Notes under the pieces: model-generated
Seen by the model: only the letters and a program-made list of their open reading frames with translations
The model's database searches: none
What the model was told of the DNA's origin: nothing
Shown here: piece after piece, positions 1-64,000 of the stretch
Layout: the number at the start of each line of letters is the position of its first letter
How positions within the stretch are numbered: position 1 is the stretch's first letter
Program-made: the position numbers and the translations under genes
Origin: Acorus gramineus
Lineage: Eukaryota > Streptophyta > Magnoliopsida > Acorales > Acoraceae
Direction of reading: 5' to 3'
Length of the DNA: 64,000 nucleotides
NCBI GenBank assembly: GCA_030737835.1
Contig: JAUJYN010000012.1
Location: 10,712,729-10,776,728, forward strand

Positions 1-2548
1 ACTGGAAAAACCAAAACAATTAGCATTCTGTTACATGCACTCAAAAAGATCAAATGTAAGACCCTTACTTGTGCACCTACCAACACGGCCGTGGTGGAAG
101 TTGCGTCACGTTTGTTGAAGTTGGTAATGGATTCATATGGAGAGAGTAGTGGGTGTAGGTTGGGAGATATAGCCTTGTTTGGAAACAAGGATCGAATGGA
201 GGTGCGTGGTGACATCGAAGAGGTGTTCATTGAAAATCGTGCTAAGAAGCTTAGGCATTGCTTTGTGCCAGAGACGGGTTGGAGGAGTTGTATGGTCTCT
301 GTGATCAATCTTCTTGAGGATGGTGTTTCGCAGTACAAGATACAGGAGGATCAAGAGGTGATGACATTTAAGAGTTATATCTCAAAAAGATTTGGAGTTG
401 TTTCGAAGAACCTGATTGAATGCCTTGACATATTATGGACTCATCTACCAAGTTCTTCCATTTCAGAAACCAGCTTCAGGAACATGATAGTGGCTTGTCA
501 TTTGCTTGAAAGCATTGGCAAATTGTTGCAAGCAAGTAGCATTTTTTCTGAGAGTGAGTTGAAAAATCTGTTTTCGCTCCATAAGAGTACTAGTTATGAT
601 GCATTGAGAAAGGAGTCTACTGAGGCATCAAAGTTCATCGAATGCCTTCTAATTCTGAAAGGTCTTCTTGAAACACTTAACCTTCCCAATGATACTGCAG
701 AAGATTCAATTGTAGACTATTGCTTGGGAAGGGCTTCCCTCATCTTCTGCACTGTATGTAGTTCTGCTAATTTGAATAAAGTAAATATGGTGGAACCATT
801 GGAACTGCTAGTGATCGATGAGGCTGCACAATTGAAGGAATGTGAATCCTTAATTCCTCTACAGCTTACTGGTATACACCACGCCATTCTCATTGGGGAT
901 GTGTGTCAGTTGCCCGCAATGGTTAAAAGCAAGGTTTTGAAAATCATTTCTAAAACTTGTTTCAAATTTTTTTTAATTTGTTTCTTAACAATGTTTTTGA
1001 TCTATTGCAGGTGTGTGACCAGGCTGGGTTCGGGAGAAGCCTGTTTGAGAGATTGAGTTCATTGGGTCACAAGAAACATCTTCTTGATGTTCAGTATAGG
1101 ATGCACCCCTCCATTAGCAGATTCCCAAATGCCATGTTTTATGATAGCAAGATCTCAGATGGTTCTAATGTCACTGAAATATCCTATGGAAGGCGCTACC
1201 TTGATGGGCGCATGTATGGAACGTATTCATTCATTAACGTTGAGGATGGGGAGGAGGCTTTTGAGCGTTTCAGCTGTAGCTGCAAGAATATGGAGGAGGT
1301 GGCTGTTGTCTTGGAAATGATTAGAAGGCTTTCTATAGGTATGTTAAAACCACCATCTTTGGATATTAAAGTTTTAGTTATAACATTACTGTGAATGTAT
1401 TCATAGTTTTGATGCAACATGCACTTGAATTTTATGAAAACAAGACATGCATATGTTCATTACATCTTATATATGCATGTATGCCTAATTATCCTTCAAT
1501 ACTTAAAGCATCTGCTACTACTAGAAGACCAATATATGCTTAAATTACTAGAAGACTTTATGTAGGTATGGTAAAACCACCATCCTTGTAAATTAAAGCT
1601 TTAGTTATAACATTACTGTGAATGTATTCATAGTTTTGATGCAACATGCACTTGAATTTCATGCAAACAAGACATGCATATTCATTACATCTTATATATG
1701 CTAGTATGTCTAATTATCCTTCAATACTTAAAGCATCTGCTACTACTGGAAGACCAATATATACTTAAATTACTAGAAGACTTTCTGTAGGTATGGTAAA
1801 ACCACCATCCTTAGAAATTAAAGTTTTAGTTATAATATTATTGTGAATGTATTCATAGTACCGATACAACACGCACTTGAATTTTATGCAAACAAGACAT
1901 GCATGTTCATTCCATCTTATATATATCTTGTATATCTAACTATCCTTCATCAATACTTAAAGCATCTGCTACTACTGGAAGACCAATATCAGTGGGTGTC
2001 ATTTCTCCTTATACTGCTCAAACCTTAGCACTGCAACATGAGCTTGGAAAAACATACAAGAACCAAAGTAACTTCAATGTGAAAGTAAAATCGATCGATG
2101 GATTCCAAGGTGGCGAAGAAGATGTGATTATAATATCCACAGTCAGATCTAACTACAATGGGGATGTGGGTTTTCTTTCCAATAGTCAGCGAACAAATGT
2201 ATCACTGACAAGGGCAAGGTAGAATGACAAAAAAATGTTACCTGATTCTTATTTATTTTAGGTGATACCAAGAATGTTTGATCTTTAATGAAATTGTTTG
2301 TTTTCCTATGTTGCAGGCACTGCTTGTGGATTGTAGGAAATGAGCCTACTTTAAGAAAAAGTAGATCCATTTGGGCAAGACTTGTAGAAGATGCGAAAGT
2401 TCGTGGATGCTTTTTTAACGCGGATGAGGATGAGCGCCTATCAAATGCAATTACCCAATTCCAAAAACTCTCAGTTTTTGATCTTTCTAAGAATTTTGGA
2501 AAATTGAAACTGCCCGATCAAGGGTGGAAACCTGGATCATCGAATTAA
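1..2548 (+). CDS. SEN1/MAA3-like SF1B helicase, 3' part (5' truncated by window edge)
   Basis: Four exons are read: 1-933, 1011-1338, 1963-2218 and 2317-2548 (stop TAA), with GT-AG borders and consistent phases (0, 1, 2), giving 582 residues. The window begins inside Walker A (TGKTKT). Then follow motif II ([13 protein letters not shown]), motif III ([11 protein letters not shown]), motif IV ([15 protein letters not shown]), a VISPYTAQ segment, motif V ([19 protein letters not shown]) and motif VI ([20 protein letters not shown]). This order is that of the Upf1-like SF1B helicases; the wording is closest to plant SEN1/MAGATAMA3-type proteins, which act on nascent RNA and RNA-DNA hybrids. The N-terminal half and promoter lie outside the window. 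All core motifs seen are intact, so the gene is probably functional. The exact orthologue cannot be fixed, because plants carry many tandem paralogues of this class. Confidence 0.88.
1323..1990 (+). repeat. Threefold tandem duplication across intron 2 of the SEN1-like gene
   Basis: Three units of about 225 bp start near 1323, 1550 and 1775. Each holds the end of exon 2 (agaaggctttctatag and variants), a gtatg donor context, the whole intron and the first bases of exon 3 (catctgctactactggaaga). The first donor (1339) joined to the last acceptor (1961-1962) keeps the reading frame. The inner copies therefore look like decoy splice sites left by duplication of the exon-intron-exon border. Confidence 0.85.
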
Positions 2549-2985
2549 AAGGAGGTAAGCTCTTAATCGTTCGTTTGATTAATGGTTTGCTTGTTACTTA
2601 ATTTTGAGGATCAAAACATAAGGAGATAAACCATATGTTCATGCTTCTATGAGCAAGTGATTTGTTTTGAAAACCAGATGTGATACTATATAAATTTATT
2701 TCATTATGCAGTTTGTTCAGGTCCAGAAAGCCTAGAAAGATCTATTCAGCAGAGGAGCTGCTGAATATTTTGGCTTCACTCGAGCTTTGGGAAGCAGCTA
2801 TGCTGAAGTGGAAGCTTGACTTTCATGATACAAGAATTTTTTTTTTCTCATAGAACTGGCTTTGAATAGAATTAATGGAAAAATGATATATCAGGATTGT
2901 GAGTTCTTCTAAGATAAATTTTATGAGTAGCTCATCGGACAATCCTCAAAGATTGTTCCATGTATCAATCTTTCTGTTTTGTAAC
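2549..2985 (+). other. Probable 3' untranslated region of the SEN1-like gene
   Basis: Just after the stop, a GT donor (ggag|gtaagc near 2553) and an acceptor (ttatgcag at about 2710) suggest a 3'UTR intron. The following stretch to about 2985 is transcript-like and holds no ORF. The end is not defined. Confidence 0.4.
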
Positions 2986-3005
2986 TATTGCCTACCTACT
3001 CTAAG

Positions 3006-3345
3006 GCTCCGTTTGGTTGCACGTTTGGAGCAACTTTTGCTTTTTGAAAAGTTGAAAAGTTAAAATCCTGCAGTCAAACGGGGCAGCTTTATTCAAAATC
3101 AGAAGCTGGATTCTTTTTAATTTTTTTCTCGAAATCCGTGTTTTGAAAAGCTAAAAAATAACGCTTTTTGGTCGGAATAGATTTTTTTAATTGAAAAGCA
3201 ACTTTCTCTGCTAAACATCAACTGCTTTCAAATATTGATTCCCGATTTAAAAAAAAGCATCCCAATAAATGTCAATGTCTAAAATCATATTAAAAAACAG
3301 CTTTATTCCAAAAGCTACTTTTCAATTTGTGTTTCCAAACGGACC
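3006..3345. mobile_element. MITE with CCGTTTGG termini
   Basis: The left end reads gctccgtttggttgcacg. The right end, on the complement, reads gggtccgtttggaaacac. The pair ctaag flanks both ends (3001-3005 and 3346-3350). There is no coding capacity. A second, truncated left end of the same type begins near 3443 (cttgtttagttgcacgtttgg). Superfamily not determined. Confidence 0.6.
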
Positions 3346-3350
3346 CTAAG

Positions 3351-4099
3351 ACATATATCCTCTGATCAGACCATTAGACTTGGAAGAAACTAAATACATA
3401 TTATGGAAAAGTGCTTCACTTCTGATATAGAGCTTCTCTAAAGTCTTGTTTAGTTGCACGTTTGGCACAGCTTTTGATTTTTGAAAAGCATCAAAAGTCC
3501 AAAAAGCATTTTAAGTGTTTAATTGAGGGAAAAATCCATATAACCCCCTATAAACTGTCTGAAATCCATATAACCCCATGAAAACACTTACTGTAAATCC
3601 AAATAGCCCTATGAGTTAAATTTTCATTGACGGATTATGATTATTTTGTAAATGTTTTGTTTGGTTTAATCCTAGACGAAAACATAATATGGTTTATCTT
3701 ATCAATTCGTACTGAAAGTATGGATGATCTGAGCTTGTTAAGGACAATATGTCAAATTATTGGTATAAGTTTAGCAAATTAGTGCATGTATAGCATTATT
3801 AGGCTTTCTTTTCAAATTTGAAACACCTAAATAGTCCCTATTATATGGAAAGGAAAGAGAAACCATGAGTTTTACTTTGATAAATCAGTCTTAAAGATTT
3901 ATTGAATTAAATATGATGTATGAACTTCACCATTTTCTTATCTTCAATTTTATCATTCTACTCTAAAACATTACATTCTGATATAAATTAGCTAATGAAA
4001 AAAATATATATCTATTTACCTATTGATATAAATATGGGGTCATGAACTTTCATCAGTATCATATAGTTATTATTCTGAAAGCTTTCAAATTTTGCTCAC
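3351..4099. other. Intergenic: truncated MITE ends and AT-rich sequence
   Basis: From 3443 a partial MITE end is seen, and from 3530 a fragment of the same TIR element found complete at 40556-41070 (aaaaatccatataacccc). The rest to 4099 is AT-rich, without a supported gene. Confidence 0.5.
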
Positions 4100-4249
4100 C
4101 TTGAGGTCGACCAGGGAGGAGTTGAGGGAGTCGGAGAGGTCAGCGAGGGAGGCGTTGAGGGAGTCGAAGAGGTCGGTGAAGGACTGGAGAATGAGGAGGT
4201 CCTTCTCTTGGAGCTTGAGGAGGCGGCGGTAGGAGGACTTGGACTCAGG
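4100..4249 (-). pseudogene. Orphan exon-like fragment, unknown protein
   Basis: The complement translates as a clean amphipathic helix-like segment (YRRLLKLQEKDLLILQ, then FTDLFDSLNASLADLSDS) ending in SSLVDLK. It stops exactly at a consensus donor (aag|gtgagc). GC content is much higher than the flanks. No start codon or second exon in this frame was found, and the frame breaks upstream near 4249. It looks like a coiled-coil N-terminal exon that was duplicated or left behind. Family not recognised. Confidence 0.35.
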
Positions 4250-4726
4250 ACTCCGATTTCAACGGCAGAGGGAGAGATAACCAAATGTGGGAGGGAGAAA
4301 GAGATGCACATTTGAGGATTTTAATTTTTAGGATTTGAATGAAAGGGGTGTGCAGTGAAGAAAATGAAAAAACAGAGGGCTAAAATCTGGCCACATTTTA
4401 AAGGAGGAATGGAAACAAATCTGCCGAGATGGGGGATGATTTGGGAATTTTTTTTCGCTGGGATTGATTCGGTTGATGGAGGGGATGATTTGGGTCCTTG
4501 GTCCTGGTTTGGGGATTGGATTTTTTTTTTATGGGATTAATTCGATAACCATGGTTAGTTAATCAACAGGGTTTTAAATTATGAGGGACACATGTCAATT
4601 ATCTAGAGTAGTACTGATGTTAGCCACCATCAGTACATACTGAGGGGAAAAAAGTCCATCTAGGGTAGTACTGACATTAGACGGACCGTAATGTTCGGAT
4701 TCGAAGTTTCTGGCGCGAGCTGCGAA
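4250..4726. other. Intergenic region upstream of SUV3, with a short direct repeat
   Basis: Mostly AT-rich, with T-runs. A 23-bp imperfect direct repeat occurs at 4601-4623 and 4658-4680 (atctag[a/g]gtagtactga...), the copies differing at three or so positions. No gene is supported. Confidence 0.5.
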
Positions 4727-4763
4727 AAACCCTAGCTCTCCATCCACCAAACGTTCCCTCTCT

Positions 4764-4795
<32 letters not shown>

Positions 4796-4876
4796 CGTAT
4801 CGCTCTCCATTTCTCTCTCTCCGTCGTCTATTGACGCACATATGCGTGCCCTCCGAGAGTGCCAAGGACGAACACG
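4727..4876 (+). promoter_or_regulatory. SUV3 5' leader: telo-box and CT-rich tract
   Basis: A telo-box (aaaccctag, 4727-4735), common near start sites of plant housekeeping and organelle-related genes, is followed by a long CT microsatellite (about 4758-4795) and CT-rich leader up to the ATG at 4877. No clear TATA box is visible. The TSS is inferred only. Confidence 0.45.
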
Positions 4877-7800
4877 ATGATGGCTTCTTCCGTGCTTCGC
4901 AGGAGACTAAACGGTTCCCCAGGTTCTCCTCTTCAAACTCTCATCCAATCGCGTGTTTCCTTTCTTTCTTTCTTTGGGGTTCGGTGTTTATGATTTGAAT
5001 TTCAACTGTTGGTGTTTTTTTTTTTTTTTTTTGTTGGATTGTGAGAACCGTTTGTTGTTCTCTTGATTTCTTTCAGTAATTTATATGAATGAAAACTGAA
5101 AACAAAAAGTTACTCGGGTGATTTTATATCAAAGTTTGAATTTGAAGATTTGTTTGTGGTAACTTTAATTAGCGTTGATGCTTAATGGACTATCACTTCT
5201 CCAAAAAAAAAAAAAAATATTAGCGTTTGGAAACATGTTAGTATAATTCTACCTTTGCAGGATTGATGCTTAACCCAAGTATGTTTCCAAATGCCCCAAG
5301 TTGTCCCAACATTTGAAGAAAAAAAAAAAAAGGTTGTAAACAATGAAAAAAAGGTGTTTTTCAAGAATATAACAAAAGTATGCCTCATGAAAATCTAATT
5401 TCAAAAGCAATTTCAAGTTAAAAGCTCAAATCGTTTCCACCTTTAGATACTGATATAACTGCAAAATTAAAGCAAAAACTGTTGGACATGCGAAAGAGGC
5501 TTCCCTTTGGATATAGGCTCAATGTGTTTGTTTGTTCATTGAGGAAACATGCTTATTCTATAAAATTTTAAATCACAAAATCATCTTTTTACCGGGAACA
5601 GAGAAATTTATTGTGGATATGTGTTATCTCAACAATGAGTTTGGCCTCTTTGGGGAAAGGTGGTATTTTTGTGAAGAGTGATGCTTGGATGTAATTTGAG
5701 GAACCATTAAAACCATTTTTTCTATCTTCATTTATCTTTTATAATGGTGAGATAAAGATTTTTGATGTCAAATTAATTGCGCATATCTTGCATATGCATT
5801 TTAAATGGGTATGTTATGTAGGTGTATGTTTATGAGTCTCTAGTACATGTACATTTATGTTTGCATTTCGGGGTAAAACGTGATGTTTTTGTAATTATAT
5901 TTGACATAATGATGTTTTTTTTTCTTCCTTTTGTGGGATTAAACAGCTCTTTGTCGATGCTTTGAGATTTCACAGGTGATACAAAGACCTTTTTGATGAA
6001 CTTGATATGTAATAAGTGGTCTCCGCCGCTTGATGTGAGACTTGGATTAATGTGCTTCAGCAGTGCACGGATGCTTGACTTAACTGATTTGACGTAAGGA
6101 AAATGATGCAGAAAATTTAAATTCCAATGTCTATATGGTTTGACCTTTGGTTAATTTTTTTTTTCCATGTATGGTAGATCATCCTGTTTGCTTCATTTAT
6201 TTATTGTTTGATCTCACTTCTCCAACCAAAAGAGAGAAAAATAATGTTCCCAACACTCACACACACTGGAGAGCAGACAAAGTTCCTGACATTAGTCTAT
6301 GTTACCCGCATAGCTGAGCAGGAAATGTCAAGTCCAATGGTTCACAAGGTTAACTAAATTGAAGGCCCGTGTGTTCATTTGTCTAACATGCAATGTCTTC
6401 TAGTTTGGTTCCATTCCATCTCAAGAAAAATAAAGGATGAGAGAGCATACACAGAAATTTTCCTTTGGACCATACGGATTGCTCTTGCTTGACTGCTTTG
6501 AATACTTGCACAGATAATCCTTCACCAAATTACAAGCGAATCTTAACTATCTTACGAAGTTACATGGTTAATTGTGTGGGTATATACTTCCTCATTGGTT
6601 ATACATGCTAAATGTCAAGGACATCTCTTATTCAAAAAAAAAAGGACATCTGAATTTTATTCATGTTATTATTGTATAGATACCTTCACGTTTCTGTTAT
6701 CCTCCTATATGATTTTCATTGTTTGCAGTCGTCCTCACACATGGTATCCAAATGCTCGCAAAAAGGTGCGTAATGTGTTTATGCATGTGGGTCCTACAAA
6801 TAGTGGGAAAACATATAATGCACTGAAGCAACTAGAAAAGAGCACTTCAGGTATTCCACACTATTTTATCTAAATTGAATGATCAATTTTCTTTGATTAA
6901 AATATTCATAAGCGTTTAGTTATATGAAGAGATATATTTAATCTTTATAATCTTTGCAGGGATATACTGTGGACCATTGAGATTGCTGGCGTGGGAGGTG
7001 GCAAAAAGATTGAACAAGGCTAATGTACCTTGTAACTTAATCACGGGACAAGAGAGAGAGGAAATTGATGGTGCATGTCATAAGTCAGTGACTGTTGAAA
7101 TGGCTGATGTATCTTCTGAATACCAGTGTGCCATTATTGATGAGATTCAGGCATGTTGATGAATTATACATTATTTGTTCCGTTCAATGGTTAATTGTTT
7201 ATTATCCATGTTTGTATCTTAGACCAAGATTGGTCTGTATGAACCCAAATGAAACTGGTATGAGCTTTGTTGGTTAGACAAGGAATTTTTTTTAAAAAAA
7301 ATGATACAAAGGCTTGGATAAAATGACAAAAAAATTGCATTCACATGTACAATTATCCTTTTTGTTTTTTGGAGAGAGGAGGGGGGGGGGGGGGGGGTTA
7401 TATATTCTGTCATGTCTATAGTTAATGCACTTTCATAATTTCTATCAATTGTTGATTCTTGTGTCCACTGATTCAAAGAAACTTAGAATGCTAAATGCTT
7501 ATATCCAATTATAATGTGTGGAACCGACTTGGGTCTATGAAACAGTTTCTCATTAGCTTAGGTTTTCTCATCAAGTTTTAGTTTATTTTGTTGAGTTGAT
7601 TGGTGAAGATTCTAGCTCCCCCAACACGTATCTTCCATTTTTTGTTGAGACTTGATAGTAACGAAGTTCTAATTTTCTTTCCCACTTTCCATTTCTAACT
7701 TTTCCCCTTTTCTACTTCGTTTCCCTTTGTGCAACTTGTATCACTCATAAAGTGGTGTAGGTGTGTTTACCTGTTGAAAATGTTTGTGTGGAAGGATTTT

Positions 7801-10800
7801 CAACATCATTCTTCACATTCTTCTTGTTTGAATAATCTGTTTGACATAAAGAAGACATGGACTGTTACAGTTGTTTTTCAGCATTTGTTTATATAAATTT
7901 GGTCTTACAATCCATAAACTTGTAGAATCCATGAAAGAACAGTGACACCAATTGGCATACATCTATGTGGAGATAATGCAACAATTACTGATGATATGCT
8001 TTGATGTAGTTGTCTTTTTCAGTCACTGAATGTGCACATGACCTAAACATTTGTTAACATAGTTTATGCTGATGAAGTGGAAGTTGTCCTTTAAATTTTT
8101 TTTCCTAGTTCAATTGATGTAGCTTGAAGTTTGAAATTGCATGTGTTAGAAGTGGCATTCTTCTATTTTGTGATTATCAACAATCCTTTTTGGTTTGTAC
8201 ATTATGTCATTGAACATTCCTTTGGCATTCTTTATTGGATGATCATTGTTTTTTACTAGAATCCAGCCCTGTTTCTTGTGATCAGTAAGACTCCAGACTG
8301 TATCTATTTGTAAAAAGCTTTATGTTTTGATGTTGTTGTATGTGTTTCCACGAGGGGCATCCTTGTATTTTTCTTTTGTTCTGTTTATGAAGTAGTTTTT
8401 GTAATCAATCTTCACAAAATTAGTAGAACTTGGATTGCATAATTTCTCTGTATTTTGCTCCTACAAGAAACTCTTTATGTCACCTATCTATCCTCATCAA
8501 CATTTTTTTTAATGTAAATGGTAGGCAAACGTCTTTATATTAGATAGAAAGAGCATTATTAACTCTTTATGTCACCTATCTATCATCATCAACATATTTA
8601 CTCTTTTTTTGTCACTTGTCAGATGATAGGGTGTAGGACAAGGGGGTATTCTTTTACCCGTGCATTATTAGGGATTCCTGCAGATGAATTGCACCTTTGT
8701 GGTGATGCAGCCGCGGTTCCTCTTGTTCAGGAGATACTTAAAGTAACAGATGATATTGTCAAGGTATTTAATTTATGGAAAAGCCAATGTTTTTTTTACC
8801 TTTTCAATTAGTTTCCCTTAAATTTGAATCACCTTTTTTTTTTCTAAGAGAAACGTAAGAATGCTACTATCAATTTTATTAAAATAGTAAAAAAGTGCCG
8901 ATACAACAACAAAACAAAAAACAAGAAGGAAAACAAAACACCCCGGTGATCCTAGTAGAAGAGTTATCTACATGGCCACTTGTTTTTATATCAAATCTTC
9001 TTATAAACAACTTAAATGCATAGTTTAAACTATCGATCGATATATCGGTTGATATATCGTTTTTACGAGTAAAATGCTAAAAACCGAATATTTACCTGCG
9101 ATTTCACGAGAAATTGAATTTCTCGTAAGAAATTCATGAGATATTGCCAATATATCGTGATATGTTCGTTTTTGGGGAACCAACTAGCTAATATGCCAGT
9201 ATGCCTATATATTATCTGAAGTAACAAAAATCAATGTTTTTAATTTTATTTGTGAAAAAAAAAAAATCTTTTTTTGTTAAGATTTCGTTTATAACATATT
9301 ATTACATTATAAATATTAACAAAGTTAAAAGTTTGTTAATATATAACAAAGATATATATATTATAAAGTTAACAAAAATATATTGTTCCCCAAAAATAAT
9401 ATATTATTATTTTATCAATGTTAGCAAAGTTTCATTTATAACAAATAATGTTTATAATGTAATAGCAAAAGTTATCTTTTGCAGTTGTAAACTACAAAAC
9501 CATTTGCAGTTTCAAAACACTCATTTTTTTTTTATTATCTTGGTTCCTAGTCCCCCTAAACATATAAGTACACCCACACTCAAATTTTCTATTACAACTT
9601 AGCCAAAAGCTGTAATTTGCATTTTCCATTTTAATGAGAGGTTCAATAAATTTTGTGTTGAGCTTTTGTAATTCTCATTAATGTGAGGAGGCTACTTGTA
9701 ATTTGTCCATTGTTTCTATCTATGTTGCCTAGCATATCTAGGCACACTGAGATGGCTCGGTTATTGACCACCGCCGAGGCTTGTGTAAGTGCCTAGAACC
9801 ATGTCCAAGGTACCAAAGGCAAGAAGTGAAGGAAAATAATGCTTCTGAAATTCCCATACAAGATCATGTGTTCATGGGATCCAATATTTCTATTGCATTC
9901 ATTGCTATAATTGGTTGCTTTATTTGTTGGGCAATTGTTAATATTGTGTGCCTTTTTTTATTTGGAGTTTCAGAGGTTTTGTTAAAATGTTGCTTCTGTG
10001 ATAGCATTTTTCTCCTTAATTCTAAGTGATGCTTGAAAATCTCAGCAGGTGACCCCTCTTGATTGATCTTGACAAAGAATGATGAGGACCCTATTATAGA
10101 AAGAATTGTATCACTCACTTCATTTGTGAATCTTATGTTTGGTTGATGGTGGATCTGTTTGGTGTGATGTTACATATAACCTTTCATTCAGATTATAGTG
10201 GCCTTGGGTTCTCATCATTGCAGGTTCAACTCGTTTGGTAGTTTGCTATATGATAACTATTTATGGTTTCCCTTAGGTTCAATATTACGAGAGGCTCTCC
10301 CCGCTCATCCCTTCGAAGGTCCCCCTTGGATCCTTCTCCAATATTCAAACTGGTGATTGCATTGTAACCTTTTCACGGCGTGAGATATACAATTTGAAGG
10401 TTGTCATTTATTTTATATGCTACTTTTTTTTTAATTATGTTAAGATCACATATCCAAGTATGCAATCACTGCCTTAGGATAATGGTTAAGATTATTTCCA
10501 CTGGATGTATATACAAGATTTCTTGAAATGAATTCTAGTGAAACTGTAAACTGGGTAATAACTCAATCTCACGAAGATGTCCAGTGATCTTTGTTTGTGT
10601 TGAAATTGTAGAAGATGGAAGGAAAACCATTACTCCATCATCCTTGAAAAGTTCATCTTAATTTTTCTGCGAGATCATGTAAGTCTTAAATAATACGCAA
10701 GTTTGAGGTGGGGGAGGCCATGGAATTGGAAGTGTTAGTTCGTTATGTTGTTTTTCTTTGTAATCTGCCTACGGCTCATCTCTTGATAAAGTAGTACAGG

Positions 10801-13800
10801 GTTCTGATAAACTGGTTTTTCCATATACTATTATATTTTAAGTGGTACCATCTACTTTCAAAAATAGAAAATGGAGGATCTTGAGCTTCTGAAATTATTA
10901 TCAATGCTAATTTGATTTAAACTTCAATTTTCTAATTTTATAAGCCAAATTGAAATGAAGCTCCTTGTTCAATGAGTTGTGCACTTTTGGAAGTCTCTCT
11001 ATCATTTATTACTATATACTTATTTGAAATGGAAAAGCTGTAAAGTAACAGCTTGCTAAAGCTCTAATTAGCCATCTGAAGACCTACTTTCTTATGAAGA
11101 TGTTGCACTACAGAGAGAATTTGGTTAGTGAAGGGCACGTTACAAAGTCAACAAATAAAGATTTTTGCTTTTTTCTCAAGAAAAATGGGCCACCAAGAGA
11201 GACACATAGTGAAATGATTAATACTACTAAAACTAGACCATTATGTCTTCTATGTTTGTCTATGACCATGCAAGTGAAACAATCTTGTATAGATGCATAT
11301 ATCTAGTCTAATTTTTTTTTTTTTACGTTTCCTATCGTCTTCTACCCAGAAAGAAATTGAAGAGAGGGGCAAGCATCTATGCTCTGTTGTCTATGGTTCT
11401 TTGCCGCCAGAAACACGAACAAGACAGGTATTTCCTTATCTTCATTCTTCTAAAGATACTTGCGTGTGTATGTACCATTGTGTACTTTGTGTATGTAATT
11501 TTTCTAATTTTAGTTCTTGATGTTATTAGAATCTCTTATAAGAACCATAATTTATTCCTTTGATCTGTGTATTTGTGCTCTAAATAATGATGCATTCTAT
11601 TTAAATAATAACGAGTTGATATTTGATAATGATGAAGGGTAGGGTAGTATTAAGGAAAAAAATAATTTGTTTTCACTTTTTAAGTCATGCACTTGTATAG
11701 TTGCGTGCATGACATGGGAAAAGTAAACACAAAGTTTCGGTGGTGGTATTTCTCCTTCAGGAAATTTCTATATTGGGTGAAAAGGAAGAATAAATGATGT
11801 TCATCTCTTTTTTTATGAAATGGTTCGCATCGAACTTGAACTTTATTAAATAATAAGAAGATAATGCCCAAAACAGTAAAAATGTGAACAACCCCCCCCT
11901 CCCAAACCAAAAAATAAAAACTTCCACAGAAGCTGTTCTATTGATAGTCCAACCCAATCCCCAACAATACACATACTATTGGGTTACGATTCATCCCCCA
12001 CCCCCGCTGAATATATCACCCTTTTTGCCCCATTACAACATCGACTCGGTCTTTCACAAAACATAGCATTATCATGTCCTCCCAATTGTTTTCCGCATAC
12101 GGTATTGCTTCCTTAAATAAGGATTTGTTGCATGTGATCCATAACACCACACCACCGTCGATACCAATCACTGCGATATCTTTGGCTTTATACTTCTGTC
12201 CCTGTTCTTACCCTCCTCCTTGCTTCCCCCATACTATCCATGGATGTGAAATCCGCCGCTATCCCTGTCACTTCACCTGGAAGACTACAAATGTGAAGAG
12301 CCATTGAGCAGAGGACAAATAGATGCTCCATAGTTTCATTTTATTCATTGCATAACACAAAAACCAAGTATTCCCTGGGGTCCACTTTGCTCTGTTGGTC
12401 TTAGTCAATAGCTTGTCAAAGACATCTTCCACATAAACACTTTCACTTTCAGAGGTATCTTAATTCCTTGCACCTCCCTTGAATTTTGCACCGTGACCAT
12501 GATCCCCTGTCCCTTTTGTCTCCACCATGTGTAGCACCTCCTCACCGGATGAAGCCCATACTAGGCAGTGGCTTCCGAACCACACTGTCTATAACGTCCT
12601 CCTTTATACCCACCTCTTAAAGCTCTAAGATAAGTGCATAAAAAATAACCACCACTTCATCGTGCATATTCCTTTTTAGCTAGATGTCCTAGTGTTCCCC
12701 ATCCTCTCCTCTGACCCATAATTTATTAACCCTCCATCCTTATCCAATGCCAACTCAAACATCCTTGGGAACCTTGTCTTCCGCGGAATGTCACCTAGCC
12801 AAACTTTGTGCCATAAGAAGATCTTTGCTCCAACACCCATCTCCATTGGATTGCATCGTTGGAACCTGCACCTGAGGCCAAGATACGTTTCCAAATCTTG
12901 GAGAGTCTCAAAGATATCCTTGGTAATCTTTTCACATGTGCATTGCTATGTCTGTATCTCCCACCACCCTGCACCAGAGCATGCATTTGTCCTCCAACCA
13001 GCGCCACAATCATTTGCGTGGGAGAGCCTTGTTCATCCTCAAGGTTAAGAATGCCGCTACATGTTGTTTTACTGCTTCAGTTGATGACCCATTTGACAAG
13101 ATGAACCTTTCTACCATCTTCATGTGCACCATTAGAAACCGCTTTTGAATCCCATCCGGTCTACTAAGGATGCCCTTCGGGATTTTTAAAATCGATAGAA
13201 AGAAAATGGGAAGATTGGCCTAAACCGCCTGGATAAGCACGTCTCCCTCTAAAGCTTGAAAAGTTGCTTTTCCACCCTTTCAATTTTCTTTCAAATATGC
13301 TGATGAGTGACATCCAATATGGACTTATGAAAAGTTTCCTAGATGAAGGGGGAGATCCAAGTGATGAGCGGGAAAAGACTCTACCCTGCAACCAAAGACC
13401 TTGACCAAGTTACTGAATCCTATGCCATCCACATGAATGCTCAACATAGAACACTTGCTGAAATTAATATGCAAACATAATAGGAACTCAAAACATTTGC
13501 AAACCATCTTCTCCCCCTGAATAACATCCTTCTCAACTTTGAAAAAAATCCCTGAATCATCAGCATATTGAACGTGCGAGACAAATGATCCTTCAGGACC
13601 ACACCTCAAGCCTCTCTCCAAACCATCCTCCTCTGCCATCCTCATCATCCTACTGAAAGCGTTAGTCACTACAAAATAAAGGGGGGAGAGGGCATCACCT
13701 TGCCGTAGTCCCTCATTCCAATGGAAGAAACCACTGGGCTTTCCATTTACCAACAGTGATGCTTTCACTGAAGAGATACAATTCTGAACCATCTGCATCC

Positions 13801-16800
13801 AGTTTGACTCAAAATCATGGCAAACCAACAAGTGAAGCAAGAAGTCTCATTTGACATTGTTGTACACCTTCGAGAAGCCCAACTTAATTATGATCCCCTT
13901 TGTTTTATTGCAATGTACTGTCGAGATATATTCTTGGACTGCCTTGAAATCATCTTGCAAAAATCTCCTCATTTTTTCCACCAACTCTCCAATGGCCACC
14001 TTAAACCCGTTCACCAACACCTTCACAATCTGCTTATGGCCATTGACCAAGCTTATTGGTTTGCACTTTGAAGTCCCCCACCTCCACTACTCCCTCCTCC
14101 TTGCTTTGTTTCTTGCCTCTCTTTTTTCTTCCAATAGTTGTCCAGCCCCCTCCCACACATCAAAAATGCCAATTCAGCTGTCAAGCTGCTCTATGTACAT
14201 GCTTGGTTGGAAGGGCTGATGTTGATCAAACCCTGCTCTTGCAATCCTGTCCGAGAAGTCTGTGATCTTCCCCGAAATAGTACACACATGTTTCTATCTT
14301 ACACGATCCTCGTAACATTAAATTTGCCAGTGATGCCAAGGCAAATTCCACAACATTGCATGGGATGTGTCATATTGGGCCCTATACTCTCGAGCACACC
14401 CATTGACCCAATGCTAAAGAATCACAGATAAGGAGAATCAACCCATGGAAATATCAATATGTTTCCAATTGAGGGCATCCCAAATAATAGAATGCCCCCA
14501 AAAGCACCGACCTCTGGTTTGACTACAAATTCAAACAATCTTCTTGCAACAATCTCTCTCATGTCACCCTAACTTATCTCCTCAACCCACCTGAATGTTC
14601 TTTAAACAATATACTTGATTGTTGCCTACTTCCGAGGGTCATTGAGACACCGAACATTCCATCAAAGTTCCCTATCCATCACTTAGGCCTCCCTCTTTGT
14701 CTTCGGAGGATTCCTAAGGCCGAATGGATGCCGCTTGTTAGCCGTTTTGAGAAATGGCTGGAGGGGTGGAAAAGCAGGTTTCTCAGCTTTGGAGGAAAGA
14801 TCACATTGTTGCAATCCGTTTTCTCCAATTACCCATTTATTTTCTGTCGATGTTCTGGGTTCCCAAGGGGATTCTCCAAGTTATTGATGGTATTGGACGG
14901 CGGTTCCTTTGGAATGGTGCGAAGGAGGCCAAGAATCGGGTTCATCTGGTGAAGTGGGAGACGGTTTGCAGTGGTAAGAAGGAGGGGGGCGCAGGGATTT
15001 TGAACCTTGAAGATATGAATAGGGCACTGCTTATGAAGTGGCTTTGGAGATGGTTGGTCAACCCAAGACTAATCTGGGGCAGTTTGATTGCGGAGAGGTA
15101 CGGCTGTGGTGCATTTCCGGCAGCCCTCTTTCCACGTGCTATCGGGTCCCTTTCTGGTATTTGGAAAGGGATCATAGCGGGGCATGAGGAGTTCTATGAG
15201 GCTACAAGGGTTTGGAGAGTAAATTCGTTTTTGGGAGGATGTGTGGATTGGGGTGTCTTCATTGCGTGCTCGCTTCTCACTAATCTTGCAAATTGTTATA
15301 GTGAAAGAGGGTCTGGCCCGCCTCTTCTGGCTGGGGAGGGGAGAGATGGGGTATTGGGATGTGCGGGTCGAGGGGTATCTCCAACTCCTCAAGGAGCTTC
15401 ATGGTGTGCGGGTGATAGAAGGGAGTTCGGACTGTCTTGTATGGAAGCCTAGGCCTACGATGGGGTTCTCGGTGAAAAGTTGCTATGCTTAGGTGTGTCG
15501 AGGTAGTCTTGGGCTTCCGGTGTTGGCCAAGAAACACAAGGAGGTGCTAGGGGGGGGGGGGGGGGGTGGTTGGTAAGGTTCCTTTGAAGGTAAAAGCCTT
15601 TCTTTGGACATTTTATCAAGAAAAAGTTCTCACAAAGACGTTTGTGGCTCGTTGGATGCCGGAGCTGGGTAGGAGGTGTGTTTTTTGTGGGGTTGAGGAG
15701 GAAACCGTGGTGCATTTATTTCTATTGTGCCCGGTTGCATGAGAGCTGTGGGGGAAGATGTCGGCCATCAGGGGTTTGGGAGGGCCGATATCTACCCTCG
15801 AGGAGCTGTGGGAGGTGGGGAGGAGGCTAAGAACTCCAAGTGACAGAAGCATTCGCGTGAAAGTGACCCAATCTTTCATTCCGGTGATCGTCTAGTTGAT
15901 TTAGTTGACTAGGAACCATGCGGTTTTTTGTGGGAGCACTCCTTATGTGGAAAATATTTGGGAAAATGTGGTGTGTTGCGTGGAGGATTGGGGTTGATTT
16001 TGTGCGGGGACAAGTTCTATTAGGGGGGGGGAGGGCCTTGTTATTACAATGTAGTATGTGGAATATTGAGCTTGAGCTTGGCTGGTCCGTATGAAGAGAC
16101 CTCCTCTTTATTGGACAGGCAAAGCTGAGTTGGATGTTGCGTTTGGTGTTTTGGCATTGTATTTCCCTATTGGGCATTCTCTCTGATTTATAAAATTTGA
16201 GGGCAATTGCCTATCGTTTCTTCAAAAAAAAATTCCATCAAAGTATCTTTAACATGACAACAGCCTACTCCCTTCACCATCCACCTCATACAACCGTGCT
16301 CTAGCACTCCCACCACCTGAGGTTGAATATGAACCTCCCCATGAACAATCTAGGAAATGCATCAAATATGAATACCCTAAATCGTGCTATTCTTTGTTCA
16401 TGATATACTGGCCAATCCCCTAAGACTTCCTGCAAGATGGGGATCCTCTGAATTGTTCCATAGGTTTCGCCCATGATTTGACCACCTCCTCCCCACACAC
16501 GTCTGAATTCACGGAATCACCCTAATCTCTTGTGTGGCTCCACCCCTGATCTTCCTATTGTACCCTGCTCTTTGCCCCTTGACAGTCATTGCCACCGTCA
16601 CATGAACCACCTAACGAAATTTGAATGTGATCCAGCCTCCCCACCACCACAAATTTGTTCCTTCTATGTCTTGAGTATACCATAGGGAACGGGTGCACAA
16701 GGGTTTGCAAAAAAGGAGGGGGAAAATTTCACGTGTATTCATATATAAACCCCCATCCGAGAGCGAAGGAGAGTTCTCACCTGCTCCTCGGGTTGGATCC

Positions 16801-19800
16801 TCGGATGTACAACTCTCTCCACCATGCTCAAGTAGCCAGATCCACCGAATAATCCCATTCTTGTCCACTAAATTAGCCCATATACCTTGTTCCAAATACT
16901 GGCTCCATCCTTGGCTCCCCCCTCCTAACCTTGGCCGACGATCCAATGTTTTGCTCTACCCCTTGTTGCCAAAATTGGATCCTAGATGGGACATGTGGCC
17001 CACATTTCTGAATGAATGACTCACCAAGCAGGCCGAGGTGAGCCAACGTCTTATGGTCCATACCCACCCCCTGGAGGGCCCACCATAAAGAAAACCCCAC
17101 TTACCTCAAGCAGCCTTTCACTCGCCACCTTCCCCAATTCCCCACCTACCACTTACTCTCTAGGATCTCCTCTACTTGTCGAGGTTTGATGACACCTCTT
17201 TTTCGTGACAGTTGTTCCCGCACCGCATTGTTCCCTACACCACCTTCTTCATTGTCGTACACCCTTTCTGCCTCACCACCCAAAGCGTCGCTGCAATATT
17301 GTTATCATAGGCCCAACAGATCGGATGCTCGACCATGCCAACACCTGCAGACTATTTCACCTCCCAAGATTTGCCAGTTGGGCTCGACTGTACATATCCT
17401 ACTCCAATCTACACGTCCCTTCTGCAAAATAGGTAAACCCTCCCCCACCTCCACCATACATTAGGACCACACCTCTGACTACTGAACCCTTCTCCTGTAA
17501 GCCACACCTTCCCAGCACTGCCAATGATCCATATTTCACTACTTGTCTAGGTTGCGGGAACCCTACACACCCTAGACTTGTTCAACACCCACTAAGTTTG
17601 GTGGGGCCGCTTCTGAACACTGCTGAACAAGCACTACTCCGACGAAAACAACATTCGCTGCCTCAACCTCTTGCCTCATGCCGGATCTCTTAGCCCTATG
17701 AGACTTGCCTAACACCTCCTTCCTTTTCCCCTCAATCCAAGGTTGCGACATAGTTCCTCTGTTCCTTCATCTTCCATAGGCACCCTAAACATAGTGACTG
17801 GTTCACCAACACCTCTACTCTTTCCAAACACCTCGTTGAAGGATCAGTCCTTCACACCTTCGGCCCCACCTCCACCATTACCACCAAGCTCCCAGAAAAA
17901 TCAAGATGTATCACAGAGGGATCACCCTCTCATCAACCCAAACATGGCCCTAATTGCAGGGAAAGCATCCATTTTCAAGAACATCTCTGAGAATGAGATC
18001 AGGCGCTTTTGTTTTGTATTTCATTTCTGTATTATGTTTCATCTCTGTAGTTTAACAATTTAATATAACAATTTGCGAACCGAGCTTTGGAAAAATCGGC
18101 TAACACCCCCCTCTCTGTAAAGGATGACCAATAATCAAATCCTGGGGCCACCAATCTTCAAAAAAATAAAATAAATTTATGGCCACTACCCTCTCTGTCA
18201 CACTCCCCCCACCCACACAAATGAAAAAAATCTGTCTGATACTTTTATGTTTGATTTCCAAATTGCCTGATTTTTAATATGTACAAAGGCCATCTATATC
18301 ATGGTGAATGTTATCTGGAAATGGTTGGGACGAAAAATGCATTCAAACAATCAAACATAATTAGATATGTATGATGTCAACAGAATAGATGGATTATGGT
18401 GATGTTTCCTCCTGGTTGATGCACATACTTCGTGATTAATTTTGGCCTATGCTATTATGAGAATTGGACAAAATAATTTGTTGAAAATAATCTTATTCCA
18501 TATGGTCATTCTTAGTTTTTTTCTTTCACAAATATAATGCTCTAATATGGTGATTTTGATTATTGATCTATGGTAATGAAAATATATATAGATGAAATAT
18601 TGGAATACTTTTTTAATCCCTGTACTAGAAGCATTGTGATAGTTGTTTTATGGTCTGGCAGAAAACATTCTTTGTCATCCTCCTAGTAGCAGTTTTGTGC
18701 ATTGTCTGAGTAGTTTATTCATTAAGATTGCAGGCTTTAATGTTCAATGATGAAAGCAGTGACTTTGATGTCCTTGTTGCTAGTGATGCAATTGGGATGG
18801 GTCTCAATTTGAATATTTCAAGGATCATCTTCTCAACACTGGAAAAGTTTGATGGCATAGAGACGCGAAAACTAACTGTATCAGAGATCAAACAAATTGC
18901 AGGTATAATTGTATATTCTGTTTTTGCTAAAATCAGTGATTTGGAAATATGATTCTTTAGGCATCAGAAAAGGACAATTTTGAGTCAGTTATGTAATCAA
19001 ATTCCATTAATGATGGTCATACTCATTTTATATCTACTCTTTCGATTTTAACATGTAAACCATTATAAAAATTCCAACCTAATACTTAAAATTTAGATGG
19101 GTATATTAACCTCCTTTCTAATTCCTATTCTGCCCGTATTTCTCAAAACTGTTGTTAATAGGCATCCATCCAACAATTTGTTGTGAATTGTTGAATCGAA
19201 TTTCAGCATCCATTTTCCTTTCCATGATGATATGTCTGCAAGTAGGATCGTCAATGGGTAGGTTTGGATTGGATCAGGGTTGATCAGACCTGACCCGATC
19301 GACAGTGGGTCCATCGGGTGCAGGTCCTACACAGGATCCAACAGATCATGGATAAATAGAGCCATTTGCTGGGTTCGATGGACCTGGGTTGGACGCAATC
19401 CATGGAGAAGGTCTCTCCCCACACCCCACACCTCCTCAACCAATGGATGACCTACTCTTCCTTTCTCTCCTAGTTCCTGACCTCCTCATTTCTCCTTTGC
19501 TTAATATTCACCTGAAATGAATTGTTTTTTCACATCGAAATTCTATCCAAAAAGGGAAAGACATAAATGGAGGAGGAATGAAAATCTTCAGAGGTGGGTT
19601 TAAATAAATAAATTTGCATTCATTTTCAAGTACTCTAGATGGGGAAAGGGAGAGACATGGAGTGGGAGGGAGAGATAGAGGGACTCTGGATCGTTGAGGG
19701 TTTTGGAGGAGGATTTGGTAGTGTCTGTGTTCCGATCGGCTTCATTGATGTTATTGTCGGTCATGGTAGTGGTGATGGCCTCTTTCTCTTCTTCATCAAT

Positions 19801-22800
19801 GAAATCCTTTCCTGGCTTCCTTGTTTGAAATTTCACTAAATGAGTAGACGGGTCTTTATTACAAAAAAGATGGGTCTAGGTCCCAGTATATAGGAGCAGG
19901 TTTGGGATGGACTTGGGCTCGACCCGATTTATCAAATGGATCATCAGTTTCAGGTCTATATCTAGATTTGGGTCCACAATTTCGGGTCCATGTACGTATT
20001 CGGATCAGGTCAGGACCTGACCAGACCCCACCTGGACCCAACGCGTTGACTAGCCTATCTGCAGGTGAGATTGGAAAATGGCAGGTAAACCAACAACTTA
20101 CGCCATTCCATTTGCCATGCACCATTTGACTCTATTTTATTTTTACTATTGGTAAAAAATTGAGTGACTTGATAAAGCAAATGATCATGTGCTTTCTTTA
20201 AATTTCACGGAGGATGGGGTTAATTGTTAATTTTTGATCTGGATAATTTACTCAATCAATTAAGTATCTTTAAGGATCTGTTTTCTACTTTATGTTTTGC
20301 ACATATTAACCTTTTGGTTTACCCCATTCATGAAATAATTACCTTTCCCGATCTTTTATTGGGATACTTTTGATGGCTATTAAACAAGGAGGATGCTACG
20401 GGGTTTTAAGATCTGGGAAACATTGAGAGGGCTACAAACTGTGGATCTATTTGCATGGAGATGGCGTTAGGAACAATGAAGAAATGTGAAAATTAGGCCG
20501 GTGTGTAAACTTAATTTTTTTTTTTATTCTTGCCAAAAGATGGGAGGTCACCACCTGTATTAACAGTTGCTAAACTTCTGCGAGGAGGGATTCATAATGG
20601 AGATCATTGAAAAATATTGGATGAATGGGTCTAGTTTGGTTCAATGAGATTTGATAGTAAAGAAGAATGCCAGAAGAATGGGGAAGTTATTAGTGATAAT
20701 ATACTAGGACAAGAGTGATACTTGGAAGCACATGACTGAGATGTGTCTAGACTAGTGAGGCAATGAATGAATTGTTCTGGCTCATGGGGATTGGTTGATG
20801 TCATTTTGTCAGGTGCGAAAGTTTATTTTATGTTTAGTAGGTACATCACAATCACATGGAGATCTTAGACCATTTTATTGTCATATTTATTGTACCTGTT
20901 TGAGGCTTCCTTCTTGTTTGAGCATGCTTTGCATATTACAGGTGCTATTCTGACTAATACTGGAAAGGCTCATCACAAGCATTTTATTTTATTTTTTTGT
21001 AAAGTTTTCCTGGTGAATATATCAGTTGAATTTTGTAATAAAAAATAAATTTGTCCATTTCTCATTGTTGCATCCCGAACTTGCATCTGATAAGAATGAG
21101 TTTATCACTGTTTTGAGAGTTCAAAATAGTGTTTTATTAGAACCTCTTTCCATTAGCTTTGTGTTTATTTTCAACATTGCTAAAAGTGTGACAGTATCTT
21201 AGATGCTCTTAGTTGATAGTTTATCAGTTCAGATAAGAAAAGCCTTTATTGATGGTGCATCATGTTGTAGTGCATTAGGGGCAGCTATGTTTTAGCTCAT
21301 TGGAAAATATATTTTCTTTAATTATAAGAAGTCTTTTGAAGAAACCATATGTATGCTTCATTCTCCCAGTCTCTATCTCATGTTTCCGTATTATTGCTCA
21401 CTTTTTTGTTTTTAATAATATAATGGTTTTAACATCTAAAATATCTGTTGATGCTTCAAATGCCATATTGCTTTATGATTCCATGTGACAGGGAGAGCTG
21501 GGAGATATGGATCTAAATTTCCTACAGGTGAAGTAACTTGTATTGATGGGGAAGATCTACCTTTACTTCATTCATCACTAAAATCTTTTTCTCCTCAGCT
21601 GGAGGTGATCTCCTTACTCTTTTTAAAATATTTTTAAGATTCTTTGACCATTCATGTGTAAATTACATGCATAAACATGTAAGATGTTGGACATGCAGTG
21701 ATTTCATCCATAGTATGTGCTTCATGCACACTATAGATGCTGGAAAATATATAATAAAACCAAGTTAAAATGATGCCTTGGATGAATTTTGTGCGAAAGT
21801 AATGTTTTAGATGAATTTTTTTTATATAAGATTTGATGGTAAGGATGGAAAAGAACTTGCTTGTGTCTACTAAACATGTTGTCTGTTAGGCTAGAAGGAT
21901 GAAACTGAGAAAGTTGAAAAGGAATTGGCAGTTAAGCTGCATAAAAGAGCATTACTTCATATGGTCCACATCTATTGGTGATTTTGAAGGTATTTTGAAA
22001 TCCAATGAGCCATCTTACTCTTGGATGGAGTTTTTTTTTTAATTTCCATGATTGTGCTGTTAGCTGGCGAGATGTGTGGCTGATGAAATTTGTATTTACC
22101 TTACCTCACACTTGTGGGTTAGAGGTGCCTTTTCTTGATGACCCCATGACATTTTCTCTGGACTGCATTTGTTGCTATCATAATATATGGGACTAAAGTG
22201 TGTTTTTTCCTTCCGCTTTTAAATAAGGCGGGGCAAAGCACCACATTCCATTGTATGAAAGGTAAATGATACCAGAAAAGAGAAACAGAAGAAGGCAATT
22301 AAAAATATATCTAGTCACAATGTGCCTAAAGGGAAATTATATTTATTTATTTGTTTGTTTAATTTATTATTTATTATTACTTTAAAAAACAAATATCAAA
22401 ACTAACCCTAGTTGCCTAGATGGAGGGTTGCATTAGGTAGTTGACAATCGATGTAAACTTTTGTCAAATCTTACATGAAATGAATCCATATATAGAAAAC
22501 ATTAGGGTGAGATTGTTCTTAGTATATAACGCAACACATCGGGCAAGCTTGGGTGCAGTGTCAAATGGTGAAGGGTTGCTAGGTCGCTGTCCTGAAGTGG
22601 TGCACCATATCGGGCCTTTTGGGAGTGGTTTAAAATAAATAAGGGCAAGTGGGTAGAGGAAACTAAGCTCATAAGAGTAGGATTCAAGTAGCTACCTGGA
22701 ATGTAGGAATACTTACAGGAGAAAGGATGGAGCTTGCAGATACGATGATTAGAAGGAGAGTTAATGTTGCATATTTCTATGAAACTAGGTGGGGAGGAGG

Positions 22801-25800
22801 AAAATCTAGAGCAACTGAAAATATTGGATGTAAACTTTAGTATATCGTTAAAGTGAAATTATGAATGGAATATCGATAACAACAGATAAAAACCTAAAAA
22901 AAGTGTTCTAGATGTTAAAAGAAATAATACTAATGAAACTTGTTTTAAGAGATGTGTGTTGGAGCCTCTTTTTTTTTTTTGAAAACATGGTAGGCAAAAG
23001 CCATGATTGTATTACTATTAGAGCAAATGCTCGGAATTAAAAAAGATTACAAACTATAGCCCTAAGAGGGCTACACAAGGCCACAGGAGAGGAGAACTTT
23101 ATCGACACATGGCCCAAAAATAACCCCACCACCAGAAAAACTACTCAATAAAATTTTTGCCCCTAGAGTATGTAAATCCTGCGATGCCTCAGCAGGGATT
23201 GTATCCCAAGCTTTATAAAATTTACTACCATCTCCCAATTATTATCTGAATACACCCTCGAACTTCGAAAAACAGCTTGATTTCGGGTAAGCCATATCGC
23301 CCAAACGACTGCAAGGTCAAAAGACTAAGAAGCTTTTGCTTTGTGGCTCTGGTCTCTGTGTCTTAGCAACGCCTTATCGGCCTCCCACATGCCCTGAAGA
23401 GAAGTAAAGGAGGCATCAATGCCTATAACCGCTCAGAGAAGCCTCCAAATCTAGAGGCCGGACAAGATACAAGGTGTTCGATGGTTTTCTCAGCCCCGAA
23501 GAAGTGTGTTGGAGCTTATGCTTAGCAAAGAATGAAGGCCTCTTTCAAAAAAGAATATCTACGAAAAACTTGTTTTTTTGTTTGGGTGGGGTAAGAGAAT
23601 GGGGGGTGGAGAGAGAAAGAAAGAGAGAGAAAGAGGGGGGAGAGAGAGGCCGAGGAAGGGGAGGGGAAGGCTAGGGAGGTTTGCTGGAGAAAGGCGGAGA
23701 AGGGCAGAGGAGACCGGAGAATGGGAGAGGGAGAGGGAGAGGGAGAGAGAGGCCGGGGAAAGGGGGGAGAGAGAGGGTGAGAGAGAGGCCATGGAGAGGG
23801 AGGGAGAGAAATAAAAAGAGGTTGGGGAGAGCACGACGGGCGGTGGGTGTAGGAGTGCTAAGGTTTGGAGAGGGAGGGGGGAGAAAGAAAGAGAGAGAGG
23901 TTGGGGTTGGGGAGGGGGAGGCCATTGTGTGGTCAAAGGAGGGCAGATGAGTGTGCAGGAGGCTGGTGAGAGGGAGGGGGGAGAGAGAGAGAGATGAAGA
24001 AGGTGGAATTAGAGGGTGAGATAGAATGTCTATATATGGGGTGGAGTTAAGAGTTCGCAAAAAATGGGTGGGGTGGGTATGGGGACCGCTTAAAATTGGG
24101 TTGGAGTATCTGTTCCCTTACCCCCCGTTTGGGGTGGAGCATAAACGTTGGATAGGGGAGAATACAGTAGAATAGCCCTCAAACAGTTGTTTGTTTGACA
24201 AGAATAAATCTTGATAGTTATGTCTGGATAAGCTAGGATAAAGCCTGATAACTATTCTAAGAAAATGGTGGAATTGCTTATCAAGACTTATCTATGTCAG
24301 TGGATAAAAATACCCTTCTTTGTCATTTTAAAATTTTTATCTAACCTAACACTCTCTGCACACATTTCAAAAACTGTCACATCTATCATTTCACACACAT
24401 CTTTCATACTTATTCCCAAACACAAATAATTTATGCAGGAGTATAGTTGTCATTTAAAAAGTCATAAACTCTTATCCATCTCTTATCTACCACTTATCCT
24501 TACTTTATCCAAGGTGAACCAAACAACAAAAAGATCAATTTTACGTTTTTCAATGAGAATAACAGAAAAGACAACCAAACAAAAATTTACCTATTCAGCA
24601 TGGATTGTTATCTATCCTAGTATAGCTATCAAGGGCGAATAATCTTATGTCACACCCTTAGGGTTGGTTTGGCAAGGGGATAAGTGGTGAGATAAGGGGA
24701 TATTTGTGGGGATAAGTGGGGGAGGACATTTGTGTGGATAAGTGTGGGCCGACTCACCCAAGAAGAAACCCGTCTTGAGATACATGAAGGTCGGCCTCTA
24801 GTTCCCCGTGGGCCGCATCGGCCAGTACCTTAAGAAGGGCCGCTACTCCCAGTGTGTTGACATCGGCGCCCCCATCTACCTCGCCGCCGTCCTCGAATAC
24901 TTGCCGCCGAGGTGCTGGAACTGGCAGGGAACGCAGCGAGGGACAACAAGAAGAACCAGATCATACTAAGTGACAATAGCGCATGGCGGTGTCCTACCTA
25001 ACATTAACCTGATGTTGCTTCTTAAAAGTTGGCGACGACAGTAGCGGCTAGCGTAGGGAAGGAGCCTAAGTCGCCAAAGAAGAAAAAACATAAACACTTC
25101 ATCATTTTGAATCTCTTTAATTCACACTACGCAGTTATATTAATGCAATTAAAGACATGTATAAAGGAATGGTAGCTAGTATTAGAACAGTTTGAGGGGA
25201 TACAAGTGCATTTCAATCATGATAGATTTACACCAAAGGGTCAGTGTTGTGTTGATAACTCTTTACATTGGTCATGAATGAATTTACTGAGCATCTTTAG
25301 GAGGAAGTTCAATGGTGCATGTTTGTTTGCTGACGATGTTGTCTTGCTTAGTATGAGTGTTTGTTTGCTGACGATGTTGTCTTGCTTAGTATGAGTAAAG
25401 GACTTGATGTTAATGTAGAAAATATGGAGAGAGATTTAGAATCTCGAGCCTTTTGAATAAGTAGGATGGAGATATAATATATTGATTTTTTAACTTTAGT
25501 AAAAAGATAAGAAACAATAGAATAGTCAAGACTGATGGACAACACACACATACATACAAATACTTTGCTATTTGGATTTATTATCCATGAGAAAGTTGTA
25601 AAGGACATCATTCATAGAATTAAAGCAGGATGGCTAAAGTTGAGAAGCGCTTGGTATTATGTAAGCGTCAAATACCCATAAAATCGAAAGAAAAATATTA
25701 CATGATATTTATAACGCCACCTATGCTCTATGGGTTAGAGTTTTGGGCAGTTAAGAAATGTCTGGAAAATGAGTGGAGAAATGAGAATGTTGAGATTGAT

Positions 25801-28800
25801 GAGTGGCAAGACAAGAAATGGTAAAATAAGAAATGATTATGTTCATGAAAAGTTAGAGATTGCTCTAATAGAGGATGAGAGAAAATTGTTTAAGATGGTT
25901 TGAACATGAATAGATGCATTGATTAGGAGAAGCAATATGATCATCATTGCAACGGCTCTTAGGATAAGGGGTAGGTCAAGTAAAAGTGGATGGCAATAGT
26001 AAGAAATGATATGTTGACTAGACATTATTGGAAGATGTAACCTGTAATGGAACTGAATGATGAAAAAGGATTCATGTAGCCAACTCTCAAGTTTTGGATT
26101 AAAGGATTTGTTGGCCTCTTAGCACCAGCCACATCATCTCAGTGTATCACATATTCTAGGTTATCTTTATATTAACATATTCTACATTGACTTTCGCATT
26201 GTGATCACATATCCGGCATATATCCCAAGTGCAAGGAAATTTTCAACCCACACGAGTTAGCTCTATTGCTAGAGCCATGGATTTTCTCCCCATGGGTCTT
26301 GAGTTTTTTTCCCCCAAGCTCATCGATGCACAAGATTTGTTGATGATTATGTGCATCCAGGTTTTTTCTAACTGATGTTGGAGTTCCTTGTCACCAAAAA
26401 AATATAAATAAAAATTAAATCAACCTAACAGATCTCTGTCTATGATCCAAACTTTTAGTTTTTTTAATTGTGTCCATATTGACCGTGCCTTCCTTTTTGC
26501 AGACTAATGCATTATCATATAATGCTTCATCTGTCAATTCACTAGTACTGTAATTTATTGTCACTGGTTCCATGGTGGCAGTAGTGTGACTATCTATTTT
26601 GTTATTACGAATGGCTGTTCAATAATTGCATTATGCATATCTCTGCTGGGGGGGGGGGGGGGGGTTGGTGTTGTGTGGGGTGTGGTGTTAACTCTGATTA
26701 AGTTAGAGAAAGTGGTTGATGTAGCCTGCAGACAATATAATCTTCGCACAAACAATCCTTACCAAAAGCATTGTCTTAAATTTAAAGTGGAGTGCTGTCA
26801 TTTAACAGTGTGTCTAAACGCTGAATGTGGGGTGCATTTCATTCTCAGCCCATATAGTTTTATGCTGAACCATTTCTGCTTGAACCTTTATGCATTCATG
26901 GATGTTGAGCAGCCTTTTTTGTATTTGTGCAGCGTGCTGGGCTTTTTCCTTCATATGATCTCCTATACTTGTATTCACGGCTGCATCCAAGAATTGGTTT
27001 GCACTCTTTATTGGTAAGTAGCCATTCCCATCATTTCATTAACTCTGGCTTTGTACAACGGCCATAACTTGGAAGATTTTTATAATCAAGACATTTTTTG
27101 AGAAGAGAGTTGGGGCCATCCTATTAATTAGAAACCCCCGAACAAAAAAAAAAGAACACATATTCAAAGAGTTGGCGCCATCTCATAATCAGACATTGGT
27201 TATTAAAAAAAAAAATGAATGTGATTGTATAGTGCTGTTGTGGCTTACCCTTTTATGCTACAAAATTCGTCTGTTATTCTGTTCATTGGTTTGAGCTCCA
27301 GCTGTTACATAACAGCTAAGAAGAAATGAGAAGTGGATGCTCTCTTCATAAAGTTTGCAAAAATTAATCATGGAAGTTTCAGAAAAAATAATGGTCATCC
27401 GTTGTATCACCTTTAAAGCATCAAGGATGCATAGACATGCGAGCTGTAAAGTTGAGGTTTATGCATATGAGAAAATTGAAGAAATAGGAAATTTAAAACA
27501 ATGAAAGAAAGAAGCACGCAAAAGATTATGAACATGGTAAAAAGTATTTCTGGTTCTGTATGGAAAAGACACTTTTATTTAGTCAGACTTGTTAGAAGAA
27601 AGGATATGATAATGGTGTTTCTAGTTTTATTTGATGTTTATATAATTCATTATTACTTCTTGTTTGATGTGAATTATTTGGTTCTGGGGAATTGCTGAAT
27701 CTTTTAACTCAAGATTATTTCATACAGGAAGAATTTCTAGAGAAGGCCAAATTATCATCAAACTACTTCATATCTGATTGTGAAGAAATCCTGGTATGTT
27801 GTTATAATCTGAAACATCCCATCAGGAAAGGCATGCAAAGCTGTTAAAGTTTACCATGGTGTGTACTACATTTTGTAAATAAAACAGATAGTTATAAAAG
27901 ATAAACTGTATTTAAGTTGCATATGACTTAATCGCATTCATAAAGCCAAGGACATTTGACATAAAATGTCTTGCCGCTATTGAGTATTGAGAGTAGACTA
28001 GTGACTACTACAATTCCGTATATTCTCCCACATTTATTTTATTTTACATATGATTTGTTAATATACCTAATTAAGTAAAGCAAAATTAAACCATGGATCT
28101 CCCTCTTGCTGTGTCGCAATGCATATGCTCCTCTTCTACATATTTTAACACTCACTGCAATTTGAATCCTATGACTTGGTTGCGTGGATGGTCCAATATG
28201 AAGATTCTGTAATCTATTGTTGTCAGTATCATCAGTATTTTTTTCATTTCTGTTAAGGGATATGTATTTCTTGATAACAGAAGGTTGCAGCTGTTGTTGA
28301 TGGCCTGCCCCTTGCATTGCATGACAAGTACCTTTTCTGTATCAGGTAACTTATTTTTCCCTCTGATTTAGTTTGATAAATCTTAGTAGTTCTCAAGGTG
28401 TCAGAAATAAGCAACCAACATGTAAAGGAAATAACATGCACTTCTTGTGATATATAGTGATTGGATAGTAACCACTAGAAGTTTCCAAAATTCTCTTAGG
28501 ATATCATCCTGTAATTTTGATGTACCATCAGAGGGGTTGTGAGTTTTCAGCAAGCAGTTGTGTTGGAGGAGGCATCATAGCTGTCAATATGATTGTTAAG
28601 TGACCTGCAGGTAGACGTGGTGGCATGCACTCCTAATGATTCTTAGTAATGGGACTGACAATCTCAAGGATCCTGAAGAAGTCTAACAGGAATACTATTG
28701 TGTGTTAATTGTGATGCACTAGGGTGGTTATGATCAGTAAGCGAGTCAGCTTGAGAAATGATAACACGTTTCAGTGTTTCAATAGTAGGATGTCTGCATG

Positions 28801-30315
28801 TGAGGGAGTGGCATTCACTTGTGGCATATAGTAATTTGACAAATGACATTTTGAAGGTTCCTGTAGTCCAGTAGGGTCACAATCATGTGGTAATTGCAAA
28901 GCACTCTTAGATGGGTTATGCAGTCTCAGTAAGCAGGTGGTATACAGTATGCTTCTTTGCTTTACCTGTGCAGTCATTGAGGTTTTTTTTTTATATATAG
29001 AAATTTTGATGGCAATTCTGTTTATCCTTGTATGTACAGCCCAGTAGAAATGGATGATGAAATTTCATCTGGAGGCCTTACTCAGGTAATCTGGTTTGTA
29101 CTGTACTTATGTTAGATACTCAATTTTGAGTCTCATGATAGACATGAGCTTCATATTATGCGTGCTAATCCAGTTTGCAGAGAACTATGCAAAAAAGGGC
29201 CTTGTTCGACTTAAAGAGATATTCACACCTGGAATGCTCCAGGTTCCGAAATCCCAAACTGAACTAAAGGAACTTGAATCTGTTCACAAGGTAGTATATT
29301 ATACTTTGTCTGCAATTGGTGGCAATCCCACTTTTTTTTTTATGAAATGTCTGAGACATTAAGAGAAGTTACATACATACCTGGAAATCTACAGAATGGA
29401 AAATATACTTCAACTAATCAATAGTGATTAAGTATTTCTTTTATATTATCAAGGAGATTACATGTGAGACATTCCAATGATCAACTTTTAGGTCACTACT
29501 TATGCTCTGTTTTGGACTCCTTAACCGCTCCATGAAGATAAACCTTTTCCATTTTTGTGTATGCAGGTTTTGGATCTATATGTTTGGTTGAGCTTTCGTT
29601 TTGAAGACGCTTTTCCGGATCATGAATTGGCTTCTTCACAGAAGGCTATATGCAGCTTGTGAGTGCTCTGTTTCCATTGTATCCTAGATGTTTTTTTCTT
29701 GGGTGTGCGAATTAATATCATTCTGTTCAATGTTTAGATTGATTGAAGAGTTTTTGCAAAGGCTGGGGTGGCAAAAGCCAAGAGGGAGAAGGGTTTCTGC
29801 GCGATCAACTTTTAGATCTGCACTTCCACAAGCATGCAGGTAATCTATATATGAGATCCAAAATCTCGAGTTTCATCACCTTTCATCTCTTGGGGGAAAT
29901 GCTCTATATGAGTGTGGGAACAATATTCAATTCGAACAAACTTTTGATCTGCTGAACATGATTTTGACACCAAATTATCTCCCGGACTAAATCATGTATC
30001 ATAAGTGGCTAATTAGATAAGTTATTATATACATAATCTAGTGAATCTTTGATTTTCCATATAATGTTCGCCAAATCTTTTGAGTTTCTATATCGTCTTT
30101 TATAGATTCTTTAAAATGGTTTTGAATTCAATATTAACAATTTAAGCTGGCTGGTATCCTAGGTGGGCTAGACACTTGAGTGACCTTGAAACAGTTCATA
30201 TCCTTCTTATTTGTGTAAATAGTTCTATATGTACTATGACAACTTTTTTTGTTTTACTTGTTTGTTAAACCTGTGGCTCGTGTGGTTAGCAGCAGGAATG
30301 GTTATATATATATAC

Positions 30316-30353
<38 letters not shown>

Positions 30354-30655
30354 ACACACATATAAATACGCTCTTGATGATTGTCTACTGCAAAAACTGT
30401 AAAGTTTATAGTTTAGAATATCATATATCGTGTTTATTAAGATGGTGATTGTTAAAAAAACAATTGTCAGCGATAAGTAATGTGGTATTTGCTACTTGTT
30501 GGTACTTTAAAAAAAAAAATAGAACAATTGTCTTGCATGAGGCTGATATTTGCTTACAAAACATGAAGGAAATGAATGACTGCTCACAGCCACACATCCA
30601 GATCATGGAGCAACTGTTGGATCCATCCATCAAAGAACAGTTTCAGCAGAGGTGA
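4877..30655 (+). CDS. SUV3: ATP-dependent RNA helicase SUV3, mitochondrial type (about 17 exons)
   Basis: Exons: 4877-4922, 5976-6093, 6729-6850, 6960-7150, 8623-8763, 10277-10399, 11350-11427, 18734-18902, 21492-21604, 26933-27013, 27728-27793, 28281-28345, 29040-29085, 29174-29290, 29567-29658, 29738-29839 and, tentatively, 30523-30655. All phases agree, giving about 600 residues, near the plant SUV3 length. Visible: a basic N-terminus ([10 protein letters not shown]) like a transit peptide; [10 protein letters not shown]; Walker A GPTNSGKT (residues 76-83); DEIQ (156-159); [11 protein letters not shown]; motif [13 protein letters not shown]; motif VI QIAGRAGR (327-334) built across exons 8 and 9; and a SUV3-type C-terminal region ([25 protein letters not shown]). 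The family unwinds RNA and DNA and works with the mitochondrial degradosome. Uncertain: exon 1 (weak donor gttctcc) and the last exon (poor pyrimidine tract, phase fits). All helicase motifs are intact. Confidence 0.88.
7151..8622 (+). other. SUV3 intron 4, apparent GC-AG intron, with a 17-nt G run
   Basis: Exon 4 must end at IIDEIQ (7150) to join [17 protein letters not shown] (8623), which gives donor CAG|gcatgt and acceptor gtcag. GC-AG introns are a known minor class. A run of 17 G lies at 7381-7397. Otherwise AT-rich and without a gene. Confidence 0.75.
8764..10276 (+). other. SUV3 intron 5, AT-rich with a short-repeat remnant
   Basis: Around 9020-9180 lies a patch with repeated cgatatatcg-like words, probably a MITE remnant. 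9230-9600 is very AT-rich and makes a spurious ORF. Nothing else is supported. Confidence 0.5.
10400..11349 (+). other. SUV3 intron 6, nothing recognised
   Basis: AT-rich intron sequence between clean splice sites. No repeat termini, RNA gene or coding segment was recognised. Confidence 0.5.
11830..14655 (-). mobile_element. Old L1-type LINE, RT and 3' part (antisense in SUV3 intron 7)
   Basis: Read on the minus strand. The reverse transcriptase is at 13840-13325, with [16 protein letters not shown] and [12 protein letters not shown] (catalytic YADD). Then come [15 protein letters not shown] sequence and the downstream segment [12 protein letters not shown] near 12870-12780, and a degraded zf-RVT-like tail ([10 protein letters not shown]) near 12450. 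Many stops and frameshifts interrupt it. The distance between endonuclease start and YADD is too short, so internal deletions are likely. The 3' boundary near 11830 is approximate; no poly(A) or target duplication was assigned. The element is dead. Confidence 0.8.
14656..14668. repeat. Left target-site duplication of the young L1
   Basis: The 13 bases attccatcaaagt recur exactly at 16232-16244, right after a poly(A) tail. Confidence 0.85.
14669..16231 (+). mobile_element. 5'-truncated L1-type LINE nested in an older LINE
   Basis: The element is 1563 bp, bounded by a perfect 13-bp duplication and ending in A9. It encodes only the post-RT region: [12 protein letters not shown]-like start, [20 protein letters not shown], then [19 protein letters not shown] and [11 protein letters not shown], and a zf-RVT domain ([30 protein letters not shown]) near 15640-15740. 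Frames change at several points. A 17-nt G run lies at 15550-15566. The element lies in sense to SUV3 and opposite to the host LINE. Its 5' truncation is typical of target-primed reverse transcription. Confidence 0.88.
16232..16244. repeat. Right target-site duplication of the young L1
   Basis: Exact copy of 14656-14668, directly after the poly(A) stretch. Confidence 0.85.
16245..18010 (-). mobile_element. Old L1-type LINE, 5' part (ORF1-like region and start of endonuclease)
   Basis: Minus-strand continuation of the element at 11830-14655. Near 16250 the complement gives VVMLKIL, where L1 endonuclease domains begin (usually KILSWN). Farther 5' lie degraded proline- and basic-rich segments, as in plant L1 ORF1. 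There is no intact frame, and the 5' end near 18010 is approximate. Confidence 0.6.
18011..18733 (+). other. Remainder of SUV3 intron 7
   Basis: AT-rich sequence after the LINE nest, up to the acceptor at 18732-18733. No feature is supported. Confidence 0.5.
19243..20057. mobile_element. hAT-like MITE in SUV3 intron 8
   Basis: The left end is taggatcgtcaatgggta and the right end (complement) is taggctagtcaacgcgttgg. The flanks tctgcaag (19235-19242) and tctgcagg (20058-20065) form an 8-bp duplication with one mismatch, the size expected for hAT. The inner part is rich in gggtcca/tggaccc words. No transposase is present. Confidence 0.6.
20066..21491 (+). other. Remainder of SUV3 intron 8
   Basis: AT-rich; nothing recognised before the acceptor tgtgacag at 21484-21491. 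Confidence 0.5.
22440..22953 (+). mobile_element. RTE-type LINE, 5' leader and endonuclease fragment
   Basis: From about 22685 the + strand encodes [19 protein letters not shown] then MIRRRVNVA and [16 protein letters not shown], the start of an RTE-clade apurinic endonuclease. The frame then decays (TDKNLKK). The element is interrupted at 22954 and continues around 25140. It is degenerate. Confidence 0.65.
22966..23503 (-). mobile_element. 5'-truncated L1 LINE inserted into the RTE element
   Basis: The T-rich start near 22970 is the poly(A) end on the minus strand. The complement encodes a zf-RVT tail with [10 protein letters not shown] and the L1 C-terminal word [15 protein letters not shown] 12-bp duplication, gtgtgttggagc, flanks it at 22954-22965 and 23504-23515. 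Length is 538 bp. Confidence 0.75.
23580..24000. repeat. Purine-rich low-complexity tract
   Basis: About 420 bases almost wholly of G and A on the + strand (GAGAGA, GGGAGG words). Long open frames on both strands here come from composition, not from genes. Confidence 0.85.
24117..24740. repeat. MITE-like region with repeated ggataa words
   Basis: Short inverted and direct copies of ggataa/ttatcc occur throughout. One candidate end pair is gatagttatgtctggataagc against gatagctatactaggataga on the complement. Sequence from 24660 (gggttggtttggcaaggg) resembles the complement near 41690. Boundaries are unsure. Confidence 0.35.
24750..25095 (+). pseudogene. Histone H2A.W retrocopy, inactivated
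   Basis: Intronless match to plant H2[59 protein letters not shown] and a tail [10 protein letters not shown]. The SPKK tail points to the H2A.W class. Damage: an in-frame TAG at 24799-24801, a one-base loss at the LEYL/AAEV junction, and loss of about 60 bases that should encode the RHVLLAVRNDEEL segment before IAHGG. Its N-terminus starts mid-protein ([13 protein letters not shown]). It lies within SUV3 intron 9. Processed origin is inferred from the lack of introns; no clear poly(A) or flanking duplication was found. Confidence 0.85.
25140..26060 (+). mobile_element. RTE-type LINE, RT and C-terminal remnant
   Basis: Continuation of the element begun at 22440. The + strand gives [29 protein letters not shown], a degraded ADDVVLLS motif, then [13 protein letters not shown] (25708-25760) and RKLFKMV near 25880, in the order of RTE reverse transcriptases. 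Stops and frameshifts are frequent. It has a 38-bp internal tandem duplication at 25320-25395. Confidence 0.7.
25320..25395. repeat. Exact 38-bp tandem duplication
   Basis: The unit beginning tgtttgtttgctgacgatgt occurs at 25320-25357 and again, identical, at 25358-25395. It lies on the degraded ADD motif of the RTE reverse transcriptase. The identity suggests a recent event. Confidence 0.85.
26061..26932 (+). other. End of SUV3 intron 9, with a 19-nt G run
   Basis: No gene seen. A run of 19 G lies at 26648-26666. The acceptor is at 26931-26932. Confidence 0.5.
27014..28280 (+). other. SUV3 introns 10 and 11
   Basis: Apart from the 66-bp exon at 27728-27793 the stretch is AT-rich intron. 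No repeat end or RNA gene was recognised. Confidence 0.45.
28346..29039 (+). other. SUV3 intron 12
   Basis: Intron with repeated short phrases such as gggttgtgagttttcagcaagc and gggttatgcagtctcagtaa (about 28530 and 28910), perhaps an old internal duplication. No gene. Confidence 0.4.
29840..30522 (+). other. SUV3 last intron (tentative), with a TG microsatellite
   Basis: The donor at 29840 is clear. The acceptor at 30521-30522 is chosen only because the phase fits. A (TG)n microsatellite flanked by tatata and acacac sits at about 30303-30366. Confidence 0.4.
30303..30366. repeat. TG microsatellite with self-complementary flanks
   Basis: A tatatata segment, about 15 TG units, then tacacacacatata. 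The TG and ACACAC parts can pair into a hairpin. Confidence 0.85.
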
Positions 30656-31637
30656 CCATTTCAGCAATCAATGGAGAATAATAACAAAGGTATGCTCAGT
30701 ATAATTAGTATAGTTTGGCTATAGCCTCCCTTGGGAGTGATTCTTGTGTTTTTTTATTCTTACATGAGACCGATATGGGTCTGAGGCCACAAATTTAGAC
30801 TGTTCGTCAGGTCTCAGAGGTCGTGAAAATTTCTATGGTATGAAGGAATCTGTGAGCTTGAAATAAATGTTTGAAGACCTTGCTTTCATGGGACTAAATA
30901 TCTTCTTTTTCATCCAGGATTTACTTCTGTACCGGTTCTTTTGGCATTTAGGTCTACATTGAAGTAGTTAGACATGGACAGTTTGGATTCACTGCAAATC
31001 ATGGGCAATGTGACCAGATTTTCAGAATGTATGGGGGAGAGCTGCATTTCAGCACCAAGCCTAATTAGGTAGCATTAACCAGCAAAATTGTTTGTCATAA
31101 TTTGTGAAGCTAAGTTGGGCATTTTATTTATGGAGTTTTTGCATGATCAATAATAGTATAGTAGTATCAATAAAAATGATCTTCACAATGTGAATGTGCG
31201 CTCAGCAATGCGGCATTTTTTTTTATTGTATTTATTGGGCAGTTGGTGCTGCACCTTGGATTGCTTTCAACGTTATCCTTTGGAAAAGAGTTGTTACACT
31301 CAGTTTTTTTTTCAGTTCAAAACACAGTCCTATGTGTCATATTAGAAATTCAGTGAAACATGTATCTAGTTAGATGTTATATATCTCATTAAATATTTTT
31401 TTACACTTACTAAAAATGGATTCATTCAACTCAAAATTGAGCGATGTGTACTTTTTATTAAATCATATATCTCATTAAGTGATGTTTATTATTTAAAAAA
31501 AATGAAAACACATGAGGTTTGAGTTTTAGTTGTTGAATTAGATGATGTTTACTATTTAAAAAATAATAATAATAAGTGTGGTCTGAGTTTTGGAATGTAA
31601 AAATGATTGAGTCTAACATTTTATTTCTTTTTTTTTT
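30656..31637. other. Probable SUV3 3' untranslated region and intergenic DNA
   Basis: Possible UTR splice signals (aaag|gtatgc near 30690, catccag near 30918) and a transcript-like stretch to about 31100. From 31340 AT-rich repeat sequence follows. No ORF is supported. Confidence 0.35.
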
Positions 31638-33661
31638 AGTGAATTGTCCAAATACCCCTGGGCTAACTATCCCATTTTTTCCATGCCTTGGACCTTTTTT
31701 AATTATTTTTTTACCCCTATATTGCTATCTCATTTTTTTTTTATCCCTCACCAATGCCACATCATACTTTACTACCTAAACCACCATTCCCTTCGATTCT
31801 TTTTCCAATCTCCCCCAAATTAATCCATCTCCCCCCAAAACCCACAAAACCTAAATTATTCTTCCCTCCATTTCTTCTCCCAATCTTCCCTAAAATGATT
31901 CATCTCCCTCTCAAAACCCACCAAACAGCAAAAAATGGTTTCTCTTCCCCTGACCCTTCTCTCTCCCTGGCAAAAGAAAATGGTCGCCGCCATCTACTCC
32001 AATACCGTTCGCTTGAAATACTCGTCGACGATGCGATCGAGGGTGTGCGAAAGACGAGGGGGTTGTGGACGAGATGCTTGAGAAATCCCTCCTTGCTTGG
32101 TTATCACATGTCGGTGGCAGCGTTTGATGGTGGTGGTGGAGAGGAGTTAGGGTTGGAGCTTCATAGCAAGGAAGCGCATCTCCTTGGTGATGCCAGTGGA
32201 CTCGCGGGAATACTGCTTTCTGGATCTTTTCTTCTTCGGGATTGTGAATGTGGATTGTGGTGGTGGTCTTCATGGTGGTGGTGGTGCAGCACCTGATGGT
32301 GGTTGTGGAAAGGTATAAAAAAAATTAAATTGCATTCCCAGTATTTGACTTCAATGAGGTTTTATTGTTTAAATCTCAACACAAGTCATGGAGAAGGGGA
32401 AACTAATATCTTTTGGAGGTATTAGAATTTTCAATGTCCAAATAAAATTAGGGGACATTCTTTCGGATAGAGATTAGCTCTCTTTGATCTTATATATACA
32501 TCTTTGTGTTTTCCTGGTTTGATATACTTTTTTTTCCTACTATATATGTCTTTATAAAACAAACATCTTTATAATTGTTTATATAGATTATCTAATTAGT
32601 CATTTACATATCTGTAAATTGATATTATATTTCTATAACGTTGTATGCCTTTAATTTAATTCCATAGATGGCATAATATTTCTGTTTTGTAAATGACAGT
32701 TATGTCATGGGCAATACATTAGTAATTCTGTTATAATTTTTATGTGAATGATAGTTTATGTTGTAATTGGACAATACATTGATAGTTGTTATGTTGTAGT
32801 TGTTACATTAGTATACATTATGTGATGTTGTAGTTTCTGTTGCATTGTTGATATGTGAATGATTCTTATAAATCATTGATTATAATATGTAATTACTTAT
32901 AAAGTTTCTGTAATTGGTCATTTACATATCTGTAAATTGATATTACATTGCTGTAATTGGTCATTACAATTATGTAAAGTTGTATCTCTTTAGTTTAATT
33001 TCATTAGTAGTTTTTTGTAATTGGTTATGTAATATTATAGTTTATGTAATTACTAAAGTACTTCTACGAAAACATTAATGTTGTTGCATCTTTAATGTAG
33101 CTTGGACAACGCATTATTTGTTATGAAGTATATTGAATGTCAAGTTCGAAGGCTTTTAAGTGGATTCGATTTCACTTAAGAAGGCATGAAGTGGATCAAG
33201 GGGAAACAACAACTGATTTCATTAGAATAGAAAGGCAACATTGTAATTTAACAAGTTGATGTATCTATTTTAATGATACTTGTAAAAATATATTTATAAC
33301 AATTTTGTGTACGTTGAATGCCCTTATAGAAGATAATGATAGTATTTATCGTTTATGAATATATTATAATGACACTGGAAATAGATCTAATATCATTTTG
33401 TATTTAACCATCTTTGTGTACATTTAAAATTCTTTGTAGATAATTATTGAATATCTGTAACTATGTGTATAATTTCTGTATGTATCACATTATATTTCTG
33501 TATTTCTATAACTCTGTCTATAAGGGGTACCTCTGGTATTATGAAAAGTCAGAGGTAAAAAATAAAATGGGACAACACTGCAGGGGTAAAAAAAAATAAA
33601 AAAAAGTTCAGAGACAAAAAAAAATGGAGCTATTGGTCCAGGGTATTTGAGTAATTCACCC
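31638..33661. mobile_element. 2-kb terminal-inverted-repeat element carrying captured gene sequence
   Basis: The left end reads gtgaattgtccaaatacccc and the right end, on the complement, gggtgaattactcaaatacc. Subterminal parts also mirror each other (ttacccct / aggggtaa). No transposase is found. The interior holds a GC-rich gene fragment at 31985-32245 and then AT-rich filler. This fits a Pack-type (Mutator-like) non-autonomous transposon, but a clear target duplication was not identified. Confidence 0.6.
31985..32245 (-). pseudogene. Captured heme oxygenase (HO1/HY1-like) fragment
   Basis: The minus strand gives KQYSRESTGITKEMRFLAMKL (32218 downwards), ending at a stop, then after a gap EGFLKHLVHNPLVF, and after a frame change HTLDRIVDE. 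In plant plastid heme oxygenases the matching order is a basic RYPGE-like stretch, EEMRFVAMKLHT, EGYLxFLVDSKLVY and DTLExIV. The spacing is shortened and the frame is broken at least twice, so no product is expected. It lies inside a TIR element, which suggests capture and mobilisation. The match is from memory of the family; it needs a protein search. Confidence 0.6.
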
Positions 33662-34060
33662 TTTTATTTTTCATGATCCAACAACCCAAAAACATGCCTA
33701 GACTACCTATTACTCAACCTGGACTACCCACTACACAGACCCAAAGCCCATTACATCCAACCCAAAAGATAATGTCAACCCTTTTTCCAGCCCCATTTTC
33801 AGTTTACAAATATTTTGAATTTTTTTTTTAAAAATATATTTCTTCTAATCAGATACATGCTTTTATACAAGCATCAAGTGGGTTTTTTTTTTTCTGCAGT
33901 GCATTTTAAAGGAAGTGAAGAGCCGATCTAAGTTTCCGATTCCCATTTGATTGTGTGGAAAATCTGCATTTGATTGTCATTAGTCTGTCACCCTGGAAGA
34001 TATGGCAACTATTGAAATGGAAAAACTGATCTATGAGCTCGAAGGTTTCCATTGATTTAT

Positions 34061-34276
34061 AGTGCGTTTGATTGTGCGATTGCATAACTTTTGCGTTTGA
34101 GAGAAGCTGTTTTTGTAATCGTATAACCAAACAATTTTTTACTGTAACAGCTTCCTGCAGACAAATTTCAGACAAATAATTAAAAAAAACTACGATTTTC
34201 AAAAGCTTTGGGGGGGGGGGGGGGGGCAGCTTCTTGCAGAATCAGTTTCACAATCACGCAACTAAATGCACCCTAA
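34061..34276. mobile_element. Short MITE with a 17-nt G run
   Basis: The left end is tagtgcgtttgattgtgcg and the right end, on the complement, tagggtgcatttagttgcg. It contains 17 G at 34210-34226. No coding capacity. Confidence 0.55.
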
Positions 34277-35094
34277 GTGATAGTGAAGAGAAGTTATGGC
34301 CAACTGAAGAAAAGGATGGCTGCTTGTGCATCATCATCTGGGGCGGCAGGGGATGAAGGCCACCATGATGAGGATTTCACCCAGCAGGCTGGATGCAAAG
34401 TCATTCAATGTATTTGTGTTTGAGAATTTGAATGTTTGTGTTTAAGATTTGAATGTTAGAATGTATGATCGATGTTTCAGTTTATTTTGTGCTGCACAAA
34501 TGAATGTAGAATAATATTCTCTGGTTGTTAGGAATTTCAAGTTCGAATAAGGAATTTGAATGTTGAATGTATGATGGTGTGAATCAGAATACAGGACTTT
34601 GCATGTTATGAATTTGAATGTTCCAGTTTGAAACAGGGGGGTCATTCCCAGGTTTTTCCATCTGTCTGAACTTTCATTCAAACCTCATTGAACTCAAATG
34701 TAACATTTCAGATGATAAATAAACTAGGAAGAGCAAGACTACAAGATGCCTCATCTGTTTCTTCCAATTGCTACAGATTTCCATGGTGTGATGACTTCCA
34801 CCACCAAAATTGTATCTTCACAAACTTTGCCAAAAAGGGATCAACAGCTTCCTTTCTTTTCCCTCCACATAAAAAGTGAAGCAATCTTCCAACCAAATGA
34901 CCTAATGAACATATTTTAAGAACAAATCGAAACGAAACCAAAAATGTATTTAACATTGTACAAAAGCAATTAGAACATGCTGCTGAGACTGCAGAATCTA
35001 AAGCTCTCTTTTTCTTTTTTTCTTCTCTATATAGAACTTTGATGAGATATCTCCGTTTCGATGGTAGATGAAAAATTTTGGCGTGCTTTTGTAG
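34277..35094. other. Intergenic between the MITE and the 3' end of the glucanase gene
   Basis: Short repeated words (gaatttgaatgtt) near 34420-34630. The part from about 34700 to 35094 is probably the 3'UTR of the minus-strand glucanase gene. No gene seen. Confidence 0.4.
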
Positions 35095-38000
35095 TCAGAA
35101 CTGAGCAAGAACTATCACTACTGTAATGAAAAAGGCAATCTTATCAACTATAAACTTTGAAGTGCCTTTGCTTTGGGAACCTGATGGTCCCAACGCTTGA
35201 GTTGTCAGGCCACTGGTTGAATTCGACCCAGTGCTGTTGAGAAGAACAACAGATATGTTATTAAGCCATTTAAAATATGTGAAGATTGATTAGTTGATCA
35301 AGAGAAAAAGCTTGAGATTAGTTACACATACCTCCCAGTGAAAACACACGAACCATAGCCTGCAAGGAGTACCACAACAGGAATCAATACGGATATTACA
35401 ATCAATTATTCAACATGTTGTGTAGGTGTGCTTTTGTGTAGACGTGCTTTTATTTAGACGATGAACACCTAAGGATTAAAAATCACAAGGTCCGACAAAA
35501 ACAGCACCTATGAAGCACTGACACTTCAATTAACATGATGTGTCAGTGACCAACACATATCAGACGTAGAACACAACATGACCCTGTTGGACATGTATTA
35601 CACAACATGACATTTAGGTGGCACAACATTATAAATTTTTTCCCCTTAATAACCAATATTGATGTTTATCATACTTATATCAACTTTTTATAATTTGTGG
35701 TTGTGTGCTCTTTTTTTCATATAATCATTATAACATAACATATATTGTCCATTTATATTTTCATTGTTGTGTCTTTCCATATCTGTCTGTGTCCTAATTT
35801 TGCTAATCACCGTGGTTCGATCACATCGTATCGTGTCTGTATCCCATGTCACCAAGAAAGTAACAATGAATTTTTTAAATTTACTTTTATTAATAAGAGG
35901 ACCACAACAACATTATAAAATCCATTATGTTCAGTAGATTAGCTGATTGTATTTTTTGATGAGTTCTAAATTGATGCACGCTTTATGAATAATCTCACAG
36001 ATGAGAATATGAGTCAGAGGATCAAGTGAAACAGATTAATGAGATGTTCCAGAATTGACACCAAAAAGTGGGCATGAACAGGATCTTCAGATCTATTAGC
36101 ATTTACAAAAGATACCAGAGTCCATATAACTATGATAGAATTGTTGTATAACCAGTTAACAGAGAAAATGTGAGAATCATTACTGCTCATATATACTTCT
36201 CAAACGCTTTTTATTTCTTCTTCAAGATAAATCATGAAGATCAGAGGTGCTTTTCATGTTAAAACAACTGTTTTTTTTATAATATAACTCAACAATGCTA
36301 TCTAATTGACCAATATATAACCATATAATGAGTGTTCAAAAGGAGAACAAGAATCTTACTTGGATCTGTTTTTGTAAGCATGGCAGTATTACCAAAGTTG
36401 CAAGTTCCACCAGCTGATTGCGTTCTCTGGTAATAATCATTGTAGGCATACGATGCATGATTCGAGTAAGTATTTGGTTCGAAACATGGATTCCCAGGTT
36501 GAATGGCAGTGCAGTTTGCCGAACCAATACCACAAGCCCAGTCCAAGCCAGTCTTCAGCGCGCTTTGGTCTGCATCGCTCTTGGCCACACAGAACACCCC
36601 ACTCGCTGTGGAGTTTGCCTGTGTATTCTCGACACCACTGAAACTTAATGAATACACAGCCGTTTCGTTTTGAAAGAATAAGCCCCAGTTCTTCTCTGAC
36701 GTGCGTCCGGGACGTAGATCTTCATTGAAAAGCTCAAAAATATATGTATTGATGGCCATATTTGGCTGACTAGGTGGGCCTGATCCATTCAGCACACGCT
36801 GAATGAGGTTGTCATTGTATATCCTTGCATTGTCTACTGTTGCGTCGGGCTCATCGCTCCCACCTAGTGAAGGCCATCCTGTCTCCGTCACAACAACCGG
36901 AATTCCTGTGAAATTTAGGGCTGCAATTGAATAATATGCAGCATCAACCATGGAATCAAACATGCTATTGTAGTGAAAAAGTGTGTTGGGGTCAACAATC
37001 TGCTTATTTGGGGTGAGTGCTTCAAAAAGCGCATATTCAATCGGGAAGATCCCCCCTGCACTACTGTATCCATAATAAGGTTGTGCATTTAACATGAAGA
37101 AGGATCCCGTGTTCTTTAGAAACTGAAGATACTGTTGCATTGTGGAGTTCCAAGTTGAGTTAAAGGCAGCGGTCGATGGAGGGAATGGCTTTGGGATCAC
37201 ACCCATAGAATGAGGGCTTGAAATTTTGACTTGGAAATTCAGATTCGAGGCTACGAGGGCAGAATGGAGAAATTGCATCGCTAGGACGAGGACCGGAGCT
37301 GCGTTTGGGATTGAAGTGAGGACTTCACTTCCAACACCGATTGCGGTGATGTTGGTGGAGGGAACATAGGCTGCTACATTTTTGGTAATCCAATCTGCTG
37401 CTGCTGTCTTGGACTGTCCGACTCTTAGAAGTTCAGAGTTTTGAAGGCCTACCATAACCTCGATGCCTGTGTTTGCAAAGGCATTGAGCATGTTATGGTC
37501 TGCGTCAACTAGACGAACATGGGTGATTTTCTGTGCTTGAAGGATTGCCACTACGTCTGATGCAGATGGCACAGTGGACATGTCGGTGCCGATGTTGATT
37601 CCAACAAACACACCTGCATAGAAAGCGATTTCAAAGTAAACTAAGATTCAGTCTCGAGAGGTAAACAAATCAACCCATGTACAAATGGAAAGAAACTTAA
37701 CATGAATGATATCATGAAGAGAGAAGTTAGTAACAGCATAATACAAAGAGATGGCTTAATTGATGTACCCAAATAAGATGAAAAAAATGTGCTCCAATCA
37801 ATGCAACCATAACTAGTCAACTCAAAATCCTAAATTCAAATCTTATCCTTAAGAATTACTGAAAATATCAATTTAAATTCAATAATTATATGATTTTTTC
37901 TCTTGGAAACCTAGGACACAACTCAAACAACATTTATTATATAATACATTTACATATATATAATGAACATAATTTTTGTTTATTTATTTTGAATACAAGT

Positions 38001-39157
38001 CATTTGGTTTATAAACAATATTTAATATTTATCTTATCAAACATAGGTGTAAAAGTTTTACACAAAAAAAAAAAAAAATAGTTCACCCCAAAATATGCTG
38101 GCTCCGCCTGTGGACAAGCAACCTGTTTCATCAATCTGATGAACTGGATTATGCAAAAGATGGACTAACTCATAGAAATACAAAATAATAGCCAATCACA
38201 CACAAAAAGATATCCTAGCACAATATGTGACGACCCATTGGCTACAAACAAGCATAACCAATGTAGAGAAGTTACCTACTAGGTAAACCTAGAATCAATT
38301 ATTGTGCCATTTGATCTGTTTTAAGAAGACTAAAAATCATGATTGGATGGATTAGACTAGTGGATTACCTACTGAAAAATGATTTTCAAATGGATGCTTA
38401 TACAGACATTGGTTTTGTTCAAAGCATCAGCTGGATGCGTTGATCTTTTTCCATGAGATATGAGGTAGAAGTAGCTTGAATCAACCATGTACAAGAAACA
38501 TATTCTTTAAGATGACCATCTTTCAAGTTAGATTCTGTATATGATCCAATCAGAGATAATTGTATCACCATATCGCAGATGCTCATACCACACAACTAAT
38601 CACTTGTATGAAATGACAAGTGATTCAAAATTCACATACCATGTGCTGATATCTTTTATTCATTCATAGATGAGAACAGATACCAATTGGTACATGTACA
38701 TAGGAAAAAAAGTTCTTCCACAAAATTCTCTGCACATGGATTATGGGCCAAACCCATATAAACTGCTCACCAAAAGATGTTTTCAAAAGTCAGAAAGTGA
38801 CAATTACATGGTCCTTTGAAACTTTTAAGTGACATTAGTATACATACATAATGGATCCCATGTGCCACTTGTAAATAGAAAAATTGGTCTATCACTTTTG
38901 ATTCTTGCTTTAACAAAAAAAAATTGACATAACAAGCGTCCATTTAAGATAAGAATGATATTTGAAGGTGCCAAGTTCAGTAATGTACAACCAAATCAAA
39001 TGAAAAAGGTTCAAAATAACCTAGAAAAAAGTCATGGAAGAATGTCAACATTGATAAGATGATGAAGTCAACATTTGTTCAGGATAATACCTGCTACTTC
39101 AGCAAACATGCAAGTAAGGACTAAAATGATGGCTGTTTGCCACTTCGCAAGCAACAT
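35095..39157 (-). CDS. Glucan endo-1,3-beta-glucosidase (GH17) with X8 domain, GPI-anchored
   Basis: Four exons on the minus strand, 39157-39091, 37613-36360, 35359-35332 and 35233-35095, in phase (1, 1, 2), give 495 residues. Layout: signal peptide (MLLAKWQTAIILVLTCMFAEVAG, residues 1-23 by inference); mature start VFVGINIG; GH17 barrel with acid/base Glu119 in IGVGSEVL and nucleophile Glu266 in VVVTETGWPSLGG; FELFNEDLRPG; X8/CBM43 domain from Cys364 to the C-x-F of YGSCVFTGS; Ser/Thr/Gly-rich linker; and a hydrophobic tail (FFITVVIVLAQF) typical of a GPI signal. Family members cut callose (1,3-beta-glucan) at the cell wall and plasmodesmata. The common VGNE is VGSE here, the Glu being kept. 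All parts look intact. Closest in layout to Arabidopsis glucan endo-1,3-beta-glucosidase 4-type proteins. Confidence 0.93.
35360..36359 (-). other. Glucanase intron 2
   Basis: Between clean splice sites. Near 35470-35640 lie repeated words about acacaacatgac and gtgtcagtg, possibly a MITE remnant. No gene. Confidence 0.45.
37614..39090 (-). other. Glucanase intron 1
   Basis: AT-rich intron splitting the Gly codon at the signal-peptide border, as often seen in this family. Nothing else recognised. Confidence 0.5.
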
Positions 39158-40437
39158 TTGGCCTGAACAGCTTGAATCTTGAAGAATATATCTTCAAGCC
39201 TTCAAACAACGCCTTTGTCTCAAGCTGAAAAAACTGGTACTATGAGAATTCAATAAATGAGCAAACCAACTATCAATGGTGAATCTGTAAAATTTGGAAG
39301 AATAATTATACAACAAACTCATCAGACAGAGGATTCATGTGAAATATAACATCAAACTTAGTCAAACAGAAGGGTGAGCAAATGGAAAGTACAACTTAAG
39401 CCCACCCTTAGGTAGAGCCTACAGCCCTACACATCTAGGCGCTTTCTGCAGGTCTCCAAGTTCTTTCTATTTGACCCAAAATTTTTATTCATTATTGCGA
39501 TCAAGGGGAGTGGGACTTGTTGCAACAGGTCTGTAAATTTTGCCAGTCCATGAAGAACAACTAAATATAGGGTCTCATTTAAGAAACATAAAAAACAAAA
39601 CAAGTCTGTCGCACTAGAGTAACACTCCCTCAAAAATGTTGTTTTTCATCAATAAGAATGCGACAACCCAGCGAGATGAATGTCACATAAATTTAAAACA
39701 AAACTAAAACCTCCATATAATAGCTTGCAAGGGGAAATTAAAAAGGGGGACCATTTCTCCCCCCCAAATGATGCATAATATAAATGCCCACAAAACATCA
39801 ATTCAACAAAAGAGAGCATTCCACAGTACATCATTCAAGTCCAGCATCTGTATCCTAACCTTCTTTCATTTGAAATCCAATCTTTGTATTATCTATTATT
39901 CTTTTTTTTTTATTAGCCCCTCTTGATTATGCTCATTTTGTTCACTGCTAAAACCACTGTACAAACCAAATAAGCAAATCAAAACTATGAACAAAATCAT
40001 CTAGAAAACTGAAATCCATGGATAATAAGTTTCTCTTTCAACTAAAATGAATAACAAAAAAAAGAACAGATATTGTCATCTAAAACTGCCAAAAGAAATG
40101 CAAGACAGAAATAAAGTTCCCCCATTTCAAAGACCCAGATGGCCAAACTCATCAAACTCTTCATAAAACCAAAAACCCACATGTAGAAATGCATTAAAAA
40201 AAACATGGTATAGAGAGAGAAAGACAGAAACACAAACCCCAGTGAGACTTCCAGAAACAAAAACCTCTTCTTCTTTAAAACCCTTCAAAGCTGTGTGTGT
40301 GTCTGTGAATGAGAGAGAGAGAGGTACACGAGGGAAACTAAAAAAGCGGAAGAGAATCCCAGACAGATTTTGAAACTAAATAAGCTGGCAGACACTGACC
40401 CTGCCTCAGTTTGAGTTTTTTTTTTTTTTTTATATAG
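39158..40437 (-). promoter_or_regulatory. Glucanase 5' leader, leader intron and TATA box
   Basis: On the minus strand a TATA box (ctatataaa, 40437-40429) precedes a transcript-like stretch with GA/CT and CA repeats (about 40405-40260). An acceptor (tttttcag, ending at 39225) opens the second leader exon, 39224-39158, which has no upstream ATG. The donor of the leader intron is not fixed (near 40260). Splicing is inferred. Confidence 0.5.
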
Positions 40438-40555
40438 GGGGCTGGGTTTTTTGGGCTCACGTGGAACGTGAAAGTGGGTTTTGGCGTTTGAAGTCTCCGA
40501 TTTATTATGTACTGCTATTGTTTTAATAGATTTCATGTAAAACAATTTAAAAAAG

Positions 40556-41070
40556 AAAAAAAATCCATATAATCCTTTGTAAACTGTCTCAAAATTAATA
40601 TAACCCCTTAATTTTTAATAAAGTCTATATAACCTTTTAAAGACAACTATGTAAATTCAAATAATCCTCTGAATTAAATTTTCGTTGACAAATAAAAAAT
40701 ATTATACGTATTCTATTTGATTAACCTTGATTTTTTATAAAATATACTAAAAAAATCCCAACAATATATGTTAAAAATGTAGAAGATCATCTGTAACCTC
40801 TCTAGATAGAGTTTTACAATCTATTCGAAAGGGTAAATTATAATTTATATAGAGTTTTCTGTATTTTTAACAAATTATAAGGGTTTTTGGTATAATGTAT
40901 TTTCAATCATGATTAATCAAACAAATATTCGCATAATATTTCTCATCAAAGTTTAATTCGAGGGGTTATTTGAATTTATATAAGTGTTTTTAGGGTTTTT
41001 ATGGATTTTAGAAAAAAGTAAGGGGTTATATAGATTTCTACCTGTTTACAGGGGGTTATATGGATTTTTC
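40556..41070. mobile_element. TIR element with aaaaatccatataa termini
   Basis: The left end is aaaaatccatataatccttt and the right end (complement) aaaaatccatataaccccct. Inner parts are also partly mirrored (aattcaaataat / atttgaattt). A fragment of the same family lies at 3530. No coding region. Target duplication not found. Confidence 0.6.
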
Positions 41071-41827
41071 ACTTAAAAAAATGATTTTTATACTTAATAG
41101 AGACATTTAAAGCTGTTCATGCGTCTCTTCGTATTTCCAAGACTTTAATTACACTTGTTTTTTTTGTTGCACTGATATACCGCGGAAGTGGTTTTGTTAA
41201 CCGGATACTCAGGCGGGGGCGGTGGTAGGGTGGGGGATCGTCTAGAAAATGTGAGTGGTTTGGAAAGCTTGATAGTACTGAGTGTACTGTGGGCAAAACT
41301 AGTGGGGTCCGTCTTTTCGCACAATCTGAACCGCTCAATCAGAACATCGACGGATCAGAGGGCTCATCCGTAGTCTTTTTGGATTCAGTATTCGGGGCTT
41401 TAACTCCCACCCCTTTGGATTTAAAGTCTTTTTGGATTTAAAGTGGAAAACCCAAAACAACTTATCTCTGTTTAATATAAAAAAATAATTTGGATAAACT
41501 GCGGACAGTTGTTCTGATTTTAAAATGAAAATGAGGATTTTTTGTTCCACTTAAAAGTTAGGATAGCATTTATCTCCACTTTTTATCCCAATTTTTACAA
41601 ATGTAAATATAAATAAAATTGATGGATTTTTTACCACTTAAACTTAAGAACAATTTATCCTTAAAACTTTATCTCCTTGCCAAACTAACCCTTAGGATGG
41701 GTGGGGAGGGTTAGAAAGAAGAGAGAGAAGGGGGGAGGGGACGAGTTGAAGATGGCGGACGAGAGTGGCTGGCAAAGGGGGTGAGTGGTGATGGGAAAGC
41801 GAGAGAAAGAGAGGGAGGGGCCCAGGC
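41071..41827. other. Intergenic, MITE fragments
   Basis: Around 41380-41700 lies sequence that on the complement resembles 24660-24740 (gggttagtttggcaagga). No gene seen. Confidence 0.4.
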
Positions 41828-42407
41828 TAGGCTTGTCAACGAGTTGCGGGTGGACTCGGAACCGACCTGAATCTTATCCGATAAAAGGTATAAATACCCG
41901 ATCCAAAGGATCCGACAATTAAAACGGGGTTGGATCTGAGTCCACACCGACCCGATCCTATGGACCCAATTGACCCAACAAAAATATTATGTGATTTTTT
42001 TTATTTATGATCTAACCCAACACCCATGATCCAATTCAACATTTATAATTAAATACCAACTAATTATTTAGAATTTTAAACATCGAAAATATTTTTAGAA
42101 CCTTTGACTTCACGTAAAAGTATAATAATTCAAATCGTATTTTAAATGTACTCTCATAAAACATTAAAAAATTAAAATAATGAAAAACTATTTATAATAC
42201 ATTATGCTCTATTAAAAATAAATAAATAAAATCATTGTAGGTCTTTAAAAAGTTCATCGACCTCTCTTTGTCTGATCTGGGCCTGTTGATGGGTCAACCC
42301 AATCCAAGACCCGAGACCCGATATGGACTTGACTCAAACGACCCGACAATCAAACAGATCATATCCTGGTTTATCCTGACCCGACTCGGACTCCGGTTGA
42401 CAAGCCA
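41828..42407. mobile_element. MITE with ggcttgtcaac termini
   Basis: The left end is taggcttgtcaacgagttgc and the right end (complement) tggcttgtcaaccggagtcc. Inside are many gacccga / tcgggt words, like the element in SUV3 intron 8. The target duplication is not clear. Confidence 0.55.
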
Positions 42408-42929
42408 AGGCCAGCCGGATGGCATTGGTGGAGGGCGATGGCAGTCAATCTCTTCCTCTCTCTCTCTCTATTTCTCTATCTCCCTTTTCCCCTTCCATTC
42501 ATCTCACCGTTTTTTTGGATGGGGTTCCACTTTAATTGGGTGGAAGAAAATACCTCTTTCAATATTCTATCCTTCTTAATCTGGGTGAGGATAAATTTGG
42601 TAACATTGTTGAATTCAGTTCTGGAAAATTCTGTGTAAAAGAGGAATGAAGAAAAATTTATCTGACGTGTTAAAAAAATGAACAAAGTAATGCAAAATTT
42701 CAAATGTAATTTTTTTGGACGTTTTGTAAGGTTGTAATTAGAATGAACAAATTGACTCTAATTCAACATATTCATGGTATAATATAACAACAATAATTTT
42801 TTAATAATGATTTGGGATTTATTTTCAAACTACTACAATGTAAGTAGGGTAGCTTGAATATGCGTGCGTGTAGTTTTTATGTTGTCTAAGTCCTGTATAT
42901 TTCACTAATATTGTCAATGCATGTTGGAA

Positions 42930-43240
42930 ACGGATTTGGATGTAACAATTCTCTTTTCTAAAAGATAATGTTACGTCGAGTCTCATTTTCAGTCTATATG
43001 TGTTTTCAATTTTTAAAAAAATAGTATATCTCATGTAATGAGATATACACTTTTATAAAAAAAAAATAAGTATATACTCCAAGGAATTACATGGATGCAT
43101 CTATAGGAAATGTAAATTTTTTTTTTCGAAGCATATGTCTTGTTAACGTGAGCATATGAGTCATTAATTTTTTATCGATGCATATAAGGCTAAAATTGAG
43201 ACTGAAAACTGATCTAAGTGTAACAACGCCCTTCCCAAAA
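42930..43240. repeat. Dispersed AT-rich repeat family, copy A
   Basis: Shares an ordered set of words with 48440-48690: agtatatctcat(g/a)taatgag, gtatatactcc, gaattac(a/t)tggatg, cggtgcatataag-like and gtgtaacaac. Weaker relatives lie near 50235, 52925, 53980, 58050 and 63580. Confidence 0.55.
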
Positions 43241-46200
43241 GGCCACCTCAAAACCCAGTATATGAAAAACATTGTTTTTATAGCTTCTCAAACACCGAAA
43301 TTTTTATTTAAAAAAGCGTAAAATGCATTGTAAATGTCCAACGTCAATTTTTGTTTAGATCCGCGATAGAGAATGTTCAATTTTTGCAGTGTCAAAGACA
43401 CTTCACCGCAGATCTAAACGGACCCTAAATAAAAAGGAAAGTAACGGGAAGAATATGCTCAATCTAGAAAAGTATATATATTGATCGTGAATAAAATATA
43501 GTAATTTTGCTTTGATAAACAACAATAAGCATTGGTAATTATGCGCAGAAGCAGATACATATCATGTTCCTGTTTACCCATACAACTATACAAGATTATA
43601 ATTACATTCTAATAAGTATTCTAATTACGCGTAGTCCTTGTTTGTGAAAAATTTTCATATCAGCATTTACTGCTGAGAATCTCATCTGTATATGTCTGGA
43701 TGGATGACATGTGTCCATCAAAGAGTTAAAAATTCTTCATTAATTAAAAAATCATTGATAAAAAACTCATTAATGAATTTTGATAGACATTAAAAAGAAA
43801 CTAAAGAATTTGAGATTTAGCTAGGGAGGTGAATATAAGTAAAGAGCTGTCAATCGGTTTTGTAGCCCTGTTTGCATTCCATATACTACGATAGCGTAAT
43901 ATACATTATCATAGTGTATGGAATAAATAAAATTATTTTTTTAAAGAAAAATATATTATTGTATCTATATATATATTTTTTATTTCTTATCAAGTATGTA
44001 TTTCAATTAGAGAGTATATATATTTTTTTAAAATAAAATCAACATGGAGTGTGGATGAGGCTGCACAGGTGACATCATTTTCCTACTACTTTAAAATCTT
44101 CATTTAACAGCACTCTTTGTGTAATGGTGTTTCTAGTTATTCTACTAATTAAGGGATATCAGTAGCTAGCATTCACATTTGGTCAAAGTTTGTGAGTGTA
44201 GTATTATGTTTGCGAATAGAAATATGATATATTCATCCTTGTGTACGGTCAGTCCGAATTTGTCACCAGAATTTTTTAAATATACATTCTTCCATGGTAT
44301 ATTCTTTTAAAAAATAATTTTTTTTTTAATTTTCATACATTGCGACAGTGTTAATATATATTGTTCTATTGTAGTGTATATTACATTATCAGAATGAATG
44401 TGTAGTTGAGGAACAGCTTCTTGATTGTAAATAGAATTGCAAAACAAACTGAATGAATCAACGCTCTTTAGAATAATATTAGAATCATTTTCTTCTACCA
44501 ATTTTACTTTCCTACAAAAATAAGTTCTCCAATTTTTCAAAATTGTATCTTTCAATGATTTAGCTTTTACATAGGAAAGGCAACAAATCAATTTCTTTAA
44601 AGATCTCTATGAAAACAATGTGTTTTCTTACACTAATAGTACTTGTAACTTTAGCAATTGTTATGCTTTTTATAAAAAAACCATCCACATCTCTCATAGA
44701 CAATCATATTTTTCCCATTTAATCATCATAAATAAAAAAAACCAAACTAATCATACTTTTTCAAATTTTACCAGAATAGTCCCTTTACCAGAATAGTTTG
44801 CTATCACAAAATAATGCTAGCAACTAAAAACACCAACTACTCCAGTGACATTTTATGAAGTAGCAGCTTTAAACACCATTATAGGTGGTGTTGTTTTATG
44901 TTGTAGCTTCATAAACACCACCTTCATTGATGTTTTTTTTGAGATAACAACCGTCATTGATGTTCCATGCTATAATATCACAAAACACCAAGATAATAAC
45001 GTACTAATTGTCGTTTTTTGAAAAAGAGGTAGATATTTACTATCAGATTTTATTAGTGAGAACTGAATCACAAATTCTGAACAGGACGGTGGGGGGGAGG
45101 GGTGGGAGAGAGCCGGAAGGAGGGATATACAGATAAAAATATCAAAACAGGCAAAAAAAAGAGAGCAAGGAGAACCAAATAACTTGGTTAGAAGAGGTAT
45201 CTAAGCCAAGGCCATCCCTCCCACAAACATGTCGTTGACATTCAATACTGCAAATATCATATAATGGCAACGACGTCAAAGACAATTGCATATTATTTTG
45301 TGGCATATGACAATTTTTTTTTAAAAAAAGTTAAACAATGCTAGGTGGTATAGTGTCGGACCAGATGACTAATCTGATAAAATTTGAAAAAAAAATTACA
45401 TGATTACTTTGTTGTTTAATTAATGATGATTAAATATGAAGATAAACAAAATTGACTTGTAAGCTCAATTGTTTGGAATTCTTGGTGCTTTCAAGCCTAC
45501 AGAAAAGTCTCAATGTGGCAACATCATTTCATCATTATTAAAACAGAAGATGGAAGGCCATCTAATCGTCCTCACTTTCAATTCGAGAACAAACACTTCC
45601 AAAACGGTCAATAATTATCAGTTGATAAGTGGGAACTTTTGAAGACCCATGGTTCTCAAAAGGCATAAAATATACCAAATGAAAGAAAAAAAAGCCATAA
45701 AATATAACCACAACATTAAATTATTCAGTGTGTGTTGTTGGTGTGTCACTTAGATCTGAGTCATCTGATCATTATCACAAGCTGCCATTGATTCTTTTGT
45801 AATCAACCTACTCTTTAGTCCAACCAAAAAAAGAAAAAAAACCAATATATAGTCTGACTCTACTTTAGTGAAATTAATGTTCAGATAATTATTTTTAAAT
45901 ACTTTTATGAAATTTTTTTTTGCGGTTTTGGATTTGATATTCATGTGTTCTTTTAAATGAGAATAGTCTTACCTCGAACTAATTTTTAAAAACAGCTTAC
46001 GCTTTAAATTGATTAAAATCAATCAATTTTTTTCATAAAAGTTATTTCAGTTGACTTAAAAAATATAAAATCATTTTTTTTTTTTAAAAAGCAAAAATTC
46101 AAAAATATCTGTTTGGAATTGAGCATATAAAAACTGATATTGCAAAAGCAAAATCCATTTGGTAATAACTTATTATATAAATTGATTAAAATGTTCAATT

Positions 46201-48439
46201 ATGAAAAAGTTACTATCAAACAATTAGTTGTCTCTGTTGACTTTTAAACATAAAAATATGAATCATAGAGCTGAAATTCAAAAAAGTGTGTTTAAAACTG
46301 ATTATCTAAAAAATTATTTTACAAAAACAAAATCTATTTGAAAAATGGTTCTACACACGCATAAAAGATTTTCCCTGTCTCTTTATTTTAGTTTATTGGG
46401 TCTGCGCACGTATTTAATATACAAAAACAGGAATGGTTTTTCAAAGCTCTGTCACCAAAAAAAAAAAAAATTTAATGGAAAATGGAAATGAAAAGTTTTA
46501 GAATAAGAAACGTTTGGCATTTCTGATTGGCCGCTTTTGTAAAAGTTCTTAAAATTTCAGCTCAACAAACTCAAGTGGGGACCTGTTGAAATTTCTGAGC
46601 ACTCAATGTCACTTGATTTCAAAATTAATTCCTCCAAATATAGATAAAAGAAAATTAATGCATGTCTTTCTTTTCTTTATAAAAAATGATGAGGTCGTCC
46701 TTTTCTTCCATGGTCTTTTGTTCTTTTTAGCCAAAATAATGCAATGTTCATAACTAGGAGAGTTGCAGCCTAATCATGCTCGAGTGAGTTTCCTTATTAT
46801 TAGTATATAAAATAAAGGTTATTCCCACCACCCATGTTAATCAATTCACTTATTCAAATTATAAAAAAAAATCACTATCCAAACACTCCCCACCAACCAA
46901 CATCGAACCAAAATCCATTTCCCATCAATTTTTTTTTAAAGCAAATTGTGGATATATTTATTCCAATTCATGATATCTGAATGGAGGGAGAAAATGATGA
47001 AAAAGACAGAAAATAAAACACTATTAAAAAGAAAATAAAAAGAGTTCAGAACCACGTATGGGAGAAAAGACTTCTATCTATACGCATTGAGCACCAACAA
47101 GCAAGCAACTCTCCCAGGATCTATTCCACAATTTGGCACGCCTCTTCCCTCATATCAACACTGGTCGGCGGTCGCTCCCGCCAAGCACATACCCCAATCC
47201 ATTCCCACACCCAAAACAGGAACAAAAACACACCATAGGAGGAAGGAGATGTGGAGGGGGTGATGGTGTTGGTGTGCAACCTCGGCGGAGGGAGGAGTGG
47301 AGGGGGTGGTGGTGTGGTGACAATGATAAAGTGGTGGAATTAGAATTTAAAAGTTTGTATATATATATATAGCGGTGGATTGAAGATTATCATTATATGT
47401 GATTAGTGGGACTAATAGGGTGGTGTGATTGTCCGCCCCCTAAAATGAAACAAACATAGCTTGACTCAGACATTCTAAACCATAGTGTGAGAGGCAGGTA
47501 TGCATGCTTTGGAGTTTGGAGCACCAAACATATAAAATATAAAACAAAATAAGGAAAATTAATTTCAAGTATTTTTTTTAATCTCTTAAATTTTAGATCT
47601 CTATAATTTTTTAGTATATGAAAACACCCCAAGTTAGCTGTTACATTTTTCTAGGTTACTCCACTTCCTTTTTCATTACTTATTTCATTTTGGATTCCAA
47701 AAACATCCATGTACCCTGTTTTGGTAGTGGATCGAACCTTATTATCCACCCTTTAGATTATTAAGCAAATCATGTACGTTGTGATGTACTTTTGCACACT
47801 GCTAAATAAACTGAACAACAAACAGAACCAGGAATGCTCATATATATTATTATGTAAACTCTATACATTGTTGTGCATTTTTGTATGTCAAACAAATTGA
47901 AGAACAAACTGCATTCTAGGATGCTCGTACACTATTTTTAATAACTATATACTTTTATGTAAACTGAGTGTATAAAAGAGTGGTTTTGAAATCTAAAATG
48001 GTGTATAAACAATGGAAAGGGGACAGATGACCAAAAAAAAATTCTGTCAATTTAGAGGTGTTTTCATGTGCTTAAATACATATTAAAACTGAAGTAATAC
48101 ACGGGGTTGAAAAAAATATTAGAACTAATTTTCCCAATAACTTAACATACACATGAAATATACATTAAAAAATAAAATAACTTCATGAAATGATGAAAAA
48201 TTGTTGACCAATAGCTCTTTGCCACGTGTCCATATGATTGTCAAAACCAAACAAAACAACTATTTTGCTCAGAGTAGCGGTTGGAATTTAGGTATCAACA
48301 TTTGGCCCGGAGCTCGCAAAGTCGATAGGCCCGGCCATTCAGAGGACTGGCTGTAACCGAGTCTCATTCGGAGGCCCACGCCCGGCCCACAAGCCAACTG
48401 TGAGCGCCAGTGGGGCAGGTGGGCAGAGAATTTCACTTT

Positions 48440-48690
48440 TGATAATGATACATACAATCTATTTCACAGTTATAATTCTAGTTTACATGTGTTTTAAATT
48501 TTTTAAAAATAGTATATCTCATATAATGAGGTATATGTTTTTATTAAAAAATGAAACGTATACTCTGATGAATTACTTGGATGGATTTATAGAAAATGTA
48601 AAAAATTTATATCAAAATATATACCTCAAGTATATACTCCGTTGATTTTTAATCGGTGCATATAAGACTGGAATAAAACTGTGTGTAACA
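48440..48690. repeat. Dispersed AT-rich repeat family, copy B
   Basis: Collinear with copy A at 42930-43240 (agtatatctcatataatgag, gaattacttggatgg, gtgtaacaacac). No terminal inverted repeats were established. Confidence 0.55.
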
Positions 48691-50399
48691 ACACTCATTG
48701 GATTTGAGTTCCGCTTAAGATTGCTTGAACTTCTTGACTAAAGTGGTTCTCCAATAACTTAATATTGGCAGGAATGCATAAGACTCAAAGAGGAAAGATA
48801 AAGGATCAATGGAATACCTTGAACGAACTCCACATGAGTCCTGTTAATAAATCCTATGGACAAGGAGGAGAATATGTAAAAGCACCTGCAGAAGTCACAG
48901 CATCTTGTTATCTGGGAGTGTTGATTTTTGATGAGTATTGGATACTTTGATAGTCCAGGGAAATATGATAGATGAAGAAGGGATAGAATCTACAGGTATT
49001 TCCGGTTTGTTTAACCCATGGTATTTATAAAAAGATAAGTAATTTTGACATGTGACACACTCGTTCTTATTCGAATATGAACATTTTGAATTTGATTTTT
49101 TTTTTTTTATCTTGACTATCCTTCAAAAAAGGTTTATTAAATTAAAGGTTCATATAAGGTCTATAGTGATCAAATGGACCACTTAAATATTAATAAATGA
49201 ATCATGACAATTGATTGGGTCTAACGTGAAATCTCCCCAAAATTGATCATATGAATGGTGGACCCCGAAAGTCTTGATGGAATGATTCGTTCATTTTGTC
49301 CTTTGATGTGATGGATCCATGTAGAAGAGTCTGTGAGTGAGTCCGTTTGTGTCATTGTGGAGACAACAAAGAAGTTAGTTGCATAAGGTGAAAAGATACA
49401 GTGTAAAATTCAAATTCAAATTCAAATGAAAGGGACTTTCCAAGAGGTGCCATATGCTTATAAATTAAGAAGTTTCTTAATAATTGAGACATATAACAAT
49501 CACATAAGAAACAAAAGTGTCTCAAAAGTTTCTTTCAAGCATTTTATGTTCCATTCAAGGGTGTTTAGTCCAACACCAGAAAGCGTGCATAATTTGGTGT
49601 TGATAACATAATAGCTCATATTTGAGCTCCATTGTATTCTAAAAGCGCCATCAATCCATCAACCCGTTGTATATTGGAAAGGGGTGAAATAATTAATTTT
49701 ATGAGATATCATCACTTTCATTGAACTTTGAAGTCCAGTTTCTCTTTTGTGCCTATTCTTCATTAATTCTATCCTTGACTTTTCTTTGACTTAGAATTGC
49801 TCTTCTTCAATTCTGACCAAGTTGGGTGTGGGAGAATAATTTGTTCTCCCTGTCGCTGAGAGGCCAAAATATCAGCCGGGATATCTTCCATGGAAAGTTA
49901 GACACAACAGAATACATTTTCTTTTCAAATGTAGGGGAATTTATTCCCGAGAACTTCTGCTTTTGCAGACTATAGTGGGCCTATGTTTCCAGAATACAAA
50001 AAAAACTCTACAGTGGACACGAAGAAAAACAAAAACCTCTATGGAAAGTTATCAACAGTGGAATACAGAGACATGATCTTGGTACCTTTATCCTTTTGGA
50101 TTATTTTTTTGCCACAGGTAGTGGACTTTATTCCATTACTTTTGCTTTTGCTCCCCTGGAGTTGATCTATTTTATATATATAGTTTGAAAATATGTCATA
50201 GTTATAGAAAATGTGAGATGCAGTTTTGTTTACGCCCTGTTTACATTTCACAACTGCTTTGATTTTTTTTTAAAAATAGCATCCCTCAACTAATGGGGTA
50301 TATATTTTATAAAATATGAAGTATATACTTCGGTGAATTATATGGACTTATTTTTAACAAAAATGAAAAAAATTTAGACCAGGTATGTATCTCGTTAAA

Positions 50400-50946
50400 C
50401 ATTTTTTTTTTTAAAGATAATGGTAGGCATCTAACTTTAATTAATACTAAAAACGGGAATGTCCAAATTAAAGAAATACAAGAAAGCACGTCACTAGAAA
50501 ACATTGCCTACTCTACATATCTTCAAGAATATATCAAGTAGAAGAGATGTCTACTGAATCTCTTGAAATACAAAAACAAACCATACAAAGGACTATTCCT
50601 TCACACGAATAAGATCCCCTTGAAAAAAAATCCTCCTCGCGCACACCCCAATCCTTGAGTTGGTGCACATCTGCACCATCTCTCAAATATTCTCCTTGTA
50701 TGCGGGGGTGCCTCTGAAAAGGAGGTGATTATAGGAAGTACATAAAACCCAAATAACCGTCGGAATAAACAAACGTGACACTGTGGCATTCATGCTTTTA
50801 TCCCTCGGAGATCTGAGCCTCCCCACTCTCCATAGCTCCTCTAGTGAGTTACTTCCGTTTACAAGATCTGAGCATCCCGATAGCCTCCACCAAATATGAT
50901 TGGCCATCAAAACGTAGTTTTCGTAACTTCCTTATAAGTAAAACAA
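50400..50946 (-). mobile_element. 5'-truncated L1 LINE with 13-bp target duplication
   Basis: gtatctcgttaaa flanks it at 50387-50399 and 50947-50959. The T-run at about 50402 is the poly(A) end on the minus strand. The complement encodes the L1 C-terminal part: IWWRLSGCSDLVNGSNS, SRLFIPTVIWVLCTS, NHLLFRGTPAYKENI. It inserted into a copy of the dispersed AT-rich repeat. Confidence 0.85.
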
Positions 50947-51117
50947 GTATCTCGTTAAATAATTATTGAAAAAAAAAATGAGACCATAGACAAGGCTGTA
51001 CCGTGGACTGTGGCCGTAGTGATTATAACAAAAGTATGGATGAGTGATGTTTTACGACAGGAGGAGGCCTAATATTGCATGAATCTATTATATATACTAG
51101 AGCTTGGTGCAACCAAG

Positions 51118-51335
51118 AGTGCGTTTGAAAACATATTAGAAAAATATGAGTTTGAATAAAGTGATTTATATAAATTCAATCCCTAAGAAGCTCACATTTT
51201 GCGCTTTTTAAAGAGCATATTTTTTGCATTAAAAACTCTAACAAATTTTTCTTTTTAATTAAGCTTACTTTTATGGAAGCGTTTGAAAACATGTTTACGC
51301 TTTTCGTTTTTTTAAACTTGTTTCCAAACACTACT
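51118..51335. mobile_element. Short MITE
   Basis: Left end agtgcgtttgaaaacatatt, right end (complement) agtagtgtttggaaacaagt. No coding capacity. Confidence 0.5.
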
Positions 51336-51748
51336 TACGATAGAGTGAACGTTGGTGAAATTGACATTGTAGATGGCTAATATGGATTTACAGTGAGAGC
51401 ATGTAGCTAACATAAATCGATCACGTTTGTTAGTTAACTAAGCGATGATACATTAGTTTGTAGTTCATAATCACTCCCTTAGCCACCTACACAATGTGAT
51501 AGTGCAATTTACATTTAGTCAGATTTGCATTCTCAATTTCATGTGTATGAAATTTTTTAAAAAAATCTTGATTACAAAAAAAAAAAAAAAAAACACTATT
51601 ACTAGAGTATCTCATTATATACTTCACTTTCAATAACAATATGTAATTTAATAGACAAACACGTATATTTAAAATAAAAATGATGATTGTGTGTTCCACA
51701 ACTGCAAACTTTTTGTTTGTTTATTCTAGAAGTTTATAGTTTGAAAAA

Positions 51749-52218
51749 GGGTAAAATGCGTTTGGACCCCTGAAGTTTTCTAAACCTGCAGAAAAACCCC
51801 TTATAGTTCAAAAATATGCAATTACACCCCCTGCAATTTGATTTTCTATTAAAATGAGATAAAAGTATGATTTTACCATTTTAATTAAATCTTTATCATG
51901 TTTTCACATTTTTTTGGTGGGTTATTTTCACCTTTTAATTAATTATTTTGTTACTTAATTCTCACATAAATGCATCTAGATGTAATTGAAAAATTAATTA
52001 TTGTATAAGTTAATATTCATAAAGCATATATAGAATTAATTAATTGGTTTTTTCTATGGATATTTAGATAGTTATGGGTAAAATAGTAATTTTAAATTAC
52101 TTTTGTCACATCTTAATGAAAAAAAAATAATGACAGGGGGTATAAGTGCATGTTTTTAAACTTTAGGGGTATTTTCTATAGGTTTCAAAAATTTCAGGGG
52201 CCCAAATGCATTTTACCA
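51749..52218. mobile_element. Mutator-like MITE with 9-bp target duplication
   Basis: The 470-bp element has long inverted ends: left gggtaaaatgcgtttggacc, right (complement) tggtaaaatgcatttgggcc, continuing past 40 bases with mismatches. The identical 9 bases tttgaaaaa flank it at 51740-51748 and 52219-52227, the size typical of Mutator-like elements. Confidence 0.8.
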
Positions 52219-52227
52219 TTTGAAAAA

Positions 52228-53371
52228 TGCATAACGCTAGTGCTTTAAAGAGACGTTTCATTTTGATGGCCAATTACGTGTAGTTGCAACAATTTTTTCA
52301 TTCTAACAGGCATTTATGATTAGATTCCTTGTTGACTATAAATAAAATTAGTGTGGAGACATCTAATTTTGTCATTCTGAGTCAGTGTAGCACAAAAAAG
52401 AAGAGAGAATCCCATCAACGTCGTGAGGAGGGACTTACAAAAAAATAGAGGGGGACTCTTCGAAGTAAGAAATCGTAAAAGAGAATACAAAATAATTGAG
52501 ATTAATGGACTCAATCAATGTCAATTAATTGAGATTTGAATTGATCTTTAAATATATATGTATTGATCATCCTAATTATTATATAATTAATTGAAAATAT
52601 TCATACCTATGACAGCATCATAAGAGGTGCATTTTTTGGCACCTACACAATACCTTCTGGTTTTTTCATTAACAAAACACACAACCCACTTTGCTTTTCC
52701 ACTCCATCTTTCCTTCGCGACCACATAACAAAACCATTTTTTCTCCCCATAAACATCTTTATCAATTTGGTTCTTATGGCAAAGCATTCTTTTTAATTTA
52801 CATTTTGAGTTGCACCTTTGAGATTTGAGCATTTGAAAGGAAAATGATAGTTTAATGTTGTTTTCTTGTTTTTGTTTATGAGTAGATAGAACCACTGTGA
52901 TTGTATCTTGTTTCTTTCACTCACGGAGGTATATATCTCGTTGAAAATTTTTCACATTTTATTTAAATGGTACAATTCAATTCATTCGAGTATATACTAC
53001 ACCTATAAAAATACATATCTTATTAGATTATATATGTCATTTTTTATAAAAAAAAAAACTAAAATATGCATGGTTTTCGAACTGGACTATAAAATCAACT
53101 AAGTAAAACATTTTCCAAACATGTTGGATGTTGGCCCATAATGGGTTCAGCCCAATATGGCATAAGTGCCATGCATAGGCAACTGAAAACATTCACTTGA
53201 ACTGTGCGAATAAGGGAGGGGGGTGGGGGAGGGTGTTTAAATCCACCCCACCAGTCATTCACCCCACCCCGTTTGCTAATTCACCCAGCAAATTTTTTAA
53301 AAATTGCTAACCCACCCCGTTACATATTATTAGATTTGAACACTTCCAACCCCACCCCCCTTCCCCCAAAT
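52228..53371. other. Intergenic upstream of the peptide-gene array
   Basis: AT-rich. A weak copy of the dispersed repeat lies at about 52925-53115. The ORFs here show no family features. Confidence 0.45.
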
Positions 53372-53592
53372 GGTCAAAGTCCAAGAAAAAACAGAAAAAA
53401 GACCCGAACTAGAATTGGTCGTTACTCTCTTTTTTTTGACAATCACAATGGTCTTTACAGATGACACCTAAATTTAGATAGTATATATAAGGATGAGCAC
53501 ATTAACAAAGGTTAATACACAAGTAGAGCAAAGCAAAACAGATACAGAAGAGAAGAGCTTTAATTAGTTTTCATTTTCATTATTGATAATCA
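53372..53592 (+). promoter_or_regulatory. Promoter and leader of peptide gene 1
   Basis: W-box cores at 53372-53377 (ggtcaa, reverse TTGACC) and 53436-53440 (ttgac), a TATA box at 53483-53490 (atatataa), then a leader (gagcaaagcaaaacagatac) shared with genes 2 and 3. The ATG is about 100 bases after the TATA box. Confidence 0.6.
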
Positions 53593-53835
53593 ATGGCACT
53601 GAAGAAGTCTGATACGACACCACCTATGAATGCAAGATTGAAGATCCGCAGACGAAGAAGAAGAGCTTCAGCAAAGCGTCCTCAACCTCCAACGCCGAGC
53701 AAAGGGAGTCCACCGCAGCACAACAGCGTCCCAAACACTGTTGCCCGATCAACTACGCAAATATTGAAAGCCAAAGCTCCCGTCACATCCCCAAAAAAGA
53801 AGCCGAGCCCGGGAACACCTCCGCAGCACAGCTGA
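53593..53835 (+). CDS. PROPEP-like small basic protein, copy 1 (80 aa), two Pep-like motifs
   Basis: Single-exon gene. The ATG is the first in a leader conserved in all three copies. There is no signal peptide or membrane segment. Residues 19-25 are an Arg run. Motif 1 is SKGSPPQHN (36-44), followed by SVPNTVARSTTQ; motif 2 is the C-terminus SPGTPPQHS (72-80), where the last Asn of the other copies is Ser. Known plant elicitor peptides end in SSGRPGQHN-like sequences and come from precursors that also lack signal peptides and are cut next to basic residues. The likeness, including NSVPN after the motif in Arabidopsis Pep2, supports a PROPEP relation. The missing second Gly and the doubled motif are unusual. 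CLE-like (GPxPxHN) is the main alternative. This is the most divergent copy; damage-signalling is inference. Confidence 0.6.
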   Translation: MALKKSDTTPPMNARLKIRRRRRRASAKRPQPPTPSKGSPPQHNSVPNTVARSTTQILKAKAPVTSPKKKPSPGTPPQHS

Positions 53836-54044
53836 AATCCGGAGGAATGCTGTAACCCTCAGCAGCCGCAAAACATGTTGTACAATCTCTAGCTAGGTTT
53901 CAGTGTTGAGATCTGTTACATTTCCTTTCAATAACAATATATATACATGGTTGGAATTTTTTAATATTTTATATGATTGATGCCATTTGAATATATACTC
54001 CACTTTTTATAAAATGCATAACTCATTAGACTAGGTATATGTGA

Positions 54045-54336
54045 TTTTTAAGAGGGTTTTTTATTTTTAAGTCTCCACAAATCATAGAACTTAGTGATCC
54101 CTCACTTCTTCATATTTTGGTTTTAGTCCCCAGATTTAAAGAATATGTTTCTTTTTAATCCCTGGGAGAGACATATTCCTAAATTATTTGGTTTTATTTT
54201 TAGTCCCTGAGAGGAACTAAAAAAGAATATATCCTTTAAATTTGGAGACTCAAACCAAAATATAAAGAAGTGAGTGATCGATTACTAAATCTTATGGTTT
54301 ATGGAGACTTAAAAATAAAAAAACCCTTTCTAAAAA
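54045..54336. mobile_element. Foldback MITE
   Basis: Two arms of about 130 bases mirror each other: left agggttttttatttttaagt, right (complement) agggtttttttatttttaag, then both continue through a tttggt(t/t) and atttaaag(g)atat segment. It sits inside a copy of the dispersed AT-rich repeat, whose halves lie at about 53980-54044 and 54337-54400. Confidence 0.8.
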
Positions 54337-54813
54337 TATGAAAATATGTGTACTCTGTATGTTGAACTGTAAAATGAACTAAGCATAATATTTTCCTTGG
54401 GTGTTGGGCAGTGATCACGTGGGCGTTGATAAAGACCATCCTCATGGTGCAAATTTGAGTGAAAAAAAAAATGTATGGTTGAATTGGGAGTTTTTGTTTG
54501 GTTGGTTTGTTGTGAGGTTGTTATGTGAGTTTGGATCATCTGCTTGTTATTTTTGTGTTTGAATTTCATCATGAGAAATGTGTGATCTATATATATTTCA
54601 TTTGATGAATTTTGAGATAAAATAATTATTAATTCTCATCATTCCTCCACTGCTTAATTTTAACATGCTAATGTGGCATCCTTATATTGAAAGTCAAACA
54701 TAATCCAAACATAAAAAAAACAAGCAGATGATCCAATTCCCATCATAATGTAATGGTAGAATTGGAAAAAGATGAGTTGTTGAGGACCATGAGGAGACGG
54801 GTTTGGATCCTCT

Positions 54814-54850
54814 CACTACAAGAAATTTGGGTTTCGGTAGTGGTTTTAAT
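54814..54850 (+). mobile_element. Possible CACTA element terminus
   Basis: cactacaagaaatttgggtt is the typical outer end of plant CACTA (En/Spm) elements. Only one end is seen, so it is a fragment or coincidence. Confidence 0.4.
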
Positions 54851-54879
54851 TTACTACGGTTTGATGAAACGTAGGTATG

Positions 54880-55140
54880 AAGTTGTCTTATTAGGTCTTT
54901 ATTTTATTTTTTTATTTTACAAAGTCTTCCAGTGATTTTTTGGACCCTCGTATATATTCTTGTTAATTCAATAGTTGACCTGATTATTTAAAAAAAAAAC
55001 ATTACTAAGAATAGACCAGATCATCAGTGCACCCGGTCAAAGTTTCAGTGTAATTGAATGGAAAATTTTCATACTGTGTTGAGATTTTCATTAGATGGAT
55101 GACATGAGTGAATAATTTAATCAATATGCTTAATTCAACC
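54880..55140. repeat. Segmental duplication block X, copy 1
   Basis: Collinear with about 57540-57800 and 63290-63500: tttacaaagtcttccagtg, tttttggacc, ttgttaattcaat(a/t)gttgac, gagtagacca-like, gcacccggtcaaag, gagattttcattagatggat. It lies upstream of peptide gene 2. Confidence 0.75.
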
Positions 55141-55800
55141 ACTATATCTTAATCGGGTTAGGTCCAACGCGCGTTGAACAATTGAATTATCCAACGAGAT
55201 CATGATCGTCCGATCTTATAAAGACATTATGACTTAGATATCTTATCAGATTTCAAAATTAAAATTAAAAACAATTAAATTCTAATTTTTCCATTTTTAG
55301 AATTCAATTAAACTTTGTATATCAAAAGTAATAAAATCGGGGTAAATAGACGGAAGTAGCCTTCCCAGCTCGATCGTAAGGTCAGCCATAGGGGGTCCCT
55401 CCGATATAAAAAAATAAATAAATGATAAAATCGGTTGATTACGATCATATTTGACAATCAAATTGTCCATCGTGCGTTGAACCTAACCACTATGTGATTA
55501 TTGTTGATTATGAAAAAATATAAAGATTGTAATTAAAAGTTGATCCCACTAAGATAAATTATTGGCTTCGCCACTGTTTCAATATATTTAATTACGTTCT
55601 AAAATCGTGTATATTTAATTATTATACATAGCCTTCATTATGTAGTATACATGTAAATGATGTAAGAAAAAGAATTATAAGTACATACTCTGCATAAAAA
55701 CAAAACATCCAGTTCTGACTTTCAAACCCCTACTCGTCAGAAATGTTTGAACCTTGAAACCAGTGGCACACCATTTGAAAAAAGACCCGATCGAACGAGA

Positions 55801-55976
55801 ATTGGTCGTTACACGGCATTCCTCACACTCTTTTGACAAGCACAATATTGGTCTTCACAAATGACACCTAACTTTTGAGAGTATATAAAGATGAGCACAT
55901 GCGTTAACAAAGGTTAAGACACAGTTGTAGAGCAAAGCAAAACCGATACAGAAGAGAAGAGCTTTAGTTTTAATCA
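55801..55976 (+). promoter_or_regulatory. Promoter and leader of peptide gene 2
   Basis: Nearly identical to 59461-59632. A W-box core ttgac is at 55833-55837 and a TATA box (tatataaag) at 55882-55890. The leader gagcaaagcaaaaccgatac follows. Confidence 0.65.
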
Positions 55977-56201
55977 ATGGAGCCAGTACTGATGAAGAAG
56001 CCTATTAATACACCACCAGCTATGAATGCAACATTGATCCGCAGACGACGAAAAGCTGGTTCAGTAATAAGGCGTCCTCAACCTGCAAAGCCGAGTCCAG
56101 GGAGCCCTCCGCAGCACAACAGCATCCCAAACGCTGTTGCCCGATCAACTACGCAATTATTGAAGAAACCGAGCCCGGGAACACCTCCGCAGCACAATTG
56201 A
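55977..56201 (+). CDS. PROPEP-like small basic protein, copy 2 (74 aa), two Pep-like motifs
   Basis: Single exon, no signal peptide. N-terminus MEPVLMKKPINTPPAMNATL, then an Arg run (22-25) and a second basic pair before motif 1, SPGSPPQHN (40-48), followed by SIPNAVARSTTQ; motif 2 SPGTPPQHN (66-74) is the exact C-terminus. Compared with copy 3 (59633), it has seven extra residues before motif 1, one fewer near residue 9 and two fewer before motif 2. All length changes are whole codons, while flanking DNA has non-triplet indels, a sign of selection on the frame. The 3' flank is also shared with copy 3. Best reading: precursor of two elicitor-like peptides released next to basic residues; inference only. 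Confidence 0.65.
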   Translation: MEPVLMKKPINTPPAMNATLIRRRRKAGSVIRRPQPAKPSPGSPPQHNSIPNAVARSTTQLLKKPSPGTPPQHN

Positions 56202-57080
56202 GCTATGATAGAGACCATCTCCAGCTGGAGGTGCAGATTTTAGTGAAAAACTTAATTAATGTATGGTTGATTTGGAAGGAGTTTTTAATGTGTAGTGATT
56301 GCTGATTTATTCTTTTGTCCATCAAGAAAATTCAATGGAAGGATTTATTATTTTATGAAACAAATTTGGATATTCCTACTGCGATTTTATTTATGAATGA
56401 AGCGGTACTTGTGAAGCACAAGCTAATCTTTCTATAATTTCTTTTTTTTTTTTTCCTTCGAAAATATTCAGAGTCAGCTTGATCAATTATAGAATTTAAG
56501 TCCATCTCCATAAATTTTCTCTTTTGATGAGAACGTCAAGAACGACATTCACGATCAAGTTCTTGTCGTTCTCGTCAAAGCTATAATTTTGAGCGTTCAT
56601 TTTCTGCTTGTATGATCATTAGTTGGTAATGCATTGCTGATTCATTTTTCATTTTTAGTAAATTGGATCTTGTATTTTCATTTGTCATCTTTTCAGTCTC
56701 TAATGTTTGTTTCTCGATTTCCTTAAGCAATAGATTCAAAAGCGTGATTCTTCTCAGCCATCTATCTCTTTCTCATCTTTCTTTCTTCTCAACCATTGGA
56801 TAGAATATGTGTTGGATAGAGTGAAAGACAAAATAATACAATATATTGGATAGAGTATGTAAATCATTTTTCATGATCTCATATAAATCAGGGGCCCCAT
56901 ATATCAAATCTTTTTCTTCATCTTTTGTAAAATTGCAATGCAATTCTCATTTACATTTTATATATACTGGAATAGTTTATGTCGATCGCTAACTAAAAAC
57001 ACAAACTAAACGGAAAAGAAAAGAGGACTTATTTTTTATATATACTGAAATAACTTATGAAAATTGCCTAAGTTTGAACC

Positions 57081-59109
57081 ATATGAAATGTGGAGGAATG
57101 TCTGAATTTTGACATGTTATGAGCCTTTGTTTAGAGTTGTTCTAACTATGCTATGCATGGGATATGTCCAGCCATGTGTGCAGTTTCATCTGCAACTTTC
57201 ATTGGTTTCCTTTTGTGAAAATATATACATTTGTCTATTGAAATAAATATTATTATAAAAAATAAATTATAAAACTTAGATACTTTATTGTATTTTATAA
57301 AAAATTCATATATAATGATTGTGCAGTATACGTAGAATAATGTATAAGGAGTAATCTAAAGCTGTAAATGAAACTGTAAAACAGACTGGATATTTTAAAG
57401 CTGCACATGATATGAATGGTTGTGGCAACTGACGCTCGAAGTCAATCCCGTCAGCTGAAATTGAACAAGTGATGGAGTGAATTGAACAAGTGATGGAGTG
57501 ATGTCTATTCTGATATTATATATATGTTGGTCGAAGTGTATGAAGTTGTCTTTTTATTTTATTTTATTTTTTACAAAGTCTTCCAGTGGTTTTTTGGACC
57601 AGAGAAACCCACGTTTATATAGTTCTTATTAATTCAATTGTTAACCTGATTATTTTAAAATTTTACTATAAGAGTAGACCACATCTTCATTGCACCCGGT
57701 CAAAGCTTCAATGTAACTGATATGGTGCATACTGCGTTGAGATTTTCATTAGATGGATGACATGAGTGCACAATTTAATCAATACGCTTAATTCAACCAC
57801 TAAATATCCTGTGGGGAATACATCCGCATTAAATATTTCTAATTATATTTTTATAACAAAAATATATGGGTTACCAAACTTAGGGCTCATCTGAGGGTAG
57901 AGTAGCATCTTTCTTGGGTGAATTTTTGTTTAGCTAAAAAAAAATAATTATAGATGAAGAAATTATCTGTTCATTTTAATTAAGATCGCTGTGATTTAGA
58001 TTTTTTTTACAGTCTCAAATATACTCTCATATTTCTCATTAGTCCCTTCCATTCACTGTGATGAGATATATGACTCGTTCATATATAATTTTTACAATTT
58101 TTTTTTATAAATGATAATATTTAATTCATTGGAGTATATACTTCACATTTTATAAAAGTATATACCTTATTAAAGAAGATATATGTACAAAAATAAAACA
58201 TGGTGAACTGCGTTTGGGATTGGAAATTAAATGAGATAGAGTGTAATATTTTCCATTAATAAAAACAGTTTTGGTTATTTTAAAATTCTTGATTAGATTA
58301 TTGAAATGCTTGGCCGATAACATTTTGGAAATGATATGTTTAGCCTCTTTGCACCCCCCATCTGTAGACCATACCATCGGGTTTTTTTTTTTAAAAAAAA
58401 ATTATACTTTCTTCTATTAAAGTACATATTATTATATAAAATGCTATATATATTGATATGCAATAGTATATTTTTTCTTTGAAAAAATAAAAAAAAATTC
58501 TCCATATACAGGCTATTTGTTGTGTATGAGTTTATAGACGGAACTGTAAAATAGACTGAATGTATCAGTACTTTTACTTTACTAAATTAATGTTTTTCTG
58601 AGTGGAAGGTAGACGTTACTGAATTAATGTTAGTTTATTAAAATAACAAAAACGACACCATCAATTTTCTAAACTGTTGCCAAACAGATGAAACGAACAA
58701 GCGAAATATTTCATTGATGGAAGTCAGAATTGTGTCACACATGAACACTTATTTATTAAAATATTATCAACCAAACACTTATTTATTAAAATAATATCAG
58801 CCATACACTTCTTTATTACTAAAACATTTACTGAAAAATTATTAGTCAAACACAAGTTCAGCCATCATTAACCAGCTATATACCCATACCCACAGATTAA
58901 TTTGCGAAACCAATATTGTGTGTTTTGGAAAAATTAATAGATTTATTTAGATACTTTACTTATTAATAATTAGTTTTAATTATTGATTAAAGTGTTGACA
59001 TTGATGTTTAGTATTGCATTTTTAGATTTATTTTAGTTCTTGTTTGGTTTAAACACAGCTTATTTAGATAAAAAATATTATCAAGGGCCACTACTGTTTG
59101 TTTGGGACA
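57081..59109. other. Spacer between peptide genes 2 and 3
   Basis: Holds duplication block X copy 2 (about 57400-58760) and a dispersed-repeat copy near 58050-58330. No gene seen. Confidence 0.5.
57400..58760. repeat. Segmental duplication block X extended, copy 2
   Basis: Collinear with 63120-64000: gatatgaatggttgt, tctgatatta, tttacaaag(t/a)c, accatcaattttctgaactg-like, and catt gatggaagt(c/t)agaattgtgtcaca. It lies directly upstream of peptide gene 3. Confidence 0.75.
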
Positions 59110-59439
59110 GTGACACAGTGTGCCTTCACATCCCAACGTTATTATTGTTGATTATGGAAAAATAAAAAGATTGTAATTAAAAATTGATCCCACTGAGATA
59201 AAGTATTGGCTTCGCCACTGTTTGAATATATTTAATTATGTTCTAAAATCGTGTATATCTAATTATTATACATATCCTTAATTATAGTATACAAGCATGT
59301 AAGAAAAAAAAAATTATGAGTATACACTCTGCATAAAAACAAAACATCCACTAGCATTCCGTGGTCAAAACACATGCAAGTGTCTTAACCATATATGCAC
59401 CACATGATATCAGTGCGTACGTGGCACACCATTTGAAAT

Positions 59440-59632
59440 GGTCAAAGGGCCCGAACTAGAATTGGTCGTTACACGGCATTCCTCACACTCTTTTGACAAG
59501 CACAATATTGGTCTTCACAAATGACACCTAACTTTTGAGAGTATATAAAGATGAGCACATTAACAAAGGTTAAGACACAATTGTAGAGCAAAGAAAAACA
59601 GATACAAAAGACAAGAGCTTTAGTTTAAATCA
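59440..59632 (+). promoter_or_regulatory. Promoter and leader of peptide gene 3
   Basis: W-box ggtcaa (59440-59445, reverse TTGACC) and ttgac core (59493-59497), TATA box tatataaag (59542-59550), then the shared leader. W-boxes are bound by WRKY factors in defence genes; binding here is inferred. Confidence 0.65.
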
Positions 59633-59845
59633 ATGGCGCCAGTACTGATGAAGAAGGCTATTATTAATACACCACCAGCTTTGAATGCAACTTTGATCCG
59701 CAGGCGAAGGCGTCCTCAACCTACAAAGCCGAGTCCAGGGACTCCTCCGCAGCACAACAGCATCCCAAACGCTGTTGCCCGATCAACTACGCAATTATTG
59801 GAAGCCAAAACTCCGAGCCCGGGAACACCTCCGCAGCACAACTGA
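59633..59845 (+). CDS. PROPEP-like small basic protein, copy 3 (70 aa), two Pep-like motifs
   Basis: Single exon, shortest copy. N-terminus MAPVLMKKAIINTPPALNAT, Arg run 23-27 just before PQPTKP, motif 1 SPGTPPQHN (34-42) followed by SIPNAVARSTTQLL, motif 2 SPGTPPQHN (62-70) ending the protein. The two motifs are identical here, so both could give the same active end. No signal peptide, no cysteines, no membrane segment. Compared with Pep consensus (S-x-G-x-x-G-x-x-N), Ser, first Gly and Asn are kept and the second Gly is Pro. Neighbouring copies and shared promoter suggest co-regulated duplicates. CLE, CEP and unrelated proline-rich proteins were considered; the SIPNA/SVPNA continuation favours PROPEP. 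Confidence 0.65.
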   Translation: MAPVLMKKAIINTPPALNATLIRRRRRPQPTKPSPGTPPQHNSIPNAVARSTTQLLEAKTPSPGTPPQHN

Positions 59846-60671
59846 TAGCTATAGAGACCATCTCTGGCTGGATTGGAAGGAGTTTTTAATTAATGTGTAG
59901 TAGTGATTGCTGATTTATTCTTTTTCCATCAAGGGAATTAAATGGAAGCATTTATTATTTTTTGAAAAAAATTGGATATTACTACTGCGATTTTATTTAT
60001 GAATGGAATGGTCAGGTACTTGTGACGAAGCATGAGTTTTTCTTTATATAATTTTTTCTTTTTCCTTCAAAAATATTCACAGTCAGCTTGATCAATTATG
60101 GAATTTACGTCTACCTCCATGAATTCTCTCTTGACGTTCACGATCAAGTTCTTGACGTTCTTGTCAAAGCTATAATTTTGTGCGTTCATTTTCCGCTTGC
60201 AACATCATTAGTTGGTATTGTATTGCTGATTCATATTCCATTTTCAGTGAATTGGTCTTCCCTTTTCATTTGTCCTCTTTTCAGTCTCTCTCGATTTCCT
60301 TTAGCAATAGATTCAAGAGCGTGATTCTTCTCAGCCGTCTGCCTCTTTCTCATCTTTTCTTTCTTCTCAATTGTTGGATATAATGTGTGTTGGATAGATT
60401 GAAAGACAAAACAATACAATATATTGGATAGAGTAATAATTTTTCATGACCTCCTATAAATCAAGAAGCCCACATATCAAATCTTTTTTTTCATTTTTTT
60501 AAATTGCAATGCAATTCTCATTTACATTTTATATATACTGGAATAATTTATATCGATTGCCAACTAAAAACACAAACCAAACGAAAAAAAAAAAAAAGAG
60601 AACTTAATTATTCTTTATATATACTGGAATAGCTTATGTCGATCGCTCCCTGCAACGGGATACAGCCTACA

Positions 60672-60929
60672 TCAAAGGCTAGCAGAAATGGTTGATTGAA
60701 GTATGGATTCTTCAACAAGGCCTGCCTCAATTTTTCCATTGTCATCCTTGATCACAGTAGGTTCACGAGGCACATTCACTTCTTTTGCTCGTACAATATT
60801 GGCTCCTCTGGACTGGAGGTGTTTGTTGTGCTGTGGAGGATCTCCTCTGCTAGTATTCATCATCATCATATGGTTCCTGGTACATATACATATTAGAAAC
60901 AAATGAAATATTTTTTTATGAATTCTCAA
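60672..60929 (-). CDS. Unrecognised ORF with an SRGDPPQHN segment
   Basis: The minus-strand frame of 85 residues holds SRGDPPQHN, matching S-x-G-x-PPQHN of the three array genes, followed by KHLQSRGANIVRAKE and an acidic C-terminal part. It does not end at the motif and no shared promoter precedes it. The first Met codons (MMMMNTS) are equally possible starts, or this may be an exon. Whether it is a gene is unknown. Confidence 0.25.
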   Translation of the reverse strand: MRIHKKIFHLFLICICTRNHMMMMNTSRGDPPQHNKHLQSRGANIVRAKEVNVPREPTVIKDDNGKIEAGLVEESILQSTISASL

Positions 60930-61855
60930 TTGATGAATCTACATGAAGTGATTGAACACATGCTTAACTGTTTATTAAGGATAGAAGTGATGGGACTGAA
61001 AAAAGAAAGCTTACATGGATATAGAAGTTTGAGACATATTAACTGTGGATCGTGGAGAGACTGTAGAGTGGCTTGGCTAAGTACACAAAACATGAGCACA
61101 TACATATAGGGAGGGAGGGGCACTTGATTTGAGTGGTGTTGTAAAGTCGATTAAGATAGTTAGCTCGAATTTGAAGAACTGAAATTCCTCGTATTAGATA
61201 AATGATGGTAGATCGCAATGTAACAAGTTCTCATTATATTAGGTTTGGTTAGGCATATATTTATTTTTATTTTTTTACAAAGTCGTCCAATGGTTTTGAC
61301 TTTTAGACCAAAGAATTCCTGAAATCCTTTTTTTCATTTGTAAATTCTATTTTTGGATGAGTGTTTTAAAACCCAATCTAATAATCGGGTTGATTGAACT
61401 GATTAAATCTTCACCTTCTTTAATTTGAATTATAGTTCGATTCATTATAAAAGCAATAAAAATCAATCAATCTATCGGTTCGAACCGAGTATTGGTTGAT
61501 TTAACCGAATTGTTCTTTATTCATAAAAATCACAATAAATTACTTATGAAAATATTAAATCAAATAAAATATTTAATTTTAATAATAAAATCATATTATG
61601 ATGTTAAATAAAAGCTTAAAAGTATTAAAACTTAAAATTTGATAATTCTACAAACATTTTCTAAAATATTTCATTTTTTATAAATTTATTTATTTAGTAA
61701 TAATAATTTATTTATTTATTATTTCATGATGATATCATGGTTCAAATTCAATTAATCCAAGATTGAACCTTGACCATTAATCTGTTTATTTTTTAAGTTA
61801 AGTGAGCGATTTGACTTGAGTATTGGAGTCCCCTTGACCGACACCACACTGGTGT

Positions 61856-61957
61856 CTAGGGTTCTTTGGCTATAGGATCATCGTCAGAAGCACCAGGATC
61901 TTCACCCGAAGGCGGAGCACCGACGTCACCACTCTTGTTGAGGGTATTTACCAACAT
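61856..61957 (-). CDS. Possible 33-aa ORF, unrecognised
   Basis: The minus strand encodes a short open frame (MLVNTLNKSGDVGAPPSGED, then acidic residues, ending IAKEP). Its GC content exceeds its surroundings. No conserved promoter or partner. May be a fragment of a larger coding exon. Confidence 0.15.
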   Translation of the reverse strand: MLVNTLNKSGDVGAPPSGEDPGASDDDPIAKEP

Positions 61958-62185
61958 CAATAAAAAAATGTAAAAAACTTAACAAAATATTTATCTCCGG
62001 CAATGATCCAAGTATATGAGAAAGTAAGCAGGATGGTAAGCGAGACCGTGTGTAACAATGCTCTCAATATTATGGAAGAATCCACCTATAACTATTAGGC
62101 TACACCAAGTAGGGATGCAATTTGAATGGGTTGAACCCGATCCAACCCAACAATGGGAGAAGTTTGGGTTGAGATTTTAGCCAAT

Positions 62186-62965
62186 GTCTTAAAAATCAGA
62201 CCATTCATTGAACCGAAAAAATAATAAGATTAAGGGTCACTGGTTCAATCGTCGGGTGTACCGGTATCAAACCATGATATCTTCCTGACATAAATAATAA
62301 ATGTATTAATTATATTAATAATTTGAATATAAAAAATTAGGAAGCATTCTAAGAAATTTTCATAGTTATTAAGTCTTATTACTTTTTAAGTCTTCATGTA
62401 ATATCACAAAAACATAAAACTATGAGGGTTTTATTTATAGTTAAAGTTTTAATACGAATAAAAATTGTATTAATTTTGATTTTAATACATTTTATATGAC
62501 ATTCAATTTAAATACAAACTAACTTTCTAAGAGGAGATACCTGTTATAAAAATTCCAATAGTTTCCCCTTTTTGAATTGCAATTAGGCAAATCACAAATC
62601 TCAAATCCTTAATTTGTTAAATTTCGATGATGAATAAATTAAGTTTCAAATATTTTAAAAACTCCAACCAATTAATTAGAAAGACTCTTTTTAACATTTT
62701 TTTTTTGTAAATTCTTTACAAAAATATTTTTTACAAAGTTATTTATTCTTTTTAACATTGATTTTACACATTTGAAAAACCGGTCGGTTCATCTAAATCG
62801 ATATCAATTTTCAGAACCTACGGTTCAACCAACAGGATGAACGGTTTTTCAATTCTAGAGTGGATTTTAAAAAACTGGGTTTAGTGGGTTAACGGAATTA
62901 GAATCCAGGCTAGTCAACGGTTCAACTGATTGAAGCAGCCGGTCCGATCCGATTTTTAAAACAGT
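62186..62965. mobile_element. Candidate TIR element
   Basis: Left end tgtcttaaaaatcagaccat, right end (complement) ctgttttaaaaatcggatcg, both leading into gaaccg-type words. A related end (gttttaaaacccaatctaa) occurs near 61366. No coding region. Confidence 0.45.
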
Positions 62966-63119
62966 GCTTTTAACATTTGGGTTCAATCTGAACCCGAACC
63001 CAAACCCGAATAATCTGAACTTAATCTGAACCAACCCAAATTAATCTGAACTAGCCCGAATAATCTGAACTTTTGTTTAAAAGTTATATAATCTATTTTT
63101 TTTTTTAAAAAAAAAAACC

Positions 63120-64000
63120 TGGTAGAGGAGCACATGATATGAATGGTTGTTGCAGAGTCAACTGAGGCTTGTAGTCCAATGACTCAATATATGAAGTAAT
63201 ACCTCGGATTGAATAAACGTTGGTCTATATATTCTGATATTACCTCGGATTGAATACACGTTGGTCCAAATGTATGAAGTTGCCTTATATGGTTTTTATT
63301 TTACAAAGACCTCCAGTGGTTTTTGTGGACCAGAGAACCCAACCTTTGTAGTCTTGTTAATTCAATTGTTGATCTTATTATTTTAAAAAAATATATTACT
63401 AAGAGTAGACCAAATCTTCATTGCGCCTGGTCAAAGCTTTTCATACTGTTTAGATTTTCATCAAACGGAAAACTTGAGTACAACAATAAGCTTAATTCAA
63501 CCACCAAATATTCTGTAGGGTATGTATTCCTATTAAATATTTCTAATTATATATTTATAGCAAAAAATCTATCAGTTCTCTCTTTCACTCAATATAATGA
63601 GATGTGCATAATTAGCCCATTCCACTCGTTATAACAAGGTATATAGCTTATTGAAAAATTTTCAAATGTTCTATAAATTATTCATTCAATTCATTGGAAT
63701 GAGATGAAGGAAAAAAAATAAAATGAGCGGACTGCATTTATAAGATTGGAAACGAAACTAAGTTTAACATTTTCCTTTAACTAATTGAAAACAACTTTGA
63801 TTATTTTACTTCCACATTACATTATTAAAAATGCTTTGCCGATAACATTTAAGGTTACCGAAATGTTAATTTATTAGAATAGCAAATTCTACACCATCAA
63901 TTTTCTGAACTGTTTCCAAATAGATGAAAGGTAACATCACCATGTCTAATGAAATATGTCTCATTGATGGAAGTTAGAATTGTGTCACATGAATCACTTA
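63120..64000. repeat. Segmental duplication block X, copy 3 (cut by window end)
   Basis: Collinear with 57400-58760, the block directly upstream of peptide gene 3. The match still runs at the last base of the window (gaattgtgtcacatgaatcactta against 58725-58750). Confidence 0.75.

Follow-up and report, generated by a model that had tools for sequence, protein, structure and literature searches.

Tandem, predicted single-exon genes of Acorus gramineus that are likely to encode PROPEP-type precursors with two Pep-like motifs each

Within a 64,000-nucleotide stretch of Acorus gramineus DNA (the window), three short genes each encode two copies of a string that resembles the end of plant elicitor peptides (Peps). 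The locus raises the question of whether these genes are precursors of Peps (PROPEPs) and, if so, whether one precursor can deliver two peptides. Judged from their sequence, they are likely to be PROPEP-type precursors belonging to a six-gene tandem array. That both Pep units are released and active is a more tentative proposal, which we put at somewhat below an even chance. The features in the window are as follows.

53593..53835, plus strand: gene A, uninterrupted ORF, predicted single-exon precursor of 80 aa with two Pep-like motifs, the second ending PPQHS
53698..53724, plus strand: gene A motif 1, SKGSPPQHN, its end 15 aa past the basic run's last Arg
53806..53832, plus strand: gene A motif 2, SPGTPPQHS, the exact C-terminus, with Ser replacing the terminal Asn
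53482..53487, plus strand: gene A TATA box, kept in 6/6 copies
53436..53440, plus strand: gene A W-box core TTGAC, kept in 6/6 copies
55977..56201, plus strand: gene B, uninterrupted ORF, predicted single-exon precursor of 74 aa with two Pep-like motifs
56094..56120, plus strand: gene B motif 1, SPGSPPQHN, running on as NSIPNA (NSVPNA in AtPep2)
56172..56198, plus strand: gene B motif 2, SPGTPPQHN, the exact C-terminus
55882..55887, plus strand: gene B TATA box
55833..55837, plus strand: gene B W-box core TTGAC
59633..59845, plus strand: gene C, uninterrupted ORF, predicted single-exon precursor of 70 aa with two Pep-like motifs
59732..59758, plus strand: gene C motif 1, SPGTPPQHN
59816..59842, plus strand: gene C motif 2, SPGTPPQHN, the exact C-terminus
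59542..59547, plus strand: gene C TATA box
59493..59497, plus strand: gene C W-box core TTGAC

The sequence-only reading of this DNA had described a tandem array of three genes. The three duplicated ORFs are indeed intact, but the true count is six, because three further copies lie downstream, beyond the end of the window (C32:10778089, 10787781 and 10790051). The full array occupies 24 kb, with all genes on the same strand, all ORFs intact and the motif doubled in every copy. The flanks of the genes are full of local repeats. A TATA box stands 91-111 bp 5' of the ATG in all six, which argues for a single-exon structure, and a TTGAC core is found upstream in each.

As had been claimed, proteins A, B and C each contain exactly two SxGxPPQH(N/S) strings, the second forming the exact C-terminus; a second unit ends the protein in all six copies, the position of the SxGxxxxxN motif in PROPEPs. 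Motif 1 ends in Asn in A, B and C, and motif 2 does so in B and C, with Ser in A. Across the array SxG is present in 12 of 12 motifs and the terminal Asn in 11, the exception being motif 2 of gene A. The NSIPNA tail noticed earlier occurs in B and C, but A carries NSVPNT instead. The precursors are small (70-80 aa) and, like PROPEPs, apparently leaderless: the net charge is +9 to +18 in the six proteins, and the most hydrophobic nine-residue stretch within the first 48 residues averages at most 1.4 on the Kyte-Doolittle scale, hydropathy being the sole basis of the signal-peptide call. The Arg runs that had been noted are present as well. They would provide a putative metacaspase-type site before the Pep, and motif 1 ends 15 aa past the last Arg in 6/6 copies, whereas for the end of motif 2 this spacing ranges from 18 to 40 aa. 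A structure model of the gene C precursor (mean pLDDT 65, mostly coil, helices at 15-25 and 52-57) is weak evidence for disorder, since it was made without an alignment; the array precursors are probably disordered.

The motif is present beyond chance: when the 294-kb neighbourhood was simulated 60 times with an order-3 Markov model, SxGxPPQH(N/S) had no match. Genome-wide, GxPPQHN has 14 matches (the backward control pattern has one): 11 in the six array genes, one antisense inside the array and two elsewhere. Of the latter, the match at C4:24251770 is a nine-residue frame, LRGLPPQHN, followed by a stop; it was taken as chance, though it could be a tiny last exon. The match at C5:7355675, also taken as chance, is in a 75-aa frame that by eye looks antisense to a PPR-like gene. 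Within the array, all six copies have the same residue in 15 of 18 motif columns versus 22 of 68 columns outside, 24 of the 68 being gapped. Indels among the copies preserve the frame, and in 15/15 pairs conservation drops from the coding part to the 200 bp past the stop. Outside the motifs no strong constraint is evident: comparison of the A group with the B/C/D group gives a dN/dS of 0.87-1.09, and in 6/15 pairs conservation is higher over the 100 bp leading up to the ATG than over the coding part.

How closely do the motifs resemble published Peps? With a matrix built from 11 published Peps, 11 of the 12 array motifs occupy ranks 1-11 among the 273,062 windows scored in the 294-kb neighbourhood, with scores of 18.8-20.5, and the antisense motif is at rank 12. 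In leave-one-out scoring, the three non-Brassicaceae Peps reach 13.2-15.7 and the eight AtPeps 19.0-28.5. Gene D aligns with AtPep2 (KPSPGSPPQHNSIPNAAV / KPSSGRPGQTNSVPNAAI) into the AtPep2 tail, with a score reached by none of 5000 shuffles. The AtPep1 score was reached by 27 (A), 10 (B), 0 (C) and 2 (D) of 5000 shuffles each, and the AtPep3 score by 1, 380, 49 and 62, respectively. A 23-column HMM of published Peps responds weakly: gene C reaches a sequence E of 0.024, A2 one of 0.66 and the remaining four values from 1 to 45, and unrelated ORFs interleave with the array genes in its ranking. Among solved structures searched by sequence, neither gene C nor AtPep1 itself has a match at E 10. 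In AtPep1, S15, G17 and N23 matter for activity, and P19, Q21 and H22 form the modelled BAK1 contact; all six residues are matched in 11/12 array motifs, motif 2 of gene A being without N23. AtPep1 needs no more than its last 15 residues to be active, and deletion of the terminal Asn cripples the peptide. Beyond the motif, the likeness seen to a known PROPEP is the short NS(I/V)PNA tail shared with AtPep2. Candidate Peps from the array sequences include PQPTKPSPGTPPQHN and STTQLLEAKTPSPGTPPQHN.

The antisense match belongs to a gene model built from splice signals alone.

61015..61037, minus strand: antisense model exon 1, coding part, with a gtaagc donor right after it
60672..60876, minus strand: antisense model exon 2, giving with exon 1 a 75-aa protein

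The predicted protein contains a single SRGDPPQHN (60825-60851) and has a tail of 50 aa; its relation to the array is uncertain.

No PEPR gene lies beside the array within the 294-kb neighbourhood. The same genome has two tandem PEPR-like genes, ~48% identical to the AtPEPR1 ectodomain, and the one PEPR-like protein tested (L043) has PEPR1 as its best match among solved structures. These genes, the Pep matrix, the AtPep2-tail alignment, the leaderless basic precursors, the basic residues before the motif and the tandem array all favor the PROPEP relationship proposed from the sequence. One PEPR-like protein is without several LRRs towards the N-terminal side. The missing region overlaps LRR4-LRR18, where Pep1 binds AtPEPR1.

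We infer the following course of expression, cleavage and perception. Stress would switch the genes on via WRKY-type promoter elements, and on wounding, Ca2+-activated type II metacaspases would cut past the basic run's last Arg. The peptide freed by this cut would start PQP, with motif 1 ending at its 15th residue. The C-terminal Pep would be freed by another cut, at VAR|STTQ (a site present in 5/6 copies) or after a Lys. Motif 1 may keep its NS(I/V)PN tail when it acts, as AtPep2 does, or may lose it by trimming. The two peptides would be sensed by the PEPR-like kinases of the plant, and immune signalling would be amplified by two ligand units per precursor. A fuller version, which we regard as speculative and rather doubtful, is a bivalent Pep system: single-exon precursors each releasing an inner ligand of fixed 15-residue cut and a longer C-terminal one, two tandem PEPR-like receptors, a possible split of roles among peptides or receptors in view of the missing LRRs, and the antisense gene as a seventh ligand gene of another architecture.

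The genes may instead be PROPEP relatives with one working unit, the C-terminal copy being the real Pep and the inner one a duplication relic, or the reverse. This is unlikely but deserves serious weight, and its probability overlaps that of the main reading. It would account for the absence from motif 2 of gene A of the Asn that AtPep1 needs, for the variable distance from the last Arg to motif 2 when that to motif 1 is fixed, and for the loss in gene D of the Arg between the two units. The retention of both units in 6/6 copies, the near-invariance of the motif columns and the exact C-terminal position of motif 2 throughout argue for two working units.

It is improbable that the array encodes lineage-specific basic nuclear or nucleic-acid-binding proteins without a peptide-hormone role, whose likeness to Peps arose by convergence of a short Pro-rich string. 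The proteins are very basic and Pro-rich, the gene C model is of low confidence and mostly coil, and the likeness spans only ~18 residues; yet the residues that match are the ones singled out as important for AtPep1, the likeness extends into the AtPep2 tail, and the string clusters in the array by the genome-wide count.

Membership of another small peptide family with products that likewise end in HN or H (CLE, RGF/GLV, IDA/PIP or CEP) is very unlikely. RGF/GLV peptides end PPxHN, but they have a sulfated Tyr (DY) at the peptide start, and CLE, RGF and CEP precursors carry an N-terminal signal peptide. Arabidopsis PIP2, PIP3 and PIPL1 resemble the array proteins in having two peptide motifs per precursor, but differ in their SGPS core and, like IDA/IDL and PIP/PIPL precursors generally, in their N-terminal signal peptide. 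The six array proteins contain no Tyr, no SGPS and, by hydropathy, no signal-peptide core, which speaks against CLE, RGF and PIP. A Pfam scan at E 10 covered proteins A, B and C of the window as well as the antisense protein: A and C matched no family, B had a spurious CD52 match (E 1.4), and nothing meaningful came up for the antisense protein; the placement in CLE that the sequence-only reading had named as a refutation thus did not arise. That the copies are repeats, non-coding or pseudogenic, whose frames are open by chance, as the abundant flanking repeats, the dN/dS near 1 and the well-kept pre-ATG region might hint, is scarcely credible given six intact frames, frame-preserving indels, coding parts that are better conserved than the post-stop DNA in every pair and a conserved TATA box, ATG and stop.

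If the PROPEP reading with two units is right, Pep precursor genes are not bound to the form of one peptide and two exons, and searches that consider the C-terminal unit of the last exon alone would overlook part of these genes. A leaderless precursor with two peptides would increase the ligand dose per damaged cell, and the array would offer natural material on the need of Peps for a free C-terminal Asn and on metacaspase site choice. The joint divergence of PROPEPs and PEPRs becomes testable with short synthetic peptides.

Compared with known systems, some features of the array are shared. The Pro noted earlier at the site of the second Gly is not distinctive, being already present in Solanaceae StPep1 (which ends GSGPPPQNN). 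StPep1 (ATERRGRPPSRPKVGSGPPPQNN) is also alike in its Arg followed by a Pro-rich lead, Pro at 19 and 20, Gln 21 and terminal Asn; it differs in Gly at position 15 where the array has Ser, in ending NN rather than HN and in having one unit. Nor is the array itself distinctive: rice has six PROPEP genes in tandem (OsPROPEP2/6/5/3/7/4), at a locus spanned by deletions of up to 32.3 kb, and the partial description on which this comparison is based does not mention doubling. Arabidopsis PROPEP2/AtPep2 shares the KPSxGxPxQxNS(I/V)PNA core and tail, with residues running on past the motif, but has a single Pep unit and PGQTN where the array has PPQHN, and, unlike the array precursors, stops 13 residues past the motif Asn (SVPNAAIQVYKED). 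In Rosaceae PROPEP genes the Pep sits in its own exon (PMC5782389), whereas the array genes, from their DNA and the TATA box close before the ATG, appear to consist of one exon. No doubled PROPEP was found among the literature matches listed, at the level of titles and abstract beginnings, in agreement with the earlier remark that no described group is known to have the double form. The usual PROPEP has a single C-terminal Pep; what appears new here, relative to the PROPEPs described in the literature surveyed, is a putative single-exon PROPEP-type gene with two Pep units, found in all six copies.

The sequence-only reading described three tandem precursor ORFs in the window, each with an inner (motif 1) and a C-terminal (motif 2) copy of SxGxPPQH(N/S), and all three are confirmed. 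The window is plant nuclear DNA, as judged by gene content, within contig C32 (JAUJYN010000012.1) of a 398.6-Mb genome. DNA search and region fetches extend the array to six genes on one strand over 24.0 kb, three copies lying beyond the window:

Window, start 53593, + strand: gene A, ORF
Window, start 55977, + strand: gene B, ORF
Window, start 59633, + strand: gene C, ORF
C32:10778089, same strand as A-C: gene A2, from DNA search
C32:10787781, same strand as A-C: gene D, from DNA search
C32:10790051, same strand as A-C: gene B2, from DNA search

A whole-genome search with protein C returns these six alone. Between A2 and D (C32:10783218-10784547), units of about 0.4 kb are repeated in tandem, the best copies being about 95% identical. 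Elsewhere in the window are ORFs that, by eye, resemble non-LTR retrotransposon reverse transcriptase remnants (13325-15452) and, on the minus strand, a beta-1,3-glucanase-like gene with glycosyl hydrolase family 17 and X8 domains (36298-37647).

The six genes account for 12 occurrences of SxGxPPQH(N/S) in the 294 kb around the array, and a single further one lies on the opposite strand; sixty order-3 Markov versions of this neighbourhood contain none. GxPPQHN has 14 matches genome-wide, 11 in the six genes, one antisense within the array and two elsewhere; the same pattern backward, as a control, has one. The two matches outside the array look accidental. The antisense match belongs to a gene model:

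Window 60672-61037, - strand: two-exon gene model (75 aa), situated 0.8 kb past gene C

The predicted protein carries one SRGDPPQHN near the N-terminus, then an unrelated 50-aa tail, and a genome search finds no relative elsewhere in this genome. Because only 0.00012 GxPPQHN matches are expected in the array span (from the two background matches genome-wide), some link between the antisense gene and the array is likely.

A family resemblance to PROPEPs, the precursors of plant elicitor peptides (Peps), is well supported by sequence comparison. A 10-column matrix was built from 11 published Peps, namely eight AtPeps (partial texts of PMC4304247 and PMC10902123) and three non-Brassicaceae Peps, StPep1 (PMC12734062, in part) and two from Prunus (PMC5782389, in part). 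Among 273,062 scored positions in the 294-kb neighbourhood, 11 of the 12 array motifs take ranks 1-11 (scores 18.8-20.5) and the antisense motif rank 12; the remaining one, the S-ending motif of gene A, is at rank 20 behind seven unrelated positions. Leave-one-out scores are 13.2-15.7 for the three non-Brassicaceae Peps and 19.0-28.5 for the eight AtPeps. A 23-column HMM gives a much fainter signal: E is 0.024 for C and 0.66 for A2 but no better than 1 for the others, and unrelated ORFs fall between them. When four of the six proteins (A, B, C, D) were compared with three of the eight AtPeps, the shuffles per 5000 reaching the observed score were 1, 1, 0 and 0 for AtPep2, 27, 10, 0 and 2 for AtPep1, and 1, 380, 49 and 62 for AtPep3. 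The alignment of gene D with AtPep2 extends beyond the motif (NSIPNAAV vs NSVPNAAI); this and the matrix ranking support the proposed PROPEP relationship.

Reading frames are intact in all six genes, and indels keep frame. Among motif codon columns 15/18 have the same residue across the six copies, as do 22/68 outside the motifs, where 24 of the 68 are gapped. In 15/15 pairs conservation is higher in the coding part than over the 200 bp downstream of the stop (e.g. A/A2 0.98 vs 0.85, B/B2 0.98 vs 0.88, B/C 0.96 vs 0.93). A contrary sign is that the 100 bp upstream of the ATG exceed the coding part in 6/15 pairs (e.g. A/B, 0.95 vs 0.86). Within the B/C/D/B2 group dN/dS is 0.23-0.93, and comparisons of these genes with the A group give 0.87-1.09; the A/A2 pair has zero synonymous changes. 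Column conservation, flank comparison and dN/dS thus show constraint on the motifs but do not show it on the spacers. In gene A alone, motif 2 ends in Ser rather than Asn (window 53830-53832). Its near twin A2 (coding parts 98% identical) keeps the Asn, and therefore this unit of A may be failing.

PROPEP2 and PROPEP3 are reportedly under WRKY control. In all six copies the ATG is preceded by a TATA box at 91-111 bp and by a TTGAC core of the W-box at 140-157 bp; all but B also have TTGAC(C/T), the strict W-box, no more than 500 bp away (background 0.55 per 500 bp). This placing is consistent with six single-exon genes; available parts of PMC5782389 describe PROPEP genes with the Pep and N-terminal part on two exons. 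Where the two units of one gene share residues, 5-7 of 7-10 codons are the same (2.2-3.4 expected with an even codon draw), which agrees with internal duplication and does not prove it.

In AtPep1 the last 15 residues suffice and S15, G17 and N23 matter; modelling gives P19, Q21 and H22 importance for the PEPR1-BAK1 interaction, and these residues may be dispensable for Pep activity in general (PMC4526913). All six residues are present in 11/12 motifs. Motif 1 ends 15 residues past the last Arg in 6/6 precursors. For unit 2 the distance from the last Arg to its end is 18-40 residues. VAR|STTQ stands between the units in 5/6 copies; gene D has lost that Arg but retains two paired Lys ahead of motif 2. 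PROPEP1 is cut after Arg69 by metacaspase AtMC4 and predicted to be largely unstructured (PMC13157962, in part). In AtPep2, 4 and 5 residues follow the motif Asn (sequences in partial texts of PMC4304247 and PMC10902123), so a free end is not a necessity for an inner unit.

Candidate receptors (PEPR-like kinases) are encoded in the same genome:

G000:C3:21049270-21062198: L042 and L043, tandem PEPR-like receptor kinase pair

In a search with AtPEPR1, of 1,649 first-look candidates 41 were scored, and among these 41 the best two single matches are this pair, 7 kb apart (one 738 bits, 48% identity; the other 572 bits, 49%, plus 330 bits, 47%), the next match being 535 bits, 38%. The ectodomains are identical to that of AtPEPR1 at 300/619 positions in L042 and at 327/682 in L043; between AtPEPR1 and SlPEPR1, LRR-domain identity is 47.6% (PMC4526913). 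Against solved structures L043 matches PEPR1 best (610 bits), then GSO1 (557). Pep1 binds AtPEPR1 along LRR4-LRR18 (PMC4526913); in the alignment made, several LRRs of L043 are absent, in frame, from L042.

We conclude that the six genes are probably PROPEP-type precursors, and infer that they function as Pep precursors. No doubled PROPEP appears among the literature matches listed (titles and abstract openings, most subscription journals lying outside coverage), nor the string PPQHN in the article texts searched, which exclude figures, home of many Pep sequences. The two-unit, single-exon form would be new. Other traits have precedents in the available parts of the sources: StPep1 of Solanaceae already has Pro at the second-Gly place, as in the array motifs (PMC12734062), rice has a PROPEP tandem array, likewise of six genes, and Arabidopsis two tandem PROPEP groups (PMC10600118). 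PIP2, PIP3 and PIPL1 also have two motifs per precursor but, unlike the genes here, have signal peptides (PMC4526919).
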